64,000 bases of DNA from assembly GCA_016758965.1 (NCBI GenBank), contig JAEPRB010000217.1:1-64000 (forward strand). Reading direction: 5' to 3'. Source of the stretch: Circinella minor. Taxonomy: Eukaryota; Mucoromycota; Mucoromycetes; Mucorales; Lichtheimiaceae. Below the pieces are notes generated by a model. The model was not told the DNA's origin. It ran no database searches and saw only the letters and a list, made by a program, of their open reading frames with translations. Numbering within the stretch: the stretch's first letter is position 1; each line of letters begins with the position of its first letter. The position numbers were made by a program, and so were the translations under genes. This document shows, one piece after another, positions 1 through 64,000 of the stretch.

Positions 1-216
1 TGTATGCATTTCCCCTTCTCACGCTTTTTTTTTTCCCAATCAAACTTCTTGGCATATATTATATTATTTTACCTGTCATGCTCACTAAATCACCCTCTGT
101 ATATTGAAATATTGATTATTGATGTGAGAAAAAAAAAACTTGTTTCCATGACAACAACAACAATAACAACGTTATTTTCTTTATGTTGAACAAAATTTTT
201 TCAATTTTATTTATAG

Positions 217-1123
217 ATCTCAAGGTAATTTACAAGTATTTGGATAGATATATAAGAGATAGAGAGGGAGAGAAGGATAAAGAGGGGGGAAAAATAATAA
301 CATCTGGTATATATATATATATATATAGCCTGAAAACTTGTTGTTCCGAACACCTGATGAAGACTCTGATTTGTTGATCGCCGATTTTGGTTTATCCCGC
401 ATTATCGACACTGACAAGTTCCATGTATTAACTACTACTTGTGGTACTCCTGGGTACATGGCACCTGAGATTTTCAAAAAAACTGGTCATGGCAAACCAG
501 TGTAAGTATTGGTTAATTTGCTTTATATATATATATATATACTATAGCAACTCTCATTTATTTATATGTCTATGTCGGATATGTATATGGAACTGATCGT
601 GTTTATTTCTTGAATTAATAATTATGATGATAATAGTGACATGTGGGCTATTGGTGTAATTGCGTTCTTTTTATTGTGTGGTTACACACCTTTTGAACGT
701 GAAAACAACATTGATGAAATGAACGCTATCATGCATGCCGACTATTCCTTTGATGAACAATTCTGGTCTGGTATTAGTGAAGAATCTAAGGATTTCGTCC
801 GTCGTTGTTTGACAATTGACCCAACCAAGCGTATCACTGCACATGAAGCTTTGGAACATCCATGGTTAACATCTGAACGTACGCAACCTACATCACCTAC
901 TGATGATCAACAAGATCTGTTGCCATCTGTACGTGGTAACTTTAATGCACGTCGTACATTCAAGCGTGCTGTTGATATGGTTCGCTTGTCGTATCATTTG
1001 GGTCATAAACATTCAGCATCTATGGGTGGTGGTGGTGTAGAAGCTGAAGATAAAATCCCAGAAGAGCATGTTAAGCCTGTGAATGAAGACACAGATCAAG
1101 TTTTAAAGAATGAAGATGAATAA
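217..1123 (+). CDS. Ca2+/calmodulin-dependent protein kinase (CaMK I type), 3' part only
   Basis: C-terminal part of a Ser/Thr kinase; the 5' exons lie before the window. Exons: 329..501 and 637..1123 joined in phase, with a tentative 8-nt exon 217..224 supplying the D-L-K of HRDLKPEN. Visible kinase motifs: PENLLF of the catalytic loop, ADFGL (the DFG metal-binding motif), a T-loop with TTTCGTPGYMAPE (APE motif), DMWAIGVIAFFLLCGYTPF (subdomain IX), and the RITAHEALEHPW motif of subdomain XI. After the kinase fold, NARRTFKRAVDMVRL is a basic amphipathic stretch of the kind that acts as autoinhibitory and calmodulin-binding segment in CaMK I/II; the tail is acidic. Known for the family: phosphorylation of Ser/Thr substrates in response to Ca2+/calmodulin in the cytosol. 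The exact paralogue cannot be named without the N-terminus. Confidence 0.9.
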
Positions 1124-1852
1124 ATAATATCTTTCTTTTCAAGTATACTCAAGATTTATAATTACTATTATTATATCTATTCTATTATTAGTTGTATGTT
1201 TGTAGTTAACTTTGTTTGTAATAGTAGTATTATATCACACCCTCCGTTTTATTTTTCTCTCTCTCTACGTATTTGTTTTTTTTTAGAAGAAAAAAAGAAA
1301 AAACGTTTTGCCTTTTCGAAAAAGAAATCCATATAAAGAAAACTTCCGAAAAAAAAAAAAGAAAAAGGAACGTGTTTATATTATGAAAGTGTGTGTGAAT
1401 ATCAAGAAGGATGAATAATAAGATGGAAATGACTGTTTATGTTGATTTTTTTTTTTCTGTGACAGTAAAGGTTTTATAGTATTTGCTGTTAAGGAGGAAA
1501 GATTTTCCCATTGGTTGACGTTCGGAACAAATGCACTTTCTTTAATGAATTTTTACCGGTTGAACGTTTTCACAGATGATGGATCAGAAAATTTAATAGC
1601 ATTAAAACAAATAATTCCCCTGTTCATTACAATCACCCATTGATTTTTTTTTTGTTGGGGGATGCCAAATAAGAATATATAAAACCCATCATTTTTCAGC
1701 ATCTGCATTTTTCTTTTTTTTTTATTTATTAACTTCTGTACTTAATTCATCTTGTGTTTTTTTTTAAATATATATATATATATATATATATACAGAAACA
1801 TACACACACCTCCCTCCTCTTCCTATTATACTTTTAACACTTTTAAAACAAA
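1124..1852. other. Intergenic region between kinase and acetyl-CoA hydrolase genes
   Basis: 3' region of the kinase gene and 5' region of the acetyl-CoA hydrolase gene. It contains many A and T runs and a (TA)n run near 1768-1792. No coding signal seen. Confidence 0.6.
1674..1682 (+). promoter_or_regulatory. TATA-like element upstream of acetyl-CoA hydrolase gene
   Basis: TATATAAAA lies about 175 bp before the start codon at 1853, followed by a pyrimidine-rich stretch. It is the best TATA-box match in this spacer, but the region is so AT-rich that chance matches are common. Confidence 0.3.
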
Positions 1853-3907
1853 ATGGCATCCATCAGTGCAGCCTTAAAATCACGTGTCCGTCGTCCTCAA
1901 TTATTGGACAAAGTTATGAAAGCAGAAGAAACACTCAAGTTCTTTGAACCTGGACAGTAAGTTATTCTTGTTCAGCTTTCGATTTTTTATTAAATACATG
2001 ATATGATAAATTGAAATTCAAGAATTCACTACACTAAAAGAACTCCACGATCGATTTGTTAAATAATCATTTTCATCAAAATAATGATATACTCTTATTA
2101 GATACATGGGCTGGTCTGGTTTTACAGGTGTTGGTTATCCTAAAATGATCCCTACAGCTTTAGCTGATCATGTTGAAAAGAATAACCTTCAAGGCAAAAT
2201 GAAATTTAATCTTTTCGTTGGCGCGTCAACAGGTGCTGAATCAGAAGATCGATGGGCTAGTTTAGACATGATTGACCGTCGTTATCCCCATCAAGTTGGC
2301 AGAAATATCAAAAAAGGTATTAATGCCGGTCGAATTCGATTCGCCGATAAACATTTATCTATGTTTCCCCAAGATTTAGTATATGGTTATTACACCAAAG
2401 ACAAGGAAGGGAGTAAAAATTTGGATGTTGTCATTGTTGAAGCCACAGCTATTCGAGAAGATGGTGGTATTGTCTTGGGCGCTTCTGTCGGTGCTTCTCC
2501 TGAATTGTTACAAATGGCAGACAAGATTATTATTGAAGTTAATACAAGTATTCCATCTTTTGAAGGATTACATGATGTTACCATGTGTAGAAACCCACCC
2601 AGTCGATTACCTTATTTAATTTTAGGACCTGAAGATCGTATTGGCACAGTAAGTAAAAAAAAAAAAATCATGTTCTACTTCCTTCTCTTCTCCCCCGCCA
2701 AGCGAAAAAAAAAAATTAAAAAAGAAATAGTATACTAAAAAAAACCATTGCAACTTTTTTTTTAATCGGTTATTAGTCTGCTGTTCCCATTGATACAGAA
2801 AAAGTCATTGCAATTGTTGAAAGTGATAGACCTGATAATACAGGACCTAATGCTCCTGCAGACTCCACTTCTGAATCCATTGCAGGTCATTTAATTGAAT
2901 TCTTATCTCATGAAGTCACTCAAGGCCGTTTGCCTAAAAATTTATTACCTATACAATCTGGTATTGGTAATATTGCTAATGCAGTTATTGGTGGTTTAGC
3001 CGCAGGTCCTTTCAAAGATGTTTCAGTGTTTACTGAAGTACTTCAAGATACATTTTTGGACTTTTTCGAATCTGAAAAACTTAAATATGCAAGTGCAACT
3101 TCCATTCGTTTCTCCCCTCATGGATTTAAACGTTTCTATGATAATTGGGAATATTACCGGGTAAGTACCAGATAAAGAAGAAGTTGATTATATACGTAAC
3201 CTCTATTCTTTTTCTTTTCTAGGAAAAAAAAAATAACTAATATAATTTTTCTTTTTTCTTTGATTCAGACAATGTTAGTTTTGAGATCCCAACAAGTCAG
3301 TAATTCACCTGAAGTCATCCGCCGTTTAGGATGTATTGCTATGAATACTGTAAGTTATATTTTTATTGATTACAAAGAAAGAGAGAAAAACAGATAGGGA
3401 CTATTTATCAACTAATATATATTCGATTGTTCAACTTAATCTATATAGCCTGTCGAAGTTGATATGTATGCCCATGCTAACTCAACCATGGTGTGTGGTT
3501 CTGGTATGCTTAATGGTATTGGTGGATCAGCTGACTTTTTACGAAATGGTAAATTAAGTATTATGCATACACCTTCTTCTCGTCCTTCCAAAAATGATCC
3601 GACAGGTATTTCATGTATTGTACCATTTGTAACCCATGTGGATCAAACCGAACATGATTTGGATGTCATTGTTACTGAACAAGGTCTTGCCGATGTACGC
3701 GGTTTATGTCCACGGGACCGTGCTCTCGTTGTTATTGACAAATGTGCTCATCCAGATTATAAGCCTTTGCTTAAGGATTATTACGAATTCAGTTTGAAGA
3801 AATGTTTAGCTGCGGGCCGTGGTCATGAACCTCATTCTCTTGATAAAGCATTTAAGATGCATGTTAATCTTATGGAAAAGGGTACTATGAAGATTGATTC
3901 TTGGTAA
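1853..3907 (+). CDS. ACH1: Acetyl-CoA hydrolase / acetate CoA-transferase
   Basis: Five exons: 1853..1956, 2102..2648, 2777..3160, 3269..3349, 3449..3907; 524 aa, essentially the length of yeast Ach1. Introns begin GTAAGT and phases match. The protein begins [20 protein letters not shown], basic and free of acidic residues up to D19, as in mitochondrial forms. Family signatures visible: [59 protein letters not shown] and [18 protein letters not shown], all hallmarks of the acetyl-CoA hydrolase/succinyl-CoA:acetate CoA-transferase family. Known role: moves CoA between succinyl-CoA (or propionyl-CoA) and acetate in mitochondria, linked to acetate and propionate handling. Start chosen because ATG at 1853 is the first in frame after a pyrimidine-rich leader and gives the family length. 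Confidence 0.95.
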
Positions 3908-6900
3908 AACCTTATAAATCAAAATTATACGTATTCCATTATAATTAAAAGCAACTCTTTTCCCCTCCCATATTCACTTTACACGTATATTTATTTATAT
4001 ACACGAAACATCATATTATAATTTATAAACTTTTTTTCTTATGTATTATTCTGCTTTTTTTTTTCTCTCAAAAATTTTAATAAAACTCATATATTGTCCT
4101 TTGCTTTTCATTATCATTATTGTTCATTTTTAGTACGTTTATTGTTTTTTTTTTTTTTTTTATTTTCTTTCCTTTGATTTGAAAAAATAATTCATATATG
4201 TTGGGTCGATTCATTACAAAAAAAAAAATATTTATACAAGAATCCCCATTTGATTCGATGAATATTAATATATCCCTGGCTGTCCCCATGTGCGTGAATC
4301 CTTTTTTTTTTCTAAATAAACGGAAAAACGATTACGATTTGAAAGCTGTCATTCCGTTGTCATGGTAAATGTTAAATTTTATTGGCCCGTGTTACCAACA
4401 ATTGATCGTAGATCAACCGTGCGAAAAGGCACAAAATCACTAGATTATAGAAACTTTATTTGTCACTATTCATGCGATTATCATGCGCTGTATAAAAGAA
4501 ATAAAATGTGGGGGAAGTGATGGAAATAATATACTTTTGCATAAATTCATAGTCACTGGAGGAATAATCTTCCAAAATGTATATTTTTGACACATGACAA
4601 AAAAAAAAAGTTGTTTCCTAGTAATAGGCGATCTTTTCAGAAGTGTAATTATTTTTCCATTTTACTTTTTTTTTTTTCTATACGTAATACCAATGTATCA
4701 TATCTTTCCATTTTTTTTACGGAACAATGGAATACTTTTTTTTTCTTCCGGTTATTATATTTTTCAATGACATATGTTTATCAACAATAATAAATCAATC
4801 AATCAACGGAGATATATAATAAAGTTCACGCGCTTCTTGATGAATCTCACTATAATACATAGAACACAATAGTTCGTGTATACACAATTAATACTAATGA
4901 AAAGTAAAAATAATATGATACGTAAGGAAAAATAATAACCCTTGTTGCTTTTATTATATGATTCTTTATTTCTTGTCTGTTTTCCTGTTGAAATCGAGAA
5001 TGAATAGTTTTATTTTATTATTCACTCTATGTATGTTATAGGCTAACTGTAATATAAAAACACGAAACATAATAAACATAATAAACATACTGTTAAGTTA
5101 CGTATTGCAACTTCTATTATCATATATTGTAATAAAACTTAGTTAATGGTTTGACAAAAGCAAGCATTAATCTTTAATAGTAGATGTTCCCAAAAATATA
5201 ATTTTGCTGAGTAGTAGTAATATAACAATATTGACATCGAAATTTACTTTTTCAAATATAGCTGAGCATCTTTAATTTTTTTTATGTGTTATTATTTAAC
5301 GCACTGAATCACATCACGTAGTAAAAAAAAGTTTTGGGTATCAATAATAGAAACAAATATGATAAGAGGGTCCCATTGATAATAACCGTGTCACTTCCAT
5401 CGGTCTTCCGTGTATCTATATACTGTAGTCATCTATTCCCAAATGATGTTATGGTACGTTTTATGCATATACTCTCTAAATGGATGTTATCTTTTCTATT
5501 ATTAGCTAACACAGGAAATATTTAAGATACTTGTTTCTCTCGATTGTTTAACAATACCAGAGGCTAATTCACTCTAATTAACTATATGATTGAAGGTATG
5601 TAATTATCTTAGTGACATGTATTTTAGACCAGGGTAAAAACCATTAGCATTATAAGAATTAGGCTATAAAGAAAAGGCATTATAAAGTGTAGCAACTAAC
5701 GTCGAAATTTTAATAGTTCTTAAAAAAAATTATTTAGAAAACTGATTTCGTTATCAATCGTAAGAGCAACATAATTCTACAATTACTGTTTTAGGAACAT
5801 AACTTTATAATGTTATAAGTTGTATTTCGTTTAATTATTTTAACTTTTACTGATATATACGTATAATATACTGAATATGATCTTTAAGCAGCTACTCTTT
5901 TTCATTAAGCAGAAATATGGTAATAAATCCGAGTTTTATTTAAGCCTTAGCTTGATAAACAATAGCAGACATTTGTTTAATGATATTTATAAACTAGCCT
6001 TGTAAACAGTGATTATGTGAATTAAATACCTTCTTCCACACGCAAAGACGTTCAATTAATGAATACGCTAGTATGGTACAGCTTTTAGAAGATCATTATT
6101 ATTTCGATCGATCTTTAGATGAAATCCAAAAGGTAAATTGATTACCTGGCCAAACAATATCATCATATCTCTACGTATAATAGAAAGCATACTAAATAAG
6201 TTATTTATATATATAAAAAAAGTGATGCGCTGTAATCCTGCCATTAATAAATAAAATTACTAGTGTTTTTATTAGAAAAAATACTGGCACATTTTTGTCA
6301 TTTAAGTAAAGTTTGATAACCACCCCCACTAGGTATTTCGTTTTACTAAGTTTACATAGAGCACCTGCATCATTCAATGATTAGAGTGGAAGAAGTTAAG
6401 CTAGGTCATCAATCCAATTATGTCCTCTTTCTTCTTGTGGGGACTATCACAAGCACTTTACCCCTCTCCCAAAAAAAAACTAGAACAAGCAAGTTCGAAC
6501 CTTAAGAGCTTCCTATACTTATGTCTTTTCAAAGACAAACAACAGTTTGTTACAATTAATGCTGTATCTTGACCTCTGGAACATTATTATGATTATATAC
6601 AGCAATACCTTAAGAGTCTTTGTGAAGCTGTTATTTAATTATTCTAGTTTTCATGAACAATAATGAAAAAAAAAACTTTATTATGTAATAGAGTAAAGTA
6701 TTTATTTTTTATGCTATACGTATGTAAACGGCTAAATAGATTATACTGGTGTTCATCATGGTGCTGCTATTGCATCTGATAGTGTGGTGAGAGCACCAGA
6801 AACAGTTTTAACCATAATTTCGTTTTAAGTGTTGTATGTGCACTTTTGTTGTTGTTTAATATTTATAAAGAAAAACTTGTTTCTGTACAAAAATTTCTTC

Positions 6901-9900
6901 GCGAGAAAAAAGTACAGTATTTCTTTTTTTGCTCGCTCACAAAGATTTGGTCGAGAAGAATCAAATCTAGTCATATTTCAAGGAGGTAAGAAAAGGAGAA
7001 GAGTGACAGTTCTACAACCCCTTTTTTAGATTTACATAAATGCAAAAATACGAATTAAACTCATCATTTAAAAATGATGATTTACTTAGAAACCTTAGTA
7101 AATACTTCTTCGCAATCGATCATCAAATAGCATTTTTTCAGCCTGTTCACCTTTCTTATGTATCTACCCTTGTTTACACCACTGGTGGTTGCAGTGTGAG
7201 CAATATTTCCTTTTTCTAGAATATATGTAGTATGTGACAGTACTAAATCTATAAGAATAGACATAAACACCATACATTATCATCCGTTTCTTTATTTATA
7301 CTATGCACATTACCGCTGTAAAAAAAAAATTCCCTGAAAAAAAAAAATTAAAAAAAATGACCACATTAATGTGAGGTTTAAGTGATACAAGGAGGGACAA
7401 GCAGTAAAATATAGTTTGTCACGTACGCAATGTACAGTGGCGATCCTTCTGTTTGGTATTCTATATTTTTTTCTGTCGTTGTCACGAACAATTTAAAGGA
7501 GTAAAAATAAAAAGAGTTGGAGCACAACTCCTCTTTTCCTGGTAAAAAATTAGCGTTTAAAGTCGATAACTTTAATCTAAACTTTCTTGCATTTGTTAAC
7601 GGCAAAGAACTTTGTTCTAAGATTACTATCAACTACTTTTGTATATAAATCGAAAGGGTCGCAAAAGACCCGCCAAAAAGTAAACTATATATATTTATTG
7701 ATAATATAGCGATCAATTTGATCACCATTGGTACTCGCTAAACTTTTATTAGGATCAATAATAATTTACTTTCGTCAATCAAGAGTATAAAAAAGCAAAA
7801 GTATAACATCGACAAAAAAGCAGCATGTAGTATTTGCATTCACATACTTGTCATCACTCTAGGCTTGAGTTGATCAAGATGTAATTTTTAAATAATACGT
7901 ACCACATAAATACTTTGAATCGTAGCTAGTATGTATAGAATAGTATGCTTTGTTATTATGCATTAAAGCATTTATCAAATCGTTCGAAAGTAATTCAAAA
8001 ACAGCTTACTATATATAATAACATCATACTAAATGATTCGGTTCAATTAAAAACTTTCTTTTTTCAATTTTTCTATTATTGATATAGAAGAAGGTGGAGG
8101 TGAGCATCAGAGAAAAGTGTATAATTTCTCACATTCCTGTTCTTTAAAACCCTCTTTCAAAAAAAGCCTGAGCCAAGAAATAAAGTAACCTCGGTTCTCA
8201 CCTTGTCACTGCGATAGAATGCTGTACATATTATATTATACCCCACTCTCTCGTATTCTCTCACTGCTTTTTTTTTTTGAATGCGACCCATATTTAACTA
8301 TCATCTATAATTATTATTATTTTTCGAGGAGTTAGAATAGTATAGCCTTTAGCCTTGTTTATATACTAACAAAACAGATATGATGTAGAATAATAGTAGA
8401 AAATGACGAGCATATTTATTTATTTATTTGTGGGGGAAGAAGGAGTAATCAATAAAAAAAAAAGAAGAGTCCAGACACTTAATAATAAATTTAACTATAT
8501 TTTTTTCTGATATAGGTAATGAAAAATTAACCCAACGATTTGGTAATGTTATTTTACTTTTTTTTTTTTTTCTACATATTTACTTTCCAAAACAAGGTTC
8601 ATTATATAATTAAGTATGCACACAAATTCACGACATGAACACTCATTTCTAGACTTTCCTTATAGGTAACAAACAGAAAAATAAAGAAGGAAAAAGGAGG
8701 AAAAGAATGAGGGAACATTGGAAAGGGAGTATATAAGCATTTGTAGACTATCTAATTTTCTTCATTAACCCATGTTATGCAATTATAATATATAGTAATA
8801 ATAATAATAGTGCTACTTCTGTAAGGAGCGATATCGTCTTTTATATTTTTTTTTTGAAGAATGAAATAGAAATATACAGGAGTAAAATGTAATATGTTTG
8901 CTGCAAAGTGCCGATTTAATTATGCAGGTTTGATAGAGAAAAAAAGATCCATCTCGTATATAAGCAAGTCACTACATTGTTAGGATAATCATTATCATTC
9001 TAGATATATTTGGTAAAAAGAAGAGAAATGACGATGATGATGATGATTTGATTTACAGGATACACCCATTATTATTATTGCATTTGTAATAATTCTTTTT
9101 TAATATGCTCGATTCTATTATGACTGATGCATAACTATTATTAACTGTTGATTAATTGATTGACGGTGTGATCAAAAAAGCCTTCGAATTATAATTCAAT
9201 TTATAAGTTATGTAAAACAATCAAAGTTATTTTGATTTCATCCCGAGGCTGTCAATATTAAATAAACAATTGATTGTTGTTTCCGAGGTCGAGGTCGAGG
9301 TGGTGGTGATAGTGATGGCATATATAAGAAAACTTCCATTTTAAGTTAAGTGCCATAGGACCAATAAACGTACACTTGGGTAACCCCTTTTTTTAAAAAA
9401 AGAAAAAAAAAAGCATAATTTATCACCGCTATTTTTATACAAACAATTACAAAAAAAAAACAATGGTCAATCGATTTTCTTTTTGTTCTTTGTTTTTATC
9501 TATTACAAAAGTAGGAGCATAAGATAACCCATAAAATCGAAACCTACCTTGCAAGAAAAAAAAAACGTAATTTATCTTTATAGATATACGTCATTTGGTT
9601 TTTTTGTTATTGTTTTTATTTGTATTCAGAGACAAAAAAAAAAAAACTTGTCTATTTTTTTTATTTACCAATGGTATGTGTAACAATTGACAATTGCCAG
9701 ACACCTCGTTTTTTTTCCGCCATCACCATAGTAATTAATTATTTATAGTTGATCCCGTAAATAAATAAATAATAAAAAAAAAGGTTGATTAGTAAAACGT
9801 ACTGTGGCACTTATTAGACGCCACATAGTTCACATAGTTGTATAATAGTATCACATTGTCGTTTAAAACCAAAAATAAATTAATATAATATAGTTTATAT

Positions 9901-10622
9901 ATGCAATTATTCCTGGGAGCAAAAATAAAAATAAAAAGATTAATATAAAGAGGACTTTATATTTTTGTTTATATTGCCGAGTTTCAAAGACTTTTTTTTT
10001 TTTTTTTTTTTTGTATCCGTGTCTTCCCGCTTAACCAAAGTTTAATCTTTATAGAGAGAAAGAAGGAAAAAAGCAAAGAGTGTATCCATAAATAGTACAT
10101 AAAAAATAAATTGTTTGTTTGTGGAAAACAACCACATGCATTCAACAACAAATTTTTGATATGTCAAAAAAGAAAAAGGAACGAACATAAAGTAAAAAAT
10201 AATAATAATATAATAAAAAATAGATGGGCCAGACCACAATTACCAAAAAAAAAAAAACTATTTTTGTATTTATCATTTTAAATATTATTAAAACAAAAAG
10301 AAGCTTATAGTAATTAATAATAAGTAATAATAATAAAAGCAGATACAAAAACAGATTGAAGGTATTTTCTTTTTATGTGTGGTCTGTCAGGGGACAAAAA
10401 CAGGGATTTTTTTTTGTGTTCCCTTCTCACTTTCTCCTTCGCCACGTCAAAAATCTTCTTTAAATAAAATTGAATAATCCATTCGTTTTGTTTTGATCTT
10501 CTCTCTTCCTCTCTTTTTCTTTTCTTTTACATACTTTTTTCCTAACTTTGATTCATTACTTGTGAATTAAAGACATAACGCTTTCCTTTTTATATTTTTG
10601 TGAACAGCAAAATCTAATTACA
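3908..10622. other. Gene-poor AT-rich stretch of 6.7 kb
   Basis: No convincing gene, tRNA or intact mobile element. It holds many A/T homopolymers and simple repeats (for example GATGATGATG near 9032, TTTA repeats near 8416). Short open stretches up to about 85 codons (for example 7378-7632 on the minus strand) have the composition of random AT-rich DNA or old relics. An exon-like stretch near 6073-6131 (+) reads about 20 codons and ends at a GTAAAT donor, but no partner exon was found. Confidence 0.6.
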
Positions 10623-12188
10623 ATGTCGGTTGATAATATTACGCTTGACCTAAATCGTCTTTCATTTGACACCACTCCAGATTTACTTTCAAATAAGAAT
10701 AACCCCTTGTTAACAACTAGTTCTAACTACCGTAATAATAATAACAGCACTCCTTCTATTACCATTACACAAGGTAAAAAAAATCGTTTTTTTTTTTTAC
10801 TTTAAAACTTTTTTATTAGGAAAGGGGGGGTCTATTTTTATTTTTATTTTTTTATTTTATTTTATTTTATTTTTATTTTTATTTTTTGCATATACGCATA
10901 TGCATATACATATACATACTTACATGCCTTCATTTTTTTTATTCTTGTTACAGAAAAAAGAACACTGCGAAGCAAAGATCGTAATCGCCAGTGCGTTCCA
11001 AGTGACGACGAAGAAGATGATGATGATGAGTTGGAAAGTTCGGATGAAGAGGATAATTTGTTAGGTCGTCCTCGCGGAAAGAGTAATCCTATTACTGCTA
11101 CTACTACAGTAAAAGCAAAGAATCGACAGCCATTGCCTAGCGATGATGAAGATGATGAAGAAGAAGGTACAGGGGAGAGAGAAATTAAAAAAAGCTTCAT
11201 AATATATAATTTCAATTTTCTTCTTTACTAATATGAAATATAATTTATAAATATAATAGATGACGATGATGATAGTGATGTCGAACAACATCAACAATCT
11301 AGCCCAATGTATAAACGATTAAGTGGAATTGGCTCCACAAGTAATCTTCATCAAGAACGGTCACCTACCCCGCAACTTCAATATCAACAAAATGCTGAAA
11401 TGGCAAAACGCCATTCTGATGGAGGCGGTAATAGTGGGAATCAATATTATTATAATAACAATGAATACGAATATAATCGACATAGTTCAGATGAACAACC
11501 TATACAGCAACCGCAATTTCATTTTCAAGAAGGAACGCAACTTCATCATTTGCAGCAAATGCAACAGCATCATCAGACTCAGATAGCCCAGTTTCAACAT
11601 CAGCAATCCTTTTTACGTCCACAACAGCAACAACAACAGCGTGTCAGCATGTCCGGAATGGACCTCCTGAAACAACTCGAACAAGAAAAAGCCGAGGCGA
11701 AACGCCAGAAACCAAATTTTAATTCATCCAAAGTTAAAATTGATAAGGGATTGTTGGCTAAGGTACCAGAGCCTGGATCTCATAGTATTAGTTTTCAACA
11801 CATGGCTATGCAGCAACAACAACAACATTACCACCATCATCATCATCACCATAACAATGGTCATCATCATTCTTCGAAACCTAGACACCAGCGATCTGCT
11901 TCATCTTTAGATAAACAACAGCGTCAACAATACCAACAACAGGCTCAACCACAACAGCAACAACAATATGGATATTACCCCGCCCATGCAGTAGCAGCAG
12001 CACCTGTAGGTTACATGTATCCACAGCAACAAGTATACCCCTATTTGAACGCTGGTAATGGAAATGGTTTAATGGGCTCACCATCATTAAATGGATCATC
12101 ACAATCTTTGGTTATGATGGATAATCATCCACCTTCAAGACCTGGAAGTGCCCTTAGTAACTCATCCCGTAGACGTTCCCAGGATTAA
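10623..12188 (+). CDS. Gln/His-rich acidic low-complexity protein, function unknown
   Basis: Three exons: 10623..10773, 10954..11166, 11260..12188; 430 aa. Not recognised. Order of features: an Asn/Ser/Thr-rich N-terminus; two acidic Ser-Asp-Asp-Glu clusters around the first intron junctions (PSDDEEDDDDELESSDEED and PLPSDDEDDEEE), typical casein-kinase-2 target composition; then a long region with CAG/CAA-encoded Gln runs and a His tract (about seven consecutive His, then more). One ordinary-composition island, MSGMDLLKQLEQEKAEAKRQ and the following Lys-rich stretch, looks like a short helix and is the best candidate for a conserved motif. The tail has PPSRPGSALSNSSRRRSQD, a basic Ser-rich end. 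Composition suggests a nuclear or RNA-associated disordered protein, but this is inference. Convergent with the copper-fist gene, 735 bp apart. Confidence 0.8.
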
Positions 12189-12923
12189 TTATTTTTTTTT
12201 ATCCTTTTTTACATTTTAATTTTTATTTTTATAATTGCATACATAATTCACACATAACACATATAACACGCATATTTTATTTTTACATACTACGTATATT
12301 ACTACTAATACTAGTTTATCACACATATACAATTGTTTTTTTTTTCCATTTCATGCATGAATCTTACACCATTGCGGACTAAAAAAAGATTTTTAAAAAG
12401 CCTATCTTTCAGGGGAAGGAGGTTATTCCCCCCCCCTCAACTCCTTCTTTTTTCAGCTTATTTATCACTGTTAAGGGATTCATGTTTAGAACAGGATATT
12501 TTGTCCCTTTTACCCGCCAAATAACACACTCCGTTTTTTTTTATTTCTCTTCTTTTATATATATACCTTAAAAACATACGACGGCACATTCTTACCTATA
12601 ATCAAGTTCTTTTAAGAAAAAAAAAACACAAAGGGAAAAAAAAAGACATAATCTTAATTTGTTTGTAAAGATATTATTATTGTAAAATATATATATAGAG
12701 ATAATAAGAATAAGATTTGATGGTCATGATAAAATTGATTGATATATAAACAGAAAAAAAAAGAAAAATTATAGAAGACGAATAATTAGATATAATAACA
12801 AATAATAGTAGAAAAGAATTACTAATATAATATAATATGTACATAGATAATTTACGAGGTAGAAACATTGGAATAATAATCTATCAACGATATACGATTA
12901 TATATTTATGAGTATCCACTTTG
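12189..12923. other. Convergent intergenic region
   Basis: Spacer between the 3' ends of the Gln/His-rich gene (+) and the copper-fist gene (-). A/T-rich with C7 and A/T runs; no coding signal. A further 3' exon of the copper-fist gene, if the GT at 12966-12967 is a real donor, would have to lie here, but none was recognised. Confidence 0.5.
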
Positions 12924-14328
12924 TCACTTCCTTTTATATGTATGTATAATTAAAGCTATATGTTTACCTTGACATAATTCTTGGAAACAATTCGAACAAG
13001 ATTCAAGTGTTTGAGAACAACCACATCTACATAATTCAACATCATTTTCATTCAATACCGCTGTTGGTTGTTCAGATCGTTTGGATGATGCTATATCAGA
13101 AGGAAGACAGATGGATGCAATTGATAAGCGTCGTCTAGAGTCTTCTGTCGTAAACCCAGTATAAGGGTCATTACGTCCCTTCATGGCGCGTGAAGGATGT
13201 GCATCACACCCTGGACAAGCACATGAATCACCGCATCGACAAGTAATTAGTCTGACTCTATCAACTTCCGTTGTTTTCTTACTACTATTACTACTTCCAC
13301 AACATGTTGACTCCACTTTCTGGGGTTGACTGGTATTTTTACTACCACTTCCACATCCACATCCTGAAGATTTACTATTTGGTGTATTGCTATTTCGAAT
13401 GGTATTACATGAGGTAGGTGATGGTATTGATGATGAGCTAGTGCTATTGTTATTTTGTTTGATGGGACTCGAAGTACCATTAGAGCAACAACTGCTAATA
13501 GATGACCCACAAGAAGACATTTCAGGAGGACTACTTAATGGTGTCGTCATTTCTTTCTTTGCTAGTGGTTGTTCATCTGGGATATATTGTTGCGGTTGCT
13601 GTGGAGATTTTTGTGGCGATGATTGACGTAATAATGTTTGAAAAGGTTGTGATGGTAATGGGTCTGGTAACAATGGTGATGTTTGTTGCTGTTGTTGTTC
13701 AGGTTTTGGAGCAATTAAACGTAAATTTAACTTTTCTTTCATCACTTTATCTATATTTAGAATATATAAGAGTCCATAATATGAATAAAAGAAAATATTT
13801 ATTATAGATCACTGTAAGAATACCTTGAGGTATTATTGCCTTTCTTTTCCGTGGCGTAGAATCTATATTATTATCCATTTCGTACAATTAATATAAAAAA
13901 ATGATCAGAAAGTATAAAGAATATACAAATATGGATAGAACAAAATATATTACCTAACTCGTCGTTACAGTCGCACTTTACATGTAATTGCCTCACCGCC
14001 CGCAGTTCTCGACAACGTTTACATTGTGTAGCTGGTCGTCCTTTCTTTTTAATTTCTATTAACGGTCGATCTTTATGTTTACAATGTGATGCTCGATGAC
14101 CCTTTATATAAATAAATTGTTAGTTTGTTGCTCTTGTTTTTTTTTGTCCAAATATTGAACTTTTCACTACCCTCCCCCCTATAAAACATACTTTAATACA
14201 TGTTGCTAGAGAATAAATGAAAACAAAAATAAAGAGTTAGAATGGATTATTTTTTAAGCAATGACTTCAAAGTTCAAACATTTTATTTTTATTTTACCAC
14301 ATGCTAGTTTTTTGCCGTCAATGATCAT
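12924..14328 (-). CDS. Copper-fist transcription factor, Cuf1/Mac1-like copper sensor
   Basis: Five exons on the minus strand: 14328..14298, 14205..14192, 14101..13954, 13862..13824, 13750..12924; 352 aa. The joined N-terminus is a copper-fist DNA-binding domain: MIIDGKKLACATCIKGHR, then CKHKDRPLIEIKKKGRPATQ. Zinc ligands C10, C13, C22, H24 and the minor-groove KKGRP motif (34-38) are all present. Further on are two Cys modules of the type that bind copper in Mac1/Cuf1: CRCGDSCACPGCDAH (aa 248-262) and CRCGCSQTLESCSNC with a following C (about 318-337). Gln, Ser and Asn-rich linkers separate them. Family knowledge: such proteins switch on copper uptake genes when copper is scarce and are silenced when the Cys module binds Cu+. 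The last 13 codons follow a possible GTAAAC donor (12967), so the C-terminus may be a retained intron. Confidence 0.9.
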
Positions 14329-16219
14329 TTGCTCTTATTACTGCCAGATTTAATATAAAGACGGCTATTCCAGCGTTAAAGAATCCACATAAATAAAATT
14401 TATAGTAAAGTGGAAGAAGTTGGGATAACAATAATTGTTTAAAAAAAAACAAGTCTCAAAAGTTCCCGCCCAGGCCATTCAATTTTGACAACAAAAAGCG
14501 CTATTACAAAAAAAAAAAAAATGCTTCGAAAGATGTACGTGATATGAGCTCATGTTGTGATTCCATTATTAACCACATCTACCGTCTTTAATTAATGTTT
14601 AAAACTATGAAAAAGTTTTGATATTACTGCTATTATCAATCTCATTATTCAAGGCAAAACTCAATGATAATATTTGATTTTATATCTTACCAAGAAGCGG
14701 TTGAATTGAATCGCTTGAATAATAAAATTTTTGTTTCCGGTGTTAAACTTGATTGCTGTTCAAGCATAGTCCAGTTTTATAACAAATAAATATAAAACTT
14801 TAAAAATAGTCAAATCAACTTACTATTTTTATTGCGGCAAAAAGTTGCGAAGCATATCTACGAAAAAATAAAAAGGAAAACAATAGAATTCACATTTTGA
14901 ATAATCACCTTTTTAGTTCTTTATCTTTTAATATTACAAAGTGAGAAATATTTTTGTGACAATGTCCTGCACATACTACATAAGAGCATATTGTATTTTG
15001 TTCAAAAAGCTAGGAAAATGAATTATTATTAATAATTATAGCATCATTCGCATACAGAGATAATAATAATTAACCTGTTAAATGGAATGATAAGCAGAAA
15101 AAAAAATATTCCCGTATTTCTTATTACTTTTTATTAGTAAGACTTATTGTCTGTTATAATTTGGCACTGTAAAGTATATGGGAACCTGCTTCTTATTTGC
15201 TAGAAGGTATTTATGATTATAGCACAGAATATTTCAAGGTTTAATAAGGCTTTGAAATTGGAGTAACACTATACAAACAACTAAATAAGAGTAGTCATAG
15301 TAATAATAATAAATATTATATGATTGAAAACAAGTTGTATTAGAAAAAGTGTTAACGTCTGATCAGTACAGAAAAAGTTCGGATGTTTTTTTTTCTTGGA
15401 CATGGAAAGTTACCTGATCTTCTTACTGTTACATAGATTACTTCAAAATTATAACTTTATATTTTTTTTTTTGATTTTGATAATCAGGTGCTCTTTATTG
15501 GTCTTTGGGCATCTCTTTTGCTGCCTTTTTAAGCTCTTTTAGATGCCCCATCTTCCTTTATTTTCATCACCATGGAATCGGATCACTTTATTAAACTCCA
15601 CACCTTATTGAGATTCTAAATCAGGGAATTTAGTTTCACTCCACCTCTTCTTGTTTCTCCACAACCAACAGTAAATTATCTCTCCGACATACCAGTCCCC
15701 AATTATCGTCATCTTCGGTCATCATTTTTTTTTTTAGTTTGAATAAATTATATTACGCAGCAGCTTTTCCTTTTATCTTTTTGTTGACAACATTATTATT
15801 CAAGTATCTAATTTTTCATTGACTAGCAAAATTAGTTATTATTAATATAGTTACAAATTAAATAAAATGGAAAATTTTCTCTTCTTATAAAATCTTCTCT
15901 GAACTTTTAACAATTTCTCTGTCCACTTTTTTTTTTATATAACTTTCAAATGGTGGCAAAGAACTTTAGGTCCGCGACAGGGTTCGACATCATTTTATGG
16001 ATCCTCTCGCTCGCTGTTTCATTATACAGTAAAAAAAAAAACACTCCGCCTTTTTTTCATTGATTTTTTTGTTTTTTGTCTTTTTTTTTTTTTCCAATCA
16101 ATTTGGATCCGGCTTTCTCCTCTCTCTTTTCTCTTTTTCTCTTTTATTTTTTTTTTATAAAAAAAAAACATATAATTGCTTTTTTTTTCTGTGTCAATGC
16201 GACTTGACCTTTTATCTCT
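14329..16219. other. Divergent intergenic region, 1.9 kb
   Basis: Shared upstream region of the copper-fist gene (-) and the amino acid permease gene (+). A/T-rich, with pyrimidine-rich DNA in the last 200 bp before the permease start. No coding segment seen. A GAGCAAA heptamer (minus strand, 14333-14327) overlaps the copper-fist start codon; see findings. Confidence 0.5.
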
Positions 16220-17908
16220 ATGAGTTTAAAGGAAATTACGACCGAGAAAGGTCACCACTCCCCGTCTCCTAGCACGGCAGAATCTGTCAAAGAAAGTCAG
16301 TCAGTTGGTAAGTGTAACAGTTATATTGTTTTTCTTACTTTCACAAAAAAAAAATCACAAAAAACCCCATCATTATTTGTATTTTAAACTTATTTTTTAA
16401 TATTGAATTAGTTGATTATGAACTTGGTGGCAGTAAATTTAGTCATGGTATCGAACGTGAAGCTCAAGGTTCTAGTTTTCTTGCTTATTTTAACGTCGTT
16501 TGTGTCGTAGCAGGCACTGGTGCCTTACAATTACCTGTAATTATTGTTCTATATATATTTACCACAACTAAATCGGATCGTGTGAAAAAGTCCGGCAAAG
16601 AAAACAACAAAAATAATTTTTTCGCCTAAACTAAATATATTTTTATAGTATGCTTTAGCTCAAGGTGGTTGGTTAGGTATTCTTATCTTGTTTTTAAGTT
16701 GGTTCTTTTCAACATGTAAGTTTTATAAAAATTATTAGTTCAATCAAATAAAAAAAAAACATTTTAAAGTTCTTCGTTTTAACTGACTAATCAATTTGAA
16801 ATATTTACTTTTTTTTTTGTACTACTTTATAGATTCGGGTGTTATATTGATTCGGTGCCTCTATTATGATGGACAATCTCGACTTAACTCATACCAAGAA
16901 GTAGCCGAACGAGCATTCGGAAAAATTGGTGGATGGATCGCCTTTTTCTTTACTGCCATTACACTTATTGGTGTTCCTGTATTATATGTCATGCTTGCAG
17001 GTCAAAACTTGCATGCAGTATGTAAAGGCACTTCTGCGGAACTTACAATGCCCATTTGGACAATTATTTGCGCATGTATCGTTGGTGTCCCATATATCTT
17101 TTTCAAATCACTTAAAGAAGTTGGTTTTACTAGTCTTTTTGGTGTCTTAACGACCATCATCACCGTTTTGATCGTTTTGGGGATGTCTATCAAGGATAGT
17201 TACGATCGTGATCTTAGTGGTGCTCATCATGATCCCGTCATCTGGCCCATGTTTCCTATTGCTTTAAGCTCCATTACTTTCAGTTTTGGTGGTAATCCTA
17301 TATACCCACACGTAGAAGCTGGTATGCGTAACCCACATCACTGGCCTCGTGTTATCTTTGGTGGTCTTACCACTTGTGTTGCCATCTATTTCCTTTGTGC
17401 CATCCCAGGTTATTATTACTATGGCTCCGAAGTCGAATCACCCGTTTACAACAGTTTACCAGACAGTAATCCTAAATTGGCAGCAATTATTATTATTACA
17501 GCACATGTATTACTTGCCATGCCCGTATTAATGACATCGTTCGCTCTTGATCTCGAAAAGATTTTTAAAATATCTACATTCCATCGTTCTCGCTGGCTCG
17601 AGTTCACATTACGATTAATCGTGCGTCTTGTTTATATTATTGTCGTTACCATTATTGCAGTTGAAGTACCATCGTTTGGTAACATCATGGCATTATTGGG
17701 CGCCTTTTCAAATTGTACTTTGATTTTCATTTTCCCTTTTATCTTTTATTACAAGTTAACTGGATTCCGTAATAAGCCTTGGTATGAATTAATCTTTGGT
17801 GCCATTGCCATTATTCTTGGCCTCGTTGGTTTGATCTTTGGTAGTAAATCCGCTATTGAAGGCCTTATGGTCGAGTTTGGTCCTGGTGGTTCATATTCTT
17901 CTTCTTAA
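16220..17908 (+). CDS. Amino acid permease, AAAP (Aa_trans) family
   Basis: Four exons: 16220..16307, 16412..16536, 16649..16715, 16833..17908; 451 aa, usual family length. A short hydrophilic N-terminus rich in Ser, Thr and Glu is followed by the first membrane segment carrying FLAYFNVVCVVAGTGALQLP and YALAQGGWLG, the signature of the amino acid/auxin permease family (GxGxLxLPxAxxxxGW). About ten to eleven hydrophobic segments can be counted, for example GGWIAFFFTAITLIGVPVLY, VIFGGLTTCVAIYFLCAIPG, AAIIIITAHVLLAMPVLMTS and ELIFGAIAIILGLVGLIFG. Family knowledge: proton-coupled transport of neutral amino acids across plasma membrane or vacuole; the substrate cannot be told from sequence. The loop HDPVIWPMFPIALSSITFSF is typical of fungal Mtr/Avt-like members. 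Confidence 0.92.
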
Positions 17909-18549
17909 AATATATTACACCTCTTTTTTTTTTCCTTGTTCTCTTCTTCTCTTCTCTAGGAAACCTTTTACCCTTGTATTTTTTTTTTTTTTTTTTTTTG
18001 GTTTTTCTCTCTTTCTTTTCTCTCTCTTCAACTAGAATTTTAAAGTTTAATTATTCTCATTGTATTCATATATCTCTTAATATTATAATCATATATATAT
18101 ATATATATATTTAAATCACACACTGTAATAAAAAAAAAAGTAATTCTATGCTTATTTATAGAGTTTAAAAACATTGCTAAAAAAATTATTTTATATGACA
18201 TTTATCTTATCTTTTTGATTCCCATCCCCACATACACTGAAAAAAAAAAAGATAATATTTTTGTGCGGAGCCAAACAACACTATCTTGTCCTTCTTTTGG
18301 GGGTTCTTTCTATAGAAACTTTTGCCCTTTTCTGCTCTTAAAAAACAGTAACTAAAACGAAAAACTGCCTAACAATATTTAGTTTAAGGTTTCCCTCTCT
18401 TAATAGTAAGCATGTGTTATTTGAAAAGACCTTATAAGTATTTTTTGGCTTGTTTTTTTGTAAAAGAAGTTAAAAGACCTGTAGAAAATGAAAATGAACA
18501 ACATTTTAAATAGAGGTTCTAAGAAATTATACTACTATTTTCTTTTTAA
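17909..18549. other. Convergent intergenic region
   Basis: Spacer between the permease gene and the minus-strand gene or relic. Contains T runs (T23 near 17977-17999) and a (TA)n run near 18090-18110. Nothing coding seen. Confidence 0.55.
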
Positions 18550-19962
18550 TTAAACAACACGTTCATACAATAAGAGCTTCAAGAAGTCGTTATAATCAAG
18601 TTCATCTCGAAGAATACTGCGCAGGCTGATAGTCTCGTGAAGTATTGTTGTCTTGACATTTTCTTCTGTCTCTTCTTCCACCTTTATGTAATCCAATGTT
18701 TGATACAACCCAAAAACGTCCTCTCGTTCATTAAATTGCAAATAGCTGTAAACTACTTTAATGAGTTGATTTCTCTCTTCTTTGAATAGATGGCTGCCCG
18801 ATCATAATATTTATATACGTACGTACTCTCTATTTCATTTGATCTGCAAACCAAGAACTCACCACGACATGAAGGTGTAGGTATTTGCATAAAGCATTGT
18901 ATTGAATAAAATCTATAAAATACCTTTTATTAGACACCACTTCCTTTTGTTGTGGTCGTTTTTGCAATTTCTCAAGTGTTGATAATGATTTTTGTACTGT
19001 TTCAGCATCGGTTAAGTTCCTCTGTTAACGGCTCGATACGTAATATTGGCAAAGAACTTAAGTGGAAAACTTGAGTTATACAAGTCTCAGCAATATAAAA
19101 TACTAGTTGAGTTTGATAAATAGCTCTTTCCTCACTTTTTGTTTTTCATTTTACTGTATCAATTCTGATTTAAAGGAAATTATATTATAGACTTGGTCTT
19201 AGTCTATAACACCCTCACTGATGATGACATGTAATTTGGATCGCATCCCATTTAAGAAAAAAATAATTAAAGTATCACACGTAAAATAAGTGTTTATTTC
19301 TTGTTTGAATGTTTTGTTGGGTTTCTTTTTTTTTTACTTGTTGTTGCTGTTAATAAGGTCGGTGCAGAAGCTAGTGGATGATTCAAAGATTTGAATGACT
19401 ATAATATATAAATAGTCAATATCTGATTTGTCATGAATCATATATATATATATCCATTACCATCTATATAATCCCAAGAAAAACTTACCTTGCATTGTTC
19501 CACATCTTTTAACTCAAAGCCGCTAGATCTTTATACCCAGATATAAAGAATCAACGTAGTGGAGAACTCCAAATTGTAATTTTTCACTGGTTGGATTTAT
19601 GACTTGAGTGCATCTTCGTGTCGAAAAATAATATACACAGATATCGTGCAAAAATACGCAAGCCCAACAAGAAATAACAAGCCTTTTGCTTGGATGGTTG
19701 TTGATTTCGCTACTTTGTTGACTTTGTCGAGTCGTAATAGACTACTATAACTGTTGTATTCAGCATCGAGTTCTCTTCGTAACCTAGCAATGTGCGCTTC
19801 AGCGTCAATTTGCGTTTGCCACTCGTCGCTTACTTCTGCTTCTATTTCTTCATCATTATTTTCTACTACTGCTGCTGCTTCAAGTTCTTCTCCTGCTTCT
19901 TCTTCAGAATCACTAATAGTAATGACAGTAGGTAAAGTTGGTGTCACAGACATAAGATACAT
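18550..19962 (-). CDS. Unidentified multi-exon gene or gene relic, acidic N-terminus
   Basis: Not recognised. The two last exons join cleanly: 19021..18863 (53 codons, GTGAGT donor) and 18774..18550 (75 codons with stop), phase 0 on both sides. Together they encode a helical, Leu/Glu/Lys-rich segment including KRYFIDFIQYNALCKYLHLH, RNQLIKVVYSYLQF and ISLRSILRDELDYNDFLKLL. Upstream on the same strand are more protein-like patches: ERAIYQTQL (about 19125-19155), GMRSKLHVIISEGVI (about 19210-19255) and GFELKDVEQCK ending at a GTAAGT donor (19490). The farthest is an open stretch 19962..19597 that starts MYLMSVTPTLPTVITISDSE: an acidic region whose VITISDSEEE looks like a SUMO-interacting motif, then a probable coiled coil (IARLRRELDAEYNSY). 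I could not join these upstream patches without a frame conflict, so the gene is either spliced in a way I missed or broken. It ends about 150 bp from the decayed MULE. Confidence 0.4.
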
Positions 19963-20116
19963 TTAGTTTTATATATTAGTATTATCACAAACAAATGATT
20001 ATTATATGTACATATATATAAAACATACCGGCATAATTTGGACATATGGTGCAGTAGATTGAAGACATATAAAATAGCCATGTGCAACGAATACAATATG
20101 CAGGGAAGGATGGCTA

Positions 20117-22440
20117 TCACGATAAGCAAGGAATTAAATGTTTGCAAAGCATAAAACGACTTTTGGCATAAGAAGGGCAGCCGCATGTCCAATTCTCTAT
20201 TGACAGCGAGTATAACTTCTCTGCATTCATATTTTCAGATCGGTTACGCCTACTATTAAATCCAGGTTCGCCACGACCAGTTTTTGCATGCCATTCACGA
20301 ACAAATTGATCTAGTTCCCAGTCTAACTTTTGAGCACGATTTACGATTTTTAATGAAAACGTGTGATGGATAATAACTATCTGCTTCTGAATGATATAAT
20401 CCACTCCACCAGATAATCCAAACGTCTGGTCGAATGCTATTGACAAGAAAGTCGCGTTTAAGAATTCGCCATTGCGATTCAATCATCATTGTTGTTTTGC
20501 CAATGGGAATAGTAATTCGAGAATTACGTGCCCATCGCCTCCATCCATGACTCCTGTATACCGCCATCTGTTGTACAAATAGGCCCAAGCATCACGAAGG
20601 TTATGATCCTTACAAAAATTGTAGGCCTCTCTAGCACAATGACTATGAATAAATCATATTCAAATTTACAAACAATTATTAGTTTTTTTTTTGGGGGGGG
20701 GGTTATTGTATATTGAATATATTTGCTCATATATCTTTATGATGTTCTTCAATTTACCTCCTCCAACTGGTCTATTCATATGTATATCATAATGTCTTTG
20801 CATCATCGACACAATTATTTCGCAATGATCAGCATAGTCACATCTTCTGCCTTCTCGATTTTCTGTTGGTTGAAACCAACGTTCTATGAAGATGATAGTT
20901 TCTTCGACATCATACGTACTGTGGATCCTCCAATTTGTTCTTTGCCAATTGCAATTTCACAGGCACGCACTCAATGCAATAAGCCTAAACGTACGGCATC
21001 TTCACCAAAAATGTTTGTAATAGCATTGATTTGCCTTTCGTCTTTATCTGTAAACATAAATCTCATTAAGCGCAGACCTCTTTCACGCAATTTAGTGAAG
21101 AATTGAACTATGAGATCAGATCGAGTAGATAATTGTTCGTTAGCGGGATTAATAGCAGGAGGAGTTGATCGTGCATCCGCTGTGTTGTTGGTTATCAGAT
21201 TTGTTGTGGTTTCTAGTACAGGGGTAGAGGGTAGGTAGGGGTCATGATAGTGATAGAGGTGATGATGGCGAATGAATTGACAGAGTTCATCTTTTTAGCA
21301 AGAAATATGCAATTAGGAATCCTGTTGCAACAACTGCAAAAACCTGTGCGGTTTTGTTTTATATGTTGAATTAACCATGAAACTCTTCAACATTTCCCAA
21401 ATACACAGTTATTGATGTAAACAAAAGACATGATGAAACCCCCCCCCAAGCGCAGCATAGTTTTGACGTGATCGTCTACTGAATATCTGTTTTATTTATT
21501 TATTTCCTTTAATACGTTACTCTTTGATTTGTGATCTTGACAATTTTACAACCCCTTCTATCATGTAACACATTCGAAAATACCCTATACATTTGAAACC
21601 ACTATTTCAAAATCTACTTACCATTTTGACGTCTTGATCCGCAGCTCTATCCAAAAACATACCAGCAAAAATAAAACGGTGAAGTTTATATTGATCTTTA
21701 AATGAAATGATTCCACCAATAATAAACCTGGGATTGTTGGATTCGATCCAACACACTAGGAAATCCGTCCTAGTATGTCATGATACAAGTCTTGAGCGTT
21801 CATCCTGGTACAGCTCTGTTGGATATAGTTCCTTATGTTTTCATCTATTCTGTTGTCAGTTATGACAGGTGTAGCACGGTGCTTGATATTTATGTGAACG
21901 TCCTCTCAATCAATTCTCGGATGAAATTGCCACAGTTGTATGTTTCCATCCGTGTGCGAATTCGCTTGCGACGATCATCTGAGACTTATTGCTGTGTATC
22001 GGTGTCTTGAGAGTAGTGACATACAAACAATTGATCTTACTTTAATCGAGTGTCACTTGTAACATGTTGATAATAGTGGTATCTATCACGTTATTGAACA
22101 CGTATCCTGATGTGTGTGAACAGTTTCTGATCATCCATAGCTCGCCTACTGTCCATTAAAACTGATATAAATATCAACCGAATAACGCATCGATCTATCG
22201 TCCCTAATAACTACTCTTTTGCCATTTATTTCCGTACTTTCATAGTGAGAAGGAATCAATTCAATCGCTTCGTTTAATGTAATGAGCAATTCAACAGGGA
22301 TCGCTTTGCCAACATGGCTATTTTTATTACGGCATGTCATACAGATTTTGTAGAAATCGCGTTTGCTATAAAACCTCGATCGAACGAATGCATTTACAAT
22401 CAGAACACTATCTGGAGGTTGAGGTAGTAATATTCATTTT
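20117..22440 (-). pseudogene. Decayed Mutator-like (MULE) transposase with SWIM zinc finger
   Basis: Minus-strand pieces in transposase order, interrupted by stops and frame changes. First, an N-terminal segment (about 22415-22146) with KICMTCRNKNSHVGKAIPVE, a small CxxC motif. Next, a catalytic-core segment (about 21130-20820) with VQFFTKLRERGLRLM and FTDKDERQINAI, matching the FTDKD...E..AI region of MULE transposases; TGA replaces the expected Trp codon after LLH and a TAG follows further on. Then a segment with GKTTMMIESQWRILKRDFLV (20588-20295 frame) that passes by frameshift into FLNATFLSIAFDQTFGLSGG. Last, CGCPSYAKSRFMLCKHL (about 20180-20130), a SWIM finger (CxC...CxH). Family knowledge: MULE transposases use DDE chemistry. 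No terminal inverted repeats were found; the element is dead here. Confidence 0.75.
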
Positions 22441-22569
22441 TTTTTGGTTTAAAAATAATTTTATTCCCGGATTCTGAAAAACTTAACCTCTGGATCACGT
22501 GTCCAGAAATGAAAGGTAAAAAGACTGGGTAAATCGGCAAAGGGTGTAGATTTTTTTGCTTCTTTCCAA

Positions 22570-22572
<3 letters not shown>

Positions 22573-22660
<88 letters not shown>

Positions 22661-22695
22661 AATTTTTTTTTTTTTTTAAATTAAAAAAAAAAAAA

Positions 22696-22792
<97 letters not shown>
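22573..22792. repeat. 220-bp tract of T (and A) only
   Basis: A tract with no C or G for about 220 bases: long T runs interrupted by short A blocks (for example near 22654-22662 and 22683-22699). It ends five bases before the Ypt1 start codon. Such a sequence is hard to assemble, so its length and content should be doubted. Confidence 0.9.
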
Positions 22793-22793
<1 letters not shown>

Positions 22794-22797
22794 TGCC

Positions 22798-23883
22798 ATG
22801 AATTCCGAATAGTACTGTATCATTATTATTATTATTATTATTATTTATTAAAAAAAAACTATTAATTTACGTAAAACTAAAAAAAAAAAAAAACATATTT
22901 ATTTTATTTTAGCGATTATCTTTTTAAACTTCTTTTGATTGGTGATTCTGGTGTTGGTAAATTATTTTATTTCACTATTATTATTATCATTATTTTATTT
23001 CACTCTATATTTATTTAAATATTTTATATCTTTCTTGTAAAATAGGTAAATCATGTCTTCTTTTACGTTTCGCTGACGATACTTATACTGAGTCTTATAT
23101 TTCTACTATTGGTGTTGATTTCGCAAGTATCTTTTATTCTTTTATTTATTATATTAGATGAAAGATGAAAAAAAAAAAAAAAAGCGCCATGTGAGATATA
23201 TATATATAAGGGAGAAACTAACATTTTTAAGGGTTCAACTCAATCTTTTAGAAAATCAGAACTATTGAACTTGAAGGTAAAACCGTCAAGTTGCAAATCG
23301 TAAGTAATATATAATAGATATCAACAAGTGAAAAAAAAAAAAAAAAGAAGAAAGGGTCTCATATCTTTTTATATTTAATTTTCAGTGGGATACAGCTGGT
23401 CAAGAACGTTTCCGTACTATTACATCATCATACTATCGTGGTGCCCATGGTATTATTGTAGTTTATGATGTGACTGATCAAGATACTTTTAATAATGTAA
23501 AGCAATGGATGCAGGAAATTGAACGATATGCAGCTGAAGGTGTTAGTAAACTATTGGTTGGTAACAAAAGTGATATGGAAAAAGCTGTTGATAGTGAACA
23601 AGCTAAAGTAAGTCAATTTTAAGGGGGGGGTGGGAGAAGTTAGTGAATGATTATATATTAATCATTATTTAATTTCATTTAGGAATTGGCTGATTCCTTG
23701 AATATACCATTTTTGGAGACATCAGCAAAGGATTCCTCAAATGTTGAACAAGCTTTCTTGACTATGGCAAAACAAATCAAGGATAAAGTTGGCACTACTA
23801 TGCAACAACAACAACCAAAATCAACTGTTAGTGTTGGTCAAGGTGCTGCTGTTCAACCTAAGCAAGGTGGTGGATGTTGTTAA
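22798..23883 (+). CDS. YPT1: Rab1-type small GTPase Ypt1
   Basis: Six exons: 22798..22811, 22913..22956, 23046..23122, 23252..23299, 23386..23607, 23683..23883; 201 aa (yeast Ypt1 is 206). The 14-nt first exon gives MNSEY, restoring the conserved start [20 protein letters not shown]. Motifs: P-loop GDSGVGKS (15-22), switch [10 protein letters not shown], then [20 protein letters not shown] and [17 protein letters not shown] (switch II), LLVGNKSD (NKxD; most Ypt1 proteins have NKCD), ETSAK, and the double-Cys tail GGGCC for geranylgeranylation. Known role: ER-to-Golgi traffic and autophagosome formation. The third intron (23123..23251) begins GCAAGT and ends AG, a GC-AG intron; all others are GT-AG. 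The start codon sits directly after the T/A tract. Confidence 0.95.
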
Positions 23884-23962
23884 ATTCTTTTTGATTCATT
23901 CATTCATTCTTTTTTTTTAACTATATATAAATATATATAAATATATCTCCCGTCTCTCTTGA

Positions 23963-23995
<33 letters not shown>

Positions 23996-24843
23996 TACAT
24001 ACACACACACACACGCGTTTTTTTTCTCTTTCATTCTCTTTATTTCTTTTTATATATAGAAAAAAATAAAACAAAAAAAAAACACGATAACGATAACAAA
24101 ATAACTTGATTCATTATTTTACTTTTTTTTCTTTGGATAATTAACCGAAATACTGGATTTATATTGTTACTTATTTATTTCTTGTTTTCTCAAACAATTC
24201 TGTTTTCCTTTTTCATCTTATAAAACAATGTGCTTTGTGTTACGATAGAATTGATGACAACTTAAATTTCTTTTTTTATATATATGGTACAACAACCCTT
24301 GTCATAAAATATGAGTTATTTCATTTAGATAATAAATTTAGTTGAAAATATTCAATATATAACAACGCTTCCCCCCCTCCTTCCCCATGGGAACCAATAC
24401 AATTTTTGATAATATAAAACTAAAATTATTATTATATTCATCATTGTTAAGTAGATACGTATATACTAATAAGTACTTTTTTTTTTATCAGGTCATAATG
24501 TATATATATATATACGTATCCAACAAAATGAAAAGTAAAAAATGAACTAAAAATTAAATAGGAAATATGTCCCTGTTGCTATGATATATAACCAATAAGA
24601 AATTTAGAATGAATTACGAATTATGTGTAGTTAAAACTTTAAAGTGCAAAAAAAAAAAAAAAAAAAAAAGATCATGTATCTTATATAACTACTTTTTATG
24701 GATTTATCACGTTTTTTAAGATAGCGTCACTTTTGGCATTAAAAAAAAAACAAAAACAAAAAAAAACAAAAAAGGTTTTTGTGTTACATAAAAATTGATA
24801 TAAGATGTCTTTTAATGATGGGAAAAGAATGTTAAACAAGAAC

Positions 24844-24884
<41 letters not shown>

Positions 24885-25443
24885 TGGGATTTATTATTAT
24901 TTTAGTTAAATTCTATTCCATTCTAAAAAAGAATGGAATCAAGTAGTAGACTACACTTAATATAGAAACTAATTGCGTTTTTACATTGGTATCAAGAATA
25001 GGGCTGTCATTTTTTTTTCATAATAGATTGTCTTATTATGAGAATAATTTGGTTACAAGACCAAAAGCTACTTTTGGTAGTTATTTGCGTGATATTATGA
25101 CGAGATAGATATACTATATATTATTTTGTTATAAAAACAATAGATCTTGTATACAATCTTAACGTGTACATTATCCATTCAAAATTTTAAAATTAAACTT
25201 TTTTCTTAACTACGTAGAAACTCACTTCTTTTTCTGTTTTTTTTTTTTTTTACTAACGTGTTTCGTACAACAACCAAATCATCATTCTATTTGTTACAAT
25301 TATTTTAGATATATATTTTTCTGAAGATCAATTGGTTATCAAAACTAATTTTTCTCATACTTTAAAGTTATATTAAAATACTGTATACCTTGTGTGTGTG
25401 TGTGTGTGTTTTTTTGCGGGGTAAAGAACCATAAGGTGATTAT

Positions 25444-25477
<34 letters not shown>

Positions 25478-26070
25478 AAAAGACTTGTTCTGTTAATCAA
25501 CTTTATCTTTTGTTATCTAATTCATCTTCTGCCTTTTTTTTTTCTTCACTGTAATGCAACTAATAATAATAATAATGTTTTATAATTAAATATTAAACTA
25601 TATTTTAGAAAATAACTCCTTTCAAATTTCTTTGAATATAAAAGTTATTGGGACAGTGTATCATCATGTTAAATACAAATAAATTGATGATACCAATTTA
25701 AACTTTTTAATGATTCATAGGACTGACCAATCGTAGTAGAAATATCATAGAACAATTGCAAGCACGAGGGGATTAGATCCCAAAAGGGCGCAGCATAACC
25801 ACAAGAGCTTGGTACGTCACAAGGAAACCGGAACAACAAAGCTGTGTTACCTTAAGAATAAGAAAAAGGAAACTCTTTATTTGCATTGGAAATCCGCTTA
25901 TTTCTCCACATTTTTTTTTTTGAAAAAATAATAAAGACAACATCCAAAAAAAAAAAAAAAACATGATTCTTATTCTTCTTTTCCCCTTTATTCATCTTTC
26001 TCTTTTCTCTTTCTTCTTTTTTACTTGAACTTTTCTTTTTATTATTTTTCTCTCTATTCATTATTAAATT
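23884..26070. other. Intergenic region, 2.2 kb
   Basis: 3' region of YPT1 and 5' region of the monooxygenase gene. Simple repeats: (TC)n then (CA)n near 23960-24015, poly-A of about 34 near 24849-24882, (TG)n near 25391-25408, (TA)n near 25447-25475. No gene or tRNA seen. Confidence 0.55.
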
Positions 26071-26343
26071 ATGTTTCAAGAGGAAAACAAATCGGATGTT
26101 CTAATAGTTGGAGCAGGTACATAACATTGAAAATCATAAATACGTAAGAAAACAAAGAATTTTAAAAATAACCATGACAACAATAAAAAAAAAAAAATAG
26201 GACCTACTGGACTTTATGCTGCTTTATTATTAAGTCATATGGGTTGTTCTGTTTGCATTATTGGTAAGAAAAAATTTGATCAAATTAGAATACGAATTAA
26301 CAGAATATTAAACCGACTTTTAAAAAAATCAAATGCATGAATT

Positions 26344-26382
<39 letters not shown>

Positions 26383-29300
26383 GACAAAAAGAAATCATTG
26401 ACACCTACCAACAATCCTACTTATTTATGGTCACCACGTTCATTACAATTATTACAAACATTTGATCTTGTTAATCCATTACTTGAACATGGTTTTCGTC
26501 ATTGGGGACTTGATACCTTTAGCAACAAAGGCAATGGAAACGCAGCAGTGACCGTCCATCGTCATAAACATTCTGTGTGGGAAAACGACGCAACTGAGTT
26601 TAATTGGAGTTTATCATGCGAAAGTGATCATATATGTCGAGTCCTTTCGGATGCATTAGAACAACGTAAAGGTGTTCGTGTACGTTATGGTCATGAGTTG
26701 ATCGACATGGAAGATGGCGAGAATGACACATGTTTAGCTACAATATTACCCACAGCCAATGTTCAAAATAATAATTTAGAAAGTAGTAGTCAAGCTCCTT
26801 ATTATTGGAAATCAAAGATCGTCCTTGGTGCTGATGGAACACATAGTTTTGTTAGACAGAAATTAGGTAGTGTATTTATTTTGCTTTTTTTTTGGAGTTA
26901 CACCATCATCATCCTTCTATATTTCCTTTGCTCTCTCCCCCCACTTTTCTTTTAAAACACCTCAAAAAAGAAAAAAAAATATGTTTAATATTTTTATACA
27001 ACCATATAAATACGTAAACTCACACCCCCATGTTTTTTTTTTTTTTTTTTTTTTGCTTTTAAATCACACGTTATTTTCACAGGCATTGCTTATGAACGTC
27101 GGAAATCTTCTTCGGTCTTTTATACTATTGAAGCTACTGTAACAACCAATTTTCCTGCTGCTCGGAAAATGGCAGTTGTAAACAAAGGTCCAAACTCACT
27201 CTTTTATATTGGTAAAAAAAATAAAAAAACATATAACTTTTTCTTTTTATTTGGATTACACAAAAAAAAAACCATGAAGGCGCGTCAAAAAAAAAAAAAA
27301 AGAAGTTACTACTTTTTTTTTCAAACCCCTCTTCCCCCAACAAAGCGTTGTAGTGAAACCTTAAGGCTGGACTTAACATACTTCTTTTTTATTCTTTTAA
27401 AAAAAGGACATCGGGATAATAGAGCCTATATCTCTTTTGAACATAAACCAAAATGGAGTCAATTAACTATTGATGATGATGTACCCCTTTTACTTGCTCA
27501 AAGACATGTTAAATCCATTATGGAACCTTTTCAAATTGAATTAAAACCTCATTCTTATAGACGATGGACTGGTAAAAATATCAAAGAAAAAAAAAAAAAA
27601 AAAGTAATGTGATCAAAAAAGAAAAAGAAGGCTAACAAAACTTTATTCATTATAATGTATTACAAAACAGGTACCGAAAGAACATCTGAAGAATTTAGTA
27701 TCAATCGACGTTACTTTTTAGCTGGAGGAGCTGCACAATCTATTTCTACTGAAGGGATTCTTTCTTCAGATTTAGGATTAGAACAAGTACATAATATATG
27801 TTGGAAATTATTTTTATGTTTAAAGCATCGTGGATCACCTGAATTATTAGATACATATGAACAAGAATGTCGATCCAAATTAAATGATATGCGTGAATCT
27901 TCGAATGCATTAATCCATTTATTTTGTCAACATACACCAACACGTGGACTTGGATTAAATTCAACACCGAGTCGTGAATTGATTTATCTTTTAAATCGAA
28001 CAAAACATGGATTTACAGGTGAAGCACCCTATCATACCAATATATTGAATATGGATACATCAAGCACTATTTCAATATTATCAGCAGATAATACACAAGA
28101 TACATTACAAGCAGTTACAGCCTCATTTACAAAACGTGCACACAATAAAATTCAATTGGGTGCACCGGGTACATTGGCACCCAACTCAAAACTTAAACCA
28201 TATACATTATTCACACTTCTTATGAATGTCAAAGACACAACGAATCCTCTTGGTAGTATTTCTAATGGTAGTAAAACAACTATTAATGCAAGTAAAACAA
28301 CTGTTAGTAACAATAACACTACAACCAATCAAACTCAAACCGGAATATCATCGGATGATACAAGTAGACCACCAAGAACAAGTTCACGTCGATGGACTCG
28401 TACAAGATCCAATTCAGCAAGTAGTGGTAGTAATAATTCACCAACATCTGCAGCTAGTTGGCTTTTATCACCCATTATTAAACGTAATACAAGTCATGGA
28501 ACATCATCCACTACATCATCATCATCAACAAATGCAGCAGTTGCAGCAGCAGCAGCAGCAGCCGTGACATCCAATGGAAGTACCACTTCCACTGTAGAAC
28601 GTTGGAGAAAAATTAAAACCAACAATTATAGTATACTTGATCGTATGGCACAAACAGCATCCCCTTCCTCATTTCGATTAATAGTATTTTGTCAATCACT
28701 GAATGATCCCGAAAATCTTGCAACATTACAACGATTCCGACGTCATCTTGAAGAACCCCATTCATTTATTCAACGATACGAAAAATTACATTCCAATCAT
28801 CCATTATTATCATCATCATGGATTTTTGATGAACCTACCAAAAGTAGTTCAACACTTTCATTATCCTCTGTTTCACATCGTTCTTCCGTTTCCAGTAACA
28901 CGAATAATCGATTCCTTATTTCTCCACCTCATTCACCTGTTTCAACCATCCGGTCATCACTCGATCAACCACGTTCTACATCTTCTTTTGATTTCCAACG
29001 ACCTTCATGTGATACTAGTAATACAGTCATGACAAGTTTGGCACCCTCTGCTTCATTATTTTCATTTTTATATATTACCAGTTCAAGTAGAATAGAAATT
29101 GGTAAATTTCTCAGTGACACGAAACCGGGCGTTGTGCATGCTGCATTCCCACTTGGATTAGATAAGGTCTATTTAGATCATGATCAACAAGCTCATTCAT
29201 TGTATAACATCAAAGACACCCCGTCCGTTGTTGTTGTACGACCGGATGGTTACATTGGTACGTGTGTTCATTTGCAGCACGATTATGATTTTGAAAAATT

Positions 29301-29385
29301 AGATGCCTATTTTGATGCATTTTTACGTCCACCGATTGACATGACCAGTGCTGCCGCTATGGCTGCTGATTTTTACGATTTGTAA
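26071..29385 (+). CDS. FAD-dependent aromatic monooxygenase, phenol-hydroxylase type
   Basis: Six exons: 26071..26116, 26201..26263, 26384..26866, 27083..27211, 27407..27571, 27671..29385; 866 aa. The Rossmann dinucleotide motif is built across two introns (VLIVGAGPTGLYAALLL) and ends in an acidic residue (D36) where FAD ribose is bound. GADGTHSFVRQKLG is the DG motif of class A flavoprotein monooxygenases. The third motif reads YFLAGGAAQS (about 312-321), where the family has GD; the Asp is replaced by Gly. A Ser/Thr/Asn/Ala-rich insert (about aa 485-612) splits the segment between LGAPGTLAPNSKLKPY and FRLIVF, and a second Ser-rich insert lies around 685-745. The last 110 aa form the thioredoxin-like C-terminal domain of phenol hydroxylases (VVVVRPDGYIG, FDAFLRPP). 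Family: NAD(P)H- and O2-dependent hydroxylation of phenolic rings. Whether this one is active is open. Confidence 0.88.
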
Positions 29386-31119
29386 TAATATCCTTTTTTT
29401 ATATATATATATATATATATATTTTGTATTTTTTCATCTTCCCTCCCCCCCCTGTCCATTCATTCGTCCTTTTTGTCTTTCATTATTGAAAACCTCACAT
29501 TCTTTTTTTTTTTTTACCTATATTCCCCAACCCCAGTCCACCCATTTCATTCATTTTTCTATTATTATTACGTATTAGTTATTATCTATTGCCATGTACT
29601 TTTTTTTTTATATGCTTTTGAATTATTATTTTTAAAATCCCTTTGTAATATAAATTTCCCCCCCCCTCCACCACCCATTATTAGATTTATAAAAATTATA
29701 TATCTAGCTATTTACTACTACTTCATGTTATTTATCCTTATTAAATTGTTTATTTTTCTCAATATTTTCTGTCAAAAAAAAAAAAAAAAAAGATTTATAA
29801 TCAATTATATTTATGAAGTTTAATTAATTTGATTTATATTATTATCATTATTTACAATTTTTTATGTGTACTACTTTATCTTTCCCGCGTTTTTTTTTTG
29901 GGGGGGGGGATGAAAGACGAAAAAGCGGGGTTAAAAAAAGAAGTGGTCCGTGTGTCATTGATATAAAGTTATAATAAACACACACACATACTCCCATTTT
30001 TAAAATATTAAGGAATCCAGAAAAAAAAAAAATTCCACTTTTTTTTTTTTTAGTAATTACAAATTTGTTTGTGTTTATGTGTCACTGTTCTTTTTTTTCG
30101 TGTTTAAATACAATTTTATTAAAAGAGGGGGTGGGGGTGGGAGGAAATGACATTTATAACGTGGCTGAAGAAGTTTTTGACTTTGTTAAGTTAATAACAT
30201 ATGTTACTATGTAAAATTTGTTTTTTTTTCTTTCTTTCTTCTTAAGGTAAATAATATTAATTATGAAAATTTGGTCAGAATGAAATCATATGTAAGTTGC
30301 CTTATGATAGTTTTTTTTTTCCCAACTTATTATTTTCTATGAATAATGTTGTTGTACAAAACAAGTAGATTTTCTTTTCATGTAATAATAAATTATATAT
30401 ATCCGATGGATGAAAAGGAAAGAACAAATGTCAGGATTTCATGTGTAAAAAACAAAAAAAAATTTATTTAATTAAAAGTTTCTCATGATTTCAACTATAA
30501 GTTATCTAAAGGAAATATCAAAAATAAAACCTTTTACAAAGCTAAAATTAAACATATTAAAATACAAGCATTTTCTTTTTTAGAAGGTTATTATTATATG
30601 TATGTATATTTTTACGTATTATCAATATTATACTGTAGAAACTAAATGTTTGTAAACAAGAATAGTAGTATTAAGTAAATATCTCTTTTATAAAAATTGA
30701 ACTCATTTATACATACTCAATGTTTTGTAGTTGTTGAAATATATATAGTCTTTGTAGAGTCTGAACACCTGCTGGACTTATATAAAATATATTGATAGTG
30801 AATGTTTTTCACATATCAATAATTCAATAGATAAATAGCACTATTTGAGATATATACGTACTAATAAAATATAGTTTATTAATCATACATTTAACTTATT
30901 CTACCAAGTAAAATATACTCTTTCTTCCACTTAAAAATAATAAAGGAGAAGTTTATTTCATTTACTGTTCTATGATTGGTGGAGTTTTATATAGAGTAGA
31001 ATGAAAAAGAAAGAAATTCTTCTTGCAAAAGTTATTTATCCTTCTAATTTTCTTATTTCCTTCCCTCCCCTCCAACATCTTACTATAACAAAAAAATAAA
31101 TAAATAATTACCTCACATT
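29386..31119. other. Intergenic region, 1.7 kb
   Basis: Between the monooxygenase and Sde2 genes. T- and C-runs near 29386-29690, A/T-rich DNA afterwards, and a pyrimidine-rich leader just before the Sde2 start. No coding segment seen. Confidence 0.55.
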
Positions 31120-31984
31120 ATGCATCAAGCTATTGTTAATCTTGTTGGTGGTCATGCACCTATTTGTATTAGTTTTGATCAAGGTCAAGATGCTACTATT
31201 TATGATCTTAAAGAACGCATTACTACTTTAACAAAAGTGAATAGGGTGAATCAATCTATCAGTACCATGGGTGGACAACTTCTTACAGACGAAGCTTTCA
31301 TGTTTAATCAACAACAAGAAGGTCCTACTATTTTTAACATGTCATTACGTCTTTTAGGTGGTAAAGGTGGTTTTGGTTCCATGTTACGTGCACAAGGTGG
31401 TCGTATGAATGCTCAAAAAACAACCAATTTTGAAGCTTGTCGTGATTTACAAGGAAGACGTATTCGTACAGTTAATGAAGCTAAAAAGTAAGGATTTTTT
31501 TTCTTCTTATTATTATTATTATTGTAGGTTTTTTTTTTTGTTGTAAGCTGGCAACTCTAATTAAATATATTTATATTTTAGACTTCAAGATGAATTAGAT
31601 GCATTACCAGAAAGAGAAAGAGAACGACGAGAAAAGACACAAAAAAAGATTGAAGAAGGACTTAAAGGTGTTGAACAAAAGAAATATCGATTTGATGATA
31701 CCCAATTTTTGGAAGATCGTGAACAAATGGTTGATAATGTTAAGAGTGCTGTAGGCTCTTTATTAAAAAAACAACAATCAAAACAACAAAAGAAGAAAGT
31801 TGTAACTGCAGTATCATTTGATATGTTTGATGACGAAGAGGATTCAGAAGAAGAAGATAATAGCGACGAACAAGAAGTTTCTGAAGAAGAAGAAGTTAAA
31901 TCAAGTAATAAACGAAAACGTAATGATGATGATAATAACGATACAAAGTCAAAGAAAAAGACAACAAATAAGAAACGAAAGTAA
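31120..31984 (+). CDS. SDE2: Sde2 ubiquitin-fold splicing / genome-stability factor
   Basis: Two exons, 31120..31487 and 31582..31984; 256 aa. The N-terminal 81 residues form a ubiquitin-like fold ending in a diglycine; [20 protein letters not shown] (77-96) contains the GG-KGG processing site, cleavage expected between G81 and K82. The following [23 protein letters not shown] is the Sde2 domain signature. Then comes a Glu/Arg/Lys-rich helix, a Lys-rich stretch and an acidic/basic nuclear-type tail ([27 protein letters not shown]). Family knowledge: in fission yeast the ubiquitin fold is cut off by Ubp5/Ubp15, the Lys-started C-terminal part enters the spliceosome and promotes excision of selected introns, and is later degraded via the N-degron route; in human cells SDE2 acts at replication forks. 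Confidence 0.93.
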
Positions 31985-32363
31985 TATATCCACTCCTCTC
32001 CCCTCCTTCCCCTTCATTCTTTCATTTATAATTTACACATATTACACACTCACACATCTACGGACACATCATAAAACAACTCAAATTGTAAATTTCATAA
32101 TATATATATATATATATAATTTTAATACAGAATGTCGATTATATATATATATCTCTTTTACTACGTGTGTGTATAGTTTATTCAACACACACACACACAC
32201 ACTTTTTTTTTTTATATTCCGCAATTACACCACATCACACTAAAAGCGCGTCTTTTTTTTTTTAACTAGTGGTGCATTATTATTTACACCTTCTTTCTTT
32301 GTTCTCTCTCTTTTTTTTTTTAATCATTAAAAGAAAAAAAAATACAATATATTTATATTCTAA
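31985..32363. other. Short intergenic region
   Basis: 379 bp with (TA)n near 32100-32117 and 32140-32151, (CA)n near 32184-32201 and T runs. No gene. Confidence 0.6.
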
Positions 32364-32921
32364 ATGATCTGTGACATTCAACAACCTTTTGACACTTTGA
32401 ATCATCTTTTCTCAAGTCATTATATCATGTCTACTACTACAACTATTTTAAATAACAATCAATCAAGTAAAGTAAAGGAACAAGTAGATGGTGAAGATTC
32501 ACAAGAACCACCTTCCAAGAAACAAAAACAAGAAGAACAAAAAACACAAGAAGAATCCACTTCAAAAGATAAAGGAAAAGGAAAAGCAATTGATGAATCC
32601 ACACGCTCAAATAAAAAAGCAACTTCAAGTGGTGATGATGATGATGACGAGGAGGATGATGAAAAGAAGGATTCAAAAAAGATTTTATCTGATTTCTTGG
32701 ATACAAATTATGAAGATGAATATGATAGTGAAGAAGATGAAGATTTTGAAGTTGATGAAGAATCGAGTGAAGAAGAAGAAGAAAATTTTGATGAAGAAGA
32801 AGAAGAAGAAGAAGAAGATATTACTTCTAAAAAACCCACTGGTTCATCCTCTTCTTTTTCATCTATAACTGATAAGGGTAAAGGAAAAGAAATTGGAAAA
32901 CGTAAAGAACGTGAAGAATAA
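32364..32921 (+). CDS. Highly acidic disordered protein, possible histone-chaperone type
   Basis: Single open frame, 185 aa from the first ATG; a second ATG at 32427 (MSTTTTILNNNQ) gives 164 aa and may be the real start, because the first 21 codons have a different composition. The body is Glu/Asp/Lys/Ser rich: KQKQEEQ stretches, SKDKGKGKA, SSGDDDDDEEDDEKK, then ILSDFLDTNYEDEYDSEEDE followed by DFEVDEESSEEEEENFDEEE and a run of GAA codons. The block D-E-x-x-Y/F within acidic residues recalls H2A-H2B-binding DEF/Y motifs (as in Swc5 or Chz1-like chaperones), but this is inference from composition only. It ends GKRKEREE. Its 3' end faces the F-box/RCC1 gene with only about 94 bp between. Confidence 0.7.
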   Translation: MICDIQQPFDTLNHLFSSHYIMSTTTTILNNNQSSKVKEQVDGEDSQEPPSKKQKQEEQKTQEESTSKDKGKGKAIDESTRSNKKATSSGDDDDDEEDDEKKDSKKILSDFLDTNYEDEYDSEEDEDFEVDEESSEEEEENFDEEEEEEEEDITSKKPTGSSSSFSSITDKGKGKEIGKRKEREE

Positions 32922-33015
32922 TATATATAAAAGGGCAGGGTGGTGGGTGGGGAAAAAGGGCTCTTTATATATATGTACATATAATAATAATAATAAAATA
33001 ATCAATGGATAAATT

Positions 33016-34763
33016 TTATACATGTTGTTGTTGTATTAAAGTATGTCTTGGAATAGCTAAACATCCAGAATGAATACTTCCAAAACCAATAGCAAATACA
33101 AACATATTATTTAATGTTTCTACTAATTGAGGTCTTGTTTGATTAATATTACTATGATCATATCCTAATCCAAGTGCTCCCGAACTATAACGACCCCAAG
33201 TTAATAATCGACCTTGAGTGGTCAATGCACCAAAATGATAACTAAAAGGAGTAAAAAAAAAAAAAAAAAAGAGGAGAGAGTAATTTTTAGATATATTTAT
33301 ATATTCAAAGTTACCCACTCCCCTCCCCTCCACTTTTATATCATTTTTTTAAAAAAAAAGAACTTACTCTCCAAAAGTTACTTTACAAATCTCATGATTC
33401 ATAATATCAAGTATTTGAGGAACATGGTGTTCATCTCCATCTTGTTGACCTATGAATACTTTTCCTTGACTACAAATAGCAAAATGTCGAGACTGAGCTG
33501 ATAATAATATTGATTTCTTGTTGACAAGTACAGGAGTAGTAGAAGAAGAAGAAGAAGATATATTAAAATGAATTAATTCTATTGTATATTTTTCAGGCAT
33601 ACGAATAAATTCATCGTGTCGTTCAGTCCAAAATTTAAATACACGTCCTGATTGTGTTAATGCAATAGTACATTTTTCTGTCCCTGCAATTTGAATAAAA
33701 GGTGAAGAAGAACAAGTAATAATAGGATGATCTTCAATCATTGTTTGTTGTTGTGATACATTTGGAAAAGGTACCAAAAACAATTCACCTTTTGTAGAAA
33801 GTATAGCAGACGAATTCCAATGAGCTGTTATTTGAATAAATTTTTGAGTCGATGTCTTATTAACAATAACTTGTTTTGGTTGCCAACAATTGGACCAATG
33901 CCATACACGACCCAAAGTATCTAAAGCAATAGCATGAGAACGACCACTTGCTATTGAAATAATATGTACATCATCCAATGGAAATTGAACTCGTGTTGGT
34001 TTTCGAACTAATGTTTGACTGATCATACCAATATTTGTAAATGGATGTTTTGGTTGCATCTATATATATATTGAAGGAAAATATTGATCATGAGTAATAT
34101 GTTATTTTTGAACAAGCAGTGCTACGGAAGAAGTACGGAATAAAAAAAAAAAAGTGCGGGGAAAAAAAAAAGGGGGGGAGGGAGGAATTGAATTATTATA
34201 TATTTTATTACCCAACCCCACATCCAAACATCACCATGACGATCAAGAGCATGAAAAGACCAACCACCAGCAACAATATTAATAATTCCTTTACCACGTA
34301 ATGCTCGAAGTTCACGAGGTGTAGTTATTTGTCTCATGAATCTTTTTTTTTGTCAAAATATTTATAAATTCCCATCAGTCACTTTTTCCATAATAAATAA
34401 TAATAAAACTTTTTTTTTTTTTTTTGCATGAATTTTTTTTTTTTTTTTTAAAAAAAAAACTTACGTATCTCTTTCAAGTTGATCTTGATCATTAAAACCA
34501 AGTCTTTTATCACTATTTTCACCCCATGTATAAGTGTGTGCACAATCCAATTGAATATAAAGTCGTTTCCATCCATATTTTAATCGATCCGTATTCATAG
34601 GTAATGAAAAATCAATCGTCACTCTATATTGCCAAATAGATTCATCATTACAAAGTCGATAAAATAATTGACATGTATTAGAAAGTTGAATAAGTGAAGT
34701 GACTTTTAATCTTAATAGAATATGATAAAGTAAAATGTCAATGGGTAATTGTTCAATGTTCAT
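33016..34763 (-). CDS. F-box protein with RCC1-like repeats (Saf1-type)
   Basis: Four exons on the minus strand: 34763..34465, 34341..34212, 34059..33368, 33241..33016; 448 aa. The N-terminus is an F-box: LPIDILLYHILLRLKVTSLI then LSNTCQLFYRLCNDESIW. RCC1-type repeats follow: TYTWGENSDKRLGF, IVAGGWSFHALDRHGDVWMW, IASGRSHAIALDTLGRVWHW, FGDYHFGALTTQGRLLTWG, and the G-x-G-YDHSNINQTRPQLVETL motif near the end, consistent with a seven-bladed propeller with some weak blades. Family knowledge: the F-box docks on Skp1 in an SCF ubiquitin ligase and the propeller binds the substrate; yeast Saf1 has the same order and targets adenine deaminase on entry into quiescence. Which substrate applies here is unknown. 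Confidence 0.88.
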
Positions 34764-35416
34764 TTTGTATTTTTTTTTTTTTTTAAAAAATGAATAAAAG
34801 TTGTAAAAAAGAAAAAAGAAAACAAGTATTCCCTTTTTTATGTTTATTTATGGAAGAAAGAATTATTTTTGGGGGTGTACAATATAACATAACACAAAAG
34901 TAATAGCATAATTTACACTATTATTTTATAAAATAGGTTAAAAACGCATCATGTTACAGTTCAATCCTTTCAACACCAGACTATATTTTTCCCCACCGAA
35001 AATAAAAACCTATTGGTCAAAAAAGTAATCAGGTACACACCTTCTTCCCCTATAGTGAATGGGAGTTTCAAAATTATAGAATAGGGTTATATAAAAGTTT
35101 ATTGTTCGAGTGAGAATGAGGATGTGTGATGTGTGATGTGTGTGTGTGTGAGAGAGAGAGTGAGAGAGAGAGAGGATATGTGTGTGTGTGTGTGTGTGAA
35201 TTTTTACCATTATCCCCACACACACATTTTTTTTTTTGTGCAATGGATTTATAAAGATAAAAACAGGTAGGAAAAGACATTACAGAATAAAACTACTATG
35301 TACACAACTATTAATATACTTGTAAAAAAAAGAAAAGAAATGTTTGTGATATAAAAACAATTTTTTTTTGTTACTACTACGATTATAACTATAAATGAAT
35401 TATTAAAAAAGAATTG
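34764..35416. other. Intergenic region
   Basis: Promoter side of the F-box gene and 3' side of the next minus-strand gene. Contains (TG)n and (AG)n stretches at about 35130-35200 and several A/T runs. No gene. Confidence 0.55.
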
Positions 35417-36161
35417 CTAATTTAGGATTGTTGTTGTTTTTTCTTGTTGTTGCTCTGTAGTAGGTAAAGCATCAAATTTGGTTTGAAGATCAATTAATCT
35501 AGGTGCCATAGTAGATTGTAATAAGGATTGTAATGAAGAATCAGTTGTTTGTTGTTGAAGTTGCATGAATGCAATAGCACAACAATCGATTGCTTCACGA
35601 GCTGTTATTCTATCACCAATATAATAAGGAGAACCCCTAGAATCTTCAGCATATTTAATCTATAAATATAAGTTTATTATTAACTTGAATGTTTATCTGT
35701 AGATCAAAATAAATAGTAATTCTTACCTCATCTAAAGCAAGTTCATAAAGACTTTGTAATCTTTTTTTTTCTTTATCAAAATAATCTACAGTATCATCCA
35801 TGGCTACAATAGATGAACATGAAGATGATGTAGATGTACTTGATCCTCTTCGTTTAAATAAATGAATTAAATGTCGTTTAGTAGTTGTTCGTCGAAATCG
35901 TGATTCACCATTGTTATTATTATTACTATTATTATTATTTCGTTTGTTGGATACTGATTGTTCAGATATGGTTGACATACTATCACTCCAAAATGTATCT
36001 TCAGCAATAGTTGAACAACTACTACTAACATGGGATGGTCGTCGATTTGTATTAATAATAGGTTCATCAAGTTGTTTTTGTTTTTGTTGTTCGTTTGAAT
36101 TGAATCGTGTCATAAAATGAGACCATTTAGATTTAAATGATAATGAATGAGGTAAAGACAT
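35417..36161 (-). CDS. Small protein with MIT-like C-terminal helical region
   Basis: Two exons: 36161..35727 and 35659..35417, phase 0 junction; 225 aa. N-terminal half is disordered: Ser-rich patches, an Asn run and basic RFRRTTTKRHLIHLFKRRG. The C-terminal half is helical: KEKKRLQSLYELALDEIKYA, then EDSRGSPYYIGDRITAREAI and DCCAIAFMQLQQQ. The pattern of a first helix with YELALDE, a Tyr-rich turn and a second helix with AREAIDCCAIAFMQL recalls MIT (microtubule interacting and trafficking) domains, which bind ESCRT-III tails; I hold that only as a suggestion. A third helix would be MAPRLIDLQTKFDALP. The stop at 35417 is followed by A/T-rich DNA. Confidence 0.75.
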
Positions 36162-38105
36162 AATATATATATATATAAATGATTTAAAGTGGCTAAAAAA
36201 AAAGTCGATAAAGTAAGAAAAAGAAGTGGGGGGGGGGACGGAAGAAATAAAAACTCATCATATTTATTTACTTTTTTTTTTTCTCTGTCTCTCTCTCTCT
36301 CTCAAAAAAAAAAAACTCCCAATGAAAAAAAGGAGTCATCTATATTTATTTTATTATTATTATTAGACATGTTTTATTATGTTTCTAGTTATATATAAGA
36401 GATGTATATATGTAAATTATGTTTATCAAAAATATATATATATATAATAATAATAATAATAATAGAGGGTTTTATTGTTAAAAAGAAAAGGGAGGGAAGA
36501 TTTTATATTTGAAAAAAAAAGGGGGATTCATAAAGAGAGAGAGAGAGAGAGTAAAGAAAAGGAGTTTTTTTTTTTTTTTGGTGGTGGGGGGGGAGATTAT
36601 TTACTATTTGTACTTTACACTTTTTAAAAAAGTGATACACAATTGTTATTGTTATTGTTGTAAATATTATTTTGAAGATCTTTTTATTTTCTTTCTCCAT
36701 CTAAAAAAAAAACTCCTTTCTCCTCCTTATTATTACCGATAACTTTTTTTTTTTTTTATGATCCATAGAATACCTAGTAATAGATCTCATACGTAACCTA
36801 CGAAAAGAAAAAAAAAAGAAGGATAATAATAATCGTGCATTACCTCCCTGGTGGCTAATTAGTTGTTTATATGATGAAAAGAATTATATAAACAATAACA
36901 ATTATTAATTCATTGTGTATGCTACGTATACATACATTTGAAATAAATTTTATATGTTGTTTCTATAATAATACATTCTTCTATTATTAAGTGTTACTAG
37001 TTTAAAAACTTGTATACGTACTTTGTTATATTACTTTGTCCTGCTTACGTACAATCGATCCAATGGTCTAGAGTGGTGATACAATATGTACGTAGAAAAA
37101 AGTATATTTATATAGAAAAGATAATAACCGTTACATATAATCTTATCATAGTATAAATCACTTTCTATCTTCAACAACCCCTCCTCTCCTTTTCTTTTTT
37201 TTTTTTTTTTTTTGTGACCTTGTTCTAGATTCTTATTATAGGGTAGTAATATTATACATTAATATATAAAAATATATATTTGTAAAAAAAAGTAGTAACC
37301 CTTTTTCTACTTTGATTGTAGTTTAGTGAAAAAAAAAAAAAACTGGTCATGGTCATGGTCATTCTTATTTTTGTTTTATTAATAGATGAAAAGTTTATAA
37401 ATGCATCATAAGAGATTTATGGGTGGGGGGGGGTAAGGGAGATTACTTGAAAAGCGGCAATAATGAGGCAAATCTTATAAAATTACGTATCTAATATTAT
37501 ATATTAGATATTAAAAAGAAAAAGTTTCATTTTATTTCTTGGAGGAAGGGGAGAGGGGAGGAGAACGATTTTACTATAAAACTACACGTTCATTCTCCTC
37601 TTTCTTTCTTTCTTTCTTTCTTTCTTGTATGTACGTAGACAATGTATATACGTAGACCAACAAACAAATAACCAAATGGTTTTTGTTAATTCTCCTAAAA
37701 AATAAAAAAATATCCCTGATACCTATATTTTTAATAAAAAAAAAAAATGTGATTTTCTCATTGTTTTTTTTTTTTTTTTTCTGAATAGTATACTAAATTG
37801 TTTACGTTTAGTAAAATGAGATCAATATAATAATATTTTCTTTTATTTAATACGTAATAATGAAATTAAGGAGGAGAAGGTGAAAGAGAAGGATGGTTTT
37901 CTTCTTTTTTTTATAAAAAAAAAAAAATACACACAAAACAACAAGGAAATAAAGAATAGAAAAATGATAATAATAATAATAATATAAAATACTATGAACA
38001 AAAAAAAAAAAAAAAAAGAAAAGAAAAAAAAATATATGTTACATAAGAAACAGAAGAAAGAAGATGTATGTGTGTCTAAATGAGGAAAAAGAAGTAATAG
38101 TGTGG
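36162..38105. other. Intergenic region, 1.9 kb
   Basis: 5' side of the MIT-like gene and 3' side of the HELLH protein gene. Simple repeats include (AG)n near 36531-36551, (CTTT)n at about 37601-37625 and many homopolymers. No coding segment seen. Confidence 0.55.
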
Positions 38106-40190
38106 TTATAATACTAAAGATGAGACTAATAATAATAATATCCAATGGCTTATTCTTGATAATGATAATAATTGAATAGCATCACTACGCTTTCTTTTTG
38201 GATAATTACGATCTAAATCACAAGATTTATCCTTATTTTCACTTTCTACTTGATCATTGGAATCAGAGTCCATTCTGGTATAATTCGTTCTTTTTAAAAC
38301 AGTTGAATAACCCATTGAATCCAATATACGTAAAATACCAGGTCCAATAGGTGATCGATAAGTATGGGTTATAAGTGTACCATTGGTTGTTTCTTCTGTA
38401 TAATTTATAACCGGAGTATTATTATATCCAATGTCAACTAATTGTTGTAAAGTAGCCCCTGTTTTGTAATTACGGGTCATGATAAAATCGGGTGTATCGG
38501 CATAATCATCAGATAAATGAGAAATACGTAATCCAGGACGATTATTGATTCGACCTGCTTGTTCGGCGTATCCCTTGACAACACTATCACCCGTCAACAA
38601 AGTCATATTTTGATAAGTTATATTTAAATATTGATTTGTGTTGAATAGACTCGTATTCGTCGAAGTAAGACGAAAGTTAAATGTCATTGTATTAGGTATT
38701 GAGAATGCATTATATACTTGAGCCGATAGAGTCGACATACTTGTCTTTAAGAATCGGTAGACGAATCGCATAATAAATGCATCATTATCCTGAACACAAA
38801 AATTGAGTAATTGTACACTGAAATCTTGCATATTGATACTATTGGTTTCGTTCAAACTCATATATTGAACATTGAGATATTTGTCAAATAAGGTATTGCG
38901 TTGAAAATTAGTGACAAAAACAGGACCAGCACCATATAAGATAGTAGAATAAGGAGAAGGTGTTACAAAACGTAATTCTTCATCTTCGAATCCTTCACCA
39001 ATCAAAGCACGTAAAGGAGAGGATTCACCAAAGTAGGCACCCCATGAACTAATAATACCTACTCCATGAAGTAATTCATGAAGAATAATATATGTCATAT
39101 CTACTTGATCATCTCGAATAGGTCCTTCATCCTATATAAATTATATATTTAATTACTTTGATTGGTTAATATAAAATCATTTTATACAGTTAAGATGAAA
39201 AATAATAATAATAATAATAATTATATAATGTACCTTGAACCAATATTTACCTCCAGGAGGTACACCTGTTCCATTCCATCCTAATTCTTCTGCAGCATCA
39301 TAATCAACAGCATTCATATAGACATCATGATTGATCTCAACATCAATATCATGATCAACCCAATCACCCCATATTTTAAAAAATTGTTTGGCAAGTATTT
39401 GTGGATATGAATAATCTGAATCAATACCATCACCTGAAGGTATTTGAAGCTATATATATATTTTTAATAAATAAAAAATTAATTACTTATAAATATATAT
39501 ATTAAGTACTAATTATTATTATTATTTTACCTGACGTGATGGTGCTCCCCAAGCAAAAGTATCATTAGAACATGATCTATCACAAAAACTGGTATAATTG
39601 ACACTAACACTGAAAAAAGAAACCGACTGAATTATTATTTTGGGGCACCCCTCAATTTGTCCCCAATTTCTTTAAGAATTAAACCTTTTTTTTTCTTTTT
39701 AATACCTTATATTATTATTTTCAATATCAAGAACATGAACTAATTCTTTAACTGCATCTATTGCTGCAATATGAATTTTCTCACAAAATGAATCATAACC
39801 ACAATTTAAAGTGACTGTATAAGATGGATTACTAGAATTAGTAGTTGAATCATGACGGGGTGGTGGTGATGGTGATGGTTTTACAGTTAATAATGTAGTT
39901 GTGGGTGTTGGTGAGTTGTCACTTTCTTCGTTTTCATCATGCGTGTCTTCATTTTCTCCAGTTGGTGTTGCAGTCGTTGACACTGGATCTGCTAATGTAG
40001 TAATAGGATCTCGAGGTAAAATATGAATAGGTGTAGAAGTTGTAGTAATAATAAAAGAAGAAGAAGAATCTTCTACTGCATTACATTTTAATGAAGAGGT
40101 AAATGAAAAAAGTAAAAATAGGAACGACAGTAATAAAAATACTGTCGTTTTATAAAAATAAGAATGAATAATAATGCCTGCCTGCCCCAT
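38106..40190 (-). CDS. Secreted, probably GPI-anchored HELLH zinc-protease-like protein
   Basis: Four exons: 40190..39706, 39609..39531, 39449..39234, 39131..38106; 601 aa. N-terminal hydrophobic segment (FYKTTVFLLLSFLFLLFSF) is a signal peptide; the C-terminal end is hydrophobic after a polar stretch (HWILLLLVSSLVL), as in GPI-anchored proteins. After a Pro/Thr/Ser-rich stalk (about 50-130) the domain begins with Cys-containing segments (NCGYDSFCEK, SFCDRSCSNDTFAWGAPSRQ). The motif HELLHGVGIISSW (278-290) is an HExxH-type zinc site. Several Asn-X-Ser/Thr sites suggest glycosylation. The family is not one I can name: HELLHG differs from leishmanolysin (HExxHxxG...) and the usual third ligand is not evident. 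HSxxDDYADTPDFIMTR and GPGILRILDSMGY further on look like conserved core pieces. Likely role: cell-surface peptidase or an inactive relative. Confidence 0.78.
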
Positions 40191-43100
40191 TGCTTATGTT
40201 GCAAAGAAGGGGAGGTGGGGAAAGTATATAAAATATTTTTTTGTATAGCTTTTCTTTTCAATAAGAAGAAGTTAAGTTGTCCCTGTTTATTTAAACTTGT
40301 TACTCAATCATAAAAAAAAAAAAAACGTCGGCTGTTCAAATAATAATAATCAAAAAGAATCAAAAGAAAAATAAGAAATTGAACATAAAAGGCTTTTTTT
40401 TTTCTTGCGTTTCTTTCGGTGTTCAATTCCAAATTTTGGGTTTCCCATAGTAATCTTTCTCTTTTCTATTCCTTTTTTAATTGCTGAGTAATAGAGGGTA
40501 AAGGGTTCTTTCTTATATAATGTTCATATACGTTTATTTTTTTTTATGAGGAGTATTAAATTAATAAACCAAGTTGGGAAGTTATTTCAAGAAGTATTTT
40601 ATGTTTTTAACCATAAATTGAAAAAAAAAAAAAAATTGATTTAAACTATAATCGGTTATGATGATTTCCGAAAACAATTAGATTCGTTTGTAGTCTAGGC
40701 AAAATTAGGTCAGTTTTTTTATGCAAAATTCTTAATACTGTTTAAACTGTATCACATAACGACTGTAACAAATAATAGTCAACTATTTTGCCTTTTTTAC
40801 AATAGGAATGGGTCATTTTTAAATTGACAAAATACTCTTTCTTGATGTGCGTCATGCAACCATTTTTATCTTGATATACTCTACGTAATATATTATTAAA
40901 TTAGCTTTTTTGGTACGTAGTATCTAAAAGTATTAGTTTGATATAAATGGATCTATCTTCTTCAAATGACAATGTTCTTTCTTACGTATTATTATAATTT
41001 TATACTGGTCCTATATTATGAAAACATTTAAAAGTACAAGAACACTTGATTGCTAAGATGTCTGTCGTTTAATAAATATCAAATACTTGTTTGGCGTATA
41101 CAATTTTGAACATCCGTCATATGCTTCGTTCAAAGTCTCATAGTCAGCTTTGTTCATGTTTGTACCAACAAGATAATCTTTGTAATCTCTACATACGTAA
41201 GAAAAATAATAAAGTTTTAAAATTATTCATTTATTGTTTTTCTTCCTAATAAAATACGTATATGGTTTATGAATACTACTACAGATATAATAGATGACGA
41301 TAAAAAAATATACTTTTAATATTCTTTTTGGCAATGACGATTGTGTAATATGGTAAAATAAATACCAAGCAAAAGAAAGCTACTGACCATCACAAAAAGT
41401 ATAAAAAAAATAAAATACGTAGAAAGCTTTTTTTTTTTTTTTTCAGAAATTACGTTTCAACTTCCAAAGTAGTAAGAGGTTTTTATTCACTTTTCTTATT
41501 CATTTGCTATCCAAGTCAAAATGAACACGTGCAAATAATGTTCTCTATCATGTCACTGATTGAGGATAATACGTTCAACTTTGCAAATGTTACAAAGAAT
41601 GACATTTATTGAAAGGATTGTAATTTTTACAAAGATATAGATATTATTTGACATTCAACTTTGGCACGGTAAAATGAAATATTAAATTCTAATGTACAAA
41701 GTACGTAGTGAAAAAGGTATTGTATTAAAGAGTATCAAATAAACATGGTACCTATACGTAAACAAACAAGACAGTCCGTTTCAGTACTTGTACTTTTAGA
41801 TTTATTAACTTTAGACATTCCTGTATGGTTTTCAAACAAATCGAGATCAGATATTATATGCAAAGTTATTAGTAATTTATTATCATATGTCACCAGATAA
41901 CTACATTTTATACCTTTTATTTTGATCCATATATACATATATACTTACGCCAAGTAATGGATGGTGGATATTGTGGAGAGTTACCGACAACCACGACCGA
42001 TATCATTCTTTTTTTTTTTTGTAACTATAAAGTAGATAATAGGACATAATTATATTTATATAGTATATCAAAGTAACGAATGAAATGAAAGCCATGTTGT
42101 ACCTTCAAAACCAAATTCGAAATGTTCTTGAGACAGATAGTGTCAAATGACTGTTTCGTATTTATATGATATGATACAAAGACTTTTCTTGAAAAAAAAA
42201 CTTTCAATTTCAACCGAACATCATCTTCGAATAAACACTTTTAACTATTTTCTGATCTATCAACAATACATAGTAAAAAGCTTATCGCTGACCATTCTTT
42301 TGACCTTTAGACCAGTCAAATATCATAGTTATAATCGTCATTTTTTGACAATCGATACTTGGAAATATTAGAGTATGTGAAAAACTATGAATAATAGGCT
42401 TGGTGTTCATTATTGAGATTGAAGTAGTAAAAACAGTAATAATCAGAGAAGAGGAAAATATAAATGTATAATTTGTTTGATTGTTTGAGATCGAAAACGG
42501 AATGAAATACAATGAGAAAAACGATAGAAATGTAAATACCTATAAAATTGGTTGATATGTAGTTGATTCCTGACTATTATACTGGATAATAGAAAATTAT
42601 ACTAAAAGTTAAGTATACTGTAGACCACTTTACAAATTTTATTGGCGAAGCCTGAAAAATCCAACCCGAATTTAAAAGTTGCTACATGAACAATATAGGA
42701 TAAAGCCAACTCACAATGGGATAAAACCAGTAGAGTGAAATGTTTTTTTAAGGGTTCCATACAATCCTTCCGACATGAGATATTTAAGTTTTTTTTTTTT
42801 TTTTCCCAAGGCAAGTAAACTTGGAACTTATGGTGTCGTCGTCACTTTGTGAGTAAAAGAAAAAAAAAAGAAATCTGCGCAGAGAGTAAACATAAAACGT
42901 TTCCTTCTTCCAGGGGACTAAAATCACAATCTACATCCGCTGTCATCGTGAATTTTCAGGGCGTCCCAATATCTTTTCACTTTGGAAAATAAACAAATAA
43001 ATGAAACATGAAGAAAGGACACAAAATTTCCTAATATCTGTTTCATTTTCTTACCCCCTTTTAAAGACCATCAAATTACTCAACGCGTTTATAGTAGGGA

Positions 43101-44119
43101 ATTGATATATAGTCTATAACTGTTACATACAAATATATAATTATAAAAATGTTTATACATTTTTATTGTGTATACAATACGTATGAACAAGTGAGTGAAA
43201 AGGTAGAGCTGACTCTCTCTATTTCTTTGCATTCATTCCTTGTAAAACAGGGCTTAAAAAAATACTTCAGGGGTTAGTTCCTCTTTTTTTTTTTTTTTTT
43301 TTTTTTACTTTATCTAGTTATTAAATGTACCAGATGCAAGCACACGAGAATGGGCCACCACGAAGATTTAAAAATATGAATGGTATATTTAATTAAAAAG
43401 AATGGAATGACGATAGAAAACCACACATAGTATATACGAATTAAAATGAAATCTGTTCTTGGAAAATATATAGAACAGCTTACTATTCCACTTTTTTTGT
43501 TTATGTATAAACATATATATAACTCGCTGTGTGTTTCAATAACTATGTTTCAAAGAAAAGGAGAAAAAAAAAAAAAAAGAATAATCCAGATTTCTTTTTA
43601 TCGTGCTTTTATGTTTTTTGATTTCCATTACATACACATTTGGAGAATTGATGACAGTTATTACCATAGCAGTTACATTATTATTGAATTGATCTGATAC
43701 ATACTCTTTATTTGTTATGAACTAAAACGACTTGAGCTCTTTATTATATTTAGTGCGTCCAATTTAAATAGTATGAAAAAGAGTAAGTTTATATACACAT
43801 ATATTTAAGATACTTAATGCTGAGTCCTACCTAATATATAAGCGTTCGTTACCATGCAATTTACTATCTAGAGCAACAAACTATCATTAAGAAGAGTATT
43901 TGATTTTTTAAAGATAGGTGATTGTCAGCTGTACGTTTATACAAAAAATCAGAAAGAATGTATTGGCCCTCAACTAACAGTTCCCCACCCCAGCAACTTT
44001 TTTTTAACCCCTTGGTAAAAATATGCCGTAGAAATTAAAAAAGTACCCCGCTGCATAAAAAAAAATTATAATTTTCTTAACTTTTTTTCTTCTCTCCTTA
44101 AGTACAAGATGTATTAAAC
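40191..44119. other. Divergent intergenic region, 3.9 kb
   Basis: Upstream of the HELLH gene (-) and of the receptor kinase gene (+). A/T-rich, with homopolymers (T22 near 43285-43306). Short open stretches up to about 80 codons occur on both strands but have no recognisable domains or splice partners. No tRNA. Confidence 0.55.
44109..44117 (+). promoter_or_regulatory. Minimal upstream ORF (ATG TAT TAA) before receptor kinase start
   Basis: A two-codon reading frame, Met-Tyr-stop, ends two bases before the main start codon at 44120. If it lies in the mature leader it could lower translation of the main frame or couple it to reinitiation. Whether an intron acceptor just upstream removes it is not known. 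Confidence 0.4.
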
Positions 44120-45601
44120 ATGCTTTTTTGGTTTATTATTATTACAGTATTAAGTCTGTTTTGCCAAGCACAAGACACGACAAGCTATCCAAGTGTTGTA
44201 CCTACTTGTAAATCAAACGATACATCCTTAATACAATCTGGTACAAAATTACGAGTGGCTGTTATATCACATTATTCGATCGTTGCGACATTTTTTTCTA
44301 ACCCTGAAGCAGCTGCTCGAGAAGCTGCTTCATTACTCAATATGGATCTTGAATGGGATCGTCATGTGGTCAGTTCCTCTGCAAAAATGAAGGAAGATAT
44401 TCAAAATGCGTTAGATAGTGTAAGTTCTACTTTTTTTCATTATATTTTTTAGCTTCTGTTTTATTTGTCTATCATAGTACGATTATTTTAATGTTTTTCG
44501 GTTTCTACTTTTATTTTAACTTGTTAGGGTGTTGATGGTATGATCGTTTCAATACCCAATCAAGAAATATATGAAACAGTCAAAGAAGCTACCAAGACGG
44601 GTATACCAATTATTGTATTTAACACTGGCATGGAATATGCTCAAAAGCTTGGTCTTATGCGTGTACTACAATCTGACAAAAAATCGGCAGAAACGATGGC
44701 AAATGAATTAAAACGCAGAAATTATACGAGACCCCTGGCAGTACAAATCACATCCAGTAGGGACCTTGATGAGAAAACATTCAGTACTCGAGCAAATGGA
44801 ATCAGCCAATATTTGGGTCGGCCTATTGACATATTGTCCGTGACTAATGATTTTGAGAAGGCACTAATTGAAGTTGAGAAAACATTTTCATCCGGCTCGT
44901 ATGATTCGATTATTTCTTTGGGAGGTTTGGTAACTATTTTTTCATAATAATAACATAATATTACATAAGGACAAACTTTTGTTCTCATTCTTCTATTTAC
45001 ATATAACTATTTCTTGTGTTAAATTGTAGGCCGGAGTTGATTTAATTACTGCCGCTTCACTTAATATTCATAAAAGATCCCCGGATCGCCGATTAACTGT
45101 GGCATTTTATGATGCAGGTAGTAAAAGGAACATGTCAGATATTTTTAATTCATTTCCTGAAGCTTTTGGTATAAGTCAATTACCTTATTATCAAGCATCT
45201 TTACCGGTGTTTATGATGTATATACAGGTAAGTTAATTACTACAAGGAGTGTATCGATAAAGTAAAAAAAAAAAAAAAAAAAAAACAGAAAAAAACAGAA
45301 AAAATGGATGTATTATAAATTAATAAAAAGAAATATGGGTTTTGCTTCGTATAGCTTACTACCGGCTATTCTCCTTTTATCAACAAAACAGTTAATACTG
45401 GTCCGAATTTAGTTACCAAGGAAACTTATTCTGAATATGTCTATGGAGACGGAAATAGTATTATTCCTGGCGAAGATCTTGGAGCTAATATTGGTGTTGT
45501 TGTTATTAATTCAGAAGGAGATACATATCAATCAGGCATTATGGCTGGTATATATGATCTTGCAGGCAAATTAAATTGGACTGTTACACTTGCAAAAGAG
45601 G

Positions 45602-45641
<40 letters not shown>

Positions 45642-48600
45642 TATAAACATTTAAAACCATACGTAATATACTGATGATAGATAACAACCCTGTTTTTAAT
45701 TTAAGGATGGATTGGTTGGAAATTCCAGTGCTCTTAAGCAACACGTCAAGGCACTTGTCGATGGAGGAGTTCATGGACTTATACTACAATCGAGTGATCC
45801 CACTCTTCTCAATTATACAGTAAGATTGACAGACAGTCATAATGTACCTTTGGCAGTGATTGGTACCTTTTGGGAAAGCTTGGATTTGGGCCAATATAAG
45901 AATAACTCAAAGTAAGTACTCTTTCATTTTAGTTTTATGCTACTAATCAATTAATTAAAATCATAAAAGTAAATAATTTAATATATACTATTCGTCAATG
46001 TATTTGAAAGGAGTCAACAAAGCATAAATATTATTACCGATTCTAAAGCACTTGCATCATCTGTTGCTGAAAAACTAGTTTTGGATAAATTCAAGAAGCC
46101 TGTATGTTTTAGTGCTCATACTTCATGGAAATATAGTAGACTCTGTACAAGAATATATATGGCGTATAAACACCAATTAGGAAATGCGACTGATATTCCT
46201 CCCATAAACGATTTTCAACACTCAATAAATTTATCTACTGTTAAAAGTATGGAAAACGATTTTGAAAAGACGCTTTCTTCATTACGACATCGAGGGTATG
46301 ATCCGGATGTATATATTGCTCTATCTCAAAATGTATTTGGTGCAATCAACTATGTAAGTCTTGTCAATTTATTGAAGCAGGGAGGGGGAGAAGGCTATTA
46401 TACTTGAGAAAAGTTATTCATCCAAAGGTAAACACTCTATATATTATTATCCAATAATTTTTTTAGCGTATATTACGAGGATTAATGAGTACTGATACAC
46501 CAATTTATTCAGCTGTCAGTCAATATGATCAATTTCATGCTTTTTTGAATGGTCACTTAAGTCGTGTATGGTAAGTATAAATTGGGCAAATGGATTAAGT
46601 CGAATAAATCTTCCTCAGAAATTAGATAATAAAATGTATTTTTTTTTTCTTTTAAAATTTCTATATAGGCATTATAACACATATGCAAATGGGTTTTTTG
46701 CATTACTAAATATTTTATTATCCAAAACCACTCCATACCTCGCATGGCAAGGAGAAGGTTTAGCAGTACCAGAAGTAACAAATATATGCTCTCCTGGTGA
46801 ATACTATGTCGAACTATCTGAAGCACTCTACTGTGTATTTAAACCTTCTGGTGTAACAAGTCTGTCATTCCGATGTTTACCTTGCCCAGAAGGTACCTAT
46901 TCTTCCAAACCAGACCAACCTCAGTGTCTAAAATGTCCCTATGGTACTTTCTCAGCCCAAGGATCGACCAGCTGTATTTCATGTTCTGAAAATAGCAATA
47001 ATGATTCACAACTCCATTCGCAATGTATAGCATATGAGCGTGATCAAGCTGCAAAGCGTCGGAAAATATATGTTGGAGTATTTGTACCTGTAGGTATTCT
47101 CGTTGTTGGAGGCATTGTTGGATTTCTAGTTTGGCAAGGCTGGTGGAAGCGTAAAAAGTGGTTTTCTAATGCACCGGCCGAATCGACATGGTTACTGTCA
47201 TTTGATGAGTTGATGCGACCACCCATGCAACATATGTCCTCTTTTCAAACACCCAGCTCTTTAGGAAATACATCACCTGTTTTGACCACGCCAGATGCAC
47301 CATTATTGGGTACAGGAGGTAGTAATAATGATCTATCAAATTCAACACCAGAAACTATGTCACCACAAACAGATGCAGTACGTACACCAGAGCTTATCAA
47401 TACTGGACGACCAATTCCTATAATATTAGCGGGGAGAACCCAACGAACTATTTCAGATTTTCATGTTAACAGTAGTAGTAATGAGGAAGGGGAAGGCAAT
47501 AGACAACGTTCCCATAGTGATACACCAGTTGCTCGAGATTATTTCAGGCTGGCCACTGTACATAACACATCCAAGTATGTTTATCAATTTAATTTAATTA
47601 AAGAAAAAATTACTTACTATAAGCCATGTACTGTTGCTATATTGTTTCTAGTCTGCTATATTATTCGGAAAAAGAATACAAGGGATTGATACGAGCCGTA
47701 GGTTTTCAGTAAGTGCTTTTTTTGTTTCCCTTGTAAATATGTATACTTGTTTATTATTTTATCGCCTTTCTCTATACTCAACTATATTTTATATTAGTCG
47801 AAATTTACCAGTCTTTGTCAAACAGATTGGGTTCCGACGGGTTCATCTTAATCAAACAGCATATCATGAAATTTCATTGATGAAGGTGGCAAGACATCCT
47901 AAACTGGTGGAATTTATTGGGATATGCATTGAACCTCAAAGCACATTCATCGTTGAAGGTATATATTATTTGAAAACGTTTGCTGTATAGTTGACTTTCC
48001 TGACCCAATTCAAATACTGATATGGTATAATAAAAATAAATGCTCTGTAGAATATTGCAGTAAAGGAACATTATACGATGTATTGAAGAACCCGGATCTT
48101 GACCTTACATGGATCTTTCGGTTTTCTTTAATCAATGATTTAGTTGCAGGTCTCGAATTTTTACATCGGTCCAAATTTTTATTTCACGGGTGTTTGACAT
48201 CTCAAGCGTGTGTTATTACTGGTCGATGGGAATTGAAAATAACAGATTATGGTCTTTATAAGGTTCGAGAAAGTCAATATGATCCGGTAATAGTTTCATC
48301 TCTTTTAAAACGCTATCCAAAAGTGCATCATCGTACAAGCGTCCCTACATCTATGGCAAGAGGACCTTCTTCTATTACTGGGGATTATGATTCACCTATG
48401 CATATTGTACCACATTATGAAAATTTGTTATGGCTAGCACCAGAATCGCTATTACGCACATCATTTGATGTCTGGGTTACATATCCAAGTAAAAAATCAG
48501 ACATATACAGGTAATTTTTTTTTTTTCATTTAAAATATTATTTATATTACCCACCAGAAAAGATTAACTTTAGTTACTAAAAAAAAAAAAATGTAGTCTT

Positions 48601-51600
48601 GGAATTATCATGAATGAAATTGTTACTCGTGCTCAACCGTATAAAAAAGAACTAACAGAATGTGGCGAGTCAAATTATGAGGCAGTATTTGATCGCATCA
48701 AAACAGATCAACTTGTACCAGATATGTTGTCTTCTGACCAAGATATATATGTCGGTTCTGTGAATGAGATTATAATAGCATGTTGGAGACGAGAAGCAGC
48801 AAATAGACCTGCTATTGGTCAGGTGAAAGTAAGTAGTGGATTTATTTTGTGTTAGGATAAACATAAGAATAAAACACAAGCATTACTAATACTCTTTTTT
48901 TTTATTGAAGAATAAAATAAAAACTATTGATCCACATATTACGGGCTCGGATAATGTTGTCGATAATTTGGCATTACTGGTATGTTTTCTTTTTATTTTT
49001 AATTTAGCATGTGTATATTTGATGGGTATCAACAGGACTCACTGACTATTTTATCATTATTCTTTAACTCAGCTGGAAAGATACGCAAATGATATGGAAA
49101 ATTTAGTACGTAAACGTACAGCAAATCTTCAGCAACGCACAATAGAATTGGAAGAAGAGCGTGCAAGGACAGATAATTTACTTAAAGGTAACCTAACCTA
49201 TTTGAAAAAAGAAAAAAAAAATTGACAGATACTCTCAACTTTTGTATATTTGCTAAATAACAATGAATGTATATATATAGATCTCAAGGAAGCTAAAGAA
49301 GTAGCTGAAGCTGCAGCAGCTTCAAAACAAAACTTCTTAGCAAATATGTCTCATGGTGAATACTCTCTCTTTTTTTTTTTTTTTTTTTACTCATGGAATA
49401 TTAGTTTTTGTTTTGTTATTAATTTTTTTAATAAGAAATTCGGACTCCAATGAATGCCGTTATTGGTATGTCACGTATTTTGATGGAAAGTAACCTGCCA
49501 GCGGAACTGCATGATTGTGCCGAAACAATTGAATCTTCGGGTGTGTATGATTATATTTACACTAAACATGACTTCTCTATTCCAAGGAAAAATCCTTACT
49601 AATATTATAATTGAAACGTTATTATAACATTAGGTAATCATCTAATGACAATTATTGATGATATACTTGACTATTCAAAAATTGATTCAGGAAAACTCAC
49701 ATTAGAACATAGACGCATGGATTTGGTATGGGGGTTTTTTTTTTCTTTTTTTTCTTAAAGAATTACTGAAGTGATAGTACATTATATACTCATTTATATT
49801 ATAGATATTTGTATTTGAAAGCGCTATCAAACTTATAGCACCGAATTATTTGGACAAAGGTGTCGTATTATGGAATACTTTTGAGCCTGATGTAGCGACT
49901 GCAGTTTATGGGGATGTAGTGAGGCTTCGTCAAATATTGCTTAATATGTAAGTTATATATTTATTTAAAAAAAAATGAAAATACTAACTTGCATTTATTA
50001 CTCTTATGCGGTTCCAATGAATACTTAGACTTTCTAATGCTCTTAAGTTTACAAAAGAAGGGTATGTGGCTATCCATGTTTCATGTATTGGATCTGCACC
50101 TTCCACTCCGGCTCTGATTCCTGATGGAGATAGTAATAATGATAACAATAACGAGGAAAAGAAAGGGCTTTTATCAGATAACAGCGTTGATCAAGAAAAT
50201 ATAGACGCTCGAACAGAAGGTCTATTAATTTCAATACGCGATACTGGTATTGGAATTCAAAAAGAAAAAGCAGATAAATTATTTCAAACGTTTTCTCAAG
50301 TTGATGCGTCTACAACACGTAACTTTGGTGGAACCGGTCTTGGGCTGGCAATTAGCCGGAAGTTGAGTCGAATGATGGGTGGTGACATGGTAATAATTGC
50401 TATTCTGTTACTAGCTTTATTAACACAAAATGTACTATTATGGTAGTAATAACAGTTTGATTAATAATAAAATTAATCATTAGTGGTTTGAATCCAATTA
50501 TGGTCATGGGTCAACATTCTATGTCACTGTCAAATTACAAAAGCAAGCGGACAGTCCTACGTATGGCTCAATCAACTGTATTGATGAAATTGCCGAATTA
50601 TGTCACTCCTGTGTAATCGTTGCTAATAATAAGTATTCGCGACAAGGGTGGGTTGAGCTCTTTAAATCAATACGAGTGTCTAATATAAAAGTTTTACCTT
50701 TTGCCGAAGCCGAAAAGATGTTGAAAATACTACACGAAGATGAAGAAGAAGTTTCCTTATTAGTTATCGACGAGGAATTTGAAATGGTGGAAGAAATGGG
50801 TACAATACCAACCACATCTCAAGCCGTTCTATACACTCTACAAGATAGGATTCCATCCATACGGTCTATACCCACTCTGTGCATGAGAGATATGCGCAAT
50901 CAACGTCAGGAACGTTTATCTGACTATGAGCAACAACATGTACTACCACAGCTATCCAAACATGCCCCAACACAACAAGAAGATTCACCTACGCCTCGTC
51001 TAGAACGCAAAAATCCGTTCGAAGAATTAGCTACCACTTCATCGGAGCAACGTATCTTATATATTGTCAAACCAGTAAAAGCCACTAAACTTTTGATGGC
51101 TTTATTAAAGCTTTTAAGACCATCCGAAGCAGGGTCAGATAATGATAATAAGTCCACAGAAAACGAAGCACAGCAACAAACAACGGGAAAGACACTGTCC
51201 GGAGGAGCATCTATTGCTAATGGCGATCCATCCCGACCTTTCAAGCGTACAAAAAGTGATGGTAAACGAATAAAAGGGCGCGGACGATCCAACACGATAG
51301 TGAGCACTCGTTCAGCTAGTTCAACCACATCTTCTGGTAGACCGTTTAGCGAAATTACCGGTTCAGTTAGGTCATTACTTGTTGATGATAATCCTGTCAA
51401 TCAAAAGGTTGTTATCCGTATGCTTTCACGACTCGGGGTTCACCCTCAAATTGCACAAAATGGCAAAGAGGTTAGATTACTTTACTATTGTTGCTGAGTA
51501 AGCTCAAACAGAAAACTAATTTGAAAATTTTGGAACCGTCTCGTTGATATAGGCATGTGATATGGTACGTAAATCAAAAGAGGGAGGAACGGAAGAATCA

Positions 51601-52097
51601 ATTGATCTTATTTTTATGGATATATGGATGCCTGAAATGAATGGTTTTGAAGCGTCTGAATATATTCGGTCGAATCTTTCGGATTCACCAGTTCATCCAT
51701 ATATTATTGCCATGACCGCTTGTGTTATGCCTGGTGATAAAGAGAAATGCCTAAATGCAGGTTTGTTTGAGTTTATTTTTAATTACCATTATTATTATTT
51801 ATAAAAGAAAAAAAAGTACGTCATTATGATACTCACAAAATAATTATAGGTATGAATGGTTATGTGAGTAAACCAGTACGAAAAGATGAATTGGAAGCTT
51901 CCCTTCACACTTATACCCAAGTTATTGTGAGTGAATCAGCTGAAGACTCTAACACGGAATCCCCTTCAATTGAAGAAACCAGCAAAAGTTCATTCTCTTC
52001 TCAAGAAGAAGAATATGTAAAACCGTTACCATCTGTTACAGTAACAGTGGAAAATAACAAACATCAGTTTCATAATAATACAAATAACAGTATATAA
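44120..52097 (+). CDS. Receptor hybrid histidine kinase with guanylyl-cyclase-receptor-like pseudokinase
   Basis: 22 exons: 44120..44419, 44528..44929, 45030..45227, 45355..45600, 45706..45911, 46011..46353, 46467..46570, 46669..47574, 47652..47708, 47798..47958, 48051..48510, 48597..48828, 48911..48979, 49073..49187, 49281..49355, 49436..49540, 49634..49725, 49805..49947, 50029..50389, 50484..51470, 51553..51760, 51850..52097; about 2005 aa, all phases close. Order: signal peptide (1-18); two type-1 periplasmic-binding-like modules (about 40-340 and 345-630; [21 protein letters not shown]); Cys-rich GCC2/GCC3-like module (about 639-719); one membrane span (733-755); pseudokinase (about 770-1205) with HGCL (1020-1023) for HRDL and ITDYGL (1038-1043); signalling helix (about 1206-1266; [16 protein letters not shown]); H-box NMSHEIRTPMN with His1291; ATPase boxes ([28 protein letters not shown]); degenerate receiver (about 1560-1720); intact receiver with D1826/D1827, phospho-acceptor Asp1877 and Lys1931. 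Predicted: plasma-membrane sensor feeding a His-Asp phosphorelay. Confidence 0.92.
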
Positions 52098-54505
52098 AAG
52101 TTTGGTGTTATTACCTTTTCTTTTAATATCAGTTTTCTAAATAAAGCGATTTATTATATAATACATGATATGATGAAAAAAAATAGTAAATAAAATCTAC
52201 TAAACATCAAGTACTCATCAAAAAAAAAAACGGGGCAAAACCAAGACACATGTTTATAAGCTAAAAAATAATTATAATTAGTGTACATCCACAGTTTACA
52301 GTACTCACAAAAAAAGTATTGGTTTTCCAACAAATACGTATCTACCACAAAGTTCATGGTTATGGTGATCAGAGTTGATGCTGAAAGTGCGATTAATGTA
52401 AAATTCATTATTCGTTGTCACTCAAGAACAAAAGAATGTTTATTGTTGTATAGCAAAGTTTGTCAAGAAAGACTTGCATGCGGCGATCCTAATGTCGAAA
52501 TCACCTGGACTTACGGACTGGATTTTTAGATGGTATCGAGTAATGATGTGATTGATAGACAGGGAGTCAAACACTATCTCAATCTTATAATAATAAATAG
52601 TCATACGAATAATTGATAATACTAAAGACTAACGTTTTCTTATTACTATCATTTTTATTTAGTATCACAAGGAATACAATCGTTTCTTGATCACTATAGA
52701 GACTGTTTATATATCTTTCAACAATATTCATAAGAACGCTATGACTGCCTTTGCCAATATAAAAGACATTTATCAAGATAAAAGATTTATTGTTTTATAA
52801 AATTGAACAATATGATATAACCAACAAATATATATATACAAATGTATAAAACCACGTATTCTAGATTTTTTTATTACATTTTATTACGTATTACTCACTG
52901 AAGGATTGGATTTATTTTCTCTTTTGGCTTTTTTTCATTGAACCCCCCCCCCCCAATTATTTTTTGCTGTTATTGTTTTGGTGTTTTTTACTGTGTCATG
53001 GTGATAATGATATATTTAATTCTTTTTTAAACTGATTGAACTGTCGACTTTTGGATTGATCTATAGCGGTATAGCATCTTGTTAAAAAACGTAACTTAAC
53101 TGCATCAAATTAATTTTGTTTTTTATGCATTTCAGCTGAATGTATTGCCAGTAGATAGGCCAAAAAAAGCCTCCTTATAGCTGTATATTTTGGGGGGCAT
53201 AAAAATGTGTGCTGATTTTTTACTCTAAAAATATAACTTATGAATATTATGTAGATAATGCTTTTACAATATCAATCATACTTGTATATTGATGGAAAGA
53301 AAGGTACATCAGTAACATTGAAGGTTCTCCCTGTTCATCACTACCAATCTTATCCTTTACATTATATTTACAGTATTCTAAGACGTCTATAAAAAAAATA
53401 CCTACTAAAATAGCAATATATGCAATGTAAAGAATACCTACTTTACATATAGAGCAAATGGAAGAGAATATTGACAATGTATAACCAAAATTACATTAAT
53501 CAGTTTTTTTATTAGTTGTAGCTTAAAGATGATGAGTTGGATTAAATTACTACAGTAGGCAGTTATTTAGCCTAAAATAATACTAATTATTTCTATGTCG
53601 GTCGGTAATCAATTGTTTAGTAGATGTTGTATCCAACACACAATATTCATAAAAATAGTTATATATGTATTGTTATACATATTTAAATATAGCGTATCTT
53701 CAACTATGCTTTGCTGACACTCTGTGTATTTCCCTATTTGGACTATGATTTATAAGAATACAGAAGTCCATCTTCTATAATGATAACAGATAACAGCTGC
53801 GTAGATATATCCTATCGTCAACTAGACAAAGTCTACTCTAAACACCATTAAACTTAATATCATAATTCACAATGTCATTACAAATAGAAAGACCATATAT
53901 ACCCGTACACGCATATTGTTATATCCCACCGATAATAAGAATCTCATATAAATAAAGACAATATATTATTTTAATAAACTTCAGTTCAATTTTGTTCTTT
54001 TGGGTCTCGTTGACTTATTAACGTCTTTTTATTTTATTCAAATTTTGATTGATATAACAGTAAAGAACATGTTGTGCACCATTTGTTAATGTTGCTGTAC
54101 GTATTTATCATTAGAAAAAACAAATACTGTAAGCTATAGTTAGAATAAAGACATTTAATAGTTTACATTATACAACTCTTCATTTTTTTTTATTTTGTGG
54201 ATATTTCTCTTTACAAATAGTATAATATAATTGATTTGCTGTTGGATGCTATATATAATCAATAGAAAAATCACTGTGGGTAGTAATCAGTACATGATGT
54301 GGTAAAGTCATCCTTGAGAGAATATAAATAAGAAAAAAAATACTTACTGATGTACAATTACTACTAACTTGATCGCTTAACACACCTTTTTCTACTTTTA
54401 AATTTTGTTATCTTTTCTTCGTGAAGTAATTCAAATCTTGATAAAAATTGTGCCTCCTCCTCGACCTCCACCACTGACTCTTCGATTTGTTTGTATATAC
54501 TAGAT
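52098..54505. other. Intergenic region, 2.4 kb
   Basis: Downstream of the receptor kinase gene. A/T-rich with a C11 run near 52944-52954. No gene, tRNA or element end recognised. Confidence 0.55.
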
Positions 54506-54550
54506 AATACAATACAATACAATACAATACAATACAATACAATACAATAC
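54506..54550. repeat. Pentanucleotide microsatellite (AATAC)9
   Basis: Nine exact units of the five-base repeat, at the 3' end of the minus-strand LINE. The same motif reappears at the LINE's other end (56106-56135). Confidence 0.95.
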
Positions 54551-54815
54551 GTTGAAATTATATATTTTATTAAGGGCGAAATTAAATGAACACACGCTGT
54601 TTTCAGCTTATTGCTCTCGCCAGTTCAAACAAAGCTCGGTACTGAAAAACCTGCTAGGCAGCAGGAAAAATGTGGGGGTGGAACGAAGGTAAATAGGGGA
54701 TATAGAATTATAAAAGGAGACTAAGATAGGGAACTACTAAAATATAAATAAAGTAGGAAAAAGAGACATCTAGACTAGGGGGAGTGAAAACATGGTAAAT
54801 GAAAATGAAGCACTT

Positions 54816-54846
<31 letters not shown>

Positions 54847-56105
54847 GGTTTTATGAATTTATGGATGGTGCAGAAGGTGTGGTTGGTGGTTCTATCCATT
54901 GAAGTAATGGCTGACCAAAATTATTTATTGGTGGTGATGGTGTAGTATATTGTTCGGGTCTGCAAGTACGATGTAGTTGATGGAGGATGAAACACAGTTT
55001 TGGCCAAACAATTTTGAGGTATAACCGTTTGTTGAATGATGCGGGAGGTGATTTTGGGAGTCGATTGAGGACATAGGAGATTGGGTCGTTGATAGTGGTT
55101 GAAATAGACAAAAAGGTGTGTACGTGGTGGCAAGAGAGTAGATGTTGTTTTGATAGTCTGGTGGTTTGGTGACAATTAGGACAGGGTTGTTGATGGTGAT
55201 TGTTGATCCAGCCAAGTCTATAAAAGATGCATAGAATACGTTCCTGGGTGTCATAGGCAACCAGAGAATTGGATCAATTCCCAGTTGCTTTCGGCACTGA
55301 TTTAAAAGTTTACTGTTTTTGCGTTGGCAACGTTGTGTATATGTTGTTTTAAGATGTTGTTTAGTTGCATTTTTAATATCTTTTGTGGTTATTGTTGCAA
55401 TACTATCTTCTGTTGTTGTTGTTGCTGTGATTGATTTCCAAATAGTATTGTTTCGAACAAATGTATTCCAAGCACGAAGTCCTTTGGTTTATCTGGCACG
55501 TGGAAGTAAAGTCGGAAATAAGGCGTCATCTGGCATATTATATGAACGAAGTATGAATTTGGCTTGTAGTGTAGTAACACGATCAGTCATATATTCAAGA
55601 TTTGCAAGGTGATGTATAACAGCCATGGATTGATTAGTCTTGGTACCATATATTTTTTGGAGGCAAGTGTTTTGTGATTCTTGAAGTATTTTGCAATCTT
55701 CGTGAGTGAATTTAGTGATAGCAAGGCCATACTCCATTTTGGGTCTGATGAACTGGCGGTAAAGCCTGGTACTGAGCAATTTACCAAGACATCTTGCCCT
55801 GACACCAATTGAGGCCAATATATTCATTGCTGATACCGTTGCAGTTGTATTATGATCAATTAAAGCAGCGTTATTGATACAGCCGTGTTGATTAAAAGGT
55901 ACACCTAGATACGTAAATGTTGTTGCTCGTTGTATGTTGATATGGTAGAGTTGTGGTAGTTGAGTTGGTAATGGGTCAGTTGCCGACATATATATACATT
56001 TATTAGGGTTCCATTGATAACCTAATTCTTTGCTATGATCCTCGCATGCTTGTAATAATAATGGTATCGTATCCCAAGTACCGATAAGTGCCACATCATC
56101 TGCAT
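54551..56105 (-). mobile_element. 5'-truncated, decayed non-LTR retrotransposon (LINE)
   Basis: Minus strand. The reading frame enters directly from the pentanucleotide repeat into YADDVALIG, the catalytic YADD box of reverse transcriptase, so everything upstream of the active site is missing. It continues through CIYMSATDPL, FTYLGVPFNQHG (the thumb-side FxYLG motif of LINE reverse transcriptases) and ARCLGKLLSTRLYRQFIRPK to PRAR, then a TAA at about 55489. Beyond the stop the same frame resumes (TKGLRAWNTFVRNNTIWKS), and near 55230 it shifts frame to LCIFYRLGWINNHHQQ and CPNCHQTTRLSKQHLLSCHH, a C-terminal CCHH-type zinc motif, ending about 54851. About 300 bp of 3' region follow, with a T27 run near 54820-54846. 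One stop and at least one frameshift mean this copy is dead. Confidence 0.85.
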
Positions 56106-56151
56106 ACAATACAATACAATACAATACAATACAATATAATATAATGTAATG
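56106..56151. repeat. Pentanucleotide microsatellite (ACAAT)6 with degenerate flank
   Basis: Six exact units followed by variant units (ATAAT, GTAAT). It abuts the truncated 5' end of the LINE and is the same repeat, in the same orientation, as the tract at the LINE's 3' end. Confidence 0.95.
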
Positions 56152-56206
56152 TATTTTTAGCATATAATATATATATAATAAAAACAGTTTTTATATACTT
56201 TCATAC

Positions 56207-57250
56207 CTAATAAACTTTTTAATATCGACCGGATCATCTAATAAACCTGCGTAATCCAAAACACAATGTCGAATATCTTGTCTGGCGCGGGAGATACAAG
56301 CTCCAATAAATCTAATATAATAATTTTAATAGCTTGGTTGGATTTACTCATCAAATAATGCCCAAAACCAAATATAATACCCTGTACGGTTCCATTGGTA
56401 TTCTTGAGTCTGACAATTATTGGCTGTCGTTCACCATTTTGTCTTATAACATTGAGATGGATTTACATGAATAAGATACGTATACTTTCTAGTATAACAG
56501 CATTTTTGTGATTTTCCAATCATTTTATTAAAAGACTATGCACATGCATCTTCCATTTCATTCGATAGAGACTTTCTGTCATATCCTACGTTGATCCAGC
56601 CACCATGTGCGTATTTACAGTGTTGTAAAAATCTTTGTTCAGGTGTAGGCGGTACAACTGGTAAATAAAAGTAGTATTAGATAACTTCTTTTCCTTATCC
56701 CCTTTTTCACTGCGACAAGATAGAGAGCTTGGCTACTTTATCTTTTTTTCAAACATACAGCCACCAACTATTTTAGGTTTGCCAGCAATGCAACCTTGTA
56801 GTTTTACCAAAATAATCACTATTATTATTGAATAAAAGGGCAATTTATTGTACTGAATAAAAATCATTCAGATTCCGCATGATTTGTTTTAATTCATTGT
56901 ATAAATCCTCGAGCGTAATGAACTTTTCTTGTGATTCGTACATTTTTGTCATGGTATATATTGCTTTCAAAGATTCCGATACTGCGGTTTCACTGTAATT
57001 TATTGTTGGATTGACGCTTGAATTTGACATTGTGGCGCTTTGTGCGTCACTGGCTTCATTCTTATATTTTTGCCAAATGATTGGATCCTTTTCAATATTA
57101 TGAAAAATAAATACTTGTGTTTTTACATATCCCCACCCCCACCTTTTAGCATCAAACATCGTCAGCAAAAGGTTATCAAAATCTTGTAAAATTGATCTTG
57201 GCAAGAATGGTTGGATTTTTTGGATCCTTGCCTTTTTTTTATAAGCGACT
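56207..57250 (-). pseudogene. Decayed coding fragments, unknown family
   Basis: Protein-like stretches on the minus strand. The upstream one (57250-56845) runs through ILQDFDNLLLTMFDAKRWGW, VFIFHNIEKDPIIWQKYKNE and LYNELKQIMRNLNDFYSVQ to a stop. Further down are NGERQPIIVRLKNTNGTVQG, IIFGFGHYLM and, after a frame change near 56315, FIGACISRARQDIRHCVLDY followed by AGLLDDPVDIKKFIR, which ends at a GTATGA donor-like site (56206). They have the composition of real protein and share strand and order but cannot be joined into one frame. I do not recognise the family; a mobile-element gene or a duplicated host gene are both possible. Confidence 0.4.
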
Positions 57251-58281
57251 TCAAAAATATCGCTTCCATTAGTTCAGCTGCATACTTGAACCTAGAAGAT
57301 GAAAGCACAATATCCAGGCTAAACACCAAGCTTCTTGGTCAGACACCATTTTTTGTTGTTGCGTGGATGAGTGGTGATGATTCAAAGTATTGTTGGTTCA
57401 AAAGAACGGAACAAAGAAATAGCTTCTAGAGGTACGGCTATTTATGCCCGCAGCATAAATTAGAAAATGATAGTGTCGGACTCTGCTTGATTTTGCTGTG
57501 GCAATATCAATTATTGCATGATGAGTTAGTATAGTTAATAGAACAAAGACATGTGTATCAGTGTGGGCATGCAAGAAAAATCAGTATTGTACTAAAAATG
57601 GACAGGGTTATCATACGGTTTGGTCTGAAAGTCTTTAAAAGAAAGGCTTCTATATTATAAACCTATTTTTATCATAATTTTTATTTTTGATTTCTGATAA
57701 ACTTCAATATGAGCTGAAAGAAAAGTGAGAACAAGTGTACCAAGAACTGTAGATAAAAGATAAAGAACACAATTAAACTGATGCTTTATATTGATATACC
57801 ACTTTTGAACCGCAATAGGTATAATTATTTTTATCATAACAATATCTACCTGGCACAGAACGATGTACCAGATTGATTTTTAAATATCTTTGAGATTAAA
57901 AATGAAACTAATATTATAGTAAACTAGTATAATTAAGACGTTCCATCTACATACCTTTACTACTTTAATATAAACGATAATGAGATCATGACCAAATTCA
58001 TAGAAAAATCAGCCTCTGGATTAGTTGGAGTTGTTGACATGAAATGGATCGCCTATACAGGACCACGATATTCTACTATTAGTATACCCGGTGTAGCGCC
58101 TTTTATAAAAAGTCTATTGGACCTCAGCTACCATAAGATTTATTGGTCCTTGGCTAAGGTAATGGAAACCAATGAAAATTCTTGTATTAAAAAGCGAGTC
58201 AATAGTGTTCAAAAGCAGAAGAGAAAGTCAAGAGTCGCAAAGGTAAGAGTGTCCTACAAATTATATAAAAGACATCAGATA
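57251..58281. other. Intergenic / repeat-rich stretch
   Basis: No confident gene. An open stretch 57988-58353 (+) begins MTKFIEKSASGLVGVVDMKW and could be a transposon relic; its end runs through the terminal repeat of the next element, so the 3' part is not genuine coding. Confidence 0.4.
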
Positions 58282-59094
58282 CAGAGGATTCCCGTTAATT
58301 TCATAGAGCCATTTTCAATTTTTTTTGTGAAAATAAGGGGGGGGGGAAATTAACGGATACTATGAAATTTTTTCAAAGAATGTGCATATATTGAATACTT
58401 CAGCTCACTACTGTATAATGTATCAAAATACGTATTAATTAATAAATAATTATTTCTATGTGCTTGTTCTTAATGAATTTTTGTAACTACTTCTTTTTCT
58501 TATTTGAGGATGTCTATGTATTATAACTTTTTTTTCCTGAAAAAGAAAAGCTATGCTGTATATAGTCCCAAGAGATGGAGAGATAATTTATTTTTTATAT
58601 AACACCATTTTTTCATTTTTTTTCCAATCTCTCTATATTTTTGCTCTATATATATTTAAACAGGATGAAAGTAACCAAATCTAACACTGAATTGACAGCT
58701 GAACAGTATAGTACTCGGGCTGAGAAGAAAAAACGTAGCCCACAAGCCATGACAAACTGATCACTAGCACTATGGCTAAAAATGAGTTCGACTTGTTAAC
58801 GGCATCTGATATTAGTGCAATATCCAAAGGCTTAAAGAGGAAAAACAAGAAGAAAATAATTATACAAGTGGCATAATAAAAAAGCTACTTATCCTGTACG
58901 TATACTAATTTAATTGAGATCCTTATACTTATCACATAACTAATTTTTCGTTTAATTTATCCGTTAAGGATTCAATGCCAGTAGGTGCTGTGAAAGTGAA
59001 ATAAAGGGGGATATGAAAATTTTCTTATGTTATTTTTACCATTCCTTGATTTTTGGTGAAGTTAATGAGGTGTGAAATTAACGGGGATCCTCTG
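58282..59094. mobile_element. Non-autonomous DNA transposon with terminal inverted repeats and TA duplication
   Basis: An 813-bp unit bounded by inverted repeats CAGAGGATYCCCGTTAA... (58282-58303 and 59094-59073, 22 positions with one mismatch) and flanked by TA on both sides (58280-58281, 59095-59096). TA target duplication and CAG starts are usual for Tc1/mariner/pogo elements. A second, internal inverted copy of the GAAATTAACGG core lies near 58356-58366. No transposase is present inside; a short frame beginning MKVTKSNTELTAEQ (about 58665) may be a remnant. Confidence 0.75.
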
Positions 59095-59139
59095 TATGTC
59101 ATATTTGATATTTCTGTGTGTCTATTTACCTATAAAGGG

Positions 59140-60185
59140 TGTCTTAGAACTTGACTTTGCAGTACAATTTCTCTAGCATTATTGTCGGTAGTATCGACTT
59201 GATGAGGACAAGCTTCTCACTGGAAAGGAGCTCCAGCCCAGAGAAAGTCCTAGAAAGCTTTCCGCGGAACAGACGAAATTTCACACTGATTACTTTGATA
59301 AAGATGTAACACTACTGTACAACACTTTGGCAAACGAGAGATGGCTCTGCGAGAAGTTATTTCAGTCATTTTTTCAGTAGTATGCAATCATCTGGTAAGC
59401 CATTGTTGTACAGTTACATTCAAATAACTTGAAAAATTACCTGCTGCAAGAATTACACTTTGAGTGACCAACCTCAGAAAATAAATGATTGAGGATGGAA
59501 AAAAAAAATCCAATATAGACTTTATTAAGAGCTGTCTATTAATTGACAAAGCAGGATTTAACATACGCCATTGTAATCTTGGTGGATCAAAGATAGGAAC
59601 ATCCGCTAAAGCTACGGTATTAAGTAATAGAGGCATATCCATTACTATCTCCGGCGCTATTTACTATGAAGATATTTTTATTCGCCTTTGAGAAAGACTC
59701 AATTTATTCTTCGTCCAAAGAAAAGAAAGAGAAGTAAAAATGGCTCAAGTGAAGAGGTACCTGAAGTGAATGTAAGAGTTAAAAGTAGAACAGAGCACTA
59801 TATAGATTTTATTATTGAATTAATAGACAGTTTTAATGCTGATAATATAAAAGGTAAATTCCTTAACAAGATACAAGTTATACAGTAACTAGATTTATTA
59901 ATAAAATACGAGCCAGGATCTCACATTTTTTTATGAAGCAGGCAGGTTGTTATTTAGCTATTAAATAATTCAAACACCACCACCAGAAAATTGTGGGTAT
60001 AAACACGTTCAACTTCTATTATACCCACCATTTCGTAACTGTATTGAAGGGTTTTTCTATAATGTTAAGGCTGGTGTTATACATGAAGGGTTTACTAAGG
60101 ATAGCAATCTAAACACTTGAGTACCAGAATCAAGCTTAGCCATCACTCTTGAATATTGTCAAGGATTATAACATTATTAATTTCG
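59140..60185 (+). pseudogene. Decayed Tc1/mariner (IS630)-type DDE transposase
   Basis: Plus-strand pieces in the expected order: an N-terminal stretch with KLSAEQTKFHTDYFDKDVTL (about 59255-59315); CLLIDKAGFNIRHC (about 59535-59575), the first catalytic Asp of the DDE domain in the FIDExGFN context; RGISITISGAI (about 59630-59660); a basic linker with KKRKRSKNGS; RTEHYIDFIIELIDSF; and IEGFFYNVKAGV (about 60045-60080) matching the PIExFWxxVKxxV motif that holds the third acidic residue, followed by LAITLEYCQG. Frameshifts near 59690 and 59880 and a stop near 60118 break it. Terminal repeats were not identified. Confidence 0.65.
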
Positions 60186-60743
60186 TTGACATAAGTAAAG
60201 CTAAGATTTGTTTTTGAACTTCACTGTTTTAAAAAAAATATGTTGTAATACATAGTTATTTCTGAATAAGTTTAATCTTCAATAAAATTATCAAGCGTAT
60301 GTAAGAGCACCATCCACTTTCGAGATGATTTTATGCAACAAATAAAAACCCCATCATGTACAAAAGCAGTCTAAAGATACAGTATATGAAATTAATAAAT
60401 AATCCAGTCGAAGAAAAGACACGTACAAGTAAACTGAATAACAACTTAAAATCGTAAAAAAAAAAAAGTTCAATCACATAATACTGAAGAGAATAGCCTA
60501 AAATAATCTTTTGTTCCGCAAGGTTGTTCTTGACTAATAGATATAAAAGTACTTTTACGAATTCGTTCTTGAAATTCTTTCTATACTCTACTTTTCGTAT
60601 CTTATTCTAGATGATTGCTAAAAGGTAAAATATTTATCCCCTCCATTATTTATTTTTATTTTTGCTGTGCAGCTCTTCCAAAAGCTGGCTTTTTGTTGGC
60701 AACATTTTATTAATCTTTTTCTTTTTATTTTTGTCACAATATT
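60186..60743. other. Intergenic region upstream of ketoacyl synthase
   Basis: A/T-rich, pyrimidine-rich in the last 130 bp before the start codon. No coding segment. Confidence 0.55.
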
Positions 60744-62694
60744 ATGGCACGTCGTGTCGTAGTAACAGGTCTTGGTTTAGTCTCTCCAGTAGGTGTTGGG
60801 GTTGAACACGCTTGGAAAAACTTAATAAATGGTCACTGTGGCATTACCTCACTTATGGATAAAGAAGAATATGAAAAACTACCAGTTCAAATTGCAGCAT
60901 TAGTACCTCAAGGGTCGAAAGAAAATGGTGAATTCGATTCAAAAGAATGGCTCGATCGAGGTGTACGTTTCTTCTTTTTCTTATAAATATATATCTGTCA
61001 ATGAAAATACTTGATGACAAAAAACAAAAATTGAAATTATTTGAACATTCACTATAGGACGAACGCGTCATGGCTCCTTTTACTCAATATGCTATTGCGG
61101 CTGCTCGACAAGCTTTAACTGATGCTGAATGGATCCCTAACAACGAAGCTGACAAAGAGCGAACGGTAAAAGAGAAAAAAGAATAATGAAGTACCAGTTA
61201 CTTTCTTTTCTTATTCATATATGCCTGTACTCTCTATAATTTTTATTAGGGTGTTTGTATTGGATCTGGTATGGGTAGTTTTGAAGATATCGTATCAACA
61301 GCTGTTTCTTATTCAACTGCAGTAAGCAACGATAATAATAATAATAATAATAATAATAAGCACACAAACTTCTATTTTCCCATTCTTTTCTTTATGTCTT
61401 ATTTTTTCTGATACATAAGAACTTATTTTTGATATTTATAGGGATATCGTAAAGTATCACCCATGTTCGTTCCTCGTATTTTGATCAATATGGCTGCTGG
61501 TCATCTTACAATGAAATACGGTTTCCAGGTAAAAAAGAAAGAAAAAACGTATTTGCAAACCGAAAAAAAATTACTTACACATTCAGGTGGAGAGTTTATA
61601 GGGTCCTAATCATGCAGCATCAACAGCATGTACAACAGGTGCACATTCTATAGGAGATGCTATGCGTTTTATTCAATATGGCGATGCAGATGTCATGATA
61701 GCTGGCGGTAGTGAAGCATGTGTACATCCATTGGCTATTGCAGGATTTGCAAAGTAAATGATAAATGGATAATAAGTGTTTCATCAGTGTAATGTGGGGA
61801 AGAGGAGGAGGAAAAGAAGGAAATGAGGGGGGTAGGAAATGATATCTATGAACAAGAAAAGGCAGTAAGCACAAATATTTTTCTAAAAATAAAATAAAAT
61901 TATAATAGAGCAAAATCACTTGCAGCACAATATAACGATAATCCTACTGAAGCTTCAAGACCTTTTGATGGTGATCGTAGCGGATTTGTTATGGGTGAAG
62001 GTGCTGGTATGATTGTATTAGAAGAATTGGAACATGCAAAAAAGCGTGATGCAAAAATCTATGCCGAGTTGAAAGGATATGGATTATCTGGAGATGCAAA
62101 TCATATGACTGCACCTCCGGCTGATGGTGCTGGTGCTGTCAAATCAATGCGTCGTGCTTTACAGGTGGCTAAGTTATCTCCAGCCGATATTGGTTATGTG
62201 AATGCTCATGCCACAAGTACCCCTGTTGGTACGTGTTCTTCTCCTCATCCCTATTTTTCATGCTTAATATAATAAACAAATTCATTATCTTATATAAATA
62301 TATAGGTGATGCCGCCGAAAACTGTGCTATTAAGACTGTTTTCGATGGGCATTGGGATAAAATTAATGTTTCTTCAACTAAAGGTGCTACAGGACATTTA
62401 CTTGGAGCAGCCGGCTCAGTTGAAGCCATTTTCACCATTTTAGCATTATACCATGTAAGACTCTTAATAACTCTTTCTCTCTTCATCATTAATCCAAATA
62501 ATAAACTTGCCAACTTATATTAATAATAGGATACATTGCCTCCCACATTAAACTTACATCGACTGGGCGATGAATTCAATCTTAATTATGTACCACTTGT
62601 TGCTCAAGAACATAAAGAAATTCGAGCTGCTTTGACCAATAGTTTTGGATTTGGTGGTACAAATGCATCTTTATGTTTTACCAAGTTTTCCTAG
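60744..62694 (+). CDS. CEM1: 3-oxoacyl-[acyl-carrier-protein] synthase II, mitochondrial type
   Basis: Eight exons: 60744..60962, 61058..61165, 61250..61321, 61442..61528, 61602..61753, 61909..62228, 62306..62454, 62530..62694; 423 aa, typical FabF/KAS II length. The first donor must be GTACGT at 60963 to keep frame ([15 protein letters not shown]). Catalytic triad: Cys172 in [19 protein letters not shown], His313 in [12 protein letters not shown] and His350 in [16 protein letters not shown], with Lys345 between. Other motifs: [19 protein letters not shown] at the start, [29 protein letters not shown] and the end [16 protein letters not shown]. Function: condenses malonyl-ACP with acyl-ACP in type II fatty acid synthesis; in fungi this free-standing enzyme works in mitochondria and supplies octanoate for lipoate. 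No clear presequence beyond the basic start, so targeting is inferred from family. Confidence 0.95.
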
Positions 62695-62887
62695 ACTTTT
62701 TTCCTTGCTCCTTTTCATACTTCTTTTCATTCTTCACGGTCCAAACTAATTTAATACAAAAATAAACTTGAAAGACAAAAGTATTTTTTCAGACCCTTTT
62801 CTTTGGTTATATTTCTCTTTAAATATTTTTTTTGTTATTATTATAAAGGGTTATAACTCAAAGGTTTAAAAATTGTAAAATGTCAAA
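62695..62887. other. 3' region of ketoacyl synthase gene
   Basis: A/T-rich spacer after the ketoacyl synthase stop codon, with no coding signal, leading to the long inverted repeat. Confidence 0.5.
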
Positions 62888-63099
62888 ATTGGTTCTTTAG
62901 ACATAAGAATATAAAATAAGAAATATGATTGCTTTATCTTCTTTTTATTTAATGTCAGCGAAAAAGTTTTTAAAACAATAATAAATTTGTAATTGTTCTA
63001 ATAATATATATAATTGATCTGTGCGAGGTCAGAAGGGAAGGGTAGGGTAGGGTGGGAATCATATTTCTTATTTTATATTCTTATGTCTAAAGAACCAAT
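62888..63099. repeat. Perfect 39-bp inverted repeat with 134-bp loop
   Basis: Arms 62888-62926 and 63061-63099 are exact reverse complements. The inner part of the left arm and its flank (62907-62933) is repeated directly, 27 bp exact, at 63143-63169. The structure could fold as a long hairpin in DNA or RNA; it may be the remains of a small inverted-repeat transposon. Confidence 0.85.
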
Positions 63100-63244
63100 T
63101 CAAGTGTCGAATGAAATTCTACTAGAATTGAATGAGACACTCGAATATAAAATAAGAAATATGATTGCTAATCTAGAGTATGTTAATCATCAGAGATATC
63201 CATGGCATAAAAAAATATATCGTCATCGGAATCTTGGTCCATAG
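63083..63244 (+). CDS. Possible small ORF, 53 aa
   Basis: Starts MSKEPIQVSNEILLELNETL and ends HKKIYRHRNLGP. Composition is protein-like (Glu/Leu/Asn helix), but it overlaps the right arm of the inverted repeat and includes the 27-bp direct repeat, so it may be part of a repeat rather than a gene. Confidence 0.2.
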   Translation: MSKEPIQVSNEILLELNETLEYKIRNMIANLEYVNHQRYPWHKKIYRHRNLGP

Positions 63245-63284
63245 TATTAGTATTCTACTTCTATTATCATAATGAACTAGCAAC

Positions 63285-63410
63285 CCTTCCTCGCTTCGCT
63301 TGGATAAATGAGCTCCTTCGCTTCGCTTCGGGTCATTTAGTGGTTTGCATTGCAAAGGGGTCCCCCCCCCCTTTGACCTCTAACGATGCTTTGCACCTGG
63401 TAGCAACGAT
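63285..63410. repeat. CGCTT-rich repeat and C/G hairpin
   Basis: Tandem TTCGC units occur twice (about 63291-63303 and 63316-63330). Then GCAAAGGGG and CCCCTTTG (63352-63382) form a short hairpin around a C run. G+C content is clearly higher than the surroundings, suggesting a mobile or imported repeat. Confidence 0.5.
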
Positions 63411-63477
63411 ATTCAAAGCTGTATAATATTTTTTGAGATAAAAAAATATATATCACATATTAGTGTAAAAAATCACA

Positions 63478-63479
<2 letters not shown>

Positions 63480-63510
<31 letters not shown>
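63480..63510. repeat. Trinucleotide microsatellite (AAT)n
   Basis: About ten AAT/ATA units in a row. Confidence 0.9.
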
Positions 63511-63511
<1 letters not shown>

Positions 63512-63723
63512 TCATGAATCAATCAAATCACGTTTGAGAATATGTTATACATATATGGTATGACATCCAGAAAAAAATCAATTGACACTTTTGATTTGAA
63601 CTTTTCTGAACTTCTTATTAAATTTTCTGTAGTATGTGACGCAACACATATATTATCTTGATACATTATCTGTACTTGTTTGTCAACACCTGTAAGCTAT
63701 CTGGAACAAAAAAAAACGGAATA

Positions 63724-64000
63724 CAGTTGAACCCCACTTTTTGCACAGGTGGGAATCCTAGGTGGGATTTAGGCCGAGAGGTGTGCAAAAAGCAGGGGTA
63801 TGCAAAAATTGGGGGCGGAAAAAGGAAGGAAAATAGAATAGCCATTAACCTGGCAGCTATTATTAGTATATTGATGGATGTGCAAAGTTTCTGACTATAA
63901 AAACTATAAAAATGGTCCAATATTACTGGTCTTATTTCATCTCAGCATAAGTATAGATACAAGTGGGATTTTGCACAGTCCTTCTAAAGGTGTGCAAAGT
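63724..64000. mobile_element. Left end of a Tc1/mariner/pogo-like element, cut by window end
   Basis: Preceded by TA (63722-63723), it starts CAGTTGAACCCCACTTTTTG, resembling pogo/Tigger terminal repeats. The sequence GTGCAAAAAGCAGGGG (about 63782-63797) is a near-complement of the terminal CCCCACTTTTTGCAC, giving a subterminal inverted repeat, and two further GTGCAAA/TTTGCAC motifs lie at 63972-63998. The right end is outside the window, so this rests on the left end only. Confidence 0.45.

Follow-up and report, generated by a model that had tools for sequence, protein, structure and literature searches.

A fungal receptor hybrid histidine kinase with a pseudokinase and signalling helix of the receptor guanylyl cyclase type

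Overall architecture

A single gene of the Mucorales fungus Circinella minor is predicted to encode a single-pass receptor hybrid histidine kinase (HHK) in which a pseudokinase and signalling helix (S-helix) of the receptor guanylyl cyclase (RGC) type lie between a bacterial-type sugar-binding sensor and the histidine-kinase output, and this receptor probably works in the manner proposed below. The gene lies in the window, the 64,000-nucleotide stretch of contig JAEPRB010000217.1 (assembly GCA_016758965.1) that was analysed. Its domain order, the junction region, the kinship of the pseudokinase, the loss of kinase residues and the conservation of these features are all established at the level of sequence. 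By this measure the protein is, from its N-terminus, a signal peptide, two periplasmic-binding protein (PBP) type 1 modules, a nine-cysteine module, one transmembrane span, the pseudokinase, the S-helix, HisKA, HATPase, a degenerate receiver and a canonical receiver.

44120..52097, + strand: whole gene, 22 exons, 2005 aa (exon model rebuilt from DNA; orthologue alignment)
44120..44173, + strand: signal peptide, residues 1-18, approximate (hydrophobic N-terminus)
44237..45444, + strand: PBP-A, first PBP-type-1 module, CUT2 sugar-binding type, residues ~40-330, exons 1-4
45472..46759, + strand: PBP-B, second, degenerate PBP-type-1-like module, residues ~340-630, exons 4-8 (Peripla_BP_4; P0118 model)
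46787..47026, + strand: nine-cysteine module, residues 640-719 (NCD3G and Ephrin_rec_like matches; Cys conservation)
47066..47137, + strand: transmembrane span, residues ~733-756 (strongest hydropathy peak, 2.53)
47662..48940, + strand: pseudokinase, RGC kinase-homology-domain type, residues 906-1215, exons 9-13 (PDB and protein searches, tree, catalytic residues)
48947..49285, + strand: S-helix, RGC type with one extra heptad, residues 1218-1268, exons 13-15 (helix comparisons, spacing counts)
49188..49280, + strand: phase 1 intron at codon 1267, adjoining the junction of RGC-like and HK-like homology (exon model; also in the C230 paralogue)
49307..49692, + strand: HisKA, residues 1276-1346, phospho-acceptor His1291 at 49352-49354 (PF00512, 1.1e-20)
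49871..50543, + strand: HATPase_c, residues ~1380-1545 (PF02518, 5.1e-26)
50586..51122, + strand: degenerate receiver-like domain, residues ~1560-1738 (element order in the P0001 model)
51354..51914, + strand: canonical receiver, residues 1816-1945, phospho-acceptor Asp1877 at 51619-51621 (PF00072, 1.4e-22; LVDDN/FMDIW/SKP)

Gene structure and a fungal family

The rebuilt 22-exon model has no internal stop across its 2005 codons and 21 GT-AG introns of 77-127 bp each. The single gene described by a first-pass annotation of this DNA stands. Alignment with the orthologues P0002, P0004 and P0005 is ungapped near 18 of the 21 exon junctions in all three and near 20 in at least one. The exception, the junction at residue 450, falls within a loop where each of the three alignments has a small gap; in addition P0002 lacks about 15 residues ahead of junction 565 and P0004 is gapped after 1127. 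Identity with P0002 reaches 1405 residues of the 1981 aligned, so that the gene is real rather than a product of chance.

At least 123 database proteins, from Mucorales and Mortierellomycota by genus, share the core, a lower bound set by the length window for candidates, a word filter and the use of the best 120 matches. The same genome holds a second copy, a paralogue on contig C230 with the same domain order, and with these relatives the reading of the gene as a lone oddity was rejected.

It is scarcely credible that the model joins two genes, or reflects an annotation artefact, with a pseudokinase receptor upstream and an unrelated hybrid histidine kinase downstream. Such a reading could draw on the deposited C. 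minor model, P0001, whose start falls inside an intron and from which the outer half is missing, and on the models of P0118 and P0121, which lack the kinase end. Against it, both the helix and HisKA were matched in 122 of the 123 family proteins, the paralogue keeps the order, and the spacing from helix to H-box is fixed in 121 of 123 scored rows (see below). At the protein level, then, the first-pass annotation's own test for two genes came out in favour of one, with single proteins crossing the join between pseudokinase and H-box in many species.

Histidine-kinase output

HisKA with its His, HATPase_c and a C-terminal receiver with its Asp together make the output a hybrid histidine kinase, and in the second receiver the acidic pair, the Asp and the Lys are all present. 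A full hybrid kinase with receivers had been claimed initially; HisKA, HATPase_c and the second receiver bear this out, but the first receiver is degenerate and a Pfam profile search with residues 1560-1738 gave no match. In the P0001 model this domain (P0001 residues 661-760 and 811-840) has alternating alpha/beta elements in receiver-like order, with pLDDT mostly 76-93. No guanylate cyclase domain (PF00211) was matched in the window protein at E≤0.1. A profile search of the genome gave two Hpt matches and one Guanylate_cyc match (on contig C36), none of them at this gene.

The pseudokinase and its kinship to receptor guanylyl cyclases

Assignment of the pseudokinase to the RGC kinase-homology-domain (KHD) type is supported by sequence searches and by a tree. 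Among the best 60 of 1256 PDB matches to the pseudokinase and helix, ANPR1 scored 148.6 bits, GC-C 73.4 and the best other kinase, CTR1, 62.0, giving a lead over the next kinase family of 86 bits for ANPR1 and just 11 for GC-C; the corresponding scores with a family profile were 234, 150 and 95 bits. A protein search returned 25 of 5514 candidates at E≤1e-3, namely 16 fungal family members, four animal RGC-type proteins (4.8e-36 to 2.7e-19) and five other kinases (from 4.9e-11), in that order, which puts about 25 orders of E-value between the animal RGCs and the other kinases. The fourth animal match (P0129, 2.7e-19) is a 774-aa model without a cyclase. In the tree, support for fungal and RGC sequences against TK/TKL kinases is 100/99, and for the fungal clade 100/100, which agrees with the grouping for which the first-pass annotation had suggested a phylogeny. 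The tree holds 21 of the 123 family proteins plus the window protein, six RGCs and seven TK/TKL kinases, with EGFR the sole TK; 23 family proteins had been chosen and P0078 and P0121 omitted before building, P0130 and P0134 (two kinase copies each) were trimmed to one copy, and columns less than 60% filled were removed.

We consider it very unlikely that an ordinary pseudokinase of TKL type has come to look like those of RGCs by convergence, with an S-helix that arrived together with the histidine kinase. TKL kinases are also clear matches, as the CTR1 score illustrates, and fold comparison has no preference for RGCs, with RAF and RIPK kinases equalling GC-A in Z; S-helices, moreover, are common in histidine kinases according to a 2006 survey (PMC1592074). 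The ANPR1 lead, the E-value gap and the tree all argue against convergence, as does a helix that stays RGC-like to about residue 1268, unlike the six HHKs with which it was compared.

How the fungi came by an RGC-type core is a separate matter. That the core was gained from an animal by gene transfer, and not inherited from a common opisthokont ancestor, is rather doubtful. It would fit the protein searches, where no RGC-type protein of other fungi was among the matches listed, and the best tree, which leaves the animal RGCs unjoined as one clade. A single animal RGC clade was not rejected, however (p-AU 0.213, with six RGCs in the tree), the stem of the fungal clade, at 1.16, is long, and the family spans two lineages. 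An earlier study placed the multi-domain architecture of RGCs early in the evolution of eumetazoans (PMC1435932). Fungi in which this core serves a different output would either shift its origin or bring a transfer to light.

Judged from its residues, the pseudokinase is catalytically incomplete. The VAIK Lys, HRD Asp and DFG Asp occur together in none of 124 rows, six of which are gapped at one or more of the five positions counted and two of which (the window protein and P0001) are the same gene. A Lys (or Arg) at the VAIK position and the Glu of helix C are widely conserved, and the HRD/DFG acids are not retained together with the Lys.

The S-helix and its junction with the histidine kinase

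RGC-like sequence continues beyond the pseudokinase, through the S-helix, to about residue 1268, the point at which RGCs meet their cyclase, and histidine-kinase sequence follows from there. The first-pass annotation had seen the pseudokinase and helix as following those of animal RGCs, with the cyclase replaced by H-box, ATPase and receivers, and both observations hold. Residues 1218-1268 scored above all 500 shuffles against five of five RGCs (z 4.7-13.6) and none of six HHKs (z -0.9 to 1.9), whereas residues 1269-1285 scored above all shuffles against four of the six HHKs and none of the five RGCs; the split at 1268/1269 was picked after an earlier comparison had been viewed, and L005 and L006 were unused (stops in upstream codons). 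On its own, the helix matched ANPR1 in the PDB at no better than E 0.027. The chance of any of the 21 introns falling within two codons of a given point, as the intron at codon 1267 does here, is about 0.05.

The helix RT lies 12 residues from the Leu of the LL motif in five of five RGCs (ANPR1 counted by eye) and 19 in 121 of 122 fungal rows, which makes the S-helix of the fungi longer by exactly one heptad; of the 123 proteins P0118 ends earlier and was not scored, and one has Arg for Leu. A difference of exactly one coiled-coil heptad suggests that nature swapped the output enzyme and kept the helix register. The distance from the helix Tyr to the phospho-accepting His is likewise nearly constant: of 124 rows, made up of the window protein and 123 family members, one is gapped, 121 have 59 residues and the two outliers stand at 73 and 76, as expected if coiled-coil register transmits the signal. 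The AF2 monomer model is unsure at the S-helix, with pLDDT about 45-67; the AF2 models were made from input alignments of 29 proteins each.

Extracellular region and membrane span

The nearest sequences and folds to PBP-A are bacterial CUT2 sugar-binding proteins, and the module agrees with CUT2 (Peripla_BP_4) in both its PBP type 1 fold and its family sequence. The tandem PBP-like modules reported initially are recovered, the first clear by sequence and the second weak: PBP-B matches Peripla_BP_4 at E 3.9e-4, under the Pfam cut-off, and in the model of the orthologue P0118 (residues 366-653) its strands and helices alternate, with pLDDT mostly 75-95. The Cys-rich module and single membrane span are also confirmed. 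The former matches NCD3G (E 1.7e-8, 34.6 bits, short of the 38.9 cut-off) and Ephrin_rec_like (31.4 bits, above the 23.1 cut-off), and the latter is the one strong hydropathy peak apart from the signal peptide, a weak peak of 1.61 lying inside PBP-A.

Conservation was counted over 101 rows, the window protein and the 100 of 123 family proteins with a near-complete extracellular region; some match to this region is present in 116 of the 123. All nine cysteines are each kept in 95-101 rows, and in PBP-A R188 is conserved in 95 and D262 in 99. From the fold and these two positions, the ligand of PBP-A is probably a small molecule, a sugar or polyol.

An RGC-type (ANF) ectodomain was considered and rejected: a Pfam profile search gave no match to ANF_receptor (PF01094) in the window protein at E≤0.1, while the animal RGC P0127, as positive control, scored 207 bits, and a CUT2-type module is found instead. 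The guanylyl cyclase receptor chassis of the first-pass annotation therefore survives for the pseudokinase and S-helix and fails outside the membrane. A homologue search with the extracellular region alone (764-aa query, candidates of ~420-1337 aa) scored none of 7996 at E≤1e-3, a result that is uninformative because the length range excluded most full-length relatives and because P0118 and P0022, which carry the modules and lie within range, were missed too.

Comparison with known systems

The fungal protein resembles animal RGCs (ANPR1/GC-A) in its single pass, in its homologous pseudokinase and S-helix in the same order, and in a helix that runs directly into the output enzyme. It differs in having a hybrid histidine kinase as output, in the extra heptad, and in an ectodomain made of a CUT2-type PBP, a second PBP-like module and a nine-cysteine module. 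In the 2006 survey the animal receptor cyclases were the only proteins with an S-helix after a kinase-like domain, and the fungal S-helices reported were confined to Sln1-type kinases (PMC1592074).

With fungal HHKs (groups I-XIX) the protein shares HisKA, HATPase_c and a receiver with catalytic residues; in the survey text compared here, none of these groups has PBP modules, an RGC pseudokinase or an RGC S-helix. Nor did the literature searched, which included text from PMC5285503, PMC6944256, PMC8778642 and PMC8510515, yield a description of this receptor design. Group X kinases (Chk1/Mak2/Mak3) likewise join a protein-kinase domain to a hybrid histidine kinase, and are described as having S_TKc, AAA-16 and GAF ahead of HisKA (PMC9069115). 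The window protein, unlike these, has no AAA-16 or GAF in a Pfam search. A 154-aa kinase-like ORF of locus L023, which we take to be this genome's group X gene, scored 11.8 bits against the window pseudokinase (one ORF compared). Sln1-type kinases are also membrane receptors with an S-helix ahead of HisKA (PMC1592074), and the PDB entries that best match the receiver of the window protein include those of SLN1 receivers. Unlike Sln1-type kinases, which have HAMP, the window protein has a pseudokinase and no HAMP match at E≤0.1.

Bacterial sugar-sensing histidine kinases with PBP sensors include XylFII-LytS, in which XylFII is a protein separate from its kinase, and the Bacteroides hybrid systems; neither is known to have a pseudokinase. 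Class C GPCRs have an ectodomain in which a PBP-type flytrap is followed by a nine-cysteine module. The window protein has the same succession, but with one membrane span rather than seven and with its NCD3G match under the Pfam cut-off.

Proposed mechanism

In the mechanism that we propose, PBP-A would bind a small molecule outside the cell, probably a sugar or a polyol, and the resulting change would travel through the nine-cysteine module and membrane span to pseudokinases that are presumably paired. Acting as an allosteric brake or clamp, the pseudokinases may alter the coiled-coil packing of the S-helix and so control autophosphorylation of His1291 in one direction or the other, after which phosphate would pass from His1291 to Asp1877 and on to a putative HPt/response-regulator relay. 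The ligand, activity and sign of output given here are thus our inference. Earlier work on RGCs casts their KHD as a negative element (PMC1435932), and sees in the S-helix a switch common to RGCs and histidine kinases (PMC1592074).

An unlikely alternative is that the pseudokinase is a passive scaffold or a sensor of ATP level, and that the signal reaches the histidine kinase mainly through rearrangement of the S-helix dimer. Retention of the VAIK Lys and helix-C Glu without the HRD/DFG acids jointly fits nucleotide binding without catalysis, and other histidine kinases use S-helices without any pseudokinase, so that control need not lie with this domain. By sequence this alternative is inseparable from the allosteric brake; on the other side, deletion of the KHD is reported to activate the RGC enzyme (PMC1435932).

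The KHD and S-helix are likely to form a portable, output-independent allosteric module that is not tied to animal cyclases and that in fungi drives a histidine kinase. The fungal receptors would allow study of the control that an RGC pseudokinase exerts over a dimeric enzyme, because the output is readable as His/Asp phosphorylation in yeast, and they supply candidates for receptors of nutrients or sugars in Mucoromycota fungi. The domain assignments also bear on database records that name such proteins guanylate cyclases; some records of the family already carry the software labels 'RGC' or 'guanylate cyclase'.

Gene model and orthologues

The gene modelled from the raw sequence contains 21 GT-AG introns and lies on contig 217, one of 619 in the 46.6 Mb source genome:

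44120-52097, forward strand: predicted receptor hybrid histidine kinase, 2005 residues in 22 exons

The closest match to it in the database is a Circinella minor protein, P0001, at 97% over the region and 100% across 96% of the shorter region; this is evidently the same gene. The deposited P0001 model (INT45_007832, 1104 residues) is without approximately the first 920 residues, and hence the outer half, because it begins with translation of the intron at 47709-47797. The window protein is identical to its orthologues from Phascolomyces (P0002), Zychaea (P0004) and Lichtheimia (P0005) at 1405 of 1981, 1296 of 1949 and 967 of 1942 residues, respectively. Exon junctions are gap-free at 20 of the 21 positions in at least one of these orthologues and at 18 in all three, and the predicted 22-exon model agrees with them. 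The domains read here in the first-pass annotation are confirmed. Conservation is highest in HisKA (97% in each) and the S-helix (95, 90 and 85% in P0002, P0004 and P0005), followed by the canonical receiver (92, 84 and 79%), with 36-67% in the outer modules. The first receiver (50586-51122) is degenerate by sequence and receiver-like in the AF2 structure model, and may be a regulatory pseudo-receiver.

A fungal receptor family

Two database searches (118 + 5) gave a family of at least 123 fungal proteins, 30 from Mucorales and 93 from Mortierellomycota by our own classification of genus names; two further listed matches are generic hybrid kinases (1.7e-38 and 6.4e-37). The pseudokinase of the window protein matched all 123, the helix and HisKA 122 and the extracellular domain 116. 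Another family member in this genome is encoded on the minus strand of contig C230 (L022, 33500-43400), with exons ordered as in the window gene. Three listed family proteins (P0031, P0040 and P0042) all come from Podila epigama, which suggests receptor expansion in Mortierellomycota. Annotation software had already picked up the resemblance to receptor guanylyl cyclases (RGCs), as shown by the labels it gave to P0014, P0021, P0048, P0115 and P0118 ('RGC/RGC protein kinase', 'guanylate cyclase' and the like). An expansion of 'guanylate cyclase family 8.A.85' reported in Glomeromycotina may reflect kinase-like similarity instead of cyclases (PMC8778642).

Kinship of the pseudokinase

Among the best 60 of 1256 matched sequences in a PDB search with the pseudokinase and helix, ANPR1 scored 148.6 bits, GC-C 73.4 and CTR1, coming next, 62.0. 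A second search used a query whose length let RGCs in but kept most full-length members of the fungal family out. Of its 5514 candidates 25 reached E 1e-3. Sixteen of them belong to the fungal family; four are RGC-type proteins of animals (4.8e-36, 3.0e-34, 1.2e-33 and 2.7e-19, the last from a model without a cyclase), and five other kinases rank below these (4.9e-11 to 1.8e-4). In a tree of 35 sequences (22 fungal, 6 RGC, 7 TK/TKL) the fungal and RGC sequences grouped against TK/TKL with support of 100/99, in favour of the kinship proposed in the first-pass annotation, and the fungal sequences formed one clade (100/100); a separate clade of the animal RGCs, absent from the best tree, was not rejected (p-AU 0.213). 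Branches are long in P0134, EGFR, GC-C, P0132 and others, and the tree is to be read with that caution.

Not one of 124 aligned sequences combines the Lys of VAIK with the Asp residues of both HRD and DFG, and in 88 the DFG Asp is replaced by Gly. The window protein keeps the Lys, the helix-C Glu and the DFG Asp; its HRD Asp is replaced by Cys and its loop Asn by Ala. Judged by its residues, the domain is a pseudokinase. The AF2 model of P0001 has a kinase fold in this region, matched as well by RAF and RIPK kinases as by GC-A.

The S-helix / histidine-kinase junction

Residues 1218-1268 resemble the S-helix of five RGCs (z 4.7 to 13.6; in every comparison all 500 shuffles scored lower) as opposed to six hybrid kinases, four from the same genome (z -0.9 to 1.9). 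Residues 1269-1285 reverse this pattern, with z of 3.9-4.9 to four of the six hybrid kinases (-0.2 and 1.5 for the other two) and -0.7 to 2.1 to RGCs; the 1268/1269 split was chosen post hoc. RGC similarity extends up to the LL motif, immediately before the RGC cyclase. The distance between the RT of the helix and the Leu of the next LL motif (LN in GC-C) is 12 residues in all five RGCs (ANPR1 counted by eye) and 19 in the window protein and 121 of 122 fungal proteins; the fungal S-helix is therefore longer by one heptad. Where RGCs carry a single RT the fungal helix has RT-ANLQQ-RT, the second RT standing at +5 in 122 of 122. Helix Tyr and phospho-His are 59 residues apart in 121 of 123 scored sequences. 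An intron at codon 1267, shared with the paralogue on C230, adjoins the junction; the chance that one of 21 introns falls so near is about 0.05, and its position is suggestive only.

Architecture and proposed mechanism

The cyclase-receptor interpretation of the first-pass annotation holds for the core, pseudokinase and S-helix, and fails for the outer domain. The protein is not an RGC by membership, but its build is RGC-like up to the join. As a hybrid histidine kinase it is of interest for having the control core of RGCs in an organism that is not an animal. The literature searched yielded no account of this architecture. Unprecedented membrane hybrid kinases are scattered across early-diverging fungi according to Herivaux 2017, which in the text consulted does not name the present architecture (PMC5285503).

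By homology with both parents, ligand would bind in PBP-A and the signal would pass the nine-Cys module and membrane span, with the pseudokinase as allosteric control and the S-helix as switch, to a phosphorelay from His1291 to Asp1877 to HPt. A study of S-helices suggests that they keep the linked domain from constitutive activity, and it found the kinase-S-helix order in animal RGCs only (PMC1592074). A negative role has been ascribed to the pseudokinase of RGCs (PMC1435932).

Genome context

A genome search gave two matches to Hpt, the expected next relay step, and one to Guanylate_cyc, on contig C36. Another hybrid kinase (L023, C2:357600-367500), which we take to resemble group X from its pre-HisKA sequence, has one kinase-like exon only distantly similar to the window pseudokinase. 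Downstream of the gene, on the minus strand at 54854-56190, open reading frames with reverse-transcriptase-like words (YADDVALIG), read by eye, are likely a decayed retroelement.
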